Assembly: GCF_011764445.1 (NCBI RefSeq)
Contig: NZ_BLPG01000001.1
Location: forward strand, 3,534,001 to 3,598,000
Length of the DNA: 64,000 bases
Origin: Phytohabitans rumicis
GTDB taxonomy: Bacteria > Actinomycetota > Actinomycetes > Mycobacteriales > Micromonosporaceae
Direction of reading: 5' to 3'
The notes under the pieces were generated by a model, which was not told the DNA's origin, made no database searches, and saw only the letters and a program-made list of their open reading frames with translations. A program made the translations under genes and the position numbers. Positions 1-64,000 of this stretch are shown here, piece after piece. The stretch's first letter is position 1, and each line of letters begins with the position of its first letter.

Positions 1-746
1 TGGGCACCGGCCCGCTGACCCGCCGCCTGGTCCGGGCCGAGACCACCGCGCTCAGCGCCCTGTCCCACGTGGGCCTGCGCGGCCTGACCGTGCCCCGGGT
101 GCTGCACTCCGGCGAGTGGCGCGGGCACCAGGTGCTCGTGCAGTCGCCGCTGCCGGTGTGGCGGCCCCGGGCGCCGCTGGCCCCGGACCGCCTCGGCGCC
201 GCCATGCGCGAGGTGGCCCGCAGTTGCGGCATCTCCCGCAGCTGGTTCGCCACCAGCCCGTACTGGGCGGAGCTGCGCGAGCGCCTCGCCGCCGTGTCCG
301 ACCGCCCGGAGGGCGCCGCGCTCGGCTCGGCCGCCCGGGCGCTGGTGGACCGCACCAGCGACGTGGACCTGCGGTACGGCGCCTGGCACGGCGACTGGGC
401 CCCGTGGAACATGGCCTCGCTCGCCGACACCCTGCTGGTGTGGGACTGGGAGCGGTTCACCACCGGGGTGCCGCTGGGCTTCGACGCGGTGCACTACGAG
501 CTACAGCGCCGCATCCAGTCCACATCGGACGCCGAGGCGGCCGTGGAGGCGACGCTCGGCGTGGCACCGGCGCTGCTGGAGCCGTTCGAGGTGACCGGGG
601 ACGCGGCCCGCCTGACCGCGCTGCTGTACCTGGTCGACCTCGCCGCCCGCTACCTCGCCGACCGGCAGGCCGAGGCCGGCGCCCGGCTGGGCGTGCTCGG
701 CACCTGGCTCCTGCCGGTCCTCGTCCGCCGCGTGGAGGCGCTATGA
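1..746 (+). CDS. Phosphotransferase-like protein (APH/choline-kinase fold), 5' end outside window
   Basis: The open frame enters from the left edge without a stop and ends at TGA 744-746, so only the last 247 or so residues are visible. A Brenner-type motif HGDWAPWNM followed about 12 residues later by VWDWERF matches the catalytic loop and metal-binding aspartate of the aminoglycoside phosphotransferase/choline kinase superfamily. These enzymes transfer phosphate from ATP to a small hydroxylated substrate; the substrate here is unknown. The stop overlaps the ATG of the next sulfotransferase (ATGA type), so the two are probably translationally coupled. The setting beside sulfotransferases, a flippase and glycosyltransferases suggests a role in surface polysaccharide assembly, which is inference. 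The N-lobe is off the window. Confidence 0.75.
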   Translation, partial: GTGPLTRRLVRAETTALSALSHVGLRGLTVPRVLHSGEWRGHQVLVQSPLPVWRPRAPLAPDRLGAAMREVARSCGISRSWFATSPYWAELRERLAAVSDRPEGAALGSAARALVDRTSDVDLRYGAWHGDWAPWNMASLADTLLVWDWERFTTGVPLGFDAVHYELQRRIQSTSDAEAAVEATLGVAPALLEPFEVTGDAARLTALLYLVDLAARYLADRQAEAGARLGVLGTWLLPVLVRRVEAL

Positions 747-1613
747 GAGAGCGGGTTCCCGCCCCGGTCAAGCGGATCGTCCACTTCGGATCCCGCTCGT
801 ACGGCCGGATCACCGCGCCCGCCCGCATGCTGCCGTCGTTTCTGATCTGCGGCGGCCAGCGGTGCGGCACGACCTCGCTCTACCGGGCGCTCTCCGCGCA
901 CCCGGTGGTGCTCAAGGCCGTACTGCACAAGGGCGTGCACTACTTCGACACGTCGTACCACCGGGGAATGGCGTGGTATCGCGGCCACTTCCCGCTGCAG
1001 CGCACCGCCATGAAGGTCGAGCAGCGGTACGGCGTACCGGCGCAGACGTTCGAGTCCAGCCCGTACTATATGTACCACCCGCACGCGGTGGCCCGGATCG
1101 CCCGCGACCTGCCCACCGTACGGCTGGTGGTGCTGGTCCGCGACCCGGTCGAGCGGGCGTACTCCCACCACGCCCACGAGCTGGCGCGCGGCTTCGAGTC
1201 GGAGCCGTCGTTCGCCAAGGTCCTCGCGCTGGAGCCGGACCGGCTCCGCGGGCAGGAGGAGCGACTCCTCGCCGATCCGACGTACTACAGCTTCGCCCAC
1301 CAGCACCACGCCTACCGGGCGCGCGGCGAGTACGCCCGGTACCTCGCCGAGATGGCCCAGCGGGTCGGCCGGGAGCGGATCCTGGTGGTGGAGAGCGAGC
1401 GCTTCTTCACCGACCCGTCCAGCGTCTACGCCGAGGTCCTCGACTTCCTCGACCTCCCCCGTTCGACCCCCGGTCTTCGCCCGCCACAACGCCCGGCCCC
1501 GCCCCGGCGCGATGGACGAGGCCGTGCGCCGTGACCTGCGCGCGCACTACGCCGACTGGGACGCCGCCCTAGCGACCTGGCTGGGTGGTCACCCTGGGTG
1601 GGGCCGGTCATGA
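743..1613 (+). CDS. PAPS-dependent sulfotransferase (frame broken twice near the 3' end)
   Basis: The ATG at 743 overlaps the upstream stop. The protein begins MRERVPAPVKR and carries the 5'-phosphosulfate-binding loop CGGQRCGTTSLYRAL, then LVVLVRDPVERAYSHH, which fits the 3'-phosphate-binding segment. It should move sulfate from PAPS to a sugar or other hydroxyl. The frame as given stops at 1534, but continuing in another frame gives a natural C-terminus (VFARHNARPRPGAMDE ... HPGWGRS) ending at TGA 1611-1613. Adding one C in each of the two C5 runs at 1456-1460 and 1467-1471 restores a single frame of about 290 residues. Either both are sequencing deletions or the gene is newly broken. The restored stop overlaps an ATG at 1610. 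Confidence 0.8.
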
Positions 1614-1617
1614 GCGT

Positions 1618-1674
1618 TGATCAGGGAATAGCTCCCTCGACGCACCGCGAAACGCACGACGTACTCCCTGATCA
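1618..1674. repeat. Intercistronic palindrome TGATCAGGGA ... TCCCTGATCA
   Basis: Ten-base perfect arms at 1618-1627 and 1665-1674 enclose a 37-base loop. The same arm occurs at 3090-3149 between the next two genes. Both copies lie directly after a stop codon and shortly before the likely start of the next gene. They may tune expression or mRNA stability within the transcription unit. Confidence 0.6.
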
Positions 1675-1687
1675 TCGGAAGACTTCG

Positions 1688-3093
1688 GTGCTGGGGGTTC
1701 TTGGGGCGGGTATCGCTGGGGCGGCGGGCGTGGGGGTCGCCTGGGTGGTCGCGCGTGGGTTGCCGCCGGCCGGGGCGGGGCGGTGTTTGTGGCTACCGGA
1801 GCTTTTGTGCTGGCCGGCGGGGTCGTCAAGCTGGGCACGCAGACGGGACTGGTGTACTGGCTGGCACGGTTGCGGGCGCAGAAGCGGACCCACCTGCTGG
1901 GCGCCTGCCTGCGGATCGGGCTGACCCCGGTCGCCGTCGCGGCCACCGCGCTCGCCGTCGTGCTGTGGTTCGCCGCGCCGGCACCGCTGGACACGCTCGG
2001 GCTCTTCCTGCCGCTGGCCGCCTTCTCCGACGCCGCGCTCGCCGCCACCCGCGGCTACCGGCTGATCGGACCGACCGTGCGCCTCGACCGGATCCTCCGG
2101 CCGGCGATGCAGCTCACCGCGGTCGCGGCACTGGCCATCGGCGGGGTGCGGTCCCCGATGGCGTACGCGGTGGCCTGGGCGGCGCCGTACCTCCCGGTCG
2201 CCCTGCTCGCCGCGTACGCGCTGCGCCAGGCGTACGAGTCGGGGCCGGTCCCGCTGGCGGCCCGCCGGCCCGGGCAGAAGACGTACCTGGCGCTGCGGGC
2301 GGGGTTCTGGCGGTTCACCGGGCCGCGCGCCGTCGCCAGCGTCGCCCAGCTCGCCCTCCAGCGGGTCGACGTGCTGCTCGTGGCCGGCCTCGGCGGGCTC
2401 GCGGCGGCCGCCACGTACGCGGTGGCGAGCCGGTTCGTGGTGCTCGGGCAGTTCGCCAACCAGGGCATCACGCAGAGCGTCCAGCCCCGGCTGGCCGAGG
2501 CGCTGGCCACCGGGGACCGGCGTACCGCCAACGCCCTCTACCAGACCGCGACCGGCTGGCTGGTGCTGCTCACCTGGCCGCTCCACCTGACGGTCAACAC
2601 GTACGCGCCGCTGTACCTCGGGCTCTTCGGCGACCACTACCGCCACGCCGGCCCGATCGTCGTCGTGCTGGCCAGCGCGATGCTGGTGGCCACCGGGTGC
2701 GGCATGGTCGACGTGGTGCTGTCGATGGCCGGCCGCACCCGCTGGAACCTCGCCAACGTCCTCGCCGCGCTCGCGGCCATGGTGCTCGTGGACCTGGCGC
2801 TCATCCCCCGCTACGGCGCGCTCGGGGCGGCCATCGGCCTGGCCGTCGCCGTGCTGCTCAACAACATCGTGCCGCTCATCCAGGTGGGCCGGGCCGTCGG
2901 ACTGCACCCCTTCGGACCGGGCACCGTGGCCGCCGCCGCGCTGGCGTTCACGTGCTTCGGCGTACTCCCGCAGCTTCTTGTGCCGGCGGCCGGCCCGGTG
3001 GCCGCGGCCGTGCTCTGCGCGGCGGCCTACGCCTTCGGCGCCTACCGCCTCCGGCGGACGCTGGCGCTGGTCGGCCTCCGGACGCCGCGTTGA
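1688..3093 (+). CDS. Polysaccharide flippase / Wzx-type membrane protein (one frameshift)
   Basis: A very hydrophobic protein with about 12 predicted membrane segments and the look of the MATE/MviN-type polysaccharide exporters (Wzx), which flip lipid-linked oligosaccharides across the membrane. The clean frame runs from 1783 to 3093. The N-terminal segment VLGVLGAGIAGAAGVGVAW lies in another frame, and one extra G in the G4 run at 1777-1780 joins them (PAGAG to AVFVATGAFVLAGG). GTG 1688 is preceded by GGAAG seven bases upstream and lies just after the 1618-1674 palindrome, so I prefer it. ATG 1610, overlapping the previous stop, is in the same frame and is the alternative. Neighbouring glycosyltransferases and sulfotransferases fit export of a modified polysaccharide. 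Confidence 0.75.
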
Positions 3094-3149
3094 TCAGGGA
3101 CTTTGTTCGGCGTGTCGTCGGCGCGCCGCGCAACAAACTCCCTGATCGA
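3090..3149. repeat. Second copy of the TTGATCAGGGA palindrome
   Basis: Arms 3090-3107 and 3132-3149 pair with two mismatches. The copy starts inside the flippase stop codon and ends just before the next gene. It belongs to the same family as 1618-1674, with a different inner stem and loop. Confidence 0.6.
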
Positions 3150-3155
3150 CTCTGC

Positions 3156-4123
3156 GTGGCCGTCGCGGTCATCGCGCTGGTGGGGTGTGGGTCGACAGCG
3201 GCCCCGGAAGGGCCCCCTGGCGCCCCTCCGGGCCGGTGGCGACCCACGCTGGGCCCCTCCCAGCCGGGCCGGTGCAGGTGCCGAAGCGCGGGGCGCTGCT
3301 GGGGGCGTGGGTGAGGCCGGAGAGCTACGGGCAGCCGGGGCGGCTGGCCGCGATCGACGGGTGGCAGGTGAGCCTGGGGCGGCGGCTGGACATCGTCAAC
3401 ACGTACCGGCGGTTCGACGAGGACTTCGGCACCGAGTCGGACCGGGAATTCGTACGGCAGGGCCTGACCATCATGCTGAGCTGGGCCTCGGGCGACACCC
3501 GATCGATCACCTCGGGGCGGCACGACGAGCTCATCCGGGCGCAGGCCCGGCGGGTACGGGCGATCGGCGCACCGATCCTGCTGCGCTTCCGGTGGGAGAT
3601 GGACCGGCCCAACCTGCGCGCGACGATGTGGTCGGCGGAGGATTTCATCGCGGCCTGGCGGTACGTCCGGCGCGTCTTCGCGCAGGAGCGGGTGCGCAAC
3701 GCGGCCTGGGTCTGGTGCCCGACCGCGGAGGGCTTCGCACGCGGGGACGCGCCGTCGTTCTACCCCGGCGACGACGCGGTCGACTGGACCTGCGTGGACG
3801 TGTACGCCGGCAGCGACTTCCGGCCGATCGGGGAGCTGATGGCGCCATTCCTGCGGTGGGCGGCCGGGCGACCCAAGCCGATCGTGGTCGGAGAGTTCGG
3901 GGTGGCCCGGGAGTGGGGCTCGGCGCCGCGCGCGCAGTGGCTGCGCGACGCGGCCCGGCTCTTCAAGGCCAACCCGCAGATCCGGGCGGTTTCCTACTTC
4001 GAGTCCAACCCGGACGGGAACGGGCCGAAGCAGCAGTTCCGGCTGGCGGACGACCCGCCGGCGCTAGCCGCCTTCGTGGAGCTGGCCCGGGACCCGTGGT
4101 TCAACGTCCGCGGACGGCGTTGA
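3156..4123 (+). CDS. GH26-like glycoside hydrolase, probable lipoprotein (one frameshift near the N-terminus)
   Basis: The catalytic part has FRWEMDRPN (putative acid/base Glu) about 40% along and IVVGEFGV (putative nucleophile Glu) near residue 240. This matches the clan-A fold of family GH26 beta-mannanase-type enzymes, which cleave beta-linked mannan or related glycans. The uninterrupted frame starts at 3185, but its first 35 residues look like out-of-frame translation. In the neighbouring frame GTG 3156 begins a short hydrophobic stretch ending in LVGC, a lipobox. One extra C near 3269 joins it to PVQVPKRGALLGAWV. I infer an outer-surface lipoprotein that trims or edits the cluster's own polysaccharide. 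The last 23 bases overlap the convergent glycosyltransferase gene. The start is uncertain because the signal peptide from GTG 3156 has no basic n-region. Confidence 0.65.
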
Positions 4124-4874
4124 GGGCGAGGAGGCGGAGGGCGTACGGGGCGTCGTGGCGCAGGTAGCGGCCGGCGAGGCGGCGCGGTTCGTGGCTGAGG
4201 CGGTGTGCCCACTCCAGCCCGGAGCGCTGCATCCACTCCGGCGCCCGCTCCTGGTCGCCGGCCACGAAGTTGATCGCCGCCCCGCAGCCGAGGAACCAAC
4301 TGAACGGCAGTTCGGCGCGCAGCACCGAGACGAGCCACTCCTGCTTGGGGAAGCCGACCCCGACGTACACGAGGTCGGGCTTGGCCTCGATCACCTCGCG
4401 GCACACCGAGTACAGCGCGTACTCGTCCTGCTCGAAGCCGTACTCGGGGCTGCGCCAGCCGGCGACGTGCAGGCCGGGGCTGGCGGCGGCCAACCGCCCG
4501 GCGGCCCGGCCCGCGCCGTCCACCCAGCCCGGGTCGGCGGGCTCGCCGCCGAGCAGGTACACCGACCTGCCGTCCTGGCCCAGGCCGGCCGACAGCGACC
4601 AGATGAGGTCGGAGCCGGTGACCCGGGCGGGCAGCGGCGTGCCGGCGAGGCGGCTGGCCCACACCAGCGGCGTGCCGTCGGCGACGACCAGGGTGGCGTC
4701 GTCGAGGTACGCCCGCACCTCGGGGTCCACGCGGGCCTGGCGCAGGATGTCGACGTTCGGGGTGACGATGCGGCCGCCCTCGCCGCGGTCCAGCGCCGAC
4801 CGAACCGCCGCGACCACCTGCTCCTCGGTGACGGCGTCGACGGCGATCCCATCCAGCACTATTCGCTCCGACAT
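4101..4874 (-). CDS. WecG/TagA/CpsF-family glycosyltransferase
   Basis: A complete 257-residue protein starting MSERIVLDGIAVD. It shows the family signature: TPNVDILRQAR, VVADGTPLVWASRL near residue 65, YLLGG near 105, and DLVYVGVGFPKQEWL near 165, followed by FLGCGAAINFVAG. Members transfer a HexNAc or ManNAc-type sugar onto a lipid-linked intermediate at the cytoplasmic membrane during teichoic acid or capsule synthesis. The gene is opposite to its neighbours, overlaps the 3' end of the GH26-like gene by 23 bases, and is divergent from the next sulfotransferase with only 48 bases between starts. It is intact, unlike several genes around it. Confidence 0.9.
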   Translation of the reverse strand: MSERIVLDGIAVDAVTEEQVVAAVRSALDRGEGGRIVTPNVDILRQARVDPEVRAYLDDATLVVADGTPLVWASRLAGTPLPARVTGSDLIWSLSAGLGQDGRSVYLLGGEPADPGWVDGAGRAAGRLAAASPGLHVAGWRSPEYGFEQDEYALYSVCREVIEAKPDLVYVGVGFPKQEWLVSVLRAELPFSWFLGCGAAINFVAGDQERAPEWMQRSGLEWAHRLSHEPRRLAGRYLRHDAPYALRLLALNAVRGR

Positions 4875-4922
4875 AGCCGCCCTATGACTTGATCGTTCGT
4901 TATTAGGACAGAACGAGCGAAG

Positions 4923-5865
4923 GTGGGGAAAGTGTCAAGCGTGCTTTTTCTGGGCGGTCTCGGACGAAGCGGGACCACGCTGGTCGAACGGCTGCTCGGC
5001 GAGCTACCCGGATGCTGCGCGCTGGGCGAGGTCGTCCACCTCTGGCAGCGGGACGTCCGCGACGACGAGCGCTGCGGCTGCGGCGCGCGGTTCTCGGCGT
5101 GCGACTTCTGGGACACGGTCGGCGAGTTGGCGTTCGGCGGCTGGCACCAGGTCGACGTCTACCGGGTGCTGGCCCTGCAGGGCGCCGTCGAGCGCACCCG
5201 GTACATCCCCGGCTCGCGGCCAACCGGCTCCCCGAGGAGCACGTGGCGCTGATCGAGGAGTACGCCGGGTACTACGCCGCGATCTACGAGGCGGCCGCCA
5301 GGGTGTCCGGCGCCAGCGTGGTGATCGACTCGTCCAAGCACAGCGCGCTGGCCCACTGCCTGCGCTGGGTGCCCGGGCTCGACCTGCGCGTCGTGCACGT
5401 CGTACGGGACGCACGCGGCGTGGCGTACTCCTGGACGAAGACCGTCGTCCGCCCGGAGGCCGACGGCGACGCGGAGATGACCCGCTACTCCCCGCCCGCT
5501 CCGCCCTGCTGTGGAACGCCCACAACGCCGCGTTCGGGCTGCTGGCCCGGCGCGGCGTGCCGGTGCGGCGGATCCGGTACGAACAGTTCGTCGCCCAGCC
5601 CCGCCGGGCCTTGACGGAGCTGGCCGAGTTCGCCGGGCTGGACGTGTCGGACGCGGATCTGGACTTTCTCGACGGCGACGACGCGGTCCTCAAGCCCGGA
5701 CACAGCGCCGCCGGCAACCCGATGCGGTTCACCGTTGGGCGGGTGCCGCTGCGCCGGGACGACGTGTGGCGCAGCGCGCTGCCGCCGGCCCAGCGCCGCC
5801 TGGTCGGTACGGTGTGCGCCCCGCTCCTGCGCGCGTACGGCTACCCGTTACGGAGTTCGCGATGA
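4923..5865 (+). CDS. Second PAPS-dependent sulfotransferase (two frameshifts)
   Basis: The product begins (GTG 4923) VGKVSSVLFLGGLGRSGTT, with the phosphosulfate loop GLGRSGTTLVERLL at the extreme N-terminus. VVHVVRDARGVAYSW in the middle fits the 3'-phosphate-binding element. Three reading frames must be joined. An extra C at about 5213 links RYIPG to LAANRLPEEHVALIEE, and an extra C in the run 5490-5493 links MTRYSP to RSALLWNAHNAAFGLLARR. The restored protein is about 314 residues, normal for the Sulfotransfer family. It differs clearly from the sulfotransferase at 743-1613, so two positions or substrates may be sulfated. The stop overlaps the next start (ATGA). Confidence 0.75.
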
Positions 5866-6765
5866 CGCCCTCGGTGGGCGTCGTCGTCCCCACCAGAGAC
5901 CGCCCCCACCTGCTCCGCCGCGCCCTGCGGGCATCCGCGAGCAGGACTACCCGGGCCCGGTGCGGGTGGTCGTGGTCTTCGACCAGTGCGACCCGGACTA
6001 CCTGCTCGCCACCACCGCGGGCGTGCCGGTGATGGTGGTCGCCAACTGGCGTACCCCCGGGCTGGCGGGGCCCGCAACACCGGGATCCTGGCGCTGGACA
6101 GCGACCTGGTGGCGTTCTGCGACGACGACGACCAGTGGGCGCCGGACAAGCTGAGCCGGCAGGTGGCCGCCCTCGGCGACGGCGACTTCGCCACCTGCGC
6201 CATCGAGGTGGAGTACCGGGACCGGCGCACGCCCCGGCTCGCCGGCTGCGACCGGGTGACCGTGGAGCAGCTCGCCCGCTCCCGGATGGCGATGTTGCAC
6301 TCGTCGAGCTTCCTGATCCGGCGTACGGCGTTGACCGACTCGTCGCGGTTGGGCCTCGTGGCCGAGGACGCGCCCGGCAGCCAGAACGAGGACTGGGACC
6401 TGCTCTTCCGGGCCGCCCGCCGGGCACCGATCGTCCACGTCGACCAGCCGCTCGTCCGCGTCCTCTGGGGACGGACATCGCACTACGCGTACGAGTACGC
6501 CACGAAGATCTCCTCGCTGCGCTGGATGATGGCCCGGCACCCGGAGATCCACGGCTGCCCGCCCGGCGCCGCCCGGGTCTACGGCCAGCTCGCCTGTTGG
6601 TCGGCCGCCAGCGGCAACCGGGCCGACGCCTGGCGCTGGACCCGGGAGGCGGTCCGCGCGAACTGGAAGGAACCGCGGGCCGCGATCGCCCTGGCGGCGC
6701 TATCGCGCACGGTCCGCGTCGACCAGGTCCTGTCCGCGCTCCACCGCCGCGGCCGCGGCATCTAG
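5862..6765 (+). CDS. Family 2 glycosyltransferase (two frameshifts)
   Basis: The ATG at 5862 overlaps the upstream stop. The N-terminus MTPSVGVVVPTRDRPHLLRR is the typical GT-A nucleotide-binding start. Later come ALDSDLVAFCDDDDQW (DxD-like metal site) and NEDWDLLFRAA. The gene needs one added C near 5932 (ALRA to IREQDYPGPVRVVVV) and one added G in the G4 run 6067-6070 (TPGLAG to ARNTGILALD). The restored enzyme of about 300 residues would transfer a sugar from an activated nucleotide to the growing glycan in the cytoplasm. It ends the cluster, directly before a family B hairpin. Confidence 0.75.
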
Positions 6766-6766
6766 C

Positions 6767-6823
6767 TGCAAGGAAGGGCACCTTGTTATCGCTTTTTGCA
6801 TAGCAAGGGTCCCCTCCTAACAC
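6767..6823. terminator. Family B hairpin repeat, copy 1 (convergent junction)
   Basis: The element begins TGCAAGGAAGGGCACC, has the loop CGCTTTTTGCA (reverse orientation of the family loop GCAAAAAGCG) and ends CCTCCTAACAC. The stem is imperfect. It lies two bases after the glycosyltransferase stop and just before the stop of the convergent QueA-like gene, a position suited to a bidirectional terminator. Confidence 0.65.
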
Positions 6824-6824
6824 C

Positions 6825-7841
6825 TCACGGGAGGATGAGGTTTACGTCGCCGAACTCGTGCCAGAGGTAGCGCTCGGCGATAGCCGACTCGTACATGCGA
6901 TCCAGCAGCGGGCGGCCGGCGACCGTCTCAAGTAGATCGAGGTGTGAGGCGCGCGGCTCGTGAAAGCCGGTCAGCAGGCCGTCCACCACCCGTACGCCGC
7001 GCTCGGGCGTGACCACCAGGTCGGTCCAGCCGCTGGCCTCCACCACATCGCCGTCCGCGTTCACCGCGCTCTCCAGGGCGCGCACCGCGGTCGTGCCGAC
7101 CGCGATCACGCGACCACCCGCCGCGCGGGCCTGGGTGACGACCCGCGCGGTGCTCGCGGACACCCAAAACCGCTCCGGGTACGGCCGTTCGTGCGCCTCC
7201 GGGGACGCGACACCCGTGTGCAGGAGTACCGGGACCAGCAGCACCCCGGCGGCGTTGAGCTGGGTGACGACGCGGTCGCTGAACGGCCGGCCCGCGCTCG
7301 GCATCTCCGCGCTGCCCGGCGCCCGCGCGAACACCGTCTGGTAGTACGCCAGCGGCCACTGGCGCGGCACGTACGAGTACCGGATGGGCTGGCCGTGCCG
7401 TCGCAGGTACGGCAGCACCTCGAAATCCATGACGGCTGTCCACAAGCGACCCCGGGAGTACGGCGCGCGCAGCCGGACCGACCCGCCGCCGGGCAACGGA
7501 TACCGCTGCCCGGCGACGCCCCCGTCGTACGGCCGGGTCGCCTTGCCCGCCAACTCCCGCAACTCCACCAGCCACTCCCCCGTGGCTAGCTGGGTAGAGA
7601 AGTGCACCATCAGCCCGGCGCCCACCACCGGCACCGCCGCGGGGAGCGTGGCCGAGGTGTTGACCACGACCACGTCCCCCGGGCGGAGCAGCCGCGGCAG
7701 GTCGGTGAAGCGGTGGTGCCCGATCTCGCCGCCCTTCACGTGGCCCAGCAGGAGCCGGACGCCGTCCCGGGCCAAACCGCGCGCCTCCGGCGGCTCGTGC
7801 GCCTCCAACTCGGGCGGGAGCGTGAAGGTGGGCACCGTCAT
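6825..7841 (-). CDS. QueA-like S-adenosylmethionine:tRNA ribosyltransferase-isomerase family protein
   Basis: A 338-residue protein starting at ATG 7841 (MTVPTFTLPPELEAHEPPEARG). It follows the QueA fold: RDGVRLLLG, FTDLPRLLRPGDVVVVNTSAT near residue 60, YYQTVFA and SAEMPSAGRPFS in the centre, and GTTAVRALES in the C-terminal part. QueA transfers the ribosyl part of SAM to 7-aminomethyl-deazaguanine in tRNA to make epoxyqueuosine. No other queuosine gene is in the window. The canonical phrase AxxPxxxRD..L is degenerate at the N-terminus (EARGLARDGVRLL), so another substrate is possible. Its start overlaps the stop of an SDR gene upstream (ATGA), so the two are probably made together. Confidence 0.75.
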   Translation of the reverse strand: MTVPTFTLPPELEAHEPPEARGLARDGVRLLLGHVKGGEIGHHRFTDLPRLLRPGDVVVVNTSATLPAAVPVVGAGLMVHFSTQLATGEWLVELRELAGKATRPYDGGVAGQRYPLPGGGSVRLRAPYSRGRLWTAVMDFEVLPYLRRHGQPIRYSYVPRQWPLAYYQTVFARAPGSAEMPSAGRPFSDRVVTQLNAAGVLLVPVLLHTGVASPEAHERPYPERFWVSASTARVVTQARAAGGRVIAVGTTAVRALESAVNADGDVVEASGWTDLVVTPERGVRVVDGLLTGFHEPRASHLDLLETVAGRPLLDRMYESAIAERYLWHEFGDVNLILP

Positions 7842-8514
7842 GGTGCCGTCACGAGCAGGTCGCCCAGCCGGATCCGGCCCGAGGGCGGGCGGGTCTGCAC
7901 CAGGTGCCGGAACGCCGGCACCACCGTCTCCGGCTCCGGCCGGTCGCTGATGTCCTCGCCGGGAAACGCCTCCTGGTGCATCCGCGTGCGCAGGTCGCCC
8001 GGGTCGACCCACCAGACCCGCAGGGCCGGTTCCTCCTCGGCCAGCACCCGGCTGGCCTGCTCGGCGGCCGCCTTCGCGGAGCCGTAGCCGCCCCATCCGG
8101 CGTACCCCTCGATGGCCGCGTCGGAGGTGACGGTGACGACGGCGCCCTTGCGCGCGCGCAGGCCGGGCAGGGCCAGCTGGGTGAGCGCGAGCGGGGCGAA
8201 GACGTTCACCTCGTACACCTCGCGGAGCGCGTCGAGCGGGTAGTCGGCGAGCCGCGGCTGCGGGCTGGGTCCGAGGATGCCGGCGTTGTTGACCAGCAGA
8301 TCGGCGCCGCCGAGCCGGTCGGCGGCGGCGACCAGCGCCACCCGGTGCGCGGGTCGGTGACGTCGCCGGCCAGCGCGGTGATGGCCGGCGTGGAGAAGGT
8401 CAGCGCCGCCGCGTTCCGGGCGTCCACGACGACGCGCCAACCGGCTCCGGCCAGGCCGTGGGCCAGCGCCCGGCCGAGCCCTCGGGAAGCGCCGGTGATG
8501 ATTGCTACAGGCAT
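7838..8514 (-). CDS. Short-chain dehydrogenase/reductase (one frameshift)
   Basis: Start at ATG 8514 (MPVAIITGASRGLGRALA). The protein shows the TGxxxGxG cofactor loop, LLVNNAG, and YGSAKAA with the catalytic Tyr-x-x-x-Lys, so it is a classical NAD(P)-dependent SDR of about 225 residues. The frame is broken near 8351-8353. One more G there (C on the coding strand) joins GDVTDP to AHRVALVAAADRLGGADLL. It precedes the QueA-like gene with a four-base overlap, which suggests a shared pathway, but the substrate cannot be read from the sequence. Confidence 0.8.
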
Positions 8515-8624
8515 GTCTTCGACGCTAGGTAGCCGCGGGCGCGCCGCCATCGGGCCCCGGCCCCGCCCGTCCTCGGTCTTTGGACCTAGGACCTGCGCCC
8601 GATCCGTTACCGCGTCACCGTGGG

Positions 8625-8630
8625 TAGCCT
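8625..8630 (+). promoter_or_regulatory. Candidate -10 element (TAGCCT) of a leaderless mRNA
   Basis: TAGCCT ends six bases before the GTG start of the histidine kinase, and no ribosome-binding site fits between them. The same hexamer and spacing occur before the small gene at 28434. Confidence 0.5.
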
Positions 8631-8636
8631 GAGGGT

Positions 8637-9764
8637 GTGTGCGATCGCGGTGAGCTGCGCGAGGTGAGCGCGGCCGTGCTGGCCGTCACCGCCCACCTGT
8701 CCGTGCGCGAGGTGCTCCAGACGATCCTGACCTCGGCGCGCCGGCTCCTCAAGGCCCGGTACGCCGCGCTCGGGGTGCCGGACCGCGACGGCGGGTTCGC
8801 CGAGTTCCTCGCCGACGGGGTCAGCGACGAGGAGTGGAGCGCGATCGGTCCGCTGCCGCGCCAGCACGGCGTACTCGGGGAGATGCTCTGCTCGCCGGAG
8901 GCCGTGCGGATGGCGGACATCCGCCAGCACCCGCACTTCGGCTGGTGGCCGAAGGCGCATCCGGTGCTGACCGACTTCCTCGGCATGCCGATCGCCGACG
9001 GCGACGAGATCCTCGGCGAGATCTTCCTGGCCAACAAGACCGAGCCGGGTGGCTTCACCTCCGAGGACGAGGACCTACTGCGGCTGCTGGCGGCGCACGC
9101 CGCGATCGCGCTCGTCAACGCGCGCCTCTACGAGCGCAGCCGGGAACTGTCCATCGTGGAGGAACGCAACCGCATCGCCCGGGAGCTGCACGACGCGGTC
9201 ACCCAGAAGCTCTTCAGCCTGCGGCTGACCGCCGACGCCGCCGCGACGCTCGCCGCCCGCGATCCGGCGTCGGCCGCAGAGCAACTGGACACGGTACGGC
9301 GGCTCGCCGCCGACGCCGCGGACGAGCTGCGTTCCATTGTGGTCGGACTGCGCCCGGTCGACCTGGCCGGCGACGGGCTGGACGTGGCGCTGCGCAAGCA
9401 GGTCGAGCTGCTCGACCGGGTGCACGCCGCCGACGTCCGCTTCACCGGCGCGCCCATCCCCCGGCTGACGGCCGCGCGGGAGGAGGCGGCGTACCGGATC
9501 GCGCAGGAGGCCCTGCACAACGCGCTGCGCCACGGCAACGCGGCCACGGTGTCGGTGGACCTGCGCCAGGAGGGCGGCAAGGTGGTGCTCCGGGTGGACG
9601 ACGACGGCCGCGGCTTCGACACCGCCGCGCCAGTCCTCGCGGCGCGGCGGCTCGGGCTGGCCTCCATGCGCGAACGGTCGGCGGCGGTCGGCGCGGCGTT
9701 GAAGCTCACCTCGGCGCCCGGTGCCGGCACGAGCGTACGGCTGGAGGTGCCGACCGGTGGCTGA
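8637..9764 (+). CDS. GAF-domain sensor histidine kinase (NarL/HisKA_3 type)
   Basis: A 375-residue soluble kinase. Residues 10-165 form one GAF domain (LQTILTSARRLLKARYAALGV ... LLRLLAAHAAIALVNARLYE). A HisKA_3 dimerisation helix with the phospho-acceptor His follows (ERNRIARELHDAVTQKLFS, about residue 185), then a HATPase_c domain with EALHNALRHG (N box) and VDDDGRGFD (G1). There is no membrane segment, so it senses a cytoplasmic signal, as DevS-like kinases do. The GTG start sits seven bases after TAGCCT, consistent with a leaderless transcript. The downstream regulator gene overlaps its 3' end by eight bases, forming a two-component operon. The ligand of the GAF domain is not known. Confidence 0.92.
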   Translation: MCDRGELREVSAAVLAVTAHLSVREVLQTILTSARRLLKARYAALGVPDRDGGFAEFLADGVSDEEWSAIGPLPRQHGVLGEMLCSPEAVRMADIRQHPHFGWWPKAHPVLTDFLGMPIADGDEILGEIFLANKTEPGGFTSEDEDLLRLLAAHAAIALVNARLYERSRELSIVEERNRIARELHDAVTQKLFSLRLTADAAATLAARDPASAAEQLDTVRRLAADAADELRSIVVGLRPVDLAGDGLDVALRKQVELLDRVHAADVRFTGAPIPRLTAAREEAAYRIAQEALHNALRHGNAATVSVDLRQEGGKVVLRVDDDGRGFDTAAPVLAARRLGLASMRERSAAVGAALKLTSAPGAGTSVRLEVPTGG

Positions 9765-10383
9765 GCCGATCCGCGTGCTGGTCGTCGACGACCACCCGGT
9801 CGTACGGCAAGGGCTGCGCACCTTCCTCGACGTGCAGGACGGGATCGCGGTGGTGGGTGAGGCCGCGGACGGCGCGGCGTGCGTCACCGAGGCCGAGCGG
9901 CTCCGCCCCGACGTGGTCCTGCTCGACCTGCGCATGCCGGGCGCGGACGGGGTGGCGGCGCTGCACGGGCTGCGCGAGCTGGCCGACCCGCCCCGGGTGC
10001 TGGTGATCACCAGCTTCACCGAGCCGACCGCGGTGCTGCCCGCGGTGCGCGCCGGCGCCGCGGGGTACGTCTACAAGGACATCGACCCGCCGGCCCTGGC
10101 GGCGGCCGTCCGCGCGGTGCACGCCGGCCACGTGCTGCTGCACCCGGACGTGGCCCGCCTGCTGGCCGCCGGGAACGCCCCCGCGTCGACACCGCCGCTG
10201 ACCGCACGTGAGCGCGAGGTGCTGGCCGAGGTGGCCCGCGGCTGCTCCAACCGGGAGATCGCGCGGACCCTCGCGCTGTCGGAGAAAACGGTCAAGACGC
10301 ACGTCAGCGCCATCCTGGGCAAGCTCGCCGTGCAGGACCGGACCCAGGCGGCGCTGTACGCCGTACGAACGGGCCTGGTCTAG
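9757..10383 (+). CDS. NarL/FixJ-family response regulator
   Basis: GTG 9757 lies inside the end of the kinase gene and gives 208 residues. The receiver domain has VLVVDDHPVVRQG, phospho-acceptor Asp in VVLLDLRMPG (about residue 55), the Thr/Ser in LVITSF and the Lys in YVYKDI. The C-terminal LuxR-type helix-turn-helix reads LTAREREVLAEVARGCSNRE followed by KTVKTHVSAILGKL. It should bind DNA as a dimer after phosphorylation by the kinase at 8637. Its targets are unknown; the SDR/QueA-like pair is divergently placed upstream of the kinase. Confidence 0.93.
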   Translation: MAEPIRVLVVDDHPVVRQGLRTFLDVQDGIAVVGEAADGAACVTEAERLRPDVVLLDLRMPGADGVAALHGLRELADPPRVLVITSFTEPTAVLPAVRAGAAGYVYKDIDPPALAAAVRAVHAGHVLLHPDVARLLAAGNAPASTPPLTAREREVLAEVARGCSNREIARTLALSEKTVKTHVSAILGKLAVQDRTQAALYAVRTGLV

Positions 10384-10412
10384 CCCTACCAGGCGTGCGG
10401 TATTGTTCGTAC

Positions 10413-12347
10413 GTGTTGAGTTATGGCGGTGACTACAACCCGGAGCAGTGGCCGGAGAGCGTCTGGGCCGACGACGTCGCGCTGATGCGCGAGGCGGGCG
10501 TCAACCTGGTCACCGTCGGCGTGTTCGCCTGGGCCTGGCTGGAGCCGGCCGAGGGGCGGTACGCCTTCGACCGCCTGGACCGCATCATGGACGGCCTGCA
10601 CGCCGGGGGCGTCGCCGTCGACCTCGCCACGGCCACGGCGTCCCCGCCGGCCTGGCTCTCCCACGCGTACCCGCAGATTTTGCCGGTCGACGCCGACGGG
10701 CGCCGGCTCACGTACGGCAGCCGGCAGACGTTCTGTCCCAGCTCGCCGGTCTACCGGCAGGCCGCCACCCGGCTGGCCGAGCAGCTCGCCCGGCGCTACC
10801 ACGACCACCCGGCGCTGGCCATGTGGCACGTCCACAACGAGTACGCCTGCCACAACGCGCACTGCTACTGCGACGTGACCGCCGGGGCGTTCCGCGACTG
10901 GCTGCACACCCGGTACGGCGACCTGGACGCGCTCAACGAGGCGTGGGGCACGTCGTTCTGGTCGCAGACGTACACGGACTGGGCCCAGGTGCAGCCGCCC
11001 CGCGCGACCAGCACCTCGTCGAACCCGGCGCAGCTGCTGGACTTCAAGCGGTTCAGCTCGGACGAGCACCTGACCAACTTCACCGCCGAGCGGGACCTGC
11101 TGCACAAGCTCTCCCCGGGCGTACCGATCACCACCAACCTGATGACCGGCGCCTGCTTCAACCTGGACTACTGGGCCTGGGGCCGGGAGCTGACCGGCCC
11201 GGACCGGCTGGTCTCCAACGACCACTACCTCGTCGGCACCGACTCCCGCGAGGCGCCGGCCCAGTCCGCGTTCGCCGCCGACCTGAGCCGCTCGCTCGGC
11301 GGCGGCGCCCCCTGGCTGCTGATGGAGCACTCCACCAGCGCGGTCAACTGGCAGCCGCGCAATCACGCCAAGGCGCCCGGCCAGCTCATCCGGGAGAGCC
11401 TCGGCAACGTGGCCCGCGGCTCCGACGGCGCGATGTTCTTCCAGTGGCGGGCCAGCCGGGCCGGGTCGGAGAAGTGGCACTCGGCGATGCTGCCGCACGC
11501 CGGCACCCGTTCGAAGATCTGGCGCGAGGTCGTCCAGCTCGGCGACCACCTGCGCCGGCTGGCCGAGGTGGCCGGCTCGCGCACGGTCGCCGACGTGGCG
11601 GTCCTGCTGGACTACCCGAGCGGCTGGGCGCAGGAGGCACCCAACCAGCCGAGCACCGACATGGACGCGTTCGGCGAGATCATGCGCTGGCACGCCGCGC
11701 TCTGGCGGCTCGGCGTCACCGCCGACCTCGCCCACCCGGGCGCCGACCTGTCCGGCTACCGGCTGGTCGTGGCGCCGGCGCTCTACATGCTCCCCTCGGC
11801 CGCCGCCTTGCAGTCCTATGTGGACGGCGGCGGCACGCTCGTCGTCGGCCCGTACAGCGGGCTGGTGGACGAGCACGACCGGGTGCACCCCGCACCGCTG
11901 CCCGGTGCGCTCGCCGAGCTGCTCGGGATCCGCGTCGAGGAGTTCTACCCGCCGAACGGGTTCGTCACGCTCGACGACGGCGGGACCGGCTACGCCTGGA
12001 CCGAGGCGATCGAGGCCGAGGGCGCCAAGGTGGTCGCGCGGTACGCCGACGGCCCGGTCGCCGGCGGCCCGGCCATCACCCGGCGCGGCACCGCCTGGTA
12101 CCTCAGCACCCGGCTCTTCGACGACGTGCTCGGCGAGTTCCTGTCCACCCTCCTGGATCCGAAGCTCGTCCCGGATGGCGTCGAAGCGGTACGCCGCCGG
12201 CACGCGGACGGCCGGTCGTACCTTTTCCTCATGAACCACAGCGACGCCGCCGCCCAGGTCGACGCCGCCGGCGTCGACCTGTTGACCGGCGCGGCCTGGG
12301 ACGGCCGGCTGCCGGCCGGCGGCGTCGCCGTCCTGCGGGAGGAATGA
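10413..12347 (+). CDS. Beta-galactosidase, glycoside hydrolase family 42
   Basis: About 644 residues starting VLSYGGDYNPEQWPE; the SYGGDYNPEQW motif is the usual start of GH42. The acid/base Glu is in MWHVHNEYACH (about residue 140) and the nucleophile Glu in WLLMEHSTSAVNWQ (about 310), followed by the trimerisation and C-terminal domains. The Cys residues in CHNAHCYCD fit the zinc-binding cluster seen in some GH42 enzymes. It hydrolyses beta-galactosides in the cytoplasm (no signal peptide). GTG 10395 is an in-frame alternative start adding six residues; TATTGT seven bases before GTG 10413 may be a -10 box. It heads an operon with a DeoR regulator and galT, so the liberated galactose can enter the Leloir pathway. 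Confidence 0.93.
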   Translation: MLSYGGDYNPEQWPESVWADDVALMREAGVNLVTVGVFAWAWLEPAEGRYAFDRLDRIMDGLHAGGVAVDLATATASPPAWLSHAYPQILPVDADGRRLTYGSRQTFCPSSPVYRQAATRLAEQLARRYHDHPALAMWHVHNEYACHNAHCYCDVTAGAFRDWLHTRYGDLDALNEAWGTSFWSQTYTDWAQVQPPRATSTSSNPAQLLDFKRFSSDEHLTNFTAERDLLHKLSPGVPITTNLMTGACFNLDYWAWGRELTGPDRLVSNDHYLVGTDSREAPAQSAFAADLSRSLGGGAPWLLMEHSTSAVNWQPRNHAKAPGQLIRESLGNVARGSDGAMFFQWRASRAGSEKWHSAMLPHAGTRSKIWREVVQLGDHLRRLAEVAGSRTVADVAVLLDYPSGWAQEAPNQPSTDMDAFGEIMRWHAALWRLGVTADLAHPGADLSGYRLVVAPALYMLPSAAALQSYVDGGGTLVVGPYSGLVDEHDRVHPAPLPGALAELLGIRVEEFYPPNGFVTLDDGGTGYAWTEAIEAEGAKVVARYADGPVAGGPAITRRGTAWYLSTRLFDDVLGEFLSTLLDPKLVPDGVEAVRRRHADGRSYLFLMNHSDAAAQVDAAGVDLLTGAAWDGRLPAGGVAVLREE

Positions 12348-13117
12348 TGCTCGCACCGCAGCGCCAAGCCGCCATCCTCGACCGGGTACGCGCCGCCGGC
12401 GGGGTCCGGGTCACCGACCTGGCCACCGAGTTCGGCGTCTCCGACATGACGATCCGCCGCGACCTGGAGTCCCTCGCCGACCGCGGCCTGCTCGCCAAGG
12501 TGCACGGCGGCGCCACGTCCATGCGGCCCGGCTCGACCGACGAGCCCGGCTTCGCGGCCAAGTCCATCCGGCAGCGCGTGGAGAAGACCGCCATCGCGGC
12601 CCGGGCCGCGCAGTTCGTCACCTCCGGCATCGCGGTCGCCCTCTCCGCGGGTACGACGACGGCCGAGCTCGCCCAGCGCCTGGTGGACGTGCCGGACCTG
12701 ACCGTGGTGACCAACTCCATCCCCGTCGCGGACGTCTTCTACCGCGCCGGTCGCCCCGACCAGACCGTCGTGCTGACCGGCGGCGTCCGTACCCCCTCGG
12801 ACGCGCTGGTCGGCCCGGTCGCCGTCGCCGCGATCCGATCGCTGCACCTGGACCTGCTCTTCCTCGGCGTACACGGGATGAGCGACCGGGCCGGGTTCAC
12901 CACGCCCAACCTGATGGAGGCCGACACCAACCGCGCGCTGGTGGCGGCCGCCGAACGCTTCATCGTGCTCGCCGACCACACCAAGTGGGGCACGGTCGGC
13001 ATCTCGTCCATCGCCCACCTGGCCGACGCGCACGTCGTGGTGACCGACGCCGGCCTGTCCGAAGACGCCCGTGCGACCCTGACCGAGCACGTATCAGAGT
13101 TGGTGATTGTTCCTTGA
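12344..13117 (+). CDS. DeoR-family transcriptional regulator
   Basis: A 257-residue protein. The N-terminal DeoR helix-turn-helix is RQAAILDRVRAAGGVRVTDL followed by VSDMTIRRDLESLADRG, then the linker LLAKVHGGA. The C-terminal sugar-phosphate sensor domain shows SAGTTTAEL, LTVVTNS, LTGG and DLLFLGVHG. The start (ATG 12344 or 12347) overlaps the stop of the GH42 gene, and its own stop overlaps the galT start. It probably represses this operon and responds to a phosphorylated sugar. This is inferred from the family and gene order; no operator was identified with confidence. Confidence 0.93.
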   Translation: MMLAPQRQAAILDRVRAAGGVRVTDLATEFGVSDMTIRRDLESLADRGLLAKVHGGATSMRPGSTDEPGFAAKSIRQRVEKTAIAARAAQFVTSGIAVALSAGTTTAELAQRLVDVPDLTVVTNSIPVADVFYRAGRPDQTVVLTGGVRTPSDALVGPVAVAAIRSLHLDLLFLGVHGMSDRAGFTTPNLMEADTNRALVAAAERFIVLADHTKWGTVGISSIAHLADAHVVVTDAGLSEDARATLTEHVSELVIVP

Positions 13118-14160
13118 AGCGAGTCTCCCTAGCCCTGGCCGACGGCCGGCAGCTCATCTACTTCGACGAGCGCGACGACGCCGTACGCGACATCGTCGAC
13201 CAGCGGGAGCTTCCGCCGCCCCCGCCGGCCTCCGAGCTGCGGTACGACGCGCTGGTCGACGAGTGGGTGGCGGTCGCCGCCCACCGGCAGTCGCGTACCC
13301 ACCTGCCGCCCACCGACGAGTGTCCACTGTGCCCGTCGCGGGACGGCCGGCTGACCGAGATCCCGGCCTCCGACTACGACGTGGTGGTCTTCGAGAACCG
13401 CTTCCCCTCGTTCAGCGACCGCCCCGTCGACCTGCCACCGGACGTGGTGGCCCGCCCGGCGCTGGGGCGCTGCGAGGTCGTCTGCTTCACGTCCGACCAC
13501 AACGCCTCGTTCGCCACGCTGCCGCCGTCGCGGGTGCGCACCGTCCTGGAGGCGCAGATCGACCGCACCGTCGAGCTGTCCGCGCTGCCCGGTGTGGAGC
13601 AGGTGTTCTGCTTCGAGAACCGGGGCGTCGAGATCGGCGTGACGCTGCACCACCCGCACGGCCAGATCTACGCGTACCCGTTCATCCCGCCGCGGACCCG
13701 CGCGATGCTGGCGGCGGCCCGCGGGCGCCCGGTCTTCTCGGAGCTGCTGGCCAGCGAGCGGGCCGCCGGGGTACGCGTGGTGGCGGCCAACGAGCACTGG
13801 ACCGCCTTCGTCCCGGTGGCGGCGCGGTGGCCGTTCGAGGTGCACATCGCCCCGCACCGGCGGGTGCCCGACCTGCCGTCGCTCGACGACGCCGAGCGCG
13901 ACGCGTTCGGGCCGCTGTACCTCGACGTGCTGCGCCGCTTCGACGGCCTCTTCGGCGTACAGATGCCGTACATCTCCGGGTGGCACCAGGCCCCGGTCCA
14001 CGAGGGACGCGACGTGAGCCACCTGCACCTGCAGATCTTCAGCACCCGGCGGGCCGCGAACAAACTGAAGCACCTGGCCGGATCCGAGTCGGCCATGGGC
14101 GTCTTCATCAACGACATCCGCCCCGAAGATGCCGCCCACCTGCTGCGCGAGGCGGGATAG
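13114..14160 (+). CDS. galT: Galactose-1-phosphate uridylyltransferase
   Basis: A 348-residue enzyme of the Leloir pathway, exchanging UMP between UDP-glucose and galactose-1-phosphate. It shows the zinc-site pair CPLC (about residue 71), VFENRFPSFS, the active-site HHPHGQIYAYPF (about residue 185), FEVHIAPHR and HLHLQI near the C-terminus. TTG 13114 is chosen because it overlaps the DeoR stop (TTGA) and gives the usual N-terminus; no ATG or GTG lies at a suitable place. galK and galE are not in this window, so the pathway must be completed elsewhere. Confidence 0.95.
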   Translation: MKRVSLALADGRQLIYFDERDDAVRDIVDQRELPPPPPASELRYDALVDEWVAVAAHRQSRTHLPPTDECPLCPSRDGRLTEIPASDYDVVVFENRFPSFSDRPVDLPPDVVARPALGRCEVVCFTSDHNASFATLPPSRVRTVLEAQIDRTVELSALPGVEQVFCFENRGVEIGVTLHHPHGQIYAYPFIPPRTRAMLAAARGRPVFSELLASERAAGVRVVAANEHWTAFVPVAARWPFEVHIAPHRRVPDLPSLDDAERDAFGPLYLDVLRRFDGLFGVQMPYISGWHQAPVHEGRDVSHLHLQIFSTRRAANKLKHLAGSESAMGVFINDIRPEDAAHLLREAG

Positions 14161-14163
14161 ATT
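14158..14163 (+). promoter_or_regulatory. Candidate -10 (TAGATT), leaderless start for the hydrolase
   Basis: TAGATT starts inside the galT stop codon and ends seven bases before GTG 14171. There is no Shine-Dalgarno sequence in the gap, so transcription and translation may begin at nearly the same base. Confidence 0.5.
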
Positions 14164-14170
14164 CATCCCC

Positions 14171-14974
14171 GTGGACCTTCGTGTACCGGTCGGGGACGGT
14201 GTGCACCTGCGGGTACGCCGCCACGACGGCGACCGCGCCCCGTCGTTCCTGCTCGTGCACGGCCTGGCCTCCAACGCCCTGCTGTGGGACGAGGTGGCCG
14301 CCGAGCTGTCCCGGGCCGGCCACCCGTCGTACGCCGTGGACCTGCGCGGCCACGGCGAGTCCGACCTGCCGGAGTCCGGCTTCGACACCGCGACCGCCGC
14401 GGCCGACCTGGCCCTGGTCGCGACCTTCCTGGGGCTGCCCAGCATGATCGTCGCGGGCCAGTCGTGGGGCGGCAACGTCGTGGTCCGGCTCGCCGCCGAG
14501 CACCCCGCGATGGTCGCGGCGCTCGCCCTGGTCGACGGCGGGTGGATCGACCTCAGCTCGCGGTTCGACTCGTGGGAGGCGTGTGCCACCGCGCTGCGCC
14601 CGCCCGACGTCAGCCGGCTGCGCGTCGACCAGCTGCGCGGCTTCCTGCGCCACGGGCACCCCGACTGGTCGCCGGCCGCGGTCGAGGCGACCGTCGCCAA
14701 CCTCCGCGTCGCCCCCGACGGCACCGTGAGCCGCCGGCTGCCGATCCCCCAGCACATGGCCATCGTCCGCGACATGTGGGACAACCCCCCGCAGCGCTTC
14801 TACCCCGCCCTTTCGATGCCGGTGCTGCTGATGCCGGCCGGCGATTCCTCCCTGGCCAAGGCCGCAGCCGCCGGGTTGCCCCACGCCACGATCAAGGAGT
14901 ACGCCGGCGGCGACCACGACCTGCACGCCCAGCAGCCGCTTCGGGTGGCCCGCGACCTGTTGGAACTCGTGTGA
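14171..14974 (+). CDS. Alpha/beta hydrolase
   Basis: A 267-residue single-domain hydrolase. The oxyanion region is FLLVHGLASNALLWDEV, the nucleophile elbow is AGQSWGGNVV (Ser, about residue 99), and the catalytic His lies in GGDHDLHAQQP near the C-terminus. AVDLRGHGESD is the usual strand-4 motif. It resembles the esterase/epoxide-hydrolase type, but the substrate is not predictable. The GTG start has no ribosome-binding site and lies behind a TAGATT box. A long hairpin follows its stop. Confidence 0.88.
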   Translation: MDLRVPVGDGVHLRVRRHDGDRAPSFLLVHGLASNALLWDEVAAELSRAGHPSYAVDLRGHGESDLPESGFDTATAAADLALVATFLGLPSMIVAGQSWGGNVVVRLAAEHPAMVAALALVDGGWIDLSSRFDSWEACATALRPPDVSRLRVDQLRGFLRHGHPDWSPAAVEATVANLRVAPDGTVSRRLPIPQHMAIVRDMWDNPPQRFYPALSMPVLLMPAGDSSLAKAAAAGLPHATIKEYAGGDHDLHAQQPLRVARDLLELV

Positions 14975-14976
14975 GC

Positions 14977-15081
14977 GTGCGCAGCGGCGCGGCGCCGCCT
15001 TCCCAGCGGCGCCGCGAGCCGCACCCGACCGCGGACCCCGCCGCCACTGGGAAGGCGGCGCCTTCGGGCGCCGCTGCGCAC
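14977..15081. repeat. Long intercistronic hairpin before the S51-fusion gene
   Basis: Outer arms 14977-14990 (GTGCGCAGCGGCGC) and 15068-15081 and inner arms 14991-15006 (GGCGCCGCCTTCCCAG) and 15047-15062 are perfect complements. Together they form a stem of about 30 base pairs with a five-base bulge. It sits between the hydrolase stop and ATG 15097 and could act as a terminator or a 5'-leader structure. Confidence 0.7.
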
Positions 15082-15096
15082 GCGACCAAGCCGGCG

Positions 15097-16314
15097 ATGC
15101 GCGGTCTCCTGGTGATCATGGGCTCGGGGGAGACCGCCCCGACCATGGTCAAGCCGCACCGGGCCATCCTGGAACGGGTCGGCGACCGCAAGGCGATCCT
15201 CCTCGACACCCCGTACGGCTTCCAGTCCAACGCCGACGACATCTCCGCGCGGGCGGTCACCTACTTCGCCACGAGCGTGGGCCGGCAGATCGACGTACTC
15301 TCCTGGCGCCGGCCGCCCGCCGACACCCTCGCCCGGGAGCGGGCGCTCACCACGCTCCGCGAGTCGGGCTGGGTGTTCGCCGGTCCGGGCAGCCCGACGT
15401 ACACCCTGCGGCAGTGGCGGGACACCCCCGTGCCGGAGCTGATCGCGGGCAAACTGCGGGACGGCGGCGTGGTCTGCTTCGCCAGCGCCGCCGCGCTCAC
15501 CCTCGGCAGCCACGCCATCCCCGTGTACGAGATCTACAAGGCCGGCATCGACCCGCACTGGGTGCCGGCGCTCGACCTGGTCTCCCCGGTGCTCGGCTTT
15601 CCCACCGTGATCATTCCGCACTACGACAACGCCGAGGGCGGCCACCACGACACCCGCTACTGCTACCTCGGCGAGGGCCGGCTGACCGCCATGGAGGCCG
15701 AACTACCGCCCGACTCGGTGATCCTCGGCGTCGACGAGCACACCGCCGTCGTCTTCGACCTGACCGCCCGGACCGCGTCGGTGCTCGGCAACGGCGCCCT
15801 GACCGTACGCCAGCGCGGCGACAGCGTCGTCCACCCGGCGGGCTCGGTGCTGGACATCGCGTCGCTCCCTTCTGGTGGTGCCGCTCCCGCCTCCGCTCCT
15901 GTGGTCCTGGATGAGCCGGCGGCCCCGCCCGCATCCTTGCTGGCAGCCGCCGACGCGCTCGACGCCCGGTTCGCGGCGGCCCTCGCCGGGCGGGACGTCG
16001 ACGGCTGCGTCAAGGCGATCCTCGAACTCGAACAGGTCATCGTCGACTGGTCCGCCGACACCAACATCTCCGACGAGGGCGAACAGGCCCGCGCGCTGCT
16101 CCGCTCGATGGTCGTACGCCTCGGCGAGCTGGCCGAGGCGGGCGCCCGCGACCCCCGCGACGTCCTCGACCCGTACGTCTCCCTGCTGCTGGAGATCCGC
16201 GCAGAAGCCCGCGCCAACCGCGACTGGGCCACCTCCGACCGCATCCGCCACCGCCTGACCACCGCCGGCGTAGAACTCCGCGACACCCCCGCCGGCCCCG
16301 AATGGCTCATCTAG
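15097..16314 (+). CDS. Peptidase S51/cyanophycinase-like protein fused to a CysRS-like C-terminal domain
   Basis: ATG 15097 gives 405 residues. Residues 1-250 resemble the S51/glutamine-amidotransferase-like fold: LLVIMGSGETAP, VFAGPGSPTYTLRQW, CFASAAALTLG where the nucleophile Ser is expected, and IIPHYDNAEGGHHDTRYCY. After a Pro/Ala-rich linker, residues 285-405 resemble the C-terminal anticodon-side part of cysteinyl-tRNA synthetases: DALDARFAAAL, IVDWSADTN and especially RAEARANRDWATSDRIRHRL followed by LRDTPAGPEW. No synthetase HIGH or KMSKS core is present. The role is unknown; tRNA binding coupled to a hydrolase is speculative. The 5' leader holds a long hairpin. An earlier in-frame start would have to run through that hairpin and was not chosen. 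Confidence 0.75.
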   Translation: MRGLLVIMGSGETAPTMVKPHRAILERVGDRKAILLDTPYGFQSNADDISARAVTYFATSVGRQIDVLSWRRPPADTLARERALTTLRESGWVFAGPGSPTYTLRQWRDTPVPELIAGKLRDGGVVCFASAAALTLGSHAIPVYEIYKAGIDPHWVPALDLVSPVLGFPTVIIPHYDNAEGGHHDTRYCYLGEGRLTAMEAELPPDSVILGVDEHTAVVFDLTARTASVLGNGALTVRQRGDSVVHPAGSVLDIASLPSGGAAPASAPVVLDEPAAPPASLLAAADALDARFAAALAGRDVDGCVKAILELEQVIVDWSADTNISDEGEQARALLRSMVVRLGELAEAGARDPRDVLDPYVSLLLEIRAEARANRDWATSDRIRHRLTTAGVELRDTPAGPEWLI

Positions 16315-16334
16315 CCCTTTTCTGCGCCTCTTCC

Positions 16335-16403
16335 TGCGTCGATCAAGGGCATATGGCCGTGCTTTGATCTCTAAACCACGGCCATATGCCCTTGATCGAC
16401 GCA
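16335..16403 (-). repeat. Family A palindromic repeat, copy 1
   Basis: Twenty-seven-base perfect arms (16335-16361 and 16377-16403) contain GTCGATCAAGGGC and its complement. The asymmetric loop CTTTGATCTCTAAAC gives it a direction. A half-site CCTTGATCGAC follows at 16409-16419. It is oriented opposite to copies 2, 3 and 5. Confidence 0.85.
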
Positions 16404-16487
16404 GAAATCCTTGATCGACGGACGGGGGCGCGGCGCTCCGTGCTGGCGCCGCCCTAGCCCGCCCTGACCCCGGCCCGGCCCAGCCCC

Positions 16488-16598
16488 AGTAGGGGACCCC
16501 TGTTGGGAGCCCGGGGTGAGTAGGGCGCCCCTATCACCGCCTGGAGGGGAACAGGGGACCCCTTCTCACGCGACATCGCCCGACAGGGGTCCCCTACT
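16488..16598. repeat. Palindrome AGTAGGGGACCCCTGT with a third internal copy
   Basis: Arms 16488-16503 and 16583-16598 are perfect 16-base complements. A partial third copy (AACAGGGGACCCC, about 16550) lies between them, allowing alternative foldings. There is no link to any gene except its position between convergent 3' ends. Confidence 0.6.
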
Positions 16599-16835
16599 CG
16601 GGGGTAACCCGCCTAGACAGGGCGCGGGGGGCCCGGGACAGGGCCCCCGCTGGGAAGGGACGGCAGGCTGTTCGCCACAGCCGGAGATCGACGTGGTCGG
16701 CGCCCGGTTAGGGCGGCCTCGACCTCCTCGACCTCGTCGAACGCGACTGGCACCGCGTCCATCGGTAGTAACGACTCCACCGGCCGCTAGTAACGGCCCC
16801 CCAACCCCCACCGCCCCGTCGATCAAGGACTTCCA

Positions 16836-16900
16836 CGTCGATCAAGGGCAAACGGCCGCGGTTTTGAGATCAAACCACGACCGTTTGCCCTTGATCGACG
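16836..16900 (+). repeat. Family A palindromic repeat, copy 2
   Basis: Arms 16836-16864 and 16872-16900 pair over 29 bases with two G-T-type differences. The loop reads TGAGATC. A half-site GTCGATCAAGGACTT lies directly upstream at 16818-16832, as in copies 3 and 5. Confidence 0.85.
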
Positions 16901-17017
16901 CACTAGAGGGGCCCTGCAGGGGCCCCGCAGGGCACCGCACGAGAGGGCCTCGCAGGGACCCGCAGGGCCGCGCGCACGAGAAAGGCCCGCAGCGCAGGGG
17001 ACAGGAGGGATGGAGAG

Positions 17018-18232
17018 CTAGGCGAGTTTCTTGGCTAGGTTTTGGTCTAGGGCGTTCATGAACTCGTCGGTGGTCAGCCAGGGGGCGTCGCGGCTGATGA
17101 GCAGGGCCAGGTCCTTGGTCATCTGACCGCCCTCGACGGTTTCGATGCAGACCTGCTCCAGCTTGTTGGCGAATTCGGTCACCGCGGGCGTGCCGTCCAA
17201 CTTGCCGCGGTGGGCCAGGCCACGAGTCCAGGCGAAGATCGAGGCGATCGGGTTCGTGGAGGTCTTCTCGCCCTTCTGCCACTGCCGGTAGTGCCGGGTG
17301 ACCGTGCCGTGGGCCGCCTCCGCCTCGACGGTCCGGCCGTCCGGGGTCATCAGTACGGAGGTCATCAGGCCGAGCGAGCCGAAGCCCTGCGCGACGGTGT
17401 CGGACTGCACGTCGCCGTCGTAGTTCTTGGCGGCCCAGACGAAGCCGCCCTCCCACTTCAGCGCGGCGGCCACCATGTCGTCGATGAGCCGGTGCTCGTA
17501 CGTGATGCCGGCGGTCGCGAACGCCGAAGCGAACTCGGCCTCGAACACCTCGGCGAACAGGTCCTTGAAGCGACCGTCGTACGCCTTGAGGATCGTGTTC
17601 TTCGTCGACAGGTAGACCGGGTAGCCGCGGTCGAGGCCGTACCGGAAGGAGGCGCGGGCGAAGTCGCGGATCGACTCGTCGAAGTTGTACATGGCCATGG
17701 CCACGCCGCCGCCGGGGTACTTGGCGACCTCGAACTCCATCGGCGCCGAGCCGTCCTCGGGCTGGAACGTGACCGTCAGCGTGCCGGGACCGGGCACCAC
17801 GAAGTCGGTCGCCTTGTACTGGTCGCCGTGGGCGTGACGGCCGATGACGATCGGCTTGGTCCAGCCGGGCACGAGCCGCGGCACGTTCGACATGATGATC
17901 GGCTCGCGGAAGACCACGCCACCGAGGATGTTGCGGATGGTGCCGTTGGGCGAGCGCCACATCTTCTTCAGGTCGAACTCGACGACCCGCGCCTCGTCGG
18001 GCGTGATGGTGGCACACTTCACGCCCACGCCGTGCCGGTTGATGGCGTTCGCCGCGTCGACGGTGACCTGGTCGTCGGTCTCGTCGCGGTACTGGATCGA
18101 GAGGTCGTAGTACTCCAGCTCGACGTCGAGGTAAGGCAGGATCAACTGCTCCCGGATCTGCTTCCAGATGATCCGGGTCATCTCGTCGCCGTCGAGCTCA
18201 ACGACCGGGTTATTTACCTTGATCTTCGCCAT
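17018..18232 (-). CDS. icd: NADP-dependent isocitrate dehydrogenase
   Basis: A 404-residue enzyme starting [20 protein letters not shown], typical of the homodimeric, eukaryote-like NADP-IDH. It converts isocitrate to 2-oxoglutarate and CO2 in the TCA cycle. Substrate-binding SPNGTIRN (about residue 94) and the metal-binding aspartates around [14 protein letters not shown] (about 250) are present, and ESEAAHGTV-like [13 protein letters not shown] lies near 310 in the cofactor pocket. It is divergent from a metallo-beta-lactamase-fold gene, with a 69-base gap carrying a perfect palindrome. mdh lies nearby. Confidence 0.97.
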
Positions 18233-18264
18233 CGCGCCGGCGCTCCTCTCGCGGGGACTAACAA

Positions 18265-18282
18265 GCAGTACGAGCGTACTGC
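18265..18282. promoter_or_regulatory. Candidate operator: GCAGTAC-GAGC-GTACTGC
   Basis: Perfect seven-base arms with a four-base spacer lie in the 69-base gap between the divergent icd and hydrolase starts, next to the TAGACT -10 box of the latter. The size and symmetry suit a dimeric repressor. The regulator is not known. Confidence 0.45.
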
Positions 18283-18288
18283 ACAGCC

Positions 18289-18294
18289 TAGACT
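18289..18294 (+). promoter_or_regulatory. Candidate -10 (TAGACT), leaderless start for the MBL-fold hydrolase
   Basis: TAGACT ends seven bases before ATG 18302, with no ribosome-binding site between. The spacing matches the other leaderless candidates in this window. Confidence 0.5.
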
Positions 18295-18301
18295 GGTCCG
18301 C

Positions 18302-19063
18302 ATGCCGCTCACCCGCACTGTCGGCCCCGCCACCATCGTCGCCATGCAGGACGGTGAGGGGCCCTTCTTCCAGCCTCGGGAGGAGGCATTTCCGCAGGCT
18401 ACCGCCGAGCAGTGGCGGCGCGCCGACGAACGCGACCCGGGCGCGGTCACGGCCGACGGGCAGTGGTGGCTGCGGTTCCGGTGCTTCGCCGTACGGCACG
18501 GCGACCGCGTCACGATGGTCGACACCGGCATCGGCCCCGCCGACTCGCTGGCCGCGAGTTGGGCGCCCGTGCCCGGCCGGCTGCCCGAGGAGCTCGCCGC
18601 CGCCGGGATCGACCCCGCCGACGTCGACACCGTCGTGATCACGCACCTGCACACCGACCACATCGGCTGGGCGGTCGTCGGGACGCCGTACTTCCCCAAC
18701 GCGACGTACCTCATCCAGCGGGCCGACGCGGAGGCGTTCGGCGCGGACCGCAAGGCCCTCCTCGACGGACTCGGCGGCCAGCTACGGCTCGTCGAGGGCG
18801 ACGTCCGGATCGCCGCCGGACTCACCGCCATCGCCACCCCCGGCCACACGCCGGGGCATCAGTCAGTGCTCATCGAGTACGACGATGAGCGGCTCCTCGT
18901 CACCGGCGACCTGCTCGTGCACGCTCTGCAACTGGTAGCGCCGGAAACCCCGTACTCCCATGAGGTGGACGCGGAGATGGCGCGCGAGTCCCGGACGAGC
19001 CTGCTCCGCGACGGCCTGATCCTGGCGACCCCCCACCTGACCGACCCGTTCGTCCGGGTGTAG
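18302..19063 (+). CDS. Metallo-beta-lactamase-fold hydrolase
   Basis: A 253-residue protein with the full metal-binding set: HLHTDHIGW (HxHxDH), the later His in [10 protein letters not shown], Asp in [10 protein letters not shown], and a C-terminal HLTDPF. The sequence [11 protein letters not shown] and the length fit the AHL-lactonase/AttM-like or quinoprotein-hydrolase branch, which hydrolyse lactones or esters at a dinuclear zinc site. The true substrate is unclear. It is divergent from icd and shares a palindrome-bearing promoter region with it. A perfect family B hairpin directly follows its stop. Confidence 0.88.
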
Positions 19064-19064
19064 A

Positions 19065-19120
19065 TGCAAGGAAGGGCACCTTGTTATGCAAAAAGCGATA
19101 ACAAGGTGCCCTTCCTTGCA
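19065..19120. terminator. Family B hairpin repeat, copy 2 (perfect stem)
   Basis: Twenty-three-base perfect arms (19065-19087 and 19098-19120) enclose the loop GCAAAAAGCG. It fills the gap between the convergent stops of the hydrolase and mdh genes, so it probably terminates both. Confidence 0.8.
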
Positions 19121-19125
19121 CTTGG

Positions 19126-20076
19126 TCAGAGCGAAGCGATGTCGGCCTGCTTGGCGCGGACGGCCTCGGCGGCTTCCTTCAGGCCGGCGAGCTCGGTGTC
19201 GGTCAGCTCGGTCTCGACGACGCGGTTGACGCCGTTGGCACCGATCGACGCCTCGACACCGAGGTAGACGCCCGCGATGCCGTACTCGCCGTCCACCCAC
19301 GCACAGACTGGCAGGACCGCGCCGGAGTCCTCGGCGACGGCGCGCGCCATGCGGGCGGCGGCCGCGGACGGGGCGTAGTACGCCGACCCCGTCTTCAGCA
19401 GCGCGACCACCTCGGCGCCGCCGTTGCGGGTACGGACGACCAGCTCTTCGATCTTCTCGGCCGGGAGGAACTCAGACAGCGGCTTGCCGTTGACCGTGCA
19501 CGCCGACGGCACCGGCACCATCGTGTCGCCGTGCGAGCCGAGCGTGAGGGTCTTCACCGACCCGACGGGTACGGCGAGCGTCTCGGCCACGTTGTTGGTG
19601 AACCGGGCGGTGTCCAGCATGCCCGCCTGGCCCATGACCCGGTTCTTCGGGAAGCCGGTCGCGAGCTGCGCCAGCGCGGTCATCTCGTCGAGCGGGTTGG
19701 AGACGACGATGACGACGGCGTTCGGGGCGTACTTGGCGACGTTCTCGGCGACCTGCCGCACGATCTTGGCGTTGACGCCGAGCAGGTCCATCCGGCTCAT
19801 GCCCGGCTTGCGGGGCAGCCCGGCGGTGATGACCACGATGTCCGAGCCCTCGATGGCCTCGTACCCCTCGCCGCTCGGCCCGGTGGTCTGCCCGACGACC
19901 TTCGTCTCGAAGCCCTCGACCGCGCGCGACTGGTTCATGTCCAGCGCGAGGCCCTCCGGCTTGCCCTCCACGATGTCGGTGAGCACGACCGTGTCGAAGA
20001 TGTCGTACTCGGCGAGGCGCTGCGCGGTCGTGGAGCCGTAGAAGCCGGCGCCGACGACGGTGACCTTCTTGCCCAT
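19126..20076 (-). CDS. mdh: Malate dehydrogenase
   Basis: A 316-residue NAD-dependent dehydrogenase of the LDH/MDH family, interconverting malate and oxaloacetate. The Rossmann start is KKVTVVGAGFYGS. VSNPLDEMT (about residue 120) and the catalytic His in TLGSHGDTMVPV (about 178) follow. The specificity loop ITAGLPRKPGMSRMDLL, with paired arginines, fits malate rather than lactate. The promoter lies in the short gap after the LasA-like gene. The 3' end faces a family B terminator. Confidence 0.95.
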   Translation of the reverse strand: MGKKVTVVGAGFYGSTTAQRLAEYDIFDTVVLTDIVEGKPEGLALDMNQSRAVEGFETKVVGQTTGPSGEGYEAIEGSDIVVITAGLPRKPGMSRMDLLGVNAKIVRQVAENVAKYAPNAVVIVVSNPLDEMTALAQLATGFPKNRVMGQAGMLDTARFTNNVAETLAVPVGSVKTLTLGSHGDTMVPVPSACTVNGKPLSEFLPAEKIEELVVRTRNGGAEVVALLKTGSAYYAPSAAAARMARAVAEDSGAVLPVCAWVDGEYGIAGVYLGVEASIGANGVNRVVETELTDTELAGLKEAAEAVRAKQADIASL

Positions 20077-20132
20077 GGTCGTCTCACTCTCTGATACGGA
20101 CGGGTTCCTTTTTTCGGACCGTATCAGCCGGT

Positions 20133-21224
20133 TCAGGTGCAGAGTCCGTTGACCGGCTCACCTGTGCCGGTCCACACGTACACATCGCTGATCCAACTGC
20201 CGTCGGTCAGCTTGTTCCACAGGTCGCTGGTGTAGCCGCCGCGCCCGGTGTGCCGGGTCCCCCGGGCCGAGCAGGCGATCGTCACCGTGTCGCCGTCGGC
20301 CAGTTTGCCCGCGATCGGAAACGTGGTCCCCGGGCCGGTACGCCGGTTGAGCGTGCTGCCGCCGTCGGTGTCCACGATGCCCTGCGCGAGGCCGAGCGGG
20401 CCGTAGTTGAACAGCCCGCCGCCGACGCCCACCTGCTTGGACCCGTGCCGCGCCAGGCCGCTGTACGCCTTGCCGGTCGCCACGATCACCCACTTGCCGA
20501 AGGCGTACCCGTCGATGGGGGCGTAGACCCCGTTGCGGCGAAGCGAAAGGTGCACGTGCTTGCCCGTGGAACGCCCGCCGCACGACACGTCGTTGCCGAT
20601 GTTGCCGAGGAAGGCGCCCTCCGCGACCGCCCTGCCGTCCACCTTGATGTTGCCCTCCAGGTGGTAGTAGTCGGTCGCGTACCCGCGGTCGTGCACCACC
20701 CGCACCCAGCCCTTGCCGGACTTGCACATCGTGTACGCCAGCCCGCCGCGCGCCGCGAGCACCTTGCCGTCGCCGCCGGCCAGGTCGATCGAGCTGCGCA
20801 CGGTCCCGCCCATCGGGTGCGGCCCGCCGGTGTACCGCCAGGTCTGCCCGAGCCCGTACGGCAGCCGCATGCCGGTGCGCCGGTCACCGTCGCTCTCCGT
20901 CCGGTTGCCCAGGACCCGACGCTCGTCGGGGCTGAGGATCGACGCGGCCGCGCTCAGCCGGGCGAACGCGGCCTCGCCCTCCAGGGCCACCTTCCAGCGC
21001 GTCGCGGTCCGCCGGGCCACGAAGAGCCAGCCATCCGGGTACGCGTGTTCCGCGGCCGGCGCGGGACGCACGACCGCGCCGAAGCCCCACTCGCCGGTGG
21101 TGCGCGGCGCGATGGTCACCTGCGCCCCGGTGCCGATCTTGGCTTTGACAGCGGCTTCCAGGTCTGGCGACGCAGCAGCGAGACCAGGTACGAGCAACAG
21201 CGCCGATACAGCGAAGGCCAGCAT
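20133..21224 (-). CDS. Secreted LasA-like M23 metallopeptidase with C-terminal SH3-like domain
   Basis: ATG 21224 gives 363 residues with the signal sequence MLAFAVSALLLVPGLAAAS. The peptidase core (about 125-260) has GGPHPMGGTVRSSIDLAGG, where the zinc-binding His and Asp are about 11 residues apart, and STGKHVHLSL with the HxH pair. This layout resembles the LasA/beta-lytic subfamily (M23A) rather than the HxxxD of LytM enzymes. The C-terminus (LNRRTGPGTTFPIAGKLADG ... TSDLWNKL) looks like a bacterial SH3 cell-wall-binding domain. It should cut peptidoglycan cross-bridges outside the cell, in self-remodelling or against competitors. Longer upstream frames would read into the family B repeat, so they were not used. 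Confidence 0.85.
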   Translation of the reverse strand: MLAFAVSALLLVPGLAAASPDLEAAVKAKIGTGAQVTIAPRTTGEWGFGAVVRPAPAAEHAYPDGWLFVARRTATRWKVALEGEAAFARLSAAASILSPDERRVLGNRTESDGDRRTGMRLPYGLGQTWRYTGGPHPMGGTVRSSIDLAGGDGKVLAARGGLAYTMCKSGKGWVRVVHDRGYATDYYHLEGNIKVDGRAVAEGAFLGNIGNDVSCGGRSTGKHVHLSLRRNGVYAPIDGYAFGKWVIVATGKAYSGLARHGSKQVGVGGGLFNYGPLGLAQGIVDTDGGSTLNRRTGPGTTFPIAGKLADGDTVTIACSARGTRHTGRGGYTSDLWNKLTDGSWISDVYVWTGTGEPVNGLCT

Positions 21225-21273
21225 GCCACGATCATGAACAAATGCGGCGAATCGGTCACGCCGCCGCGCCGAC

Positions 21274-21328
21274 GTTAGGAAGGGACCCTTGCTATGCAAA
21301 AAGCGTTAACAAGGTGCCCTTCCTTGCA
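21274..21328. terminator. Family B hairpin repeat, copy 3
   Basis: An imperfect hairpin GTTAGGAAGGGACCC ... CCCTTCCTTGCA with the loop GCAAAAAGCG. It lies just after the folD stop and about 50 bases before the LasA-like start, so here it separates tandem genes rather than convergent ones. Confidence 0.7.
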
Positions 21329-21329
21329 G

Positions 21330-22190
21330 CTAGGAGCGTTCGGCGCGCTCTACCACGTTGGTGAGGAGCATCGCGCGGGTCATGGGGCCGATGCCGCCCG
21401 GCACCGGGGCCAGCGCGCCGGCCACCTCCGCCACCTCGGGGGCCACGTCGCCGGTGTAGACGCCCTTGCCGTCCGGGCCGACCACGCGGGTGATCCCGAC
21501 GTCGACCACCACCGCGCCGGGCCGGACCATGTCGGCGGTGAGCAGGCCGGGCACGCCCGCCGCCGCGATCACGATGTCGGCCCCGAGCGTGTGGCTCGCC
21601 AGGTCGCGGGTGCCGGTGTGGCAGAGGGTCACGGTCGCGTTTTCGCTGCGCCGGGTGAGCAGCAGGCCGAGCGGGCGGCCCACCGTGGTGCCGCGCCCGA
21701 TCACGGTGACCTCCGCCCCGCGCAGCGGTACGCCGTACCGCCGCAGCAGGTCCACGATGCCGCGCGGCGTGCAGGGCAGCGGCCCGTCGTACCCGAGCAC
21801 GAGCCGGCCCAGGTTGACCGGGTGCAGCCCGTCCGCGTCCTTGTCCGGGTCGATCAGCTCCAGCACCCGCTGGGTGTCGATCTGCGGGGGCAGCGGAAGC
21901 TGGACGATGTAGCCGTGGCAGGCCGGGTCGGCGTTGAGCTCGGCGACGACGGCCTCGACCTCGGCCTGGGTGGTGTCGGCGGGCAGCTCGCGGCGGAACG
22001 AGGCGATGCCCACCTCTTCGCTGTCGCGGTGCTTGCCCCGGACGTACGCGTGGGAGCCCGGGTCGTCGCCGACCAGCACGGTGCCGAGTCCTGGGACGAT
22101 GCCTCTTTCGGCGAGAGCCTTGACCCGCGACCGCAGGTCTTCCTTGATTGCCGCCGCGGTTGCCTTACCGTCCAGGAGTGTCGCCGTCAC
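21330..22190 (-). CDS. folD: Bifunctional methylenetetrahydrofolate dehydrogenase/cyclohydrolase
   Basis: GTG 22190 ([19 protein letters not shown]) gives 286 residues, the standard FolD length. It shows [15 protein letters not shown], with the Tyr and Lys of the folate site, the signature [13 protein letters not shown] (about residue 95), and [14 protein letters not shown] (about 165) in the NADP-binding domain. It oxidises 5,10-methylene-THF to the methenyl form and hydrolyses it to 10-formyl-THF. That product feeds purine synthesis, including PurN and PurH encoded just downstream on the map. Confidence 0.96.
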
Positions 22191-22224
22191 GCCGCAAATG
22201 GTCTCATAGGGAGCCGACGACGAA

Positions 22225-23826
22225 ATGGTGAGGGACAAAATGCTGCTCCACAGGCTCGCGCTCCCAATCGCGGCCGTCCTTGCTCTGACCGCGTGCGACC
22301 CGTTCGGTGGCGACGCGGCCAGCGGCGACGCGCCGGGGGTGGTCAGCATCCAGATCGGCGAGCCGCGACACATGATCCCCACCAACACGAACGACCCCAG
22401 CGGCATCCAGGTGCTCGCCGCCCTCTTCGCGCCGCTGGTCGACTACGACGAGAAACACCAGCCGTACGAGGTCGCGGCCGAGTCGATCAAGTCGACCGAC
22501 CACAGGGTATGGACCATCACGCTCAAGGACGGCTATACGTTCCACAACGGCGAGAAGGTCACCGCCGACAGCTACCTCAACGCGTGGAACTACGGGGCGT
22601 ACGCGCCGAACAAGCAGGCCAAGAGCTACTACTTCGCCAAGATCGCCGGGTACGCCGCGACCCAACCGGCCGGCGCCGGCACCGCCCCGGCCGCGAAGAC
22701 CCTGTCCGGGCTGAAGAAGATCGACGACAAGACCTTCCAGGTGACGCTGTCGGCGCCGTTCACCGAGTTCAAGACCATGCTGGGTGACACCGCGTTCTAC
22801 CCGCTCCCGGAGGCGGCCTGGCAGGCGCCCGGCGTACTGAACCCCGGCTTCGAAAGCGCGGTCATCGGCCAGGGCCCGTTCAAGCTCACGAAGAAGTGGG
22901 AGGTCGAGCGCTACGACGCGTACCCGGGAGAAAAGCCCAGCATCAGCGGCGCCGTCTTCCGCGTGTACGACAGCCTGACGTCCGCGTATGCGGACGTCCT
23001 CAGCGACGACCTCGACGTGATCCGCACGATCCCGGCGGAGAAGGTGGCCGGGGCGCGCGACGACCTCGGCGGCCGGTACGGCACCAGCCTCGACTCGACG
23101 ATCCAGTTCCTGGCGTTCCCGGCGTTCCAGCCCGAGTACTTCAAGGGCAACGTGCGCCGCGCGATCTCCATGGCGATCGACCGGGACGCGATCGTGCGCA
23201 CCGTCTTCGAGGACTCGCAGCAGCCGGCCCGCGCGTTCGTGTCGCCGATCGTGGCCGGCTACCGGGAAAACAGCTGCGGCGCGTCGTGCGAGTTCGACCC
23301 CGCCGAGGCCAAGCGCATGTACGCCGAGGCGGGCGGCCCGGCGACGCTCCAGATCAGCTACAACGACGACGGTGGGCACCAGGCGTGGGTGGAGGCGACC
23401 TGCGCACAGTTGCGCACCAACCTGGGCGTCCAGTGCACCGCCGTCCCCGAGGCCGGCTTCGGCGACCTGCTCACCAAGGTCGAGCAGCGCAAGCCGGTGG
23501 GCATGTTCCGGATGGGCTGGCCGATGGACTACCCGTCGATGGAGAGCTACCTCGCCCCGCTGTACTCCACGACCGGCTCCTCCAACTACGCCGGCTACAG
23601 CAACCCGCGCTTCGACACGCTGGTCAGCGAGGCGATGCAGGCGTCCAACGAGGCCAACACGATCAAGAAGTACCAGGAGGCCGAGGACATCCTCGCCCGC
23701 GACATGCCGGTCATCCCGCTCCGCTTCGGGCAGAACAACTTCGGCTACTCAAGCAAGGTGAGCGACGTAGCCCTCGACCTCTTCGGCCGCGTCAACCTGC
23801 TGAAGCTCACCACCTCCTCGTCGTGA
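22225..23826 (+). CDS. Peptide ABC transporter substrate-binding lipoprotein (orphan)
   Basis: A 533-residue family 5 extracellular solute-binding protein. Its signal peptide ends in the lipobox LTAC (about residue 25). Typical SBP_bac_5 segments follow: [44 protein letters not shown] and the C-terminal [11 protein letters not shown]. It should bind oligopeptides at the outer face of the membrane. No permease or ATPase lies next to it. The paralogue at 43891-45537, which sits beside a full transporter, is similar in these motifs, so it may share that permease. ATG 22225 is used; ATG 22240 is an in-frame alternative. The stop codon lies within a 28-bp palindrome. Confidence 0.92.
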
Positions 23827-23878
23827 TCAAGGCGTCCTTCAAGTCGCTGGAGCGACTTGAAGGACGCCTTGATCACGA
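23821..23878. terminator. 28-bp perfect palindrome, bidirectional terminator
   Basis: Arms 23821-23848 and 23851-23878 are perfect complements containing TGATCAAGGCGTCC. It includes the stop codon of the binding protein (23824-23826) and lies ten bases from the purH stop, between convergent genes. The outer TGATCAAGG recalls family A, but the rest of the stem is unrelated. Confidence 0.8.
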
Positions 23879-23888
23879 CGGAGACGGG

Positions 23889-25438
23889 CTAGTGGAAGAA
23901 GTGGCGGGTGCCGGTTAGGTACATCGTCACGCCGGCGGCCTGGGCTGCGGCGATCACCTCTTCGTCGCGTACCGAGCCGCCGGGCTGGACGATCGCGCGC
24001 ACGCCGGCGTCGATCAGCACCTGGAGCCCGTCCGCGAACGGGAAGAACGCGTCCGAGGCGGCCACCGAACCGGCGGCCCGCTCACCTGCGCGCGTCACCG
24101 CGAGCCGCGCCGAGTCCACCCGGTTGACCTGACCCATGCCCACTCCCACGGTGGCTCCGTCGTGGGCCAGCAGGATGGCGTTCGACTTCACCGCGCGCAC
24201 CGCCCGCCAGGCGAACAAGAGGTCGTCCAAAAGGCCGGCCGCACCGGAGACCAGGCGCCAGGACGCCGGGTCGTCGCCGGGCGCGTCGATGCGGTCGGAC
24301 AGCTGGACGAGCACCCCGCCCCCACCGGCCGCCACTCCGCCGGCAGCGGTTGGAACGGTGGCGCCAGCAAGATCCGCAAGTTCTTCTTCGCGGAGAGCAC
24401 CTCCACGGCACCCTCCTCATAGGACGGCGCCACGATGACCTCGGTGAAGATGTCCGCGACCTGCTTCGCCATTTCCACCGAGACCTCGGTGTTTACCGCT
24501 ATCACGCCGCCGAACGCGGAGACCGGGTCGCACGCGTGTGCCTTGCGGTGGGCGTCGGCCACGTCCCCCGCCACCGCGATCCCGCACGGGTTGGCGTGCT
24601 TGATGATCGCGACGGCGGGCTCGGTGAAATCGTGGGCAGCGCGCCACGCGGCCTCGGCGTCCACGTAGTTGTTGTACGACATCTCCTTGCCGTGCACCTG
24701 CTCCGCCTGCGCGAGGCCGGGCGGCGAGTCCGGGTTGGCGTACAGGGCGGCCTGCTGGTGCGGGTTCTCGCCGTACCGCAGCACGTTCGACCGCCGCAGC
24801 GCCAGCCCGGCGAACGCGGGCCACCCATCCGGCGACGGGTCCAGCGTCGAGCTGCACCATTGGGCGACCGCCAGGTCGTACTCGGCGATGTCCGCGAAGG
24901 CGCGGGCCGCGAGCGCCCGGCGCTCCGCGAGCGTGAAGCCATCGCCGCCGAGAGCGTTCAGCACCAAGGGGTACGCCTCAACGGAAGTGACCACCGCGAC
25001 GGAGGCGTGGTTCTTGGCGGCGGCTCGCACCATGGCCGGCCCGCCGATGTCGATCTGCTCGACGCACTCGTCCACGCCCGCGCCGGACGCCACCGTCTCG
25101 TGGAACGGGTAGAGGTTGGACACCAGCAGGTCGAACGGCCGTACGCCCAGCTCCTCCAGCTGCGCGGCGTGGGCCGGCAGCCGCAGGTCGGCGAGCAGCC
25201 CCGCGTGGATCGCCGGGTGCAGCGTCTTCACCCGGCCGTCGAGCGTCTCCGGAAAGCCGGTCACGTCTTCCACCCGGGTCACCGGCACGCCGGCCGCCTC
25301 GACGGCCTTGGCGGTGGTGCCCGTGGAGACCACCTCGACACCGGCCGCGTGCAGCGCCTGGGCCAGCTCGGGCAGCCCCGTCTTGTCGTACACGCTGAGC
25401 AGCGCACGCCGGATCGGACGGCGACCGTCGGACCTCAT
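23889..25438 (-). CDS. purH: Bifunctional AICAR formyltransferase/IMP cyclohydrolase (one frameshift)
   Basis: Catalyses the last two steps of IMP synthesis. ATG 25438 starts [19 protein letters not shown]. The MGS-like IMP cyclohydrolase domain covers about 1-130 ([27 protein letters not shown]). The AICAR transformylase domain follows with [19 protein letters not shown] and [16 protein letters not shown]. The frame is broken at the C-run 24319-24323; one more base joins [10 protein letters not shown] to [11 protein letters not shown], restoring about 516 residues. The sequence on both sides of the break is fully conserved, and loss of the enzyme would give a purine auxotroph, so this break is best read as a sequencing deletion. 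Its start overlaps the purN stop (ATGA). Confidence 0.93.
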
Positions 25439-26046
25439 GGGATCATGACCCTTCTTCCGGTGATGGTCCAGCCCTCGCGGACCAGGCGGCCGACCGACTC
25501 GACGAGCTGGCGCCGCTCCGCTTCCTTGATGCGCTCGGTGAGCGTGTCTTCCGTGTCGTCGGGCAGCACGGGCACGGCCACCTGAGCGATGATCGGTCCG
25601 GTGTCGACGCCGGCGTCCACAAAGAACAGAGTGGCGCCGGCCAGGCGTACCCCATAGGCGAGCGCGTCGCGCGGACCGTGCATGCCGGGAAATGCCGGCA
25701 GCAGCGAATTGTGCGTGTTGATGTACCGGTCGCCGAAGGCGGCCAGGAACTCCGCGCCGACCAGCTTGAGGAAGCCGGCGGAGATGACCAGGTCCGGCTT
25801 GTGCTCGGCGACGTGGGCGGTGAGGGCGGCGTCCCACCGCTCGCGGGTGGGATAGGAGCGCACCACGTCGACGAAGGTGGGCACGCCGGCCGCGGCGGCC
25901 CGGTCTAGGCCGGCGATGCCGTCGCGGTCGGCACCGACCGCGACGACCCGCGCGCCGTACGCCGGGTCGGCGCTCGCGTCGAGAAGGGCCTGCAGATTGC
26001 TGCCCGAGCCGGAGACCAGGACCACGAGGCGGGCGGGTTCGCGCAC
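25435..26046 (-). CDS. purN: Phosphoribosylglycinamide formyltransferase
   Basis: A 203-residue GAR transformylase using 10-formyl-THF, step 3 of purine synthesis. GTG 26046 begins [20 protein letters not shown]. The catalytic segment has [16 protein letters not shown] (Asn and His) and [10 protein letters not shown] with the catalytic Asp. It is cotranscribed with purH through a four-base overlap and sits beside perM, an arrangement shared with mycobacteria. Confidence 0.96.
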
Positions 26047-26135
26047 GTCAAAACCCTACCGGGACGGTCAGGAGTGGCGGCCGGCAGGTACGCTGCCGGT
26101 CGCTGAGATACACCGTCATCGACAAGGAGCCTTCG

Positions 26136-26648
26136 ATGCAGCCCGGCTATCCCGGCCAGGACCCGAATGACCAACCGCAATACGGTCAACCAGGTCCGGC
26201 GCAACCACCGTATGGCCAGCCGCAGTACGACCCGCAGTACGGCCAGCCACAGTATGGCCAGCCGCAATACGGTCAGCCGCAGTACGGCCAACCCGCCTAC
26301 CAGGACCCGTACGCGCAGCAGCCCCCGCAGGCGCCGATCTACCCGGGCGCCGGCTACGGCGCGCCGGGCCCGGTCCAGGGCCCGAACAACACCCTGGGCC
26401 TCGTCGGCATGATCCTCGGCATCGCGGCGATCCCGCTGGGGCCGTGCTGCACGTTCATCGGCGTGCCGCTCGGCATCGCCGCCCTCGTGCTCGGCTTCCT
26501 GGGTAAGAACAAGGTCGACCAAGGCTTGGCGAACAATGCCGGCCAGGCGAAGGCCGCGATCATCTGCGGTGGAATCGGCATCGCGCTGGGCATCCTGTGG
26601 GTCGTCCTCAGCCTCGCGTTCAACTGGAACAGCCTGGTCACGAGCTAG
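26136..26648 (+). CDS. DUF4190-type membrane protein with YGQPQ repeats
   Basis: A 170-residue protein with a clear ribosome-binding site (AAGGAG) upstream. Residues 1-85 are a low-complexity cytoplasmic tail with about seven copies of a Y-G-Q-P-Q type pentapeptide. Two hydrophobic segments follow, LGLVGMILGIAAIPLG (with a CC pair) and IICGGIGIALGILWVVL, separated by a short charged loop GKNKVDQG. This is the DUF4190 plan common in actinomycetes. The function is unknown; such tails may self-associate or bind partners. Two shorter relatives lie at 26724 and 28434. Confidence 0.8.
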   Translation: MQPGYPGQDPNDQPQYGQPGPAQPPYGQPQYDPQYGQPQYGQPQYGQPQYGQPAYQDPYAQQPPQAPIYPGAGYGAPGPVQGPNNTLGLVGMILGIAAIPLGPCCTFIGVPLGIAALVLGFLGKNKVDQGLANNAGQAKAAIICGGIGIALGILWVVLSLAFNWNSLVTS

Positions 26649-26723
26649 GTGTCGCTCTTGACGAACGTGTGACCAACCGCGAGCATCGTCAAGTTCATCG
26701 AACACTTTGGGGAGGAATAGAAC

Positions 26724-26957
26724 ATGGCATACCCGCCGCCGCCTGCGGCCCAGCCGGCCAGCGACAAGACGACCCTTTGGGGCGTTCTCGGCATCGTGCT
26801 CGGCCTCATCTGCTGCCCGATCCTGGGCGTCGTCTTCGGCGTCCTCTCGCTGCAGGAGTCGAAGAAGGCCGGCAAGCCGCCGACGCTGGCCTACGTCGCC
26901 TTCGCTGCCGCCGCGCTGAACCTGGTCTTCGGGATCATCTACTACGCGGCCCGGTAG
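26724..26957 (+). CDS. Small DUF4190-type membrane protein
   Basis: Seventy-seven residues with a GGGGAGG ribosome-binding site. A short Pro-rich start (MAYPPPPAAQPASDK) precedes TLWGVLGIVLGLICCPILG, a charged loop (QESKKAGKPP) and a second hydrophobic helix. It is nearly the same in layout and core sequence as the protein at 28434, so one is a copy of the other. The function is unknown. Confidence 0.75.
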   Translation: MAYPPPPAAQPASDKTTLWGVLGIVLGLICCPILGVVFGVLSLQESKKAGKPPTLAYVAFAAAALNLVFGIIYYAAR

Positions 26958-27013
26958 TACACGGCCGACCACACGGTGGGGCGCTCCGGCTTCGGGGCGC
27001 CCCACGGTGCTGT

Positions 27014-28318
27014 CTACGGCGTGAAGATGCGGGTGGCCGTCGCGCCGATCAGCGTGCCCACCGCGACGATCCCGGCCGCCAGCGCCGCCACCTGCCACGC
27101 GACCGGGCCGATGTCGGCCATCCGGCCACCGCCGAGCGATCCGCCCGAGAGCACCGCCGCGCCGCCCAGCACGAGGCCGGCGACCGGCCCGGCCAGCAGC
27201 GCCGCGCCCAGCACCCGCGGCCACCGCACCGCCCGGTCCGCCCGCGCCATCCGGCGCGCCTGCAGCCACCCCGCGAGCATGCCGGCGACGACCGGCAGCG
27301 CGAGCAGCGCGGCACCCGCCCCGCCGAGCGGTCCGTCCGGCAGTCCAGCCAGCAGTGGTACGGCGGGGAGCGCTCCGACGGAGACCTCGGTGGTCCGCAC
27401 GACCGTGTCGGTGCCGACCGCGAACCCGGGCCCGAGCAGGTACGCGGCCGCCCACACCGCGGCGTTCGGGGCGTACGCCACGCAGACCAGGGTGATCCCG
27501 GCCTGCCCGGCCACCCCCGTGCGGTACGCGCCGATGATGTCGCTGGCGTGCCCTCCGCCCAGCGCGATCGCCAGCCCGGCGAGCCCCGCACCGGCGCCCA
27601 GCACCAGGAACGCGGCGACCACTCCGGTGCGTACGCCGTCGCGGAGCACGGCGGGGATCCGGCGGGCCAGCACGCGCAGCGCGGCGGTGGTACGCAGCGC
27701 GCCGACGAGCGCGGCCACGGCCCCGAAAGCGGCGAACGTGAGCCCGGCTCGGAGCGGGGACGCCGACACGTCTCCGGTGTTCAGGATGACCGCGCCGAGG
27801 AGGCCGAGCACCCCGTACCCGATGCCGACCGTGCCCGCGACGGCGAGCGCCTGGGCCGGTGACCCGTGGTGCCGCGCGCCGATGGCCCGGGCGACGTGTA
27901 CGCCGGCGCGGGACACCCGCCACGCGGCGAACACGCCGAGGGCCAGCGGTGCCAGCCCGATCGGGCCGGCGGGGGTGTCCAGCGGCACGCCGTGGCCGAG
28001 GAGCCAGCCGGCGAGCCCGACGCGGGCCGCGCCCGGAAGCGAGCCGGCGTCATCGGCGAGCCGGGTGAGGCTCATGACGACCGCGACCGGCAGGTACGAC
28101 AGGACCGCCGCCCAGACCGTGGCGACGGCGGCCGCGACCGGGAGTGGGGCCCGGCGCTGCTTGCGGGTGCCACCCGGGCGCTGGCGCGGCAGCCGGACGG
28201 TGGGCCGGTGGGCGAGGTCGCCGCCCGCTTCCGTTTTTTGGGGCTGCACGGTGATGCGCACGGTCTCCCTGGTCGCCGGGTCGACCGGGTCGGGCTGGTC
28301 AGGGGTCGTCGCGGGCAT
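27014..28318 (-). CDS. perM: Polytopic membrane protein, PerM/DUF6350 family
   Basis: A 434-residue protein with a 55-residue polar N-terminus and about ten to eleven Ala/Leu/Gly-rich membrane segments. It resembles actinobacterial DUF6350 proteins, whose mycobacterial member PerM is linked to cell division and persistence. The position between purN-purH and sucD-sucC matches the mycobacterial order, which supports the assignment. The exact molecular role is not known. Confidence 0.75.
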   Translation of the reverse strand: MPATTPDQPDPVDPATRETVRITVQPQKTEAGGDLAHRPTVRLPRQRPGGTRKQRRAPLPVAAAVATVWAAVLSYLPVAVVMSLTRLADDAGSLPGAARVGLAGWLLGHGVPLDTPAGPIGLAPLALGVFAAWRVSRAGVHVARAIGARHHGSPAQALAVAGTVGIGYGVLGLLGAVILNTGDVSASPLRAGLTFAAFGAVAALVGALRTTAALRVLARRIPAVLRDGVRTGVVAAFLVLGAGAGLAGLAIALGGGHASDIIGAYRTGVAGQAGITLVCVAYAPNAAVWAAAYLLGPGFAVGTDTVVRTTEVSVGALPAVPLLAGLPDGPLGGAGAALLALPVVAGMLAGWLQARRMARADRAVRWPRVLGAALLAGPVAGLVLGGAAVLSGGSLGGGRMADIGPVAWQVAALAAGIVAVGTLIGATATRIFTP

Positions 28319-28421
28319 CAGGCCCTACTTTGGCACGCCGCGGGGCCGGCCGGAGGGCGACACCACCGTCGATCATGGCGTTCGTCAGCCAAAATGCGGG
28401 CAAATTAGGACGTACTAGCGT

Positions 28422-28427
28422 TAGCCT
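28422..28427 (+). promoter_or_regulatory. Candidate -10 (TAGCCT), leaderless start
   Basis: TAGCCT ends six bases before ATG 28434 with no ribosome-binding site, the same motif and spacing as at 8625. Confidence 0.5.
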
Positions 28428-28433
28428 CTGCCC

Positions 28434-28673
28434 ATGAGCGAACCGTACCCACCACCGGCAGCGGCCCCCTCCAATGACCGGACGACGCTGTGGGGCGTCC
28501 TGGGCATCGTCATCGGCCTGATCTGCTGCCCCATCCTGGGCATCGTCTTCGGCGTCCTGTCCATCCGCGATGCGAAGCGGGTGGGAAAGAGCCAGGTGCT
28601 GGGCTGGGTAGCCATCGGCCTGAGCGTGCTCAGCCTGGTCGGCAACAGCATCTTCTGGATAGCCCGCGACTAG
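28434..28673 (+). CDS. Small DUF4190-type membrane protein, paralogue of 26724
   Basis: Seventy-nine residues, MSEPYPPPAAAPSNDR, then TLWGVLGIVIGLICCPILG, a short charged loop RDAKRVGKS and a second helix. It shares the TLWGVLGIV-GLICCPILG core with the 26724 product. Unlike that gene it appears to be leaderless. It flanks perM on the other side. The function is unknown. Confidence 0.75.
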   Translation: MSEPYPPPAAAPSNDRTTLWGVLGIVIGLICCPILGIVFGVLSIRDAKRVGKSQVLGWVAIGLSVLSLVGNSIFWIARD

Positions 28674-28729
28674 TGCAAGGAAGGGCCCCTGTTAACGCTA
28701 TTTGCATAGCAAGGGGCCCTTCCTAACAC
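28674..28729. terminator. Family B hairpin repeat, copy 4
   Basis: TGCAAGGAAGGGCCCC ... GGGGCCCTTCCTAACACC with the reversed loop CGCTATTTGCA. It fills the gap between the convergent stops of the small membrane protein and sucD. Confidence 0.75.
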
Positions 28730-28732
28730 CTC

Positions 28733-29611
28733 TTAGAACAGGGCGCGCATCAGGCCGGCGGTTTCGGTCGGGGTCTTGCCGACCTTGACGCCGGCGGCCT
28801 CCAGGGCGAGCTTCTTCGCCTCCGCGGTGCCGCTGGAGCCGGAGATGATGGCACCGGCGTGGCCCATGGTCTTGCCGGGCGGCGCGGTGAAACCGGCGAT
28901 GTACCCCACCACCGGCTTCGTCACGTTGGCCTTGATGAAATCCGCGGCCCGCTCCTCGGCGTCACCGCCGATCTCGCCGATCATGACGATCGCATCCGTC
29001 TCCGGGTCGTCCTGGAACGCGGCGAGCGCGTCGATGTGGGTGGTGCCGATGACCGGGTCACCGCCGATGCCCACGCAGGTGGAGAAGCCGATGTCGCGCA
29101 GCTCGTACATCATCTGGTAGGTCAGCGTGCCGCTCTTGCTGACCAAACCGATCCGGCCGGGGCCGGTGATGTCGGCCGGGATGATGCCGGCGTTCGAGGC
29201 GCCCGGCGAGGCGATGCCGGGGCAGTTCGGGCCGACGATGCGGGTCTTCGCACCCTTGGCCCGGCTGTACGCCCAGAACGCCGCCGTGTCGTGCACCGGG
29301 ATGCCCTCGGTGATCACCACGGCGAGCGGGATCTCGGCGTCGATCGCCTCGATCACGGCGGCCTTGGAGAACGCCGGCGGCACGAAGATGACCGTGACGT
29401 CGGCGCCGGTCTCCTTCATCGCGTCGGCCACACCACCGAAGACCGGCAGCTGGTTGCCGTCGAAGTCGACCGTCTGGCCGGCCTTGCGCGGGTTGACCCC
29501 GCCGACGACGTGGGTGCCGGCGGCGAGCATCCGCCGGGTGTGCTTGGACCCCTCGGAGCCGGTCATCCCCTGAACGATGACCTTCGAGTCCTTGGTCAGC
29601 CAGATTGCCAT
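28733..29611 (-). CDS. sucD: Succinyl-CoA synthetase (ADP-forming), alpha subunit
   Basis: A 292-residue alpha subunit: [20 protein letters not shown] (CoA-binding Rossmann domain), [10 protein letters not shown] (about residue 120), and [18 protein letters not shown] with the phospho-His (about 250). With SucC it makes ATP or GTP from succinyl-CoA in the TCA cycle. It follows sucC with a two-base gap. Confidence 0.97.
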
Positions 29612-29613
29612 GA

Positions 29614-30792
29614 TCAGACTCCTGCCGCGGCGAGCTCGGCGGCGCGCTGGGCCGCTCCATCCATAGTGTCCACCCGTTCGACGAGCGGGTTGGCCGCTCC
29701 CTCGAGGATGGCCCGGCCCGCCTCGGCGTTGTTGCCGTCGAGGCGCACCACGAGCGGCTTGGTGACCTGCTCACCGCGCTGCTCCAGCAGAGCGAGCGCC
29801 TGGATGATGCCGTTGGCCACCTCGTCGCAGGCGGTGATGCCGCCGAAGACGTTCACGAAGACGCTCTTGACCGACGGGTCGGACAGGACGATCTCCAGGC
29901 CGTTGGCCATGACCGCCGCGCTCGCGCCGCCGCCGATGTCGAGGAAGTTCGCCGGCTTCACGCCGCCGTAGTTCTCACCCGCGTACGCGACCACGTCGAG
30001 CGTCGACATGACCAGGCCCGCGCCGTTGCCGATGATCCCGACCTCGCCGTCGAGCTTGACGTAGTTGAGGTCCTTCTCCTTGGCCCGCTGCTCCAGCGGG
30101 TCGACCGCGGACTGGTCCACGAGCGCCTCGTGCTCCGGGTGGCGGAAGGACGCGTTGGCGTCCAGCGTCACCTTCGCGTCGAGGCACAGCACCTGGCCGG
30201 TGTCCGTCTTCGCCAGCGGGTTGACCTCCACCAGCGTCGCGTCCTCGGCGATGAACGCCTGCCACAGCTTGACCGCGATCGCGGCGACCTGGTCGGCCAC
30301 GTCCGCCGGGAAGCCCGCCAGCGCCGCGATCTCGCGGGCCTTGGCGTCGTCGACCCCCTCGTTGGCGTCGATCGCGACCTTGGCGACCTTCTCCGGCGCC
30401 TCCTCGGCGACCTGCTCGATCTCCATGCCGCCGGCGACGCTTGCGATGCACAGGAACGTACGGTTCGCCCGGTCCAACAGGTACGAGAAGTAGTACTCCT
30501 CGGCTATGTCCGCGGTCACCGTCAACATCACCTTGTGAACGGTGTGACCCTTGATGTCCATGCCGAGGATGTTCGTGGCGTGGGCCACCGCCTCCTCGGC
30601 GTTCTCGGCGAGCTTGACCCCGCCGGCCTTACCCCGGCCCCCGACCTTCACCTGGGCCTTGACGACCACGCGTCCGCCAAGGCGCTCGGCGATCGCGCGG
30701 GCCTCCTCCGGGGTCGTAGCGACGCCACCGGCCAGCACGGGCAGGCCATGCCGGTCGAACAGCTCGCGCCCCTGGTACTCGTACAGGTCCAC
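29614..30792 (-). CDS. sucC: Succinyl-CoA synthetase (ADP-forming), beta subunit
   Basis: A 392-residue beta subunit beginning [19 protein letters not shown]. The ATP-grasp domain ([20 protein letters not shown], about residue 45) is followed by the C-terminal CoA-ligase domain with [11 protein letters not shown] and VFVNVFGGI. It is the first gene of the sucC-sucD operon. The promoter must lie in the 106-base gap toward 30899, which was not resolved further. Confidence 0.97.
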
Positions 30793-30898
30793 GTAGCACC
30801 CTCAGCGTGAGAAAATGGGTTGATTGCCGGCAGCCTATCGACCGGTGCACCACCGGCAACCAAACGGGTGCGCGGTGTGCCCTAATACACACACCGCG

Positions 30899-31573
30899 CT
30901 AGTTGATCGGCACCCGCCCGGCCGAGAAGTGGGCGATGGCTCCCATGATCTCCGCCTCGGGCTTGTCGGCGAAGTTCAGCGTCGCGGTGAAACCCGTACC
31001 GAAGAAGAGCTGCTGCATCCCGGAGTCGAGCGCGGTGAACGCGCCGAGGTTGGCCCCGGTACGCGGATCGTGCGGCCGCACGCACACCATCTTCTCCAGC
31101 GCCCAGCGCCGGCGGTACACCTGCGCGATCGCCTCCCACGGCAGCCAGATCGCCTGCCCGCGGGTGGGCCGCGTCTTGATCCACAGACCGGCCGGTCCGA
31201 CCGCGAGCACCGGGCCGCCGGAGGTCATCAGGTACACCTGCAGCCCGAAGATCAGGCCGAACAGCGCGAGGAGGCAGCCGGCGATGGCCAGCGTGACGAC
31301 CACGTCACCGCTGCCGGCGCCGGAAAGGCAGCCGAAGAAGAGCGATACGCCGACCGCGAAGCCGCCGAAGAGCAGGAGCCGCTTCTGGACGCTCGCCCGC
31401 ACGATGTACGGCTGGTCCTCGGGGATCCGCTTGGTCACGGGCAACTGCGGTGGTGGTGGTTGGTGCCAACCGCCTTGTGGCGGCTGCTGCCAGCCGCCCG
31501 GCGGCGGCGGTTGCTGAGGGGGATGGTCACGGAATCTTTTTACCGGGCCTGCGTAACCCCTCGTGAAGGGCAT
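30899..31573 (-). CDS. Membrane protein with Pro-rich N-terminus and two helices
   Basis: About 224 residues from ATG 31573. Residues 10-50 are rich in Pro, Gln and Gly-Trp (PPPPGGWQQPPQGG). Two membrane helices follow (LLLFGGFAVGVSLFFGCL and a Leu/Ile-rich segment). The remaining C-terminal part (VGPAGLWIKTRPTRGQAIWL ... WEAIAQVYRR) resembles the PH-like domains that follow helix pairs in actinobacterial membrane proteins. I do not recognise a specific family. The start is uncertain; the first 15 residues could be untranslated. Confidence 0.6.
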   Translation of the reverse strand: MPFTRGYAGPVKRFRDHPPQQPPPPGGWQQPPQGGWHQPPPPQLPVTKRIPEDQPYIVRASVQKRLLLFGGFAVGVSLFFGCLSGAGSGDVVVTLAIAGCLLALFGLIFGLQVYLMTSGGPVLAVGPAGLWIKTRPTRGQAIWLPWEAIAQVYRRRWALEKMVCVRPHDPRTGANLGAFTALDSGMQQLFFGTGFTATLNFADKPEAEIMGAIAHFSAGRVPIN

Positions 31574-31661
31574 CGTTGATTCAGATGTCAAAGCGATACA
31601 GCAGCGACGAAGACGGCCGATGCCCTGTCGGTCGAGGGGTGGCGGCGGGGCATCGTGCATA

Positions 31662-31698
31662 GAGAGGCCGGACGTGTGAGGGGTGCGTCCGGCCTCTC
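31662..31698 (-). terminator. Hairpin terminator downstream of icmB
   Basis: Thirteen-base perfect arms GAGAGGCCGGACG (31662-31674) and 31686-31698 with an 11-base loop lie 23 bases beyond the icmB stop, without a T-run. Confidence 0.65.
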
Positions 31699-31720
31699 AC
31701 CTATTCACCACCAGTAGCCG

Positions 31721-32125
31721 TCACGCTACTGATTGCGCGACATTCTCGCGTACCCATCCCACAATGGACTGCGTGGTTGCACCCGGAGTAAATATCTTCG
31801 CTACTCCGAGTCGCTCCAACTCCGGGATGTCGGCGTCCGGGATGATTCCGCCGCCGAAAACGACGATGTCGGCCGCGCCGCGCTCTCCCAGCAGGTCCAC
31901 CACCCGCTTGAAGAGCGTCATGTGCGCGCCGGACAGCACGGACAGCCCGACCGCGTCGGCGTCCTCCTGGATGGCGGTCTCGACGATCTGCTCCGGCGTC
32001 TGGTGCAGCCCGGTGTAAATGACTTCCATGCCGGCATCGCGCAGCGCCCGCGCGACCACCTTGGCGCCGCGGTCGTGCCCATCCAGGCCCGGCTTGGCGA
32101 CGACGACCCGAATCCGCGCGCTCAT
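31721..32125 (-). CDS. icmB: Isobutyryl-CoA mutase-type small subunit, B12-binding
   Basis: A 134-residue single-domain cobalamin protein from ATG 32125. It has the base-off B12 motif [12 protein letters not shown] (DxHxxG), then the usual SVLSG and [10 protein letters not shown] (GG loop). Length and sequence fit Streptomyces IcmB, the small subunit of isobutyryl-CoA mutase, which isomerises isobutyryl-CoA and n-butyryl-CoA. The related hydroxyisobutyryl-CoA mutase small subunit is an alternative. The large catalytic subunit is not in the window, so the partner must be encoded elsewhere. Confidence 0.85.
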
Positions 32126-32526
32126 CAGCACCACCCCTCCGGCCGCACTACTCTCCTGAACGAACGGTAACCCTACGGACGCGCTGCGGAACATCCGGGA
32201 TCACGCAGGACCTTCGCCGTCCAATGAGGATGGCAAGCATATGCCGCTGTTGAATGTGTCACATGACTATCAGTACTACTCGATGTGACTGAATGCTACT
32301 AACGAGCCTACGTACAAAAGGTTACGAATTCCGGCATTCCACAACGGACGGTGTCGAGAACTGTAGCGAATTTGCCCGTCTGGCTTGTGACACGCCCACG
32401 GATTTAGCTACGGTGTCCAGCGGTTGTCATTCCGGACCCCGCGGGCTGGCAACGCGGTCACCGAGCGTTCACCCCCGATTTCGACGCCGGTACGACCGCC
32501 GACCTGACCGACAACGGAGGGTGTGC
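32126..32526. other. 401-bp divergent intergenic region, locally AT-richer
   Basis: It separates icmB from the divergent M23 peptidase gene. Bases 32215-32345 are clearly poorer in GC than their surroundings (for example TCACATGACTATCAGTACTA), as expected of promoter or regulator-binding DNA. I see no gene, no convincing -35/-10 pair, and no c-di-AMP riboswitch, which often precedes such cell-wall genes. Confidence 0.5.
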
Positions 32527-33246
32527 GTGCGCCAGCGCCTGTCGTCTGAGCCCGACCGATATCGCGGTCGTCGCCGCGTCCCCACCCCTCCACGTAGCCG
32601 CTACGCGGCCGTCGTCACCACCGCATTTGTCGGTGCCGGCATTGTCGCGCTCGGCGCGGGTGCGATGCCCGATGCAAAGACCGTCGACCCGTCCGCGGTC
32701 GCCGACCTCGACCAGACCTCCACCCAGCAAGATCTCGCCGAGCGCGCCGAAGACGCCGACCGGGCGTCCCGTGGCGACCGGTCCAGCACCAACTCGACCG
32801 CCCAGCCCGCGCCCGACGACGTCTGGCTGCTGCCGCTGCACGACTACGAGTTCACCTCGGCGTACGGGATGCGCTGGGGTCAACTGCACGCCGGTGTCGA
32901 CCTGGCAGCCCCGGAGGGCACGCCGTACCGGGCGGTGCACGCCGGCGTGGTGAAGCTGGCCGGCTACTACGGCGGCTACGGCTACGCGGTGATCGTCGAC
33001 CACGGCAACGGCATCGAGACCATCTACGGCCACTCGTCGCAGGTGCTGGTCAAGGCCGGACAGCAGGTCAAGGCCGGCGACACCCTCGGCCTGGTCGGTA
33101 ACACCGGGCACTCGTACGGTAACCACCTGCACCTTGAGGTGCATGTCAACGGTGAGCCCCGGGACCCGATCCCGTGGTTCCGTGAGCGCGGAGCGGACAT
33201 CAAGCTACAAGTCGAGGCAATTTACGGCGACGTAGCCGCATCCTGA
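32527..33246 (+). CDS. M23 (LytM-type) peptidoglycan endopeptidase
   Basis: GTG 32527 is preceded by GGAGG with six bases between; GTG 32521 would leave no spacing. The 239-residue protein has a basic N-terminus, one membrane segment (AAVVTTAFVGAGIVALGAG), a polar linker and a C-terminal M23 domain. That domain carries GQLHAGVDLAAPEGTP (HxxxD), VIVDHGNGIETIYGHSS and GNHLHLEVHVNG (HxH), so all zinc ligands are present. It should cleave peptidoglycan peptides outside the membrane during growth. A similar gene follows. The position near the helicase gene matches the mycobacterial order. Confidence 0.9.
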   Translation: MRQRLSSEPDRYRGRRRVPTPPRSRYAAVVTTAFVGAGIVALGAGAMPDAKTVDPSAVADLDQTSTQQDLAERAEDADRASRGDRSSTNSTAQPAPDDVWLLPLHDYEFTSAYGMRWGQLHAGVDLAAPEGTPYRAVHAGVVKLAGYYGGYGYAVIVDHGNGIETIYGHSSQVLVKAGQQVKAGDTLGLVGNTGHSYGNHLHLEVHVNGEPRDPIPWFRERGADIKLQVEAIYGDVAAS

Positions 33247-33265
33247 CCCTGCGTGTTGTCCCATC

Positions 33266-33299
33266 AACCGCCCACGCCTCCTGGCATGGGCGGTTTTTT
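33266..33299 (+). terminator. Intrinsic terminator after the first M23 gene
   Basis: A stem AACCGCCCACGCC / GGCATGGGCGGTT with one mismatch and a TCCT loop is followed by TTTTTT. This is the only textbook intrinsic terminator with a T-run that I found in the window. Confidence 0.9.
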
Positions 33300-33520
33300 C
33301 TCCCCTCTGACCAGGCAAAGTTCGGCGCGTCACACAGCAAAGAGTGACCGAGGCCACGCCTGAGCACGCGGTAGCTACCGGTTAGTAGACCGCAAATGCG
33401 GGCAAAGAAGCCCGCCCTCCGGCGTGGGAGCACCCATGTCTGTCACGCCCCGTATCCGTGGTTAACGGCTCGCAACCCAACATTTTCGAGTCCGTGCAAG
33501 CAACCACGGAGGTTCCCCCC

Positions 33521-34275
33521 GTGCACCAGAGCGATACCCCCCGTCGCCCTCGCGGCCCCGAAGTGATCAGGCATCGGGTCCGCGCCCGGCTCGCCGGCCG
33601 CGCCCGAATCGTCGTACCGACCGCCGTCGCGCTGGTCGGGCTGGCCCTGACCGGCGTCTCGGCCGCCGTCACCGGCGGTGGTGGCGACGCCGCCCCGGCC
33701 GAGCTGGCCGCGGTCGCCGCCGGCCAGGACGCCCGTACCGGCGCCGCGGAGCGCGCCGACCGGGCCCAGCGCGCCGCCCCCAGCCCGTCCGCGTCCACCC
33801 CGTCAACCACCCCTCGACCGCCAAGGCCCCCGCCGCCGCGGCCGCCCCCAAGGCAACGACCACCACCAAGGCGGCGCCGGCCTGGGTCAGCCCCATGCCC
33901 GGCGCCGGCACCACCTCCTGCTTCGGCATGCGCTGGGGCGTCCTGCACGCCGGCATCGACCTGGCCGCCGACGCGGGCACGCCGATCCACGCCGCCGGCG
34001 CCGGCACCGTCGTCGGAGCCGGCTGGCTCTACACCGGGTACGGCATCTCGGTGGTCATCGACCACGGCAACGGCTACCTGACGCACTACGCCCACCAGTC
34101 GAAGGTGGCCGTCCAGGCCGGCCAGAAGGTCGTAGCCGGCCAGCTCATCGGGTACGAGGGCTCCACCGGCGACTCGACCGGGCCTCATCTGCACTTCGAG
34201 GTGCACCAAGGGCTCTGGAACCAGATCGACCCTGCTCCTTGGATGCGCGCCCGGGGCGTGAATCTCGGGTGCTGA
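33521..34275 (+). CDS. Second M23 peptidoglycan endopeptidase (one frameshift)
   Basis: GTG 33521 follows GGAGG with eight bases between. The N-terminal part has a basic stretch, a membrane segment (IVVPTAVALVGLALTGVSAA) and an Ala/Pro/Lys-rich linker. The C-terminal M23 domain lies in another frame from about 33815: GVLHAGIDLAADAGTP, VVIDHGNGYLTHYAHQS and TGPHLHFEVHQG. One more C in the run 33810-33813 joins TPSTTP to STAKAPAAAAAP and restores about 251 residues. All zinc ligands are kept. It is a tandem paralogue of the gene at 32527, with an independent upstream region of about 220 bases. Confidence 0.85.
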
Positions 34276-34811
34276 GGGTGGGGGTTTTGGGGGCGTTAAG
34301 GGTCCCTGGGTGCTGTCAAGCGGCGCCGGTTGGTCGCTTGCCGGCCAGTGGACTTGGTGGGGCAGGGCGGGATCTTGCGCCCGGACGTGTCCGACATAAC
34401 CGGACCCAAGATCCCGGCGTACCCCACCAAGTCGAGCGACCAAATCGATCTAGGAAGATCGACGCCAGCCTGCGGTGAGAGCACTTGCCCTGACGCTAAC
34501 CTCATGATCACCGCGACAATCGGGCTACCGTCCGAGTGGTCAGGGAACGGCGCCACCATCGGCGACGCATCTTGCGCTGTACCGGGTTCCCCTACCTACC
34601 CAGCCTTGGGGACCCCGCTCACGCCAGATGCCCCAGTGGGGGCGCCCTACTGACGCAGGCGCGCACGCGACCCCGCCGGCCTCGCCTCGGGCGGCCTCAG
34701 GCGGTGCGCCGATCAAGGATTTTCGCGTCGATCAAGGGCGAACGGTCGTGGATTGGAGATCAAAGCACGACCGTTTGCCCTTGATCGACGCCAAAGGGCG
34801 CGGGGCGGGGG
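34276..34811. other. 536-bp convergent intergenic region with composite repeats
   Basis: No gene is seen. A large imperfect inverted repeat spans about 34332-34441 (arms around GGTCGCT, GACTTGGTGGGG and GGGATCTTG). The stretch 34516-34612 resembles 52632-52717 (shared ACCGTCCGAG, GGCGACGC and GGTTCCCCTA blocks). A family A repeat ends the region (34725-34791). The same order occurs between psd and pssA, so this is a dispersed composite intergenic element. Confidence 0.6.
34725..34791 (+). repeat. Family A palindromic repeat, copy 3
   Basis: Arms 34725-34750 and 34766-34791 pair over 26 bases with one difference. The loop is GATTGGAGATCAAAG, identical to copy 5. A half-site GATCAAGGATTTTCGC lies directly upstream. 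Confidence 0.85.
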
Positions 34812-37163
34812 TTAGAGCTTTTCTATGGGGGCGTGGCGGAGGACGATCCACATGACCTGGTCGCCGAAGTCGACCTTTGCCTGGGTGCGCGCGCCGTAGC
34901 CCTCGACCTCGACGACTCGGCCCAAGCCGTAGCGCTGGTGGTTGATGCGGTCGCCGGCCGAGACGCTGGGCACCTGCGGCAGGTCGCTCGCCGTGGCCAG
35001 CTTCGCCCCGTCCACGCCGAGCCGCTCGGCCAGGCGGGCGGCCTTTGCCGTACCCCCGGCGAAGCTGCTGCGCTCCCCGCGACCGCCGCCGATACCCCCG
35101 CCCGTGCCGGACCAGGACGTGTACGCCGACTCGGTGCGCTCCCAGTGGACCAGCTCGGTCGGCAGCTCGGCGAGGAACCGCGACGCCGGGTTGTACTGCG
35201 GCTGACCCCAGGCGCCTCGGGTGACCGCCCGGGAGATGTAGAGCCGGCGCCTGGCCCGGGTGATGCCCACGTACGCCAGCCGGCGCTCCTCCTCCAGCTC
35301 GCGGTTGTCGCCCAGCGAGCGCAGGTGGGGGAAGACGCCGTCTTCGAGGCCGGACAGGAACACCACCGGGAACTCCAGGCCCTTGGCGGTGTGCAGCGTC
35401 ATGAGCGTGACCACGCCTTGGTGCTCGGGGTCGTCGCTGGGGATCTGGTCGGCGTCGGCGACGAGCGCGACCTGCTCCAGGAAGCCGGCCAGCGTGGCAG
35501 TCTCGTCCTGCCCTTCCACCCGCTCGGTGTACTCGCGGGCCACGCTCACCAGCTCCTGGAGGTTTTCCACCCGGCCGGCGTCCTGCGGGTCAAGGCTCTC
35601 CTCCAGCTCGGCCAGGTAGCCCGAGCGCTGCAGCAACGCCTCCAGGATCTCCTCGGGCGGGGCGGTCGCGGCCTGCTCGCGTACCTCGTCGAGGAGGGTG
35701 ACGAAGTCGGTGATGCCGTTGACCGCGCGGGTGGAGATGCCGGGGGCCTCGGCGGCGCGTCGCAGCGCGGCGCCGAACGAGATGCGCTCGCGGCTGGACA
35801 GCGCCTCGACGCACGCCTCGGCCCGGTCGCCGATGCCGCGTCGCGGGGTGTTGAGGATGCGGCGGATGCTCACCGTGTCGTCGTCGTTGACCACGGAACG
35901 CAGGTACGCCAGCGCGTCGCGGACCTCCTTGCGCTCGTAGAAACGCACCCCACCGACCACCTTGTACGGCAGGCCGACCCGGATGAACACCTCTTCGAAG
36001 ACGCGGGACTGGGCGTTGGTGCGGTAGAAGACGGCGACGTCGCCGGGGCGGGCCTGGTCGGCGTCGCAGAGCCGGTCGATCTCGCGGGCCACCCAGTCGG
36101 CCTCGGCGTGCTCGGTGTCCGCGACGTACCCGACGATCTGCTCGCCCGCGCCCTCCTCGCTCCAGAGCCGTTTGGGCTTGCGGGACGTGTTGCGGTCGAT
36201 GACCGCGTTGGCCGCGTTGAGGATCGTCTGGGTGGAGCGGTAGTTCTGCTCCAGGAGGATCGTGCGCGCGTCGGGATAGTCGCGCTCGAACTCCAGGATG
36301 TTGCGGATCGTGGCGCCGCGGAACGCGTAGATCGACTGGTCGGCGTCGCCGACCACGCACAGCTCCGCCGGCTCCAGGCCCGGCGTGCCGGACACCAGCT
36401 CCTTGATCAGTACGTACTGGGCGTGGTTGGTGTCCTGGTACTCGTCGACGAGCACGTGCCGGAACCGGCGCCGGTACGCCTCGGCCACGTGCGGATGCGA
36501 CTGGAGCAAGTGGACGGTCGTCATGATGAGGTCGTCGAAGTCGAGCGCGTGCGCCTCCTTGAGACGGCGCTGATACAGCGTGTACGCCTCGGCGAGCGCG
36601 CGCTCGTTGGGCCCCTTGGCCCGGTCGGCGAACGACTCGGGGTCGACCAGCTCGTTTTTGAGGTTGGACACCTGGGCGGCCAGCCCGCGGGCGGGGTAGC
36701 GCTTGGGGTCGAGGTCGAGCTCGCGAGCGACCATCTGCATCAGCCGGCGCGAGTCGTCCGCGTCGTAGATGGAGAACGTCGACTTCAGCCCGGCGTGCTC
36801 GTGCTCGGCCCGCAGGATGCGCACGCACGCGGAGTGGAACGTGGACACCCACATGAGCCGGGCGCGCCCGCCCACCAGCGCGGCCACCCGCTCCTTCATC
36901 TCGCCGGCGGCCTTGTTGGTAAACGTGATCGCGATGATCTGGCCGGGATGGACGTCCCGGGCGGCCAGCAGGTACGCGATCCGGTTGGTGAGCACGCGGG
37001 TCTTGCCGGAGCCGGCACCGGCGACGATGAGCAGGGGTGAGCCGGCGTGGACGACCGCGTCGCGCTGCGGGCCGTTGAGGCCGGCGAGCAGCTTTTCCGG
37101 GTCGGGCCGGTGGCGCCGCGGCTTTTCCGGCGCATCGGTGGGGGGTTCGAAGAGAGCATGCAT
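34812..37163 (-). CDS. pcrA: ATP-dependent DNA helicase UvrD/PcrA
   Basis: A superfamily 1A 3'-5' helicase. ATG 37163 (MHALFEPPTDAPEKPRRHRP) gives 783 residues. Motif I is GAGSGKT (about 49-55), Ia is ITFTNKAAGEM, II is VDEYQDTN, III is GDADQSIYAFRGA, IV is LEQNYRST, V is LMTLHTAKGLEFPVVF and VI is YVGITRARRRLY. The C-terminal part ends in a small Tudor-like domain (GDRINHQRYGLGRVVEVEG) that in this family contacts RNA polymerase or Ku. It acts in nucleotide-excision repair and removal of proteins from DNA. The order relative to the M23, sucCD and chorismate mutase genes recalls the mycobacterial uvrD1 locus. Confidence 0.96.
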   Translation of the reverse strand: MHALFEPPTDAPEKPRRHRPDPEKLLAGLNGPQRDAVVHAGSPLLIVAGAGSGKTRVLTNRIAYLLAARDVHPGQIIAITFTNKAAGEMKERVAALVGGRARLMWVSTFHSACVRILRAEHEHAGLKSTFSIYDADDSRRLMQMVARELDLDPKRYPARGLAAQVSNLKNELVDPESFADRAKGPNERALAEAYTLYQRRLKEAHALDFDDLIMTTVHLLQSHPHVAEAYRRRFRHVLVDEYQDTNHAQYVLIKELVSGTPGLEPAELCVVGDADQSIYAFRGATIRNILEFERDYPDARTILLEQNYRSTQTILNAANAVIDRNTSRKPKRLWSEEGAGEQIVGYVADTEHAEADWVAREIDRLCDADQARPGDVAVFYRTNAQSRVFEEVFIRVGLPYKVVGGVRFYERKEVRDALAYLRSVVNDDDTVSIRRILNTPRRGIGDRAEACVEALSSRERISFGAALRRAAEAPGISTRAVNGITDFVTLLDEVREQAATAPPEEILEALLQRSGYLAELEESLDPQDAGRVENLQELVSVAREYTERVEGQDETATLAGFLEQVALVADADQIPSDDPEHQGVVTLMTLHTAKGLEFPVVFLSGLEDGVFPHLRSLGDNRELEEERRLAYVGITRARRRLYISRAVTRGAWGQPQYNPASRFLAELPTELVHWERTESAYTSWSGTGGGIGGGRGERSSFAGGTAKAARLAERLGVDGAKLATASDLPQVPSVSAGDRINHQRYGLGRVVEVEGYGARTQAKVDFGDQVMWIVLRHAPIEKL

Positions 37164-37316
37164 CGCAGGGGCGAGTCTATGCCGAGGGACCGACACAACT
37201 TCTCCGCGCGCCGGACGGCTACTAAATCGTCACCCGGCGGATCTGGTGCGATCATCCCCTAAACGAGCACGATGACGCATGTTGTCCTGCGCATATGCGA
37301 ATTAGGGAGAGACACG

Positions 37317-39176
37317 ATGACCCCACCGCGCTCGCGCGGCCGGGCGGTACTGCGTCACCTCGCCGTACCCGCCCTCGCGCTGGCAGTAGTCGCCACGGTG
37401 CCGTTCAGTTCCGACGACTCCTCGAAGACCGCGCAGGCCGCGGCCTGGACGCCGATGTCGCCCGTCTCCGTCACCTACGGGGGTGGCCAGCACGGCGGGA
37501 CCGCCAAGGGCAACCTGCTCGGTTTCAACGACTTCCACGGCGCGATCGACCCGCCCACCGGCAGCGGCGGGCTGGTCAACGGCAACCCGGCCGGCGGCGT
37601 CGAATACCTGACCACCTGGCTCAAGAGGCTCCGCGCGGAGGCCGGCGCCGAAGGGCGCCAGTCGATCACCGTCGGGGCCGGCGACCTGGTCGGCGCCACG
37701 CCGCTGGTCAGCGCGGCCTTCCACGACGAGCCGTCCATCGAGCTGCTCAACAACGCGGGCCTGCAGGTCAGCTCCGTCGGAAACCACGAGTTCGACGAGG
37801 GTACGACGGAACTGGCGCGCCTGCAGCGGGGCGGCTGCCACCCGGTCGACGGTTGCCAGGACGGCGACGGCTTCAAGGGTGCGAAGTTCAAGTACCTGGC
37901 CGCCAACGTGGTCAAGAAAAGCACCGGGCTGCCGATCCTGCTGCCCGTGGACATCAAGCAGGTGGGCGGCGTACCGGTCGGCTTCGTCGGCATGACGCTG
38001 AAGGGCACCCCCTCGATCGTCAACCCGGCCGGCATCAGCACGGTCGAGTTCCGCGACGAGATCGAGACCGCCAACAAGTGGGCCGCGCTGCTGCGCCTCG
38101 CCGGCGTCAAGTCGATGGTCCTGCTGATCCACGAGGGTGGGGCCCAGTCGCCGCCACCCACGCCGCAGCCGGTCGACGGGTGCGCGAACTTCGCCGGCCC
38201 GATCACCAACATCGTGGCCGGCCTGCGGCCCGAGTTCGGCATCGTGGTCTCCGGCCACACGCACCGGTTCTACTCGTGCCAGCTGCCCAACTCCGCGGGC
38301 GCCCCGACGGTCGTCACCAGCGCCGGCAGCAACGGCGTCCTGGTGACCGACATCGACTTCACGCTGGACAAGCGCAGCGGCAAGTTCGCCGAGGTCGCCG
38401 CGCGCAACGTCATCGTGGAGAACGGCGTACGCAACCCCGACGGCACCTGGCAGATCGGCCCGGGCGGCGTGCCCGTGCGCAACCCCGACCTGGTGGACGC
38501 GAGCGCGAAGGTGATCGCCGACAAGTACCGGACCGCGGTCGCACCGATCGCCAACCGGGTGGTCGGCAAGATCACCGCCGACATCACCACGGCCACCACG
38601 GCCGCCGGTGAGAGCGCACTCGGCGACGTGATCGCGGACGCGCAGCTGGCGTACACGACGTCGGCGGCGGGTGCGCAGATCGCCCTGATGAACCCGGGTG
38701 GCATCCGGGCGCCGTTGACGTTCGCCAACTCGCCCGGCGGCGAGGCTCCCGGCGACGTCACGTACGGCGAGTGCTTCACGGTGCAGCCGTTCAACAACCT
38801 GGTGGCGACCCAGACCCTCACCGGCGCACTGCTCAAGGAGGTGCTGGAGCAGCAGTTCGTGGGCTTCGGCGGGCAGACGGTCCAGCGCATCCTGCAGGTC
38901 TCGGCCGGCTTCACGTACTCCTGGGACTCGACGCAGGCGCCCGGCTCGAAGGTCAGCAACCTGGCCCTGAACGGCGTGCCGATCGACCCGGCGGCGACGT
39001 ACCGGGTGACCACGAACGACTTCCTGGCCAACGGCGGCGACGGGTTCACCCGGCTCACCGCCGGCACCGACCGGGCCACCGCGCCCGGGTTCGACGTGGA
39101 CGCCCTGGTGGCGTACCTGGGCGCCGGCGCCCCGGTCGCCCCCGGACCGCAAAACCGCATCGCCAAGCTCGCCTGA
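37317..39176 (+). CDS. Secreted 5'-nucleotidase/UshA-type metallophosphatase
   Basis: ATG 37317 gives 619 residues with a Tat- or Sec-like signal (basic PPRSRGRAVLRH, then a hydrophobic stretch, cut near AQAAA). The N-terminal metallophosphoesterase domain has LLGFNDFHGAID, GNHEFDEG (about residue 158) and VVSGHTHRFYSC (about 315), holding a dimetal site. The C-terminal 5'-nucleotidase domain has GESALGDVIADAQL, NPGGIRAPL and TNDFLANGGDGF. It should release nucleosides and phosphate from extracellular nucleotides. It starts about 150 bases from the divergent helicase gene and ends at a family B hairpin. Confidence 0.93.
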   Translation: MTPPRSRGRAVLRHLAVPALALAVVATVPFSSDDSSKTAQAAAWTPMSPVSVTYGGGQHGGTAKGNLLGFNDFHGAIDPPTGSGGLVNGNPAGGVEYLTTWLKRLRAEAGAEGRQSITVGAGDLVGATPLVSAAFHDEPSIELLNNAGLQVSSVGNHEFDEGTTELARLQRGGCHPVDGCQDGDGFKGAKFKYLAANVVKKSTGLPILLPVDIKQVGGVPVGFVGMTLKGTPSIVNPAGISTVEFRDEIETANKWAALLRLAGVKSMVLLIHEGGAQSPPPTPQPVDGCANFAGPITNIVAGLRPEFGIVVSGHTHRFYSCQLPNSAGAPTVVTSAGSNGVLVTDIDFTLDKRSGKFAEVAARNVIVENGVRNPDGTWQIGPGGVPVRNPDLVDASAKVIADKYRTAVAPIANRVVGKITADITTATTAAGESALGDVIADAQLAYTTSAAGAQIALMNPGGIRAPLTFANSPGGEAPGDVTYGECFTVQPFNNLVATQTLTGALLKEVLEQQFVGFGGQTVQRILQVSAGFTYSWDSTQAPGSKVSNLALNGVPIDPAATYRVTTNDFLANGGDGFTRLTAGTDRATAPGFDVDALVAYLGAGAPVAPGPQNRIAKLA

Positions 39177-39179
39177 GCG

Positions 39180-39235
39180 GTTAGGAAGGGCCCCCTGCTA
39201 TGCAAAAAGTGATTGCAGGGGGCCCTTCCTTGCAC
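39180..39235. terminator. Family B hairpin repeat, copy 5
   Basis: GTTAGGAAGGGCCCCCTG ... CAGGGGGCCCTTCCTTGCAC with the loop GCAAAAAGTG. It follows the nucleotidase stop. Its last bases (TTGCAC, 39230-39235) double as the likely -35 box of the chorismate mutase leader promoter. Confidence 0.75.
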
Positions 39236-39259
39236 GACGGCGGGCGGCGCTGGCATACT
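39230..39259 (+). promoter_or_regulatory. Candidate promoter of the chorismate mutase leader
   Basis: TTGCAC (39230-39235), an 18-base spacer and CATACT (39254-39259) place the transcription start near 39266-39267, at the GTG of the leader peptide. The leader would then be leaderless. Confidence 0.55.
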
Positions 39260-39266
39260 TCAGCCC

Positions 39267-39335
39267 GTGGTTCAGCAGGTGCGGCGTTACTTTAGCTACG
39301 GCTCCGGGAGTCCGGCAGCCGTAGGTCGCGCCTGA
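39267..39335 (+). CDS. Leader peptide with Tyr-Phe-Ser-Tyr codons
   Basis: GTG 39267 to TGA 39333-39335 encodes 22 residues, VVQQVRRYFSYGSGSPAAVG followed by RA. Three of four consecutive codons (TAC TTT AGC TAC, 39288-39299) specify aromatic residues, and TTT is rare in DNA this rich in GC. The codons directly precede the left arm of a hairpin that overlaps an antiterminator pairing with the terminator at 39350-39380. This is how attenuator leader peptides are built. The downstream gene is chorismate mutase, the branch-point enzyme to Tyr and Phe. No expression evidence exists; the call rests on codon content and RNA structure. Confidence 0.7.
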   Translation: MVQQVRRYFSYGSGSPAAVGRA

Positions 39336-39380
39336 TCACAAGACCTACCAAAGCCCCGGTCTCCTGGAGTCCGGGGCTTT
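39296..39380 (+). promoter_or_regulatory. Transcription attenuator: pause hairpin, antiterminator and terminator
   Basis: Hairpin 1 pairs CTACGGCT (39296-39303) with AGCCGTAG (39317-39324), extended inside by CCGG/CCGG. The terminator pairs AAAGCCCCGG (39350-39359) perfectly with 39371-39380. CCGGGAGTCCGG (39304-39315) can instead pair with CCGGTCTCCTGG (39356-39367), 11 of 12 positions including one G-U. That pairing would break both hairpin 1 and the terminator. A ribosome stalled on the aromatic codons would cover the left arm of hairpin 1 and favour the antiterminator. A further 7-bp pairing, GTAGGTC (39321-39327) with 39342-39348, is possible. There is no T-run after the terminator stem. 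Confidence 0.7.
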
Positions 39381-39427
39381 CGTGCATCCGGGCTCCAGTG
39401 ACCGGGACCCACGACAGGGAGTACGCG

Positions 39428-39742
39428 ATGGCCACCGACGTGGTGGAGCAGCCCGGCAAGCCGGCCAACGGCCACGAGACGGGCACAGAGGCCCCAGACG
39501 CGGCCGAACGCATCATCGAGATACGGGAACGCATCGACGAGATCGACAGCGCCCTGATCGCGCTCTGGCAGGAGCGGGCGGCCCTGTCCCAGCAGGTCGG
39601 GGCGACCCGGGTGGCCTCGGGCGGCACCCGGCTCGTGCTGTCTCGCGAGCGGGAGATCCTGGACCGCTTCCGCAACGCCCTGGGCACCGACGGCACCCAA
39701 CTGGCCCTGCTCATCCTCCGCGCCGGCCGCGGCCCCCTCTGA
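39428..39742 (+). CDS. Chorismate mutase (AroQ type)
   Basis: A 104-residue protein from ATG 39428, with GGGA upstream. After a 25-residue polar N-terminus comes the AroQ helix core: [30 protein letters not shown], with the conserved Arg, Asp and Arg/Gln pattern, then LSREREILDRFRNALG and a final helix. It converts chorismate to prephenate, the first step to Phe and Tyr. Its small size fits the actinobacterial single-domain form, which in mycobacteria works together with DAHP synthase. Expression is probably controlled by the aromatic attenuator upstream. Its stop faces the end of the convergent transporter operon with a 22-base gap. Confidence 0.88.
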   Translation: MATDVVEQPGKPANGHETGTEAPDAAERIIEIRERIDEIDSALIALWQERAALSQQVGATRVASGGTRLVLSREREILDRFRNALGTDGTQLALLILRAGRGPL

Positions 39743-39764
39743 GGAGGGCCGCGCCGGTACGGGG

Positions 39765-40803
39765 CTAGATCGTCCGGGTCGGGAGCTCGGTCAGGTCGCC
39801 GGCCTCGTGGGTGGCGACGATCTCGCGCTTTTCGGCGAAGTGGCAGGCGCTCGGGTGGTCGGAACTGTCGCGGACCTCCAGCGCCGGCACCTCGCGGGCG
39901 CAGATCTCCTGCGCTTTCCAGCACCGGGTACGGAAGCGGCACCCGGACGGCGGGTTGGTCGGGCTGGGCACGTCGCCGGTCAGCCGGATGATCGCCTTGT
40001 TCCGCCGGCTGTTCGGGTCGGGCACCGGCACGGCCGAGAGCAGCGCCTGGGTGTACGGGTGGGTCGGCCGCTCGTAGATCTCGTCCTCGGTGCCGACCTC
40101 GACGATCTTGCCGAGGTACATCACCGCGACCCGGTCCGACAGGTGCCGGACCACCGACAGGTCGTGCGCGATGAAGATGTACGACAGGCCGAATTCGTTC
40201 TGCAGCGTCTCCAGCAGGTTCATCACCTGCGCCTGGATCGACACGTCCAGGGCGCTGACCGGCTCGTCGCAGACGATGATCTCGGGCCGCAGCGCCAGCG
40301 CGCGGGCGATCCCGATGCGCTGCCGCTGGCCGCCGGAGAACTGGTGCGGGTAGCGGTTGATGTGCTCGGGGTTGAGCCCGACCACCTCCAGCAGGTCCTG
40401 CACCTTCTGCCGCCGGCTGCCCTTGGGCGCCACCTCCGGATGGATCTCGTACGGCTCGCCGACCAGGTCGCCGACCGTCATCCGGGGGTTCAGCGAGGTG
40501 TACGGGTCCTGCATGACCAGCTGGATGTTGCGCCGGAGCCGGCGCAGGCCGCTCGCGCTCAGCTTGTAGATGTCCTGCCCGTTGAACGTCACGCCGCCGC
40601 TGGTGGGCGTCTCCAGGTGCATAAGGACGCGGGCCAGGGTCGACTTGCCGCAGCCGGACTCGCCCACCACGCCGAGCGTCTCGCCCTTGTGCAGGTCGAA
40701 CGTCACACCGTCGACCGCCTGGACGTGCCCGATGGTCTTCTTGAAGACGATCCCGCGGGTCACCGGGTAGTACTTGACCAGATCGCGGACCTCGAGGATG
40801 GTC

Positions 40804-40811
<8 letters not shown>
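39765..40811 (-). CDS. dppF: Peptide ABC transporter ATP-binding protein (DppF/OppF)
   Basis: A 348-residue ATPase from GTG 40811, overlapping the dppD stop by eight bases. Walker A is [12 protein letters not shown] (about residue 53), the signature [15 protein letters not shown] (about 165), and Walker [13 protein letters not shown]. The C-terminal oligopeptide_HPY extension includes [20 protein letters not shown] and several Cys, which in this family may hold an iron-sulfur cluster. It pairs with DppD to power peptide import. It is the last gene of a five-gene operon reading dppA-B-C-D-F. Confidence 0.94.
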
Positions 40812-41841
<1,030 letters not shown>

Positions 41842-41849
41842 CGGATCTC

Positions 41850-42824
41850 CTACCGGAGCTTCGGGTCGAGGGCCTCGCGGACCGCCTCGCCGAGCATCAC
41901 AAAGCTCAGCACGGCGGCGACGAGGAACGCGGAGGGGAAGACCAGCCAGTACCACGCGACCCGGAGGTAACTCTGCGAGTCGTTGATCATGACGCCCCAG
42001 GACACGACCGGCGACTGCAGGCCGACGCCGAGGTAGGACAACGTCGCCTCGGCGCCGATGAACACGCCGACCAGGATCGTCGCGTACACGAGCACGGGGG
42101 CCAGGCAGTTCGGGATCAGGTGCTTGAAGATGATCCGGGTGTTGCTGGCACCCAGCGCCCGCGCCGCGATCACGTAGTCCGCCCGCTTGGCGGCCAGCAC
42201 GCTCGACCGCATGATCCGCATCGCGACCGGCCACACAAGAACGATCAGTGCCATGATGACCAGGCCGATGATCTTCCACTGACTCGCCGTGGCGCCCTTG
42301 GGGTTGAGCGAGAAGAGGATGACGATCGCGCCGAGCACGAACGGCAGCCCGAAGAAGATGTCGGCGATGCGGGACAGCAGCGAGTCGACCCAGCCGCCGC
42401 GGAAGCCGGCGAGCACGCCGACCAGGCTGCCGACCACCACCGTGCCGAACGTGGCGGTGACGGCCACGATGATCGACGCGCGGGCGCCGTAGATCGTGCG
42501 GGCGTAGATGTCCCGCCCCTGGATGTCGTAACCGAACCAGCCGTGCGCGCCGGGGCCCTGCAGGCTCCGGCTGAGGGTGCCCTGGGTGGGGCTCTCGTTG
42601 GTGAACAGCCACGGGAACGCGGCCATCAGCACGAACAGCAGGATGAACGCCGCGGAGATCCAGAAGAGAGGCTTGTGGCGCAGGTCGTACCAGGCGTCGC
42701 CCATGAGCCCGCGCGGCTTGTCGCGTTTCGGCGCGGCGCCCGCCGGCGGGGCCGTCTCGACGACGGCACCGGGCTGCTCGGGTGGCGGGGAGGTGACCAG
42801 CGAGCCGGAAGTGGGGTCACTCAT
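41850..42824 (-). CDS. dppC: Peptide ABC transporter permease (DppC/OppC)
   Basis: A 324-residue inner-membrane permease from ATG 42824, overlapping the dppB stop. A 60-residue cytoplasmic start rich in Pro and Ala precedes about six membrane helices. The EAA loop, which docks with the ATPases, reads DYVIAARALGASNTRIIFKH (about residue 220). HGWFGYDIQGRDIYAR is the usual OppC N-terminal-domain motif. Confidence 0.94.
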   Translation of the reverse strand: MSDPTSGSLVTSPPPEQPGAVVETAPPAGAAPKRDKPRGLMGDAWYDLRHKPLFWISAAFILLFVLMAAFPWLFTNESPTQGTLSRSLQGPGAHGWFGYDIQGRDIYARTIYGARASIIVAVTATFGTVVVGSLVGVLAGFRGGWVDSLLSRIADIFFGLPFVLGAIVILFSLNPKGATASQWKIIGLVIMALIVLVWPVAMRIMRSSVLAAKRADYVIAARALGASNTRIIFKHLIPNCLAPVLVYATILVGVFIGAEATLSYLGVGLQSPVVSWGVMINDSQSYLRVAWYWLVFPSAFLVAAVLSFVMLGEAVREALDPKLR

Positions 42825-43743
42825 AGCGGATCCTCGGGTCGAGAGCGGCGTAGAGCAGGTCGACCAGCAGGTTCATCAACAGGTAGACCAGCACCAGGAC
42901 GACCACGATGCCGACCACCGTCGCGCCTTCCTTGGTGACGATGGCCCGGAAGACCTCCCGGCCGATGCCGTTGATGCTGAAGATCCCCTCGGTCACGATC
43001 GCGCCGCCCATCAAGGCGCCGAGGTCGGTGCCGAGGAAGGTGACCACGGGGATAAGCGAGTTACGCAGCAGGTGTACCCCAACCACCCGGCGCTGCGGCA
43101 GACCCTTGGCGATCGCCGTGCGGACGTAGTCGGAGCGCTGGTTCTCCGCGATGCTGGTGCGGGTGAGCCGGGCGACGTACGCCATCGACCCGCTGGCCAG
43201 GACGAAGCCGGGCAAGATCAACTCACTGAACGCCGGCGGGTTGGAGACGGTCGGGTTGACGATGCCCCACCGCACGCCGAAGAGGTACTGCAGCAGGAAG
43301 CCGGCGACGAACACCGGGATCGCGACGAGGAAGAGCGTCGAGACCAGGACGAGGTTGTCGACGAAGCCACCCCGCCGCAGACCCGTGATCACGCCGGCGG
43401 TAAGGCCGATGACGCCCTCGATCAGGAGGGCCACCATCGCCAGCTTCAGCGTGTTCGGGTACGCCTGCACGATGATGTCGCTGATCTCGCGACCGCCGAA
43501 CGTCGTCCCGAAGTCACCCCGCAAGAGGTGACTCATGTAGAAGAAGTACTGCACCGGCAGCGGGTCGTCCAGGTGGTATTTCTCGGTCATCGACTGGACG
43601 AAGGAGTCGGGGCAGGGGCGCTCGCCGCACTTGCCCGCGAAGGGGTCGCCCGGCACCGACCAGACGAGCCAATAGATCAACAGCGTGGTCCCGAAGAAGA
43701 CAGGGATCAGCTGGAGCAGCCGCCTCAAGACGTAACGGCCCAT
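42817..43743 (-). CDS. dppB: Peptide ABC transporter permease (DppB/OppB)
   Basis: A 308-residue permease, MGRYVLRRLLQLIPVFFGTT, with about six membrane helices. The EAA loop is DYVRTAIAKGLPQRRVVGVH (about residue 215). VPGDPFAGKCGERPCPDS is the conserved periplasmic loop region after helix 1. It forms the heterodimeric channel with DppC. Confidence 0.94.
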   Translation of the reverse strand: MGRYVLRRLLQLIPVFFGTTLLIYWLVWSVPGDPFAGKCGERPCPDSFVQSMTEKYHLDDPLPVQYFFYMSHLLRGDFGTTFGGREISDIIVQAYPNTLKLAMVALLIEGVIGLTAGVITGLRRGGFVDNLVLVSTLFLVAIPVFVAGFLLQYLFGVRWGIVNPTVSNPPAFSELILPGFVLASGSMAYVARLTRTSIAENQRSDYVRTAIAKGLPQRRVVGVHLLRNSLIPVVTFLGTDLGALMGGAIVTEGIFSINGIGREVFRAIVTKEGATVVGIVVVLVLVYLLMNLLVDLLYAALDPRIRYE

Positions 43744-43830
43744 GGGTCCTCCAGATAGCGGCGTCCTGATTGACGCCCGGACACGGATGCCGGCGGCGCC
43801 GCCTTGGGGTGCATGGCGGGCCGCCGGGTA

Positions 43831-43872
43831 ACCCCGGGCCCGGCTACCTGATGATGGTATGCCAGGCCCGGG
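43831..43872 (-). repeat. Intercistronic hairpin between the binding-protein and dppB genes
   Basis: Nine-base perfect arms CCCCGGGCC (43831-43839) and GGCCCGGGG (43864-43872). Hairpins in this position commonly stabilise or partly terminate binding-protein mRNA so that it exceeds permease mRNA. Confidence 0.6.
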
Positions 43873-43890
43873 GCCTTGGAACCTACCTGG

Positions 43891-45537
43891 TTAGACCAGC
43901 TCGACCGAGGAGAGGTCGATGGAGCCGACCCAGTTCGTCTTGACGCCCTTGACCCGGTCGGAGACACCGGACTGCTGGGTGACGGAGACGATCGGGATCG
44001 ACGGCACCTCGGCGTCGACGATCTTGATGGCCTCGGCGAACTTCGCCGCCGCGGCGTCCAGGCTCGTCGAGTCCCGACCCTCGGCGTAGAGGCGGTTGAC
44101 ATCGGCGTTGTCGAAGAGGCTGTCGTTGGACGAGGCACCCTTGACGTACAGCGGGCCGAGCCAGTTCTCGGAGATCGGGTAGTCGGCCTGCCAGCCGGCC
44201 CGGAACATGCCGTCCATCTTGTGCGCCTCGATGTTCTGGCGGAACACCGCGAACGTCGGGACACCCACCGCACGGGCCCTGATGTTCAGCGTGGTGGCGA
44301 TGCTGGCGGCTGCCGCCTCGAACCAGTCCTTGTGGCTGGCGTCGGCGTTGTAGTACATCAGCAGTTCGCCGCTGAAGCCACCGGCCTTGGCCAGCAGTGT
44401 CTTGGCCTCGGTCGGGTCGTACTTGCAGACCGAGCAGACGAACGCGTCGGCGTACGGGGTGCCCGGTGCGGCCCAGCTCGTGGACGGCTTACGGGTGTTG
44501 AAGAAGATCTTGGAAGCGATCTCCTCCCGGTTGATCGCCAGCGAGATCGCCTTCCGCAGGTCGGCGTTCTGGAACTTCTTGTCGTACAGCGGGAACGCGA
44601 TGAACTGCTGCACCGGGATCGGCACCTCGAGGGCGCGGTCGCCCAGGTCGGCCTTCCACTTCTCGCCGGCGAGCGCGGAGACCGGGATCTGCTGCTGGAA
44701 GTCCAGGTTGTTGGCCTGGAGGTCGGCGTACGCGGCCGTGTCTTCCTGGTACAGCTTGACGGTCACGTCCTTGATCTTGACCTTGTCGTCGAGCGTGTAG
44801 TCGTCGAACCGGGTCAGCTTGATCTCGACGTTGTCCGTCCAGGAGACGAACTTGACCGGGCCGTTACCCACGGGCTTCTTGCCCCAGGTGTCCGGGTCCG
44901 TCGTGAAGAACGAGTCCGGCATCGGGAAGAACGCGCTGTAGCCGAGCTTCACCGGGAAGATCGACTGCTTCGCGCTGAGCTTCACCGTGAAGGTGTAGTC
45001 GTCGACGACCGCCAGGCCGGACATCTTGTCCTTCGCCGGCTTCGGCGCCTTCTTCGGGCCCTCACCATCCGGGTCGTCCGTGTGGACGTCGGCGTAGCCC
45101 TCGATGTCGCTGAAGAACGTGCCCTGCTGCTGCCCGTTCTCCGAGTAGGCGGCGAAGTTCCAGGCGTCGACGAAGTTCTTCGACTTCACCTCGGTGCCGT
45201 CGTGGAACTTGACGCCCTTCTTGATCTTGATGGTGTAGGTCTGCGCGTCGCTCGTGTCGATCGACTCCGCCACCGCGTTGGTCGGCTGTCCGCCGCCCGG
45301 CGGGTAGTTGATCAGGCCGGTCCACAGGAAGTCGAGGATGTCGCCACCACCGGTCTCACTGGTGTTGGCGGGCACCAACGGGAACGCGGGCTGCGTGCCA
45401 TCGATCGTGATCGCGCCATTCGCGGTCTTATCGGTGGTGGTGCCGCCCTCGTCGTCGTCACCGCCACCGCAGCCTGTCGCGACGAGCGCCACAGCCGCGA
45501 TTGCCGCGACCGCGCTCGCACGCTTCGAGACTCTCAT
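43891..45537 (-). CDS. dppA: Peptide ABC transporter substrate-binding lipoprotein (DppA/OppA)
   Basis: A 548-residue SBP_bac_5 protein from ATG 45537, with GGGAGG upstream. The signal peptide ends in VATGC, a lipobox, followed by an acidic GGGDDDEGG linker. Conserved segments are YTIKIKKGVKFHDGTEVKS, VGNGPVKFVSW, RKAISLAINREEI and VPSIPIVSVTQQS. It captures peptides at the cell surface for DppBC. The orphan protein at 22225-23826 is a paralogue. It is the promoter-proximal gene of the operon, divergent from the PIG-L gene. Confidence 0.94.
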   Translation of the reverse strand: MRVSKRASAVAAIAAVALVATGCGGGDDDEGGTTTDKTANGAITIDGTQPAFPLVPANTSETGGGDILDFLWTGLINYPPGGGQPTNAVAESIDTSDAQTYTIKIKKGVKFHDGTEVKSKNFVDAWNFAAYSENGQQQGTFFSDIEGYADVHTDDPDGEGPKKAPKPAKDKMSGLAVVDDYTFTVKLSAKQSIFPVKLGYSAFFPMPDSFFTTDPDTWGKKPVGNGPVKFVSWTDNVEIKLTRFDDYTLDDKVKIKDVTVKLYQEDTAAYADLQANNLDFQQQIPVSALAGEKWKADLGDRALEVPIPVQQFIAFPLYDKKFQNADLRKAISLAINREEIASKIFFNTRKPSTSWAAPGTPYADAFVCSVCKYDPTEAKTLLAKAGGFSGELLMYYNADASHKDWFEAAAASIATTLNIRARAVGVPTFAVFRQNIEAHKMDGMFRAGWQADYPISENWLGPLYVKGASSNDSLFDNADVNRLYAEGRDSTSLDAAAAKFAEAIKIVDAEVPSIPIVSVTQQSGVSDRVKGVKTNWVGSIDLSSVELV

Positions 45538-45949
45538 TTCTCAGGGCCTCCCTTGAGTGGTTGCTGTCGTTCCTCAGGTATTTCGCACAGCTACGGGTCG
45601 GTGCCGGCCGAGTTCCGCGGCGCGTCGTGCTGCCAGCAAGCTACCGCCGTTACAAGGCGGTCCTGCGACAGGTCGATGATCTACCGTGATCGGTCGTCAC
45701 CACCGCCGACGCGCGGAGCGCCGGGGAGGCTCCTGGGTCGCGGACAGCCTTGTAGGCGATGCCTGCGTGCATGACCATGCCTCCTGGGCGTTGGTGCGGG
45801 GCGGGTGAGGTGCTGACACTGTGACACCACCCGCCCGCTAACGTGAAGGAGCGTTATCAACCCGATATTCGGCCGGGACGCGGCCGATACTGTGTAAAGA
45901 TCATGTTTCGCCATGATCAAAAATCTCTGACCTGCGGTTATTCGCTCTA
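45538..45949. other. 412-bp divergent promoter region
   Basis: It lies between dppA and the PIG-L deacetylase gene. It holds the GGGAGG ribosome-binding site of dppA, a hairpin GCGGGTG ... CACCCGC around 45810-45840, and an AT-richer stretch (45893-45948) before the deacetylase start. No gene is convincing here. Confidence 0.5.
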
Positions 45950-46723
45950 ATGGGCGCGATCCGACCCGACGTACCATCGGTTGTTGTGACGTTTCCACCC
46001 TCCGCGCCCGCACTCTCCGACGTTCGGCGCGTACTAGCAGTGTTCGCCCATCCCGACGATGTCGACTTCGGTGCCGCGGGCACCGTGGCCGGGTGGGTGG
46101 ACGCCGGGATCGAGGTCGCGTACCTGCTCGTGACCCGCGGCGACGCCGGCGGCTTCGATGACACTCCTCGGGAGCAGATGCCCACTATCCGGGAAAAGGA
46201 GCAGCGCGCGGCGGCCGCCGCCGTCGGGGTCAAGCAGGTGGACTTCCTCGATGGGTACGCCGACGGCACCGTCACGCCGACGCTGACCCTGCGCCGCGAC
46301 ATCACCGCCGCGATCCGCCGGTTCCGTCCGGACCGGATCCTCACCAGCTCTCCCCTGCGCCGGTGGGAGCGGCTGTCCGGGCCGAGCCACCCCGACCACC
46401 TGGCGGTGGGCGAGGCGACCACCTGCGCGATCTACCCGGACGCGCGGAACCCGTTCGCGTTCCCCGAACTCCTCCGCGACCGGCTGGAGCCGTGGGTGGT
46501 GCGGGAGGTCTGGTACTCCGGCGGTCCGAGCCCGGACCACGCCGTCGACGTCACCGACGCGTACCCCCGAAAGGTGCTGGCACTGCGCGCGCACGTCTCG
46601 CAGACCGCGCACCTCGACCCCGACGACGGCTGGCTCCGCGACCGGATGGTCGCGACCGCCGCGGCGGCCGGCCTGCCCGACGGGCGGCTGGCCGAGGCGT
46701 TCACCGTCCTGCGGACCGAGTAG
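45950..46723 (+). CDS. PIG-L family deacetylase
   Basis: Up to 257 residues from ATG 45950. GTG 45986 (VTFPPSAPALSDVRR) is in frame and may be the true, leaderless start. It shows the zinc motif FAHPDDVDFGAAGT and the third ligand in SHPDHLAVG, as in MshB/LmbE deacetylases. TRGDAGGFDDTP and FLDGYADGTV are also typical. Such enzymes remove N-acetyl from GlcNAc-containing compounds, for example in mycothiol synthesis or detoxification. No mycothiol gene is nearby, so the substrate stays open. Confidence 0.88.
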   Translation: MGAIRPDVPSVVVTFPPSAPALSDVRRVLAVFAHPDDVDFGAAGTVAGWVDAGIEVAYLLVTRGDAGGFDDTPREQMPTIREKEQRAAAAAVGVKQVDFLDGYADGTVTPTLTLRRDITAAIRRFRPDRILTSSPLRRWERLSGPSHPDHLAVGEATTCAIYPDARNPFAFPELLRDRLEPWVVREVWYSGGPSPDHAVDVTDAYPRKVLALRAHVSQTAHLDPDDGWLRDRMVATAAAAGLPDGRLAEAFTVLRTE

Positions 46724-47383
46724 CTAGACCAGACGGCGGTCGGCGGCCCAGCGGGACAGCTCGTAGCGGTTGGACATCTGCAGCTTGCGGAGCACGTTCG
46801 AGACGTGGGTCTCCACCGTCTTGATGGAGATGAAGAGCTCCTTGGCGATCTCCTTGTACGCGTAGCCGCGCGCGAGCAGCCGCAGCACTTCCCGCTCGCG
46901 GTTGGTGAGCTGGTCCAGCTCGGGGTCGGCCACCGGCGCGTCCGGGCGCGCGGCGAACGCGTCGAGCACGAACCCGGCCAGCCGCGGGCTGAAGACCGCG
47001 TCGCCCTCGGCAACCCGGCGGATCGCCGCCGCCAGCTCGTCCGGCGAAATGGTCTTGGTGACGTAGCCGCGCGCGCCGGCCCGGATCAGGCCGATCACGT
47101 CTTCGGCCGCGTCGGAGACCGACAGCGCCAGGAAGCGCACGTGCGGATGGGTACGCCGCATCGCGTCCAGCACCGCGCGACCGCCGCCCTCCGGCATGTG
47201 TACGTCGAGCAGCACCACGTCGGGCTCGGTCGCCGCGATCCGGTTGACGGCCTCGCTCACCGTGCTCGCCTCGCCGATCACGTCGACGTGCACGCCCAGC
47301 TCCGCCCGTACCCCGGCGCGGAACATCGCGTGGTCGTCGACGAGGAAGACCCGCAGCCGGCGTGGCGCCTCTGAGTCGGTCAT
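46724..47383 (-). CDS. LuxR/NarL-family response regulator of the PspC module
   Basis: A 219-residue regulator from ATG 47383. The receiver has VFLVDDHAMFRAG, the phospho-acceptor in VVLLDVHMPEGGG, FLALSVSD and YVTKTIS. The LuxR-type DNA-binding domain is LTNREREVLRLLARGYAYKE followed by KTVETHVSNVLRKL. It overlaps the stop of the kinase gene upstream (ATGA), so it is that kinase's partner. The pair probably controls the divergent PspC/LiaF-like operon. Confidence 0.94.
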   Translation of the reverse strand: MTDSEAPRRLRVFLVDDHAMFRAGVRAELGVHVDVIGEASTVSEAVNRIAATEPDVVLLDVHMPEGGGRAVLDAMRRTHPHVRFLALSVSDAAEDVIGLIRAGARGYVTKTISPDELAAAIRRVAEGDAVFSPRLAGFVLDAFAARPDAPVADPELDQLTNREREVLRLLARGYAYKEIAKELFISIKTVETHVSNVLRKLQMSNRYELSRWAADRRLV

Positions 47384-48690
47384 GATCCATCCTTCCCGGC
47401 TGTGACGCTGTCCCTGGCCGTCGGCAGGAACAGCCGGACCTCCGTACCGTCCCCGGGTTCGCTGATGATCGTGGCGCGGCCCCCGTGGCGCTGCATCCGC
47501 CCGATGATCGATCCACGAACGCCGTGTCGATGATCCCCCACGGTGGATGGATCAAAACCGGCGCCCCGGTCCCTGACGAAGACACTCAACTGATCCGGCT
47601 CGACCTCGGCGTAGAGCGAGACGGTCTGCACCTTGGCGTGGCGGGCCGCGTTGACCAGCGCCTCGCGGGCCGCGGCGACCAGCGCGCCGACCCGCTCGTC
47701 GGTGTCCCGGTCGCCCACCACCACCGTCTCGACGGTGATCGCGAACGTGTCCTCGACCTCGGCCGCCGCCTGCTCCAGCGCGGCGGCGAACCGCTCGGTC
47801 GGCGAGGCGACCGGCTTGTAGAGCCAGTTGCGCAGGCTGCGCTCCTGCCCACGGGCCAGCCGCTGCACGGACTTCACGTCGGCGGCGTTGCGCTGGATGA
47901 GCGCCAGCGTGTGCAGCACCTGGTCGTGCACCATGGCGGCCAACTCGGCCCGCTCCTGCTCGCGGATCCGGCCCTCCCGCTCGGCGCGCAGCTGGTTGTA
48001 CGTGCGCCACAGCACCGGACCGGCCACCACCGCCACGCCGGCGAGCCCCACCAGGGCGAACAGGATGCCGTTGATCACGGCGCCGAAGTTTTCCGCCGGC
48101 GAGTAGACCGCGACGACGCCGATGATGCCCACCGCCACCAGGACGCCGCCGCCGATGAAGCGCAGCAGGAACGCCCGCCGGTCGCTCTCGTCCACCACCG
48201 CGCCCAGCCACGGCACCCGCGGCAGCGTCTCGCTCCACTGGCGGCGCCGCTCCGGGTCGGACTCGTGCCAGATGATGCCGGCGCCGACCGCGATGATCGC
48301 GACGAGCCAGCCGGCCAGGCCGGTGACGCCGAGCGCGCCGAACCCGAAGGCCAGCGTCTGCACCAAGATCAGGCCCAGCCCGATCGCGATGAACGGCAGC
48401 AGGTGCATGAAGTTGCGGCGCTGCCCCACGTCCGCCGTACGGGCCTGGAGCGGGAGCACCGCCCAGAACGCCGCGTACAGCAGCAGGCCCAGCCCGCTCA
48501 GCGGCAGCAGTACGACAAACGCGATCCGCACCCGCAGCGCCGGAATGCCCAGATGGCGCGCGATCCCGGACGCCACACCGGCCACGACGCGCTGGTCGCG
48601 GGAGCGGTCGAGGCGTGGGCGCTGCTCGGTCGGGACGGCGGTAATCGGTCTGCTCCTCGCTTGCGATCTGGGCTGCCTACCGATCGTCAC
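47380..48690 (-). CDS. PspC-domain sensor histidine kinase
   Basis: A 436-residue kinase from GTG 48690. Residues 30-85 form a PspC domain (DQRVVAGVASGIARHLGIP). About five further membrane helices follow, then a HisKA_3 helix with the phospho-acceptor His in ELAAMVHDQVLHTLALIQ (about 245), and a HATPase domain with EALVNAARHAK and VFVRDRGAGFD. This layout is typical of actinobacterial envelope-stress kinases, where the PspC part senses the membrane. It is divergent from a PspC protein gene (48809), 118 bases away. Confidence 0.93.
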   Translation of the reverse strand: MTIGRQPRSQARSRPITAVPTEQRPRLDRSRDQRVVAGVASGIARHLGIPALRVRIAFVVLLPLSGLGLLLYAAFWAVLPLQARTADVGQRRNFMHLLPFIAIGLGLILVQTLAFGFGALGVTGLAGWLVAIIAVGAGIIWHESDPERRRQWSETLPRVPWLGAVVDESDRRAFLLRFIGGGVLVAVGIIGVVAVYSPAENFGAVINGILFALVGLAGVAVVAGPVLWRTYNQLRAEREGRIREQERAELAAMVHDQVLHTLALIQRNAADVKSVQRLARGQERSLRNWLYKPVASPTERFAAALEQAAAEVEDTFAITVETVVVGDRDTDERVGALVAAAREALVNAARHAKVQTVSLYAEVEPDQLSVFVRDRGAGFDPSTVGDHRHGVRGSIIGRMQRHGGRATIISEPGDGTEVRLFLPTARDSVTAGKDGS

Positions 48691-48808
48691 ACGGGAGCGG
48701 CGCCGCTGGCCACGGGGACGCCCCGGACATTGCGGCCGCAGATCTCAGGGTGGGGTCAGGGTTGGCGCCTGAGGCTGTTCGGGTAGGCAAGCCGCGAGGA
48801 TCGTAGGC

Positions 48809-50272
48809 ATGACGGATGACGCTGCCGAGCCCCGCCGACCGGAGGGCGCCGAGTCGACCGAGCCCACCGAGTCCGGTGCCGGGTTTACCTCCCGGTACGG
48901 TCTGGTCCGCCCGCTGAAGGGGCGTTACCTGGCCGGCGTCTGCGCGGCGATCGGCCGAGCCACCAACACCGACCCCGTGTTGTGGCGCGTCCTGCTCGCC
49001 GTCCTGGGCTTCTTCGGCGGCATCGGGATCCTCATCTACCTCGGCGCCTGGCTGATCATTCCGGCCGAGGGCGACAGCGCCTCGCCGGTCGAGTCGATGC
49101 TCGGCCGCGGCCGATCCAGCATGTCACCGCTCACCGTGATCATCTTGGGGGTACTGGTCGCCGTGCTCTTCGGCCTGATCGTCACTGACGGCTTCCGGGC
49201 TGTGGTGTTGGGAGCGGCCGCGCTCATCGGGGGCGCGCTACTGCTCAACCGGAAGCCTGGCCGCCCCGCTCCGCTGGCACCCGCAGGGGGTGAGGTGCCA
49301 TTCGGAGCGGGGCGGCCCTGGCAGGCCGCCGCACAGGCGTACCCGCCGGGTCCGGCGTACCCGCCGGGTTCGGGCGGGCCTACGCCGCCCACCCTCGGTT
49401 TCCCGGCGGCACCGGTGCCGCCCGCTCCACCGCAGCCGCCGGCTCCGCCCACTCCGCCGGTCCCACCGTCGAGCCCGCGACCGCCCGGCTCCGGGCCCGC
49501 TTACCCACCCCAGCCGTACCCGCCGCAGCCGCCGACCCCGCAGGGCGGTGCCTACCGGCCACCGTTCGCCCCGCACGGCCCGTACGCCGGCCCCGCCGGC
49601 CCCTACCCACCCCGGTACGGGCCGCCGCCGGCACCGCCCAAGCCGCCGAAGCCGCCCAAGGAGCGCTCGCCGCTCGGCGCCGCGACGTTCTCGCTGATCT
49701 TCGTGGCGCTGGGCCTGGTGGCCGCGCTCGACCTGGGCAACATCGTCAGCGTGGGCCCGTCCACGTACTTCTTCGCGGTGCTCGTCACCCTCGCGCTGGG
49801 TCTGCTCATCGGAGCCTGGTTCGGCCGGGCCCGCTGGTTGATCGCGCTGGGCTTCATCGCCGCCGCCGCGCTCGGCGTCTCGACGATCGCCGAGACACAG
49901 GTCGGCCGGTACGAGACCTCCGGCAGCGACGTCTACTGGCAGCCGGCCAGCGCGGCGGTGATGGCCGACCGGTACGAGCACAACTTCGGCAACGCCATCC
50001 TCGATCTGTCCAAGGTGGACTTCACCGGTCAGGACCAGCTCGTCAACGTCCACGTCAGCTTCGGCAACCTGGAAGTGATCGTCCCGCCGAACGTCGACGC
50101 GACCGTGCAGGCCGAGGTCAACGCCGGCGACGCGCAGATCTTCGACACCGAGTCCAGCGGCCTGCAGACCAGCCCCGGCGACATCGTCGACAACGGTGTG
50201 GACGGGGTCGGCGGCGGCAAGGTCACCATCGTCCTCAAGGTCAACGCCGGCTCAGCGGAGGTGCACCGCTAA
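48809..50272 (+). CDS. PspC-domain protein with LiaF-like C-terminal domain
   Basis: A 487-residue protein from ATG 48809, with GAGGA eight bases upstream. A PspC domain (LKGRYLAGVCAAIGRATNTD, about residues 30-85) is followed by two helices. A cytoplasmic region of about 130 residues made largely of Pro, Ala, Gly and Tyr comes next, then more helices, and a C-terminal beta-rich domain (LVNVHVSFGNLEVIVPPNVD ... GGKVTIVLKVNAGSAEVH) of the LiaF type. LiaF-like domains regulate envelope-stress kinases. With the divergent PspC kinase it forms a likely sensing module. Confidence 0.85.
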   Translation: MTDDAAEPRRPEGAESTEPTESGAGFTSRYGLVRPLKGRYLAGVCAAIGRATNTDPVLWRVLLAVLGFFGGIGILIYLGAWLIIPAEGDSASPVESMLGRGRSSMSPLTVIILGVLVAVLFGLIVTDGFRAVVLGAAALIGGALLLNRKPGRPAPLAPAGGEVPFGAGRPWQAAAQAYPPGPAYPPGSGGPTPPTLGFPAAPVPPAPPQPPAPPTPPVPPSSPRPPGSGPAYPPQPYPPQPPTPQGGAYRPPFAPHGPYAGPAGPYPPRYGPPPAPPKPPKPPKERSPLGAATFSLIFVALGLVAALDLGNIVSVGPSTYFFAVLVTLALGLLIGAWFGRARWLIALGFIAAAALGVSTIAETQVGRYETSGSDVYWQPASAAVMADRYEHNFGNAILDLSKVDFTGQDQLVNVHVSFGNLEVIVPPNVDATVQAEVNAGDAQIFDTESSGLQTSPGDIVDNGVDGVGGGKVTIVLKVNAGSAEVHR

Positions 50273-50652
50273 TGAAACCCCACCGCACAGACGGGGTCTC
50301 GCTGACCTTCGCGCTCATCTTCCTGTCCATGGCCACGTGGTGGTTCATCGCCCAGCTCGTCGATTTGGAGCTGCCGGTCGTCGGCTGGTTCGTCGCCAGC
50401 GCGCTGATCCTGCTCGGCGCCCTCGGCCTGATCGGTGCACTCCGGTCCGGTCGCGGCGACCAGGCCGCACCCGTCGCCGTGGTACCGCCGCCGGCCGCCG
50501 AGCCCGCGCTCGCCCCGGTGAGCGGGCTCCCCGCCGAACTGCACGCCGACATCGTGCGCGAGTTGCTCGCCGGCCCCCAGGTGCCGTACCTGCCGCCGGT
50601 GAGCGGGACCCCGGCGTCAAGCACCGAGGAAATCAAGCGCGAACCGTCATGA
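50272..50652 (+). CDS. Small membrane protein of the PspC operon
   Basis: A 126-residue protein whose ATG shares one base with the upstream TAA, so translation is probably coupled. Two membrane helices (VSLTFALIFLSMATWWFI and VGWFVASALILLGALGLIGAL) are followed by a cytoplasmic tail rich in Pro and Ala. I do not recognise a family beyond a general actinobacterial membrane-protein look. The context suggests a part of the envelope-stress module. Confidence 0.7.
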   Translation: MKPHRTDGVSLTFALIFLSMATWWFIAQLVDLELPVVGWFVASALILLGALGLIGALRSGRGDQAAPVAVVPPPAAEPALAPVSGLPAELHADIVRELLAGPQVPYLPPVSGTPASSTEEIKREPS

Positions 50653-50656
50653 CGCA

Positions 50657-50662
50657 TATGCT
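50657..50662 (+). promoter_or_regulatory. Candidate -10 (TATGCT), leaderless start for psd
   Basis: TATGCT ends six bases before GTG 50669, again without a ribosome-binding site. Confidence 0.4.
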
Positions 50663-50668
50663 GGGCCG

Positions 50669-51862
50669 GTGACCAACGCTCGAGCCGCCCGCACGCTCAC
50701 CGCCGAACTGGCCCGCCACACCGGTCCCAAGACCTGCCTGCTCGTCGGCGTCGACGGCCGCTCCGCCACGCTGGCCGCGGCGCTCCAGGCACTCCTGCCG
50801 GGCGATGCGCTCACCGTCGTACCAGGGGACGGCGCCGCGGTGGGCGCGCTCCGCGACCACCTCGCGGCCCAGGGCCGCTGGGTCGCCGATCGGGTACGCG
50901 TCGTCGACTCGATCGCCGAAGCGGACCCGGCCGAGGTGGTCGTCGTCGGTGAGCCGCTGACCGGCAGCGCCGAAGAGGCCCGGGCGACGGTCGAAGGACT
51001 GACCAAGTACCTCGCCGACGGCGGCGTACTCTCCATCGCCGCCGGCCTCACCGGGGGCGCCGCGGCGGAGCTCGACCGGCAAGGCGCGCTCTTCGGCGTC
51101 GGCGTGGACACGGTGGTGCGCAACAACCCGCCGCTGCGCGTACACCGGCTGCGGTTCACCCCGGCGGACACCTCGGCCGCGGCCCGCGTCACCCCCGCGT
51201 ACCGACCGTCCAGCGTGCCCCTGACCCGCGGCATGCACATCGACTCGAACGGCGTGGCCGCGGCGGGCATCGCCCTCGGCGTGGCCGCGCTGATCCGGGC
51301 CACCCGGCCGAAATCCCGGCTGTGGCTGGTGCCGGCGCTCGCCGCGGCACCCGTGGCGGCGTTCTTCCGCGACCCCCAGCGGGACGTCCCGGACGACGAG
51401 ACCGCCGTGGTGGCGGCCAGCGACGGCAAGGTGCTCTCCGTCGAGCGGGTCCGCGACGACCGGTTCGGGCCGGACGAGTTCCTGCGCGTGGCGGTGTTCC
51501 TGTCCGTGCTGGACGTACACGTCAACCGCGCGCCGGTGGCCGGCAAGGTGGTCGACTACTTCGTCACCGACGGCGGGTTCGCCGCGGCCATGAAGCCCGA
51601 GGCCGAGCACAACGTGGCCGCGTACACGGTGCTGGACACCGCGCGCGGCACCGTCGTGGTGGCCCAGCGCACCGGCCTGATCGCCCGCCGGATCGTGCAG
51701 CGCGCCCCGGTGGGCGCCCTGCTGGCGAAGGGCGAACGGTTCGGCTTGATCAGGTTCGGCTCCCGCACCGACGTCTACCTCCCCGCCGAAGCCGCCACCC
51801 CCGCCGTAGCCCCCGGCGACCGCGTCCGAGGCGCCACCTCCGTAATAGCCCACTGGACCTAG
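50669..51862 (+). CDS. psd: Phosphatidylserine decarboxylase with N-terminal Rossmann-like extension
   Basis: A 397-residue protein. Residues 185-397 are the Psd proenzyme domain: AFFRDPQRDVPD, VAASDGKVLSVE, FLSVLDVHVNRAPVAGKV with the catalytic His, and GLIRFGSRTDVYLP, where self-cleavage at Gly-Ser should form the pyruvoyl group. The product is phosphatidylethanolamine. Residues 1-165 are an extra domain resembling a small methyltransferase-like Rossmann fold (TCLLVGVDGRSATLAAALQA, ADPAEVVVVGEPL, LADGGVLSIAAGL). A hydrophobic stretch links the two. The extra domain's role is not known. The pssA gene, expected as partner, faces it across 1.1 kb. Confidence 0.88.
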   Translation: MTNARAARTLTAELARHTGPKTCLLVGVDGRSATLAAALQALLPGDALTVVPGDGAAVGALRDHLAAQGRWVADRVRVVDSIAEADPAEVVVVGEPLTGSAEEARATVEGLTKYLADGGVLSIAAGLTGGAAAELDRQGALFGVGVDTVVRNNPPLRVHRLRFTPADTSAAARVTPAYRPSSVPLTRGMHIDSNGVAAAGIALGVAALIRATRPKSRLWLVPALAAAPVAAFFRDPQRDVPDDETAVVAASDGKVLSVERVRDDRFGPDEFLRVAVFLSVLDVHVNRAPVAGKVVDYFVTDGGFAAAMKPEAEHNVAAYTVLDTARGTVVVAQRTGLIARRIVQRAPVGALLAKGERFGLIRFGSRTDVYLPAEAATPAVAPGDRVRGATSVIAHWT

Positions 51863-51865
51863 CCC

Positions 51866-51950
51866 GCGCGCGCACCCCGCTCCGCGCGCACCCCGCTCCG
51901 CGCGCGCACCCCGCTCGCGCGCACCCCGCTCCGCGCGCACCCCGCTCCGC
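51866..51950. repeat. Tandem repeat, five copies of a CGCGCGCACCCCGCTC unit
   Basis: Five near-identical units of about 16 bases begin four bases after the psd stop. One unit has two extra bases and another lacks two. Such an array is prone to slippage. Confidence 0.8.
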
Positions 51951-51951
51951 G

Positions 51952-52016
51952 CGTCGATCAAGGGCAAACGGTCGTGGTTTGATCTCCAATCCACGACCGC
52001 TTGCCCTTGATCGACG
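51952..52016 (-). repeat. Family A palindromic repeat, copy 4
   Basis: Arms 51952-51977 and 51991-52016 pair over 26 bases with one difference. The loop TTTGATCTCCAAT is the reverse complement of the copy 3 and 5 loop, and the half-site follows at about 52022-52035, so the copy is inverted. Confidence 0.85.
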
Positions 52017-52200
52017 GCGTTTTCCTTGATCGACGAGCAGTTGCGGGGCCGGGCCGAGACGCAACGCGACCCTTCGTGAGTAGGGCGCCCCCACGGCCAG
52101 GGAGTTAAGAGAACCCGGGCCACGTCAGCGCAGACAGCGCCAGATACGTCATCCGTAGCCGCGCCTCGCCCTGATCACACGGACGGCTACCCCACTACGG

Positions 52201-52416
52201 CGGTGATCATGGGCCTAGCGGCACGAAGAGCCCCGTTCCCCGCCACTAAGCCCATGATCACCGCAGGTCGGCGTCGATCTAGGAAGAATCGTGGGTATCG
52301 AGTCCGATTTATACCCACGATAGTTCCTAGATCGATTCGGCGGCCCCAAGGCCGGCAAGGGATCGGCATCAACGTGAAGGATCCGAGTCGTCCCAACGAC
52401 CCACATCCTTCACGTT
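52201..52416. repeat. Three adjacent unrelated palindromes
   Basis: Perfect or near-perfect inverted repeats: CGGTGATCATGGGC (52201-52214 with 52250-52263); a 25-base arm beginning TCGATCTAGGA (52274-52298 with 52311-52335); and AACGTGAAGGAT (52371-52382 with 52405-52416). Each has a different sequence and loop. Confidence 0.75.
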
Positions 52417-52843
52417 CACGCAGACCCGAGATCGGCCGGCCATGACGAGCGGTCAAACCCAAGGGAGCGACCCTTGACACCTTCGGCGGCCTCTTAACGA
52501 CCCGGCCTTGAGGACGCCCCCACTGCCGGGTAGTCAAGGGGTTCCTGGGCGCTGGTCGCTGCTGGCGGTGGGGGTTCGAGTACCGGACTCGATACCCATG
52601 ACAAGTCCTAGATCGACGCCAGCCCGCGCGGCAATCGGGCCACCGTCCGAGCGGTCCGGGAAACGGGCGCGGCCGCCGGCGACGCTGTACCAGGTTCCCC
52701 TAACTACCCGGCCTTGAGTGCGCCCGTTGCTCCTTGTCTCGAAGCTAAGCCTGGTTTCCCCTGTCGATCTAGGAGTAATCGGGGCCGCTCGCCTCCGGAC
52801 CGGCGGGACCCGGGACGCAGGCTGCCATCGATCAAGGACTTTC

Positions 52844-52910
52844 GCGTCGATCAAGGGCATACGGCCGTGGATTGGAGATCAAAGCACGACCGTTTGCCCT
52901 TGATCGACGC
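52844..52910 (+). repeat. Family A palindromic repeat, copy 5
   Basis: Arms 52844-52869 and 52885-52910 pair over 26 bases with two differences. The loop ATTGGAGATCAAAG matches copy 3. The half-site ATCGATCAAGGACTTTCGC lies directly upstream. Confidence 0.85.
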
Positions 52911-52957
52911 GCACGCAGGGCGGGAGGCGCGCGCAGGGCGGGAGGGCGGGGTGGGGG

Positions 52958-53911
52958 TTAGGGGCGGTGGCGGAGCCAGAGGAGGGGGCCGCTGGCCAGG
53001 TAGCCGACCACCACGACGGTGAACGTCATTCGCGGGTCGACCAGGGCACCGACCACCGGCAGCAGCCACAGCCACGGCGGCAGCTTGATGAGCCGGGCCA
53101 GCTTGGCGTACGGGAAGCTGGATACCATCGCGAACGCGAGCAGGGCCACACCGGCGAGCTGAGCGGCGCCCGACATGGGCAGGTCGATGAGGACGCCGAC
53201 GGCGAGTACGGCGGCGGCCATGGTGGTGGGCACGCCGCAGAAGAAGCGCCCGTCCTTGGGCGAGACGTTGAAGCGGGCCAGCCGGATCGCGGCGCACCCG
53301 GCGACCAGCGTGCACCCGGCGGCCGCGGCGGCCGTGGGGACGGTGCCGACCAGGGAGGCGTAGACCACCACCGGCGCCGCCAGGCCGAACGAGCACATGT
53401 CGGCCAGCGAGTCCATCTGGGCGCCGAACGGGCTGGCCACCTCGAACCGGCGGGCCAGCGCGCCGTCCAGGCCGTCGAAGACCACGCAGGCGATGAGGCA
53501 GGCGGCGGCGGCGCGTACGTCGCCTTGCATGGCCAGGAAGATCGCGAGCAGCCCGAGCGTGAGACTGCCGAGCGTGCACACGTTGACGATCATGAACTTG
53601 GCGCGCCGGGCGGCCGTGTGCTCGCCGGGCAGCAGCGGGATCGTCATGCCGGCCGCGGCTGCCGCACCGGCCGGGGCCGGGCTCATCGGCAGAAGCGACT
53701 CGATGTCGTCGTCGGTCAGCCGGTCGAGACTTGGGTGCGCGGGCACGACCACCGTGGTGCCGCCGGTCGGCTCGGGCCGCCGCCGTCCGACCCGGACCAG
53801 CAGAACCTGCCGGGCGAACGTGCCACTGCGGCGCAAACGCCCTGCCCAGCGGCGCCCTCCGGGGCGCGGACTGTCCGTCGCACGACGCCGGCGCCAAGGG
53901 GCTCTCGGCAC
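52958..53911 (-). CDS. pssA: CDP-diacylglycerol-serine O-phosphatidyltransferase
   Basis: A 317-residue membrane enzyme. GTG 53911 is preceded by GGAGG six bases upstream. After an 85-residue polar N-terminus come about six helices. The CDP-alcohol phosphotransferase motif reads DGLDGALARRFEVASPFGAQ followed by MDSLADMCSFG, with all the aspartates present. It makes phosphatidylserine from CDP-diacylglycerol and serine, the substrate for Psd encoded at 50669. In related genera the two genes are usually adjacent and co-directional; here they are convergent. Confidence 0.92.
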   Translation of the reverse strand: MPRAPWRRRRATDSPRPGGRRWAGRLRRSGTFARQVLLVRVGRRRPEPTGGTTVVVPAHPSLDRLTDDDIESLLPMSPAPAGAAAAAGMTIPLLPGEHTAARRAKFMIVNVCTLGSLTLGLLAIFLAMQGDVRAAAACLIACVVFDGLDGALARRFEVASPFGAQMDSLADMCSFGLAAPVVVYASLVGTVPTAAAAAGCTLVAGCAAIRLARFNVSPKDGRFFCGVPTTMAAAVLAVGVLIDLPMSGAAQLAGVALLAFAMVSSFPYAKLARLIKLPPWLWLLPVVGALVDPRMTFTVVVVGYLASGPLLWLRHRP

Positions 53912-54043
53912 GTATTACCTCCATGACCGGCTCGGTCTACCCGCCGCCTCGGCGGCCGTCCGGTCGCATGCGGCCTACACCATCGCACAGTCCGGTCGGC
54001 TTGGCGATAGCCACGCGCTGATCTCCAGCGGCAGCTACACATT

Positions 54044-54943
54044 CTAGCCGGGGGTGTCCAAACCGGTCATCAACCGAGATAATGCCGCTGCCGCCACATC
54101 GGTCAGGGGGAGATCCACCGCCTCGGCGAGGGAGAACCACCGGGCCTGCGCCGTCGAGCCGCCCGCCTCGGTCACAGCGGGCTCGGTGGGCGCGTCGACC
54201 CGTACCCGGTACGTCGCCCGGACCGCGTGCCAGTCGATCACGTAGCCCTCCGGGCCCAGCGCCCGCGGGTTGTGCCGGTGGGTCACGTCCAGCAGCTCGG
54301 TCACCCGCCCGACCTGGTCGGACTCCTCGGCGAGCTCACGTAGCAGGGCCGTCGCGGGCTGCTCGCCGTGATCGGTGCCACCGCCGGGCAGGTGCCACTT
54401 GCCGGCGCCCGGATACCCCTCCGCGATGAGCGTCAGCAGCACGTGGCCGTCCGGGTCGGTGACCAGGCCGTACGCCGCGAACCGCTGGCCGCGCGTGATG
54501 GGGCCGGTGACGGGCGGTGGCGCCACGAGCGGCGGCGCGGTCACCGGCTCCACGGGTACGTCGAACAGCTCGGCGGTGAACGGCATCATCGGCAGGTCGG
54601 GCAGTTCCTCCGGAGCGATCCAGGCGGCGAGATCGGTGGTGCCGTCCGGTTCGTCCCGTAAGGCTCCGTTACGTACGGCGACGTCATAAATGACCCGATC
54701 GGTGTGCTTCGTCCACAGCACGTCGGACACCACGGTCCGCAGCCCGGTCACCACGACGGTCAGCCCGGTCTCCTCGGCGAACTCGCGCACCACCGCTTCC
54801 GCCGGGTGCTCGCCGTGGTCGACCCCGCCGCCCGGAACCTGCCAGACGCCCGGCAGGTCGGCGCTCGCGGACGCCCGGGTCAGCAGCACCCTTCCGGCCC
54901 TGTCCCGGCACACCCCGTACGCCGCGATCCGTCGCTGTTTCAC
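54044..54943 (-). CDS. Tandem-Nudix hydrolase, paralogue 1
   Basis: A 299-residue protein from GTG 54943 with two complete Nudix domains. The first box is [20 protein letters not shown] ending ETGL (about residue 38). The second is [20 protein letters not shown] ending ESDQ (about 188). Both keep the REXXEE metal-binding core, though the second ends ESD rather than ETG. Each domain starts RIAAYGV or RFAAYGL. Nudix enzymes hydrolyse nucleoside diphosphates linked to another group; the substrate is unknown. The neighbouring gene at 55128 is a paralogue with the same two-domain plan. Confidence 0.88.
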
Positions 54944-54960
54944 CCGGCGAGCCTACGAGC

Positions 54961-55131
54961 CCTAGGGCCCGTTTTATAAGGGCTGGCCGGCCTGCGGCGG
55001 ACCCAGACGACGACCGGCGGCACCGGTCGAAAGGCCGCATACAACACCGGTATGCGACCTTCCGCCCGGCTTGCCCGATCGCCGCCTGGGCCTCGCCTTG
55101 GCTCGACCGACCCTTATAAAACGGGCCCTAG
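54961..55131. mobile_element. 171-bp inverted-repeat element (MITE-like) between the tandem-Nudix genes
   Basis: Perfect 21-base terminal inverted repeats, CTAGGGCCCGTTTTATAAGG extended by G (54962-54982), match 55111-55131 on the other strand and begin and end in CTAG. The inside (54983-55110) holds a smaller palindrome around GCATACAACACCGGTATGC. The TTTTATAA stretch is AT-rich compared with its surroundings. The right repeat supplies the stop codon of the 55128 gene. No transposase is encoded. It could also be a bidirectional structural repeat rather than a mobile element. Confidence 0.6.
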
Positions 55132-56081
55132 AGCCGGGCCGCCTGCATCGCCTCGGCGGTCACCTCGGTCAGCTCGTGTGACCGCAGCGCCCGCAACTCG
55201 TCCAGCCCGAACCAGCGCGCCTCGGATGTCGACCCACCGACGTCGCCCACGGTCGGCGGCGCGGGCGACTCGACCTCGACCCGGTAGAAGGCCCGCACGC
55301 CGTGCCAGTCGATCGGATAGCCCTCGGGCCCGAGCGAGGCCGCGTCGCGGTGGCTGGCCACGCCCAGCAGCGCGACCAGGCGGCCGCGCTGGCCGGTCTC
55401 CTCGTGCAGTTCGCGGATCAGCGCCGCGCCGGGCTGCTCGCCGTAGTCGGTGCCGCCGCCGGGCAGGTGCCAGCAGCCGGCGCCGGGGTAGCCGTCCGCC
55501 ACCCGGGTGAGCAGCACGCGGCCGCCCGGGTCGGTGGCCACGGCGTACGCGGCGAAACGCTGGGCCCGGTGCAGCCCGTCCGGACCGGGCACGGCGTAGA
55601 ACGAGGGGAAGTCCGGCGCCTCGTCCGGCCGCAGATCGACGCTGTCCGCGGGCAGGTCCAGCGCGCCAGCGGTGAACGGGCGCAGCGGCAGCGCCTTGGC
55701 CGCCTCGATCGTGTGCCAGCGGGCCAGGTCGGTGGGCTGGCCGACGCGATCGCACAGCGTGCCGCCGCGGACCGAGACCTCGTAGATCAGCCGGTCGGTG
55801 TGGATCGTGATGCCCCGGTGCGGGAGCGCCCGCATGTCGGCCAGTACGTCGCGCAGCCCTGTCACCGCGACGGACAGACCGGTTTCCGCGGCGGTCTCGC
55901 GTACGACGGTGTGGTTGGGGTCTTCACCGTGATCCACCGCGCCACCCGGCAGCGACCAGACGCCCGGGGTTCCGGAGCGTGGCGACGCGCGGACCAGCAG
56001 CACCTGGCCATTTGAATCGGTCAAAACGGCGTAGGCCGCGATCCTGCGAAGCGGTTCGAGCGCGGGGGTCACAGGGGGCAT
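55128..56081 (-). CDS. Tandem-Nudix hydrolase, paralogue 2
   Basis: A 317-residue protein from ATG 56081 (MPPVTPALEPLRRIAAYAVL); TTG 56102 is an in-frame alternative. The two Nudix boxes are GGAVDHGEDPNHTVVRETAA ending ETGL and GGGTDYGEQPGAALIRELHE ending ETGQ. It is clearly similar along its length to the 54044 product (shared [28 protein letters not shown] and GGST-ARWF blocks), so the pair arose by duplication. Its last codon and stop lie inside the right terminal repeat of the inserted element, which may have changed the original C-terminus. Confidence 0.88.
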   Translation of the reverse strand: MPPVTPALEPLRRIAAYAVLTDSNGQVLLVRASPRSGTPGVWSLPGGAVDHGEDPNHTVVRETAAETGLSVAVTGLRDVLADMRALPHRGITIHTDRLIYEVSVRGGTLCDRVGQPTDLARWHTIEAAKALPLRPFTAGALDLPADSVDLRPDEAPDFPSFYAVPGPDGLHRAQRFAAYAVATDPGGRVLLTRVADGYPGAGCWHLPGGGTDYGEQPGAALIRELHEETGQRGRLVALLGVASHRDAASLGPEGYPIDWHGVRAFYRVEVESPAPPTVGDVGGSTSEARWFGLDELRALRSHELTEVTAEAMQAARL

Positions 56082-56216
56082 TCTTCCCGAATGAGATGAC
56101 AAGTCTATGACGTCAGTCAGATTCCTGACATAGAGCTACCCCATCAGGGGGTGATCAGGGTACGCATCCGGGCGCTCACCGAGGCCGTGGGACGCCCAGG
56201 CGAGGACCGTAGAGGC

Positions 56217-56456
56217 ATGACCCACAACCCTCCCTACAAGCAACTTCGACGGCCCATGACCGACCGCATCATCGCCGGTGTGGCGAGCGGTCTCGGCCGG
56301 TACTTCAACGTCGACCCGGTGCTCGTCCGCGTGATCTTCGCAGTCGCGACCCTCCTCACGGCGGGGGTGGCCGCGCTGGCGTACCCGATCATGTGGTTCC
56401 TGATGCCGGAAGAGCCGGCCGACGCTCCGGCCTGGCCGACTACTCCCACTCAATAG
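56217..56456 (+). CDS. Small PspC-domain membrane protein
   Basis: Seventy-nine residues from ATG 56217, made almost entirely of one PspC domain ([20 protein letters not shown], then [20 protein letters not shown]) with two helices. Related single-domain proteins take part in membrane-stress responses. It overlaps the convergent guaA by 17 bases, which is unusual and means the two mRNAs are complementary at their 3' ends. Confidence 0.85.
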
Positions 56457-57993
56457 TGCCCGGGGGCTTGCTGGTGACGTCCAGCACCACGCGGTTGACC
56501 TCGGGCACCTCGTTGGTGATGCGGGTGGAGATCCGGGCGATCACGTCGTACGGCAGGCGCGACCAGTCGGCGGTCATCGCGTCCTCGCTGGAGACCGGGC
56601 GCAGCACGACCGGGTGGCCGTACGTCCGGCCGTCGCCCTGGACGCCCACCGAGCGCACGTCGGCCAGCAGCACCACCGGGAACTGCCACACGTCCCGGTC
56701 CAGCCCGGCGGCGGTCAGCTCCTGGCGAGCGATGAGGTCGGCGGCGCGCAACAGCTCCAGCCGGTCGGCGGAGACCGCACCAATGATGCGGATCGCGAGG
56801 CCCGGCCCGGGGAACGGGTGCCGCCAGACCATCGCCTCGGGCAGGCCGAGCGACAGGCCGAGCTGGCGTACCTCGTCCTTGAAGAGGGTGCGCAGCGGCT
56901 CGACCAGGGCGAAGCGTAGGTCGTCGGGGAGCCCGCCGACGTTGTGGTGCGACTTGATGTTGGCGGTGCCGGTGCCGCCGCCGGACTCCACCACGTCGGG
57001 GTAGAGCGTCCCCTGGACCAGGAATTCCACGTCGCCGGCGGCCGCGACCTCGCGGGCGGCCTGCTCGAAGACCCGGATGAACTCCCGGCCGATGATCTTC
57101 CGCTTTTCCTCCGGGTCGGTGACCCCGGCGAGGGCGCCCAGGAACCGGTCGGCCGCGTCGACCACCTTGAGCTTGATGCCGGTCGCCGCCACGTAGTCCT
57201 GCTCGACCTGCTCGGCCTCGCCCGCGCGCAGCAGCCCGTGGTCGACGAACACGCAGGTGAGCTGGTCGCCGACGGCCTTGTGGACGAGGGCGGCGGCCAC
57301 CGCGCTGTCCACACCCCCGGACAGCGCGCAGATGACCTCCTTGTCGCCCACCTGGGCCCGGATCGCGGCGACCTGGTCGTCGATGATGTTGCCCATCGTC
57401 CAGGTCGGCTCGATGCCGGCGATGTCGTACAGGAAGCGGGTCAGCATCGCCTGCCCGTGCGCGGTGTGCGCCACCTCCGGGTGGAACTGCACGCCGGCCC
57501 GCCGGCCAATCAGGTCTTCGAACGCGGCCACCGGCGCCCCGGGCGACCCGGCCGTGATCGCGAAGCCGCTCGGCGCCTCGGTGACGCAGTCGCCGTGGCT
57601 CATCCACACGGAGATCTCCGCCGGCAGGTCGCGCAGCAGCACGCTGGCGTTGGGGCGGGCGGCCAGCGTCGTACCGCCGAACTCGCGCTGGCCGGTGTGC
57701 GCCACCGTGCCGCCGAGCGCCTGGGCCATCGCCTGGAAGCCGTAGCAGATGCCGAAGACCGGCACGCCCGCGTCGAAGAGCTTCGCGTCGATCTGCGGGG
57801 CGCCCGGCTCGTACACGCTGGAGGGGCCGCCGGACAGGATGATCGCGGCAGGGTCCTTGGCCAGCATCTCGGCGATCGGCATCGAGTGCGGGACGATCTC
57901 CGAGTAGACCTTCGCCTCACGCACCCGGCGGGCGATCAACTGGGCGTACTGGGCTCCGAAGTCGACGACCAGAACAGGGCGCGGCACGCTCAT
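56440..57993 (-). CDS. guaA: GMP synthase (glutamine-hydrolysing)
   Basis: A 517-residue enzyme from ATG 57993 making GMP from XMP with glutamine. The class I glutaminase domain has [21 protein letters not shown] with the catalytic Cys (about residue 83), and the His-Glu in [10 protein letters not shown]. The ATP pyrophosphatase domain has the P-loop [14 protein letters not shown] (about 230), followed by the dimerisation domain ending KPPGTIEWE. It is part of a guanine-nucleotide neighbourhood with guaB3 and guaB. Confidence 0.97.
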
Positions 57994-58084
57994 GCCCGTC
58001 CTCGCTTCGCTGCGGGCGGGCATGAGGCTCCACACGCGCTGTGCCTGATGATTCGCTCGCTCCGCTCGCTCATGTGTACGCAGC

Positions 58085-59779
58085 CTACAGGCGCAATTCG
58101 GCGGGGGCGCCGGCCGGGACCGCGGGTGTCGCCGGCGCCACCGGGGCGACCCGCTCGTACGCCGAGCCGAGCGCCGGGCGCGGGTCGGGCTCGCCCCGGT
58201 TGGGCCAGAACGACATCGCCCGCTCCGCCTGCGCGGTGATCGTCAGCGACGGGTTCACGCCCAGGTTGGCCGCCACCGCCGCGCCGTCGACCACATGCAG
58301 GCCGGGGTGGCCGAAGACCCGGTGGTACGGGTCGACGACGCCCTCCGCCGGGGTCGCCCCGATCGCCGCCCCGCCCAGAATGTGCGCGGTCAGCGGCACG
58401 TTGAACGCCTCGGTGACCGCCCCACCGGGGATCCCGCCGATCTCGTCGGCGAGCAGGCGTACGGCCTCGTTGCCGGCCGGGATCCAGGTCGGGCTGGGCG
58501 CCCCGTGCCCCTGGGTCGTCCGTAGCTTGCCCCGCCGGTACCGGGTGGTCAGCGAGTTGTCCAGCGACTGCATCACCAGCGCGATGACCGTCCGCTCGGA
58601 CCAGCTGCGCACCGACAGCAGCCGCAGGTAGGTCAGCGGACGCCCGGCCAGCGTCCGCAGCCAGCGCAGCGGCCGGCGCGGACCGCCGTCGACCAGCGCC
58701 GACTGCAGCAGGCCCATCACGTTGGAGCCGTGCCCGTACCGGACCGGCTCGATGTGCGTGTGCTCGTCCGGGTGGAACGAGCTGGTGATCGCGACCCCCT
58801 CGGTGAAGTCCAGCCCGCGCCGCCGCGCGTCCGGCCGCAGCGTGGCCGCGCCGAGGATCGCCTCCGAGTTGGTACGGGTCAGCGCGCCCACCCGGTCGGA
58901 CAGGCCGGGCAGCGTGCCGGACTCCTTCATCGCGTGGAGCAGGCGCTGGGTGCCCAGGGCCCCGGCCGCGAAGATCACCTGGTCCGCCTCGAAGACCTGC
59001 GGTCGCTTCCGCAGCCACGCTCCGGTGCGTACCGTGTCGATCTCATAGCCCGACCCCGACGGCCGGACCGCGACCGCGGTGGTCAGCGGATGCACGTCGA
59101 CGCCGAGCCGTTCGGCGAGCCAGAGGTAGTTCTTGACCAGGGTGTTCTTCGCTCCGTGCCGGCAGCCTGTCATGCACGAGCCGCAGTGCAGGCAGCCGGT
59201 GCGGTCCGGGCCCACGCCGCCGAAGTACGGGTCGGGCACCGTCTCCCCCGGCCGTCCGATGTGGACGCCGACGGGCGTGGCGTGGAAGGTGTGCCCGACC
59301 CCCATCCGCTCGGCCACCGCCAGCATCGCGCGGTCCGCGGCCGTTTGTTTCGGGTACGTCGTGACGCCCAGCATCCGTTTCGCCTGGTCGTAGTGCGGGG
59401 CCAGCTCGGCACGCCAGTCGGTGATATGGCGCCACTGCGGATCGGCGTAGTAGTGCGGCAGCGGCTCGTAGAGCGTGTTGGCGTAGACCAGGGAACCGCC
59501 GCCCACGCCCGCGCCGGACAGGACGAGCACGCCGGCGCCCTGCTGCCCGCGCGCCGAGCGCAGCAGGGTGATCCGCTGGATGCCGAAGCAGCCGAGCTTG
59601 GGCGCCCAGAGGAACCGGCGGCTGCGCCAGGAGGTCTGCGGGAACTCGTCGTCGGCGAACCGCCGCCCCGCCTCCAGCACAGCGACCGAGTAGCCCTTTT
59701 CGGCCAGCCGCAGGGCGGCCACGCTGCCGCCGAAACCCGACCCGATGACGACCACGTCGTATCGCATGCGCCTCATCAT
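58085..59779 (-). CDS. GMC-family FAD oxidoreductase with CxxCxxxC cluster
   Basis: Up to 564 residues; ATG 59779, 59776 and 59767 are all in frame. The FAD-binding start is [35 protein letters not shown] and the C-terminal [19 protein letters not shown] are typical of the cholesterol-oxidase branch. [20 protein letters not shown] (about residue 185) could bind an iron-sulfur cluster, as in ferredoxin-like inserts. It oxidises an alcohol, possibly a sterol-like or lipid substrate, in the cytoplasm. A GMC gene between guaA and guaB-type genes is common in actinomycetes, but I know of no functional link. Confidence 0.88.
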
Positions 59780-59830
59780 TACTCACGAGTAGGTAGCACA
59801 CCACCCGCTAAGCGGGCACGATGCGACCTT

Positions 59831-60913
59831 ATGACTCGACGACGGTGGATCCTCATCGGCGCGGCCGCTCTCGCGGCCGTGTTGTTGCTGGCTGGCGGGG
59901 CGGTGGCCGTGGGCTTCGCGCTGCGCGACCGGTACGAGGTGCCGACCGCCGACCTGTTCGGCACGCCGGCGCCCGCCGCACCGTCGCCGACGCCCAGCCC
60001 GACGCCGGCACCGGGCGCCGACATCAAGGGGCCGCTCAACATCCTCATCGTCGGCATCGACACCCGGGAGAGCGAGCCGGACTGGGAGCCGCACGCCGAC
60101 GCGGTGACGATCCTGCACGTGCCCGCGGGCCTCACCAAGGGCTACCTGTTCTCGCTCCCCCGCGACCTGGTCGTCGACATCCCCAAGTTCCCGAAGTCCG
60201 GCTACCCCGGCGGGCGTACCAAGCTGACCCACGCGATGAGCTACGGCAGCAAGCGCGGCGACGCGAAGCCCAGCGCCGCGCAGGGGTTCCAGCTGCTGGC
60301 CCAGACGGTCAGCGCGTACACCGGGATCAAGCAGTGGGACGCCGGCGCGGTGCTCAACTTCCGCGGCTTCCGTAACCTGGTGAACGCCGTCGGCGGCATC
60401 GACCTCTACGTCGACCAGAAGGTCACCTCCATCCACCTGAACAGCAGCGGCCGCGGCCTCTCGGCCGGCGGTCCGGCGATGGTCTACAACGTGGGCATGC
60501 GGCACCTGAACGGCTGGCAGGCGCTGGACTACTCGCGGCAGCGTTACACCGCCGGTGGCGACTACACCCGGCAGCGGCACCACCAGCAGCTGATCCGCGC
60601 GGTGTTCGCCAAGGTGCTGGCGCTGGACATCGCCCGCAACCCGGTGGAGGTCGACCGGGTGCTGCGCGCGCTCGGCGACACCCTGGTGTTCGACGGTCGC
60701 GGGCGCCAACCGCTCGACTTCGCGTACGCGCTGAGCGGCCTCAAGCCGGCGGCCCTGACGATGGTCGCGCTGCCCGGCTCGGGCGTGGGCCGCGGCTCCA
60801 GCTACCGCGGCGAGGCGCTGACCGCGGAGGGCCGCAAGTTCATCGCGGAGATGCGCGCCGGCCGCGCCGACGCGTACCTGAAGGCCCACCCAGCGCTCAT
60901 CATCAAGCGCTAG
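59831..60913 (+). CDS. LytR-CpsA-Psr (LCP) family protein
   Basis: A 360-residue protein from ATG 59831. A short basic start and one membrane anchor (WILIGAAALAAVLLLAGGAVA) precede a Pro/Thr-rich linker (PAPAAPSPTPSPTPAPG). The extracellular LCP domain follows with NILIVGIDTRE, FSLPRDLVVDIP, NAVGGIDLYVD and the arginine-rich YSRQRYTAGGDYTRQRHHQQ. LCP enzymes attach lipid-linked glycopolymers, such as arabinogalactan or teichoic acids, to peptidoglycan. A perfect family B hairpin follows its stop. Confidence 0.92.
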   Translation: MTRRRWILIGAAALAAVLLLAGGAVAVGFALRDRYEVPTADLFGTPAPAAPSPTPSPTPAPGADIKGPLNILIVGIDTRESEPDWEPHADAVTILHVPAGLTKGYLFSLPRDLVVDIPKFPKSGYPGGRTKLTHAMSYGSKRGDAKPSAAQGFQLLAQTVSAYTGIKQWDAGAVLNFRGFRNLVNAVGGIDLYVDQKVTSIHLNSSGRGLSAGGPAMVYNVGMRHLNGWQALDYSRQRYTAGGDYTRQRHHQQLIRAVFAKVLALDIARNPVEVDRVLRALGDTLVFDGRGRQPLDFAYALSGLKPAALTMVALPGSGVGRGSSYRGEALTAEGRKFIAEMRAGRADAYLKAHPALIIKR

Positions 60914-60914
60914 G

Positions 60915-60970
60915 TGCAAGGAAGGGCCCCTTCCTATGCAAAAAGCGATAGGAAGGGGCCCTTCCTTGCA
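60915..60970. terminator. Family B hairpin repeat, copy 6 (perfect stem)
   Basis: TGCAAGGAAGGGGCCCCTTC... with the loop GCAAAAAGCG and a fully complementary right arm. It lies between the convergent stops of the LCP and M1 peptidase genes. The arms are themselves nearly palindromic (AAGGAAGGGGCCCCTTCC), so each can also fold alone. Confidence 0.8.
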
Positions 60971-60972
60971 CC

Positions 60973-62385
60973 TCAGCGGGGGATCTCCGGGGGCGTGTCG
61001 CCGATCAGCCAGCGGTCGAAGAAGCCGTCCAGGGACTCGCCCGAGACCCGCTCGGCGACCGTGACGAAGTCGGCCGTCGCGGCGTTCCCGTTGCGCTTCT
61101 CCGCCGTCCACGTCTTGAGGAGATTGAAGAAGTCGTCGTCGCCGATCGTCAGCCGCAGCGCGTGCACGGTCAGCGCGCCGCGCTTGTAGACCGCCCGGCT
61201 GAAGATGCCCGTCCGGCCCGGGTCAGCCGTGGGGTTCTGCCAGTCCGTGTCGTCGTACTCCTGCTGGAAGCTCTCCTGGACGGACGGGCCACCGTCCTTT
61301 TCGGTCCACAGCCACTCGGCGTAGCTGGCGAAGCCCTCGTTGAGCCAGATGTCCTTCCACTGCGCGATCGACACGCTGTCGCCGAACCACTGGTGGGCCA
61401 GCTCGTGCGCGACCACGACGAGATTGCGGTTCTGCTTGAACCAGACGCCGCCGTACACCGGCCGGGACTGGGTCTCCAGGGCGTACCCGATGCGGTCGTC
61501 GTCGACCACCACCCCGCCGTACGCCTCGAACGGGTACGGCCCGAACTGGGTCTCCAGGAAGTCCACGATCTCGCCGGTACGGGCCATCGAGTCCTCCGCG
61601 TCACCGCCTTCCGGCAGGCTCTCCGGGATGGCGATGACCATCGGCTTGCCGTTGTGGGTGCTCGTCTCGACCCGGTACTCGCCGATCGCCAGGTATGCCA
61701 GGTAGCTGGCCATCGGGACCTTCTCCGACCACTTCCACGTGGTCCACCCGTCGGCGTCCGCCTTCTCCCCCGGCACGCCGTTGCTGAGCGCCTCCAGGCC
61801 CTGCGGCACAGCGATCTCGATGTCGTACGTGGCCTTGTCGGTCGGGTGGTCGTTGACCGGGAACCACGAGCTCGCCGACTCCGGCTGCCCGAGCGCGATC
61901 GCGCCGTCGTCGGTGTGCAGGAACCCGCCCTCGCCCAGGTCGGCACTCTGGATCGGCGCCGGCTTGCCCGCGTACGCCACCTCGACGGTGAACTCGGCGT
62001 CCTTGGCGATCCCCGCGCCCGGCGTGACGACGAGCTCGGCCTCTTCGCGGGCCTCGGTGGCCGGCTTGCCGTTCACCGACACCGACGACACCGACAGGCC
62101 GGAGAAGTCCAGGTTGAACCGCGACAGGTCGGCGGTGGCGACCGCCGTGACGGTGGCGGTGCCGCTCAGCTCGTCGCTACGCGGGTCGTACTTCAGCTTG
62201 AGCGCGTAGTTCCGCACGTCGTAGCCGCCGTTGCCGTACTTCGGAAAGTACGGGTCGCCGACGCCGTCCGCACCGGGCTGGAAGTTGCGCTTCGGCGCCG
62301 TCGTTGCGGTGCCTGGCTCGTCCGAAGTGCACCCGGCAACAGCAAGCGCGGCAACGGCCGCCACGGCCACGATCCCACGAGTCAC
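60973..62385 (-). CDS. M1-family metallopeptidase lipoprotein
   Basis: A 470-residue protein from GTG 62385. The signal peptide ends in the lipobox LAVAGC. The M1 beta-sandwich N-terminal domain is followed by the gluzincin motif HELAHQWFGDSV with the downstream Glu in WLNEGFASYAE. The exopeptidase loop reads IGYALETQSRP in place of the usual GxMEN, a variant I recall from actinobacterial lipoprotein members. The C-terminal helical domain is short. It should trim peptides at the cell surface. Confidence 0.92.
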   Translation of the reverse strand: MTRGIVAVAAVAALAVAGCTSDEPGTATTAPKRNFQPGADGVGDPYFPKYGNGGYDVRNYALKLKYDPRSDELSGTATVTAVATADLSRFNLDFSGLSVSSVSVNGKPATEAREEAELVVTPGAGIAKDAEFTVEVAYAGKPAPIQSADLGEGGFLHTDDGAIALGQPESASSWFPVNDHPTDKATYDIEIAVPQGLEALSNGVPGEKADADGWTTWKWSEKVPMASYLAYLAIGEYRVETSTHNGKPMVIAIPESLPEGGDAEDSMARTGEIVDFLETQFGPYPFEAYGGVVVDDDRIGYALETQSRPVYGGVWFKQNRNLVVVAHELAHQWFGDSVSIAQWKDIWLNEGFASYAEWLWTEKDGGPSVQESFQQEYDDTDWQNPTADPGRTGIFSRAVYKRGALTVHALRLTIGDDDFFNLLKTWTAEKRNGNAATADFVTVAERVSGESLDGFFDRWLIGDTPPEIPR

Positions 62386-62400
62386 GTGGCGACCTTAGCG

Positions 62401-63519
62401 CTACCGGTCGAGTACCAGCCCTACGCGCTGAAACTCCTTCACGTCGCGGTACCCGCACTTGGCCATCGCCCGCCGCAGCCCGCCAAACAGGTTGAGCTGG
62501 CCATCCGGCGCGTCGGCCGGCCCGTACAGCAGCTTTTCCATCGAGCCCAGCGGCTCGTCGGACACGCCGAACGCGCCACGCGGCAGCTTCGGGTGGCTCG
62601 CGGCCGAGTGCCACCACGCACCCTGGCCCGGCGCCTCCTCGCACAGCGACAGCGACTCGCCCAGCATCACCGCGTCGGCGCCGCAGCCCAGCGCCTTGGC
62701 GATGTCGCCAGAGGTCTGGATGTCGCCGTCGGCGATCAGGTGCACGTACCGCCCGCCGGTCTCGTCGAGGTAGTCCCGCCGAGCCGCGGCCGCGTCGGCG
62801 ATCGCGGTCGCCATCGGCACCCGGATGCCCAGCACGGTGTCCGTTGTGGACCACTCGTCGGCGCCGACGCCCACGATCACGCCGGCCGCGCCGGTGCGCA
62901 TCAGGTGCAGCGCCGTCTTGTAGTCGGTGCACCCGCCCGCGATCACCGGCAGGTCGAGGTCGGCGATGAACTCCTTGAGGTTGAGCGGCTCGTCCGTCGT
63001 GGAGACGTGCTCCGCGGAGACCAGCGTGCCCTGGATGACCAGGATGTCGACGCCCGCGTCCAGGATCACCGGGGCGAGCGCGAGCGTGTGCTGCGGCGAC
63101 ACCCGCACCGCCACGGTCACCCCGCCCTCGCGCATGACCCGTACCCGCTCGGCGATCAGCTCGGGGCGGATCGGCTCGGCGTACACCTCCTGCAGCCGCC
63201 GTGTGGTCGGCGCGTCCTCGTCGAGCGTGGCCAGCTCCTCGAGGATCTTCGTCGGATCCTCGTAGCGGGTCCACAGGCCCTCGACGTTCAGCACGCCGAG
63301 GCCGCCGAGCTGACCCAGGGTCACGACCGTCGCCGGGCTCATCGTCGCGTCGGACGGGTGCGCCACGCAGGGGATCTGGAAGGGGTACGCGTCGAGTTGC
63401 CAGGCCGTGGACACGTCGTCCACATCCCGGGTACGCCGACTTGGCACGATCGCTATGTCGTCGAGGTGGTAGCCGCGCTGCGCGGTCTTACCCAACCCGA
63501 TCTCCACCACGTCACGCAC
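62401..63519 (-). CDS. guaB3: GuaB3-family IMP dehydrogenase-like protein
   Basis: A 372-residue TIM-barrel protein from GTG 63519 (VRDVVEIGLGKTAQRGYHLD). It has no CBS domains. The N-terminal AQRGYHLDDIAIVPS, central PVIAGGCTDYKTALHLMRTG and SLGCGADAVMLGESL regions match the actinobacterial GuaB3 group. The usual IMPDH active-site Cys loop is altered, and recent work on cyanobacterial GuaB3 reported GMP reductase activity. That function is plausible here but not shown. It directly follows guaB, nine bases away. Confidence 0.9.
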   Translation of the reverse strand: MRDVVEIGLGKTAQRGYHLDDIAIVPSRRTRDVDDVSTAWQLDAYPFQIPCVAHPSDATMSPATVVTLGQLGGLGVLNVEGLWTRYEDPTKILEELATLDEDAPTTRRLQEVYAEPIRPELIAERVRVMREGGVTVAVRVSPQHTLALAPVILDAGVDILVIQGTLVSAEHVSTTDEPLNLKEFIADLDLPVIAGGCTDYKTALHLMRTGAAGVIVGVGADEWSTTDTVLGIRVPMATAIADAAAARRDYLDETGGRYVHLIADGDIQTSGDIAKALGCGADAVMLGESLSLCEEAPGQGAWWHSAASHPKLPRGAFGVSDEPLGSMEKLLYGPADAPDGQLNLFGGLRRAMAKCGYRDVKEFQRVGLVLDR

Positions 63520-63528
63520 GGGACGCTC

Positions 63529-64000
<472 letters not shown>

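Follow-up and report, generated by a model that had tools for sequence, protein, structure and literature searches.

The closest described counterpart of the regulatory region considered here is the aroR-aroF leader of Corynebacterium glutamicum (Neshat et al. 2014). This actinobacterial aromatic leader peptide contains the codons Phe-Tyr-Phe and, according to the available parts of the publications, responds to phenylalanine limitation and not to tyrosine (PMC11802643, PMC4046766). The comparison made here is by description only, and aroR controls the DAHP synthase gene aroF, whereas the leader described below precedes a chorismate mutase gene. A phenylalanine leader acting on chorismate mutase, there fused to prephenate dehydratase, is the pheL-pheA system of Escherichia coli, as summarized in the accessible portion of PMC11802643. 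In Mycobacterium tuberculosis, the upstream frame of ilvB1 likewise has regulatory codons and a terminator/antiterminator switch, with a terminated RNA of about 120 nt, but senses branched-chain amino acids (PMC13236596, partial text). An RNA-seq survey of Streptomyces lividans reported eight leaders (leuL1/2, trpL1/2, ilvL, thrL, metL, and alaL) which, like the leader studied here, precede amino-acid genes; most of them are leaderless and some lack a U-rich stretch. In the part of that survey available, none of the eight is assigned to phenylalanine, tyrosine, or chorismate mutase, tryptophan being the only aromatic amino acid represented (PMC8079986). An earlier comparison of Actinobacteria (Seliverstov et al. 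2005) found, in its accessible text, no conserved RNA structures upstream of the phenylalanine and tyrosine operons (PMC1262725). In the text excerpts covered by our full-text literature search, a leader upstream of chorismate mutase is not described for any actinobacterium, and an article on Actinoplanes (Wolf et al. 2017) might mention one.

The window analyzed here is a stretch of 64,000 nucleotides from Phytohabitans rumicis, a member of the Micromonosporaceae. It contains an AroQ-type chorismate mutase (CM) gene preceded by a short leader frame. The features of this region are as follows.

39184-39229, no strand assigned: palindromic repeat with arms 39184-39198 and 39215-39229; the TTGCA that follows gives part of the -35-like hexamer
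39230-39235, plus strand: -35-like hexamer TTGCAC, 18 nt before the -10-like hexamer; TTGCGC, TTGCAC, TTGCCA, and similar hexamers stand there in many relatives
39254-39259, plus strand: -10-like hexamer CATACT, ending 7 nt before the leader start codon
39267-39335, plus strand: leader frame MVQQVRRYFSYGSGSPAAVGRA*, 22 codons, from GTG at 39267 to TGA at 39333-39335, probably leaderless
39276-39334, plus strand: outer closing stem (39276-39285 with 39325-39334) around hairpin 1, found by folding; variation on its 5' side is apparent in other genera
39288-39299, plus strand: control codons Tyr-Phe(UUU)-Ser-Tyr (TAC TTT AGC TAC)
39296-39324, plus strand: hairpin 1, 12 pairs with one bulged base, -20.3 kcal/mol
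39304-39315, plus strand: 5' side of the outer antiterminator helix; 11 of 12 positions pair with 39356-39367
39321-39327, plus strand: 5' side of the inner antiterminator helix, with 97.5% of cells paired over 46 distinct rows
39342-39348, plus strand: 3' side of the inner antiterminator helix, partner of 39321-39327
39350-39380, plus strand: terminator hairpin and short tail (last arm bases TTT, then CG)
39356-39367, plus strand: 3' side of the outer antiterminator helix, overlapping the 5' arm and loop of the terminator
39428-39742, plus strand: CM gene, AroQ class, 104 aa (PF01817; NF005894/PRK07857; TIGR01808)

The CM product scores 39.8 bits against PF01817, 104.5 against NF005894 (cut-off 73), and 67.1 against TIGR01808 (cut-off 52.15). 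A preliminary description of this DNA had proposed that an aromatic-codon leader peptide and an attenuator control the gene, and the 22-codon frame with its Tyr-Phe-Ser-Tyr codons was recovered on recounting. A tight aromatic cluster occurs in 13 of the 853 short frames on both strands of the window, and only the 39267-39335 frame combines such a cluster with the promoter pattern. A search of the same genome for a second copy of the leader gave no match below E 1e-3 other than this locus and its reverse strand, and a pattern search upstream of the type II DAHP synthase gene of this genome found no similar leader. Between a UvrD/PcrA helicase gene and the CM leader lies a gene of the 5'-nucleotidase family (window positions 37317-39176), which by eye also precedes the CM leader in several relatives.

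The promoter-like pair had been pointed out previously, and the two hexamers, 18 nt apart, are indeed present; they are weak when compared with the E. coli consensus, and the same spacing recurs in many relatives. Since a scan of 39170-39440 for consensus promoters reported none, the putative promoter and terminator are proposed on the basis of conservation; a terminator scan of the same interval, which needs five T in eight positions, did not report the window terminator. In all 91 distinct CM leaders collected across the class, a -10-like hexamer lies 5-7 nt before the start codon (6 nt in 47, 7 nt in 43, and 5 nt in one), when any of 11 hand-listed hexamers and any spacing of 4-9 nt were allowed. 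For the 24 DAHP synthase leaders described below, the distance from the -10-like box is 6-8 nt in every case. The frame is probably translated from a leaderless transcript, which would begin at the leader start codon itself; the narrow spacing in the CM leaders is the best evidence for this.

The -35-like hexamer had also been attributed to a repeat family, and the copy of the repeat end GGGCCCTTCCTTGCA at 39220-39234 does supply its TTGCA. This end occurs nine times in the window with up to two mismatches (0.10 expected), in a dispersed palindromic repeat at 6767, 19065/19106, 21314, 28674/28714, 39220, and 60915/60956. The palindrome at 39184-39229 may serve as a terminator for the 5'-nucleotidase gene that precedes it.

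The three RNA structures read earlier from the sequence withstand recounting. Hairpin 1 has its 12 pairs and single bulge, the perfect terminator stem of 10 pairs is followed by a U-U mismatch and three more pairs (-22.1 kcal/mol in total), and the 11 of 12 pairing positions of the outer antiterminator helix are as described. Hairpin 1, the antiterminator, and the terminator are mutually exclusive by computation (pair counts, folds, and complementarity), as had been claimed. Missed in the earlier reading was the inner helix, 39321-39327 with 39342-39348, which crosses the leader stop codon and joins the outer helix in one long antiterminator spanning that codon. With both helices the antiterminator has -29.2 kcal/mol, and hairpin 1 with its closing stem has -36.6 kcal/mol. 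The fold of 39260-39400 has a z-score of -5.6, none of 200 shuffled sequences being as good. The U-tract behind the window terminator is short (TTTCG). No Rfam family (4227 families) matched the window at its gathering score; at E up to 10, the interval 39180-39440 gave 20 matches, all below their own gathering scores.

In the sequences compared, the leader, its codons, the hairpin, and the complementarities are conserved. Within the Micromonosporaceae, a CM gene is present in 148 of 150 genomes, and the leader covariance model R1, built from 47 leaders to which some of the tested genomes also contributed, matches 148 of 150. The same two genomes, 69% and 77% complete, lack both. All 145 genomes with both places listed have the R1 match on the CM strand, at a distance of 19-247 nt (median 75) before the gene, and three further genomes have an R1 place but no CM place among the matches listed. 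In the family alignment (47 leaders, 46 distinct), 97.7% of the cells of hairpin 1 and the terminator are paired, with 17 doubly compensated cells, a number reached in 0 of 500 shuffles; two further measures gave weaker results, the pairs with a double change being matched in 10 of 500 shuffles and the further pair types in 48 of 500. For instance, one pair at the terminator base is AU in 35 leaders, CG in five, UA in four, GC in one, and another combination in one, the two arms changing together. The longest T run in the eight bases after GGGGC is at least four in 28 of the 47 leaders, three in 14, and fewer in five. The antiterminator, paired in 95.5% of cells, barely varies; because its helices are nearly invariant, no covariation was detected within the family (one pair with a double change versus 0.9 in shuffles). 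Comparison with relatives, which the preliminary description had named as one way to check its reading, bears out the leader frame, the aromatic codons, the covariation of hairpin 1 and the terminator, and the complementarities, while the antiterminator is too invariant in the family for covariation.

Across the class, a search with NF005894 matched 115 of 246 genomes, 75 of them over the cut-off; the 50 places over the cut-off that were read (L061-L110) are part of a set of 110 CM loci (L001-L110), some of which come from the same genome twice. The leader was found at 102 of these loci, in 91 distinct versions, and no recognized leader was found at the other eight, one of which is at a contig end. 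The search required F-x-Y, so that the universal presence of Phe and Tyr is partly due to selection, while the choice of UUU over UUC is unselected. The peptides have clade-specific forms, namely FYFYYGSGSPAAVGRA in Micromonosporaceae, FLFTYGNRPTGCHGRAA in Streptomyces-type genomes (the S. qinglanensis locus L030 carries this type), RRFFYGYRPAVPVV in genomes of a putative Mycobacterium type, and PPFYGDRARSPLHR in family f17. Hairpin 1 covaries between families. Its lower part is paired in 88.5% of cells over the 91 leaders, which give 72 distinct rows. Doubly compensated cells number 67 (0 of 500 shuffles), and six of eight pairs show a double change (6 of 500 shuffles); the rows of f17 and a few others, shifted by one base, are mostly scored as unpaired in this count.

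The leader's own hairpin is more stable than shuffled versions (z below -1) in 90 of the 91 leaders. Complementarity between the second half of the leader and the region up to the terminator loop, compared with 300 shuffles per leader, exceeds its own shuffles (p<0.05) in 80 of 91; the shuffle controls leave the relatedness of the sequences in. By group, this holds for 46/47 Micromonosporaceae-type, 13/13 Streptomyces-type, 12/12 f17, and 5/7 other leaders (the f17 genome L099 being counted among these seven), and for only 4/12 Mycobacterium-type leaders. The p value of the window row, 0.027, is approximate, the automatic terminator boundary having been set too far 3'. Matches of R1 over the class (66 of 246 genomes at E<=0.001) were dropped as evidence, many of them being terminator-only or away from CM.

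The CM leaders of family f17 (L091-L098, L100, and L102-L104) are up to about 55 codons long and carry FYG near the end. Their downstream region matches the 5' arm of hairpin 1 (GGACCGGGC with GCCCGGTCC in L091), and the group has no obvious simple terminator and no clear U-tract. Given this match and the lack of a clear U-tract, the f17 switch may be different.

Every one of the 91 distinct CM leaders has a UUU codon one or two positions before its Tyr codon. Phe codons further upstream are UUC in 32 cases and UUU in 16, and in four genes of the window UUU accounts for one of 54 Phe codons. Position -3 is aromatic in 46 of the 47 family leaders, the upstream codons alternating between TTC, TTT, and TAC. 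In family f16, 14 stretches yielded nine CM leaders, four recognized by pattern and five picked out visually, with later confirmation in the DNA; no leader was found in the other five stretches, one of them at a contig end. The f16 leaders (e.g., MTHRTSVFSQP) retain UUU in 9/9 read, though most of their other aromatic codons are gone. Pfam assigns three of the downstream genes (L156, L157, and L162) to chorismate mutase type II, and the identity of the other six f16 CM loci is taken from NF005894 matches under the cut-off (22-31 bits against 73). Since UUU is fixed at the control position and is kept in f16 where most aromatics are lost, phenylalanine is likeliest the main signal, in line with the account of aroR in C. 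glutamicum (PMC11802643); the Tyr codons vary more. The fixed UUU may tune sensing, or may serve the RNA or DNA itself.

Leaderless-looking Phe/Tyr leaders (e.g., MQRNFWRFYGYRP... and MRTAWSFWYGDGP...) also occur before DAHP synthase genes in several actinobacterial families. They were found at 24 of the 30 best-scoring loci (L126-L135, L137, L138, L141-L143, L145-L149, L151, and L153-L155), the enzyme being identified by TIGR01361, with PF00793 checked for one locus. UUU is present in 22 of these 24 leaders. Trp codons near the control site occur in 22/24 DAHP synthase leaders versus 1/91 CM leaders (Fisher p 2.8e-20, for related sequences and with a DAHP synthase leader pattern that counted Trp as aromatic). 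The cleanest comparison is offered by nine f16 genomes with both leaders, where Trp is found in 9/9 DAHP synthase and 0/9 CM leaders. This split is the pattern expected if the codons sense the products of the controlled enzyme. We are evenly divided on the broader proposal that leaderless aromatic leaders control both CM and DAHP synthase throughout the class, with codons matching the products (Phe/Tyr for CM; Trp, Phe, and Tyr for DAHP synthase) and the fixed rare UUU beside hairpin 1 as a tuned sensing codon.

For the window itself, these comparisons strongly suggest that CM, the branch point to phenylalanine and tyrosine, is controlled by Phe/Tyr-responsive ribosome-mediated transcription attenuation via a leaderless leader peptide, and we hold this reading with high confidence. 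The attenuator would sense charged tRNA-Phe and probably tRNA-Tyr. When both amino acids are plentiful, the ribosome would reach the stop codon at 39333 and cover the region of the inner helix, so that the terminator at 39350-39380 could form. With Phe-tRNA in short supply, the ribosome would stall near 39288-39296, on top of the 5' arm of hairpin 1, leaving the bases from about 39304-39308 to 39327 free to pair with 39342-39367. This pairing would take place before the terminator's 3' arm has been transcribed, and transcription would enter the CM gene. If the leader is not translated at all, hairpin 1 with its closing stem would beat the antiterminator, giving termination by default. The transcription start, stalling, termination, and the amino-acid response are what we infer from the conserved features.

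Folds of the window RNA ending at 39367, that is, before the 3' arm of the terminator exists, are consistent with this scheme. RNA beginning at the leader start folds as hairpin 1 with no antiterminator, as it does when free from 39280 or earlier; RNA free from 39285 to 39308 forms the antiterminator, and RNA free from 39311 on does not. Hairpin 1 alone loses to the antiterminator, which already forms with the first free base at 39285 or 39296. Therefore hairpin 1 needs part of the closing stem, and the default state leans on that stem. Applied to the 47 leaders of the family, folding without masking yields hairpin 1 for 40 and the antiterminator for seven; if the first free base lies 9 nt beyond the Tyr codon's start, all 47 form the antiterminator, the 5' arm of hairpin 1 being absent by construction. 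A stalled ribosome is assumed to cover about 12 bases downstream of the A-site codon's first base. On that assumption, the antiterminator would be permitted by a ribosome stalled at Tyr 39288, Phe 39291, or Ser 39294, and a stall at Tyr 39297 is borderline.

The attenuation reading of the preliminary description is thus supported by comparison and refined in three respects: the signal is probably mainly phenylalanine, the antiterminator is longer by the inner helix, and the leader is probably leaderless. The CM leader would share its terminator/antiterminator logic with E. coli pheL-pheA, which by contrast is led by a Shine-Dalgarno sequence, is gammaproteobacterial and unrelated in sequence, and has Phe codons without the Tyr theme. 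It appears to be a known kind of attenuator that is unusually widespread and well conserved.

The same leader and codon sensing could be coupled to a downstream structure that acts by Rho-dependent termination or on CM translation instead of intrinsic termination, as the short U-tract in the window and the f17 group without a simple terminator would allow; some S. lividans leaders, too, are reported without a uridine stretch in the accessible part of PMC8079986. Translational control is weakly hinted at by the fold of 39267-39445, where the CM start codon is partly paired with 39349-39354 and the GGG in the probable ribosome-binding site is engaged in local pairing; most of 39413-39430 is unpaired in the same fold. 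Because the terminator arms covary inside the family, and a run of at least four T follows the stem core in 28/47 family leaders, we consider this variant unlikely.

Two other explanations were considered. The residues SPAAVGRA after the aromatics are nearly invariant in Micromonosporaceae and might act as a peptide, through nascent-peptide arrest or as a functional small protein. In other families, however, quite different residues stand in their place (NRPTGCHGRAA, YRPAVPVV, and DRARSPLHR), and double changes maintain the pairing of the hairpin, which makes a peptide function very improbable; nascent-peptide arrest was rejected, as the residues downstream of the aromatics are not conserved between families. 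The UUU fixed at one place is a regularity at the nucleotide level, as would be expected if TTTTAYGG and the palindrome formed a site bound by protein or RNA, or else a stable small RNA, with the aromatic reading a by-product. Yet the upstream codons switch between TTC, TTT, and TAC while staying aromatic (position -3 in 46/47 family leaders), the -10-like box keeps a narrow distance from the start codon, and Trp codons are common before the enzyme that also serves tryptophan and rare before the one that does not. We regard this as the least probable of the explanations, with hardly any chance of being correct.

If attenuation operates as proposed, expression at the Phe/Tyr branch point would be tied to charged tRNA in Micromonosporaceae, in Streptomyces-type and Mycobacterium-type genomes, and in other families, which bears on the aromatic precursors of natural products in those families. 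The step-matched codons and the fixed UUU make sensing directly testable by a few point mutations. The Actinoplanes work mentioned at the outset reportedly concerns the window's own family.

Finally, a further leader-like frame was noticed elsewhere in the same genome (L113, G000:C1, about 5141076-5141151, minus strand). The frame, MRSALVTTTPGSPGMPS, has three consecutive Thr codons and is followed by a GC-rich hairpin and then by a gene for a class II tRNA synthetase (PF00587; threonyl type by eye); a palindrome similar to the dispersed repeat of the window lies near it by eye. L113 resembles a Thr leader attenuator, and thrL-thrS, which the available part of PMC8079986 lists for S. lividans, is a comparable case.
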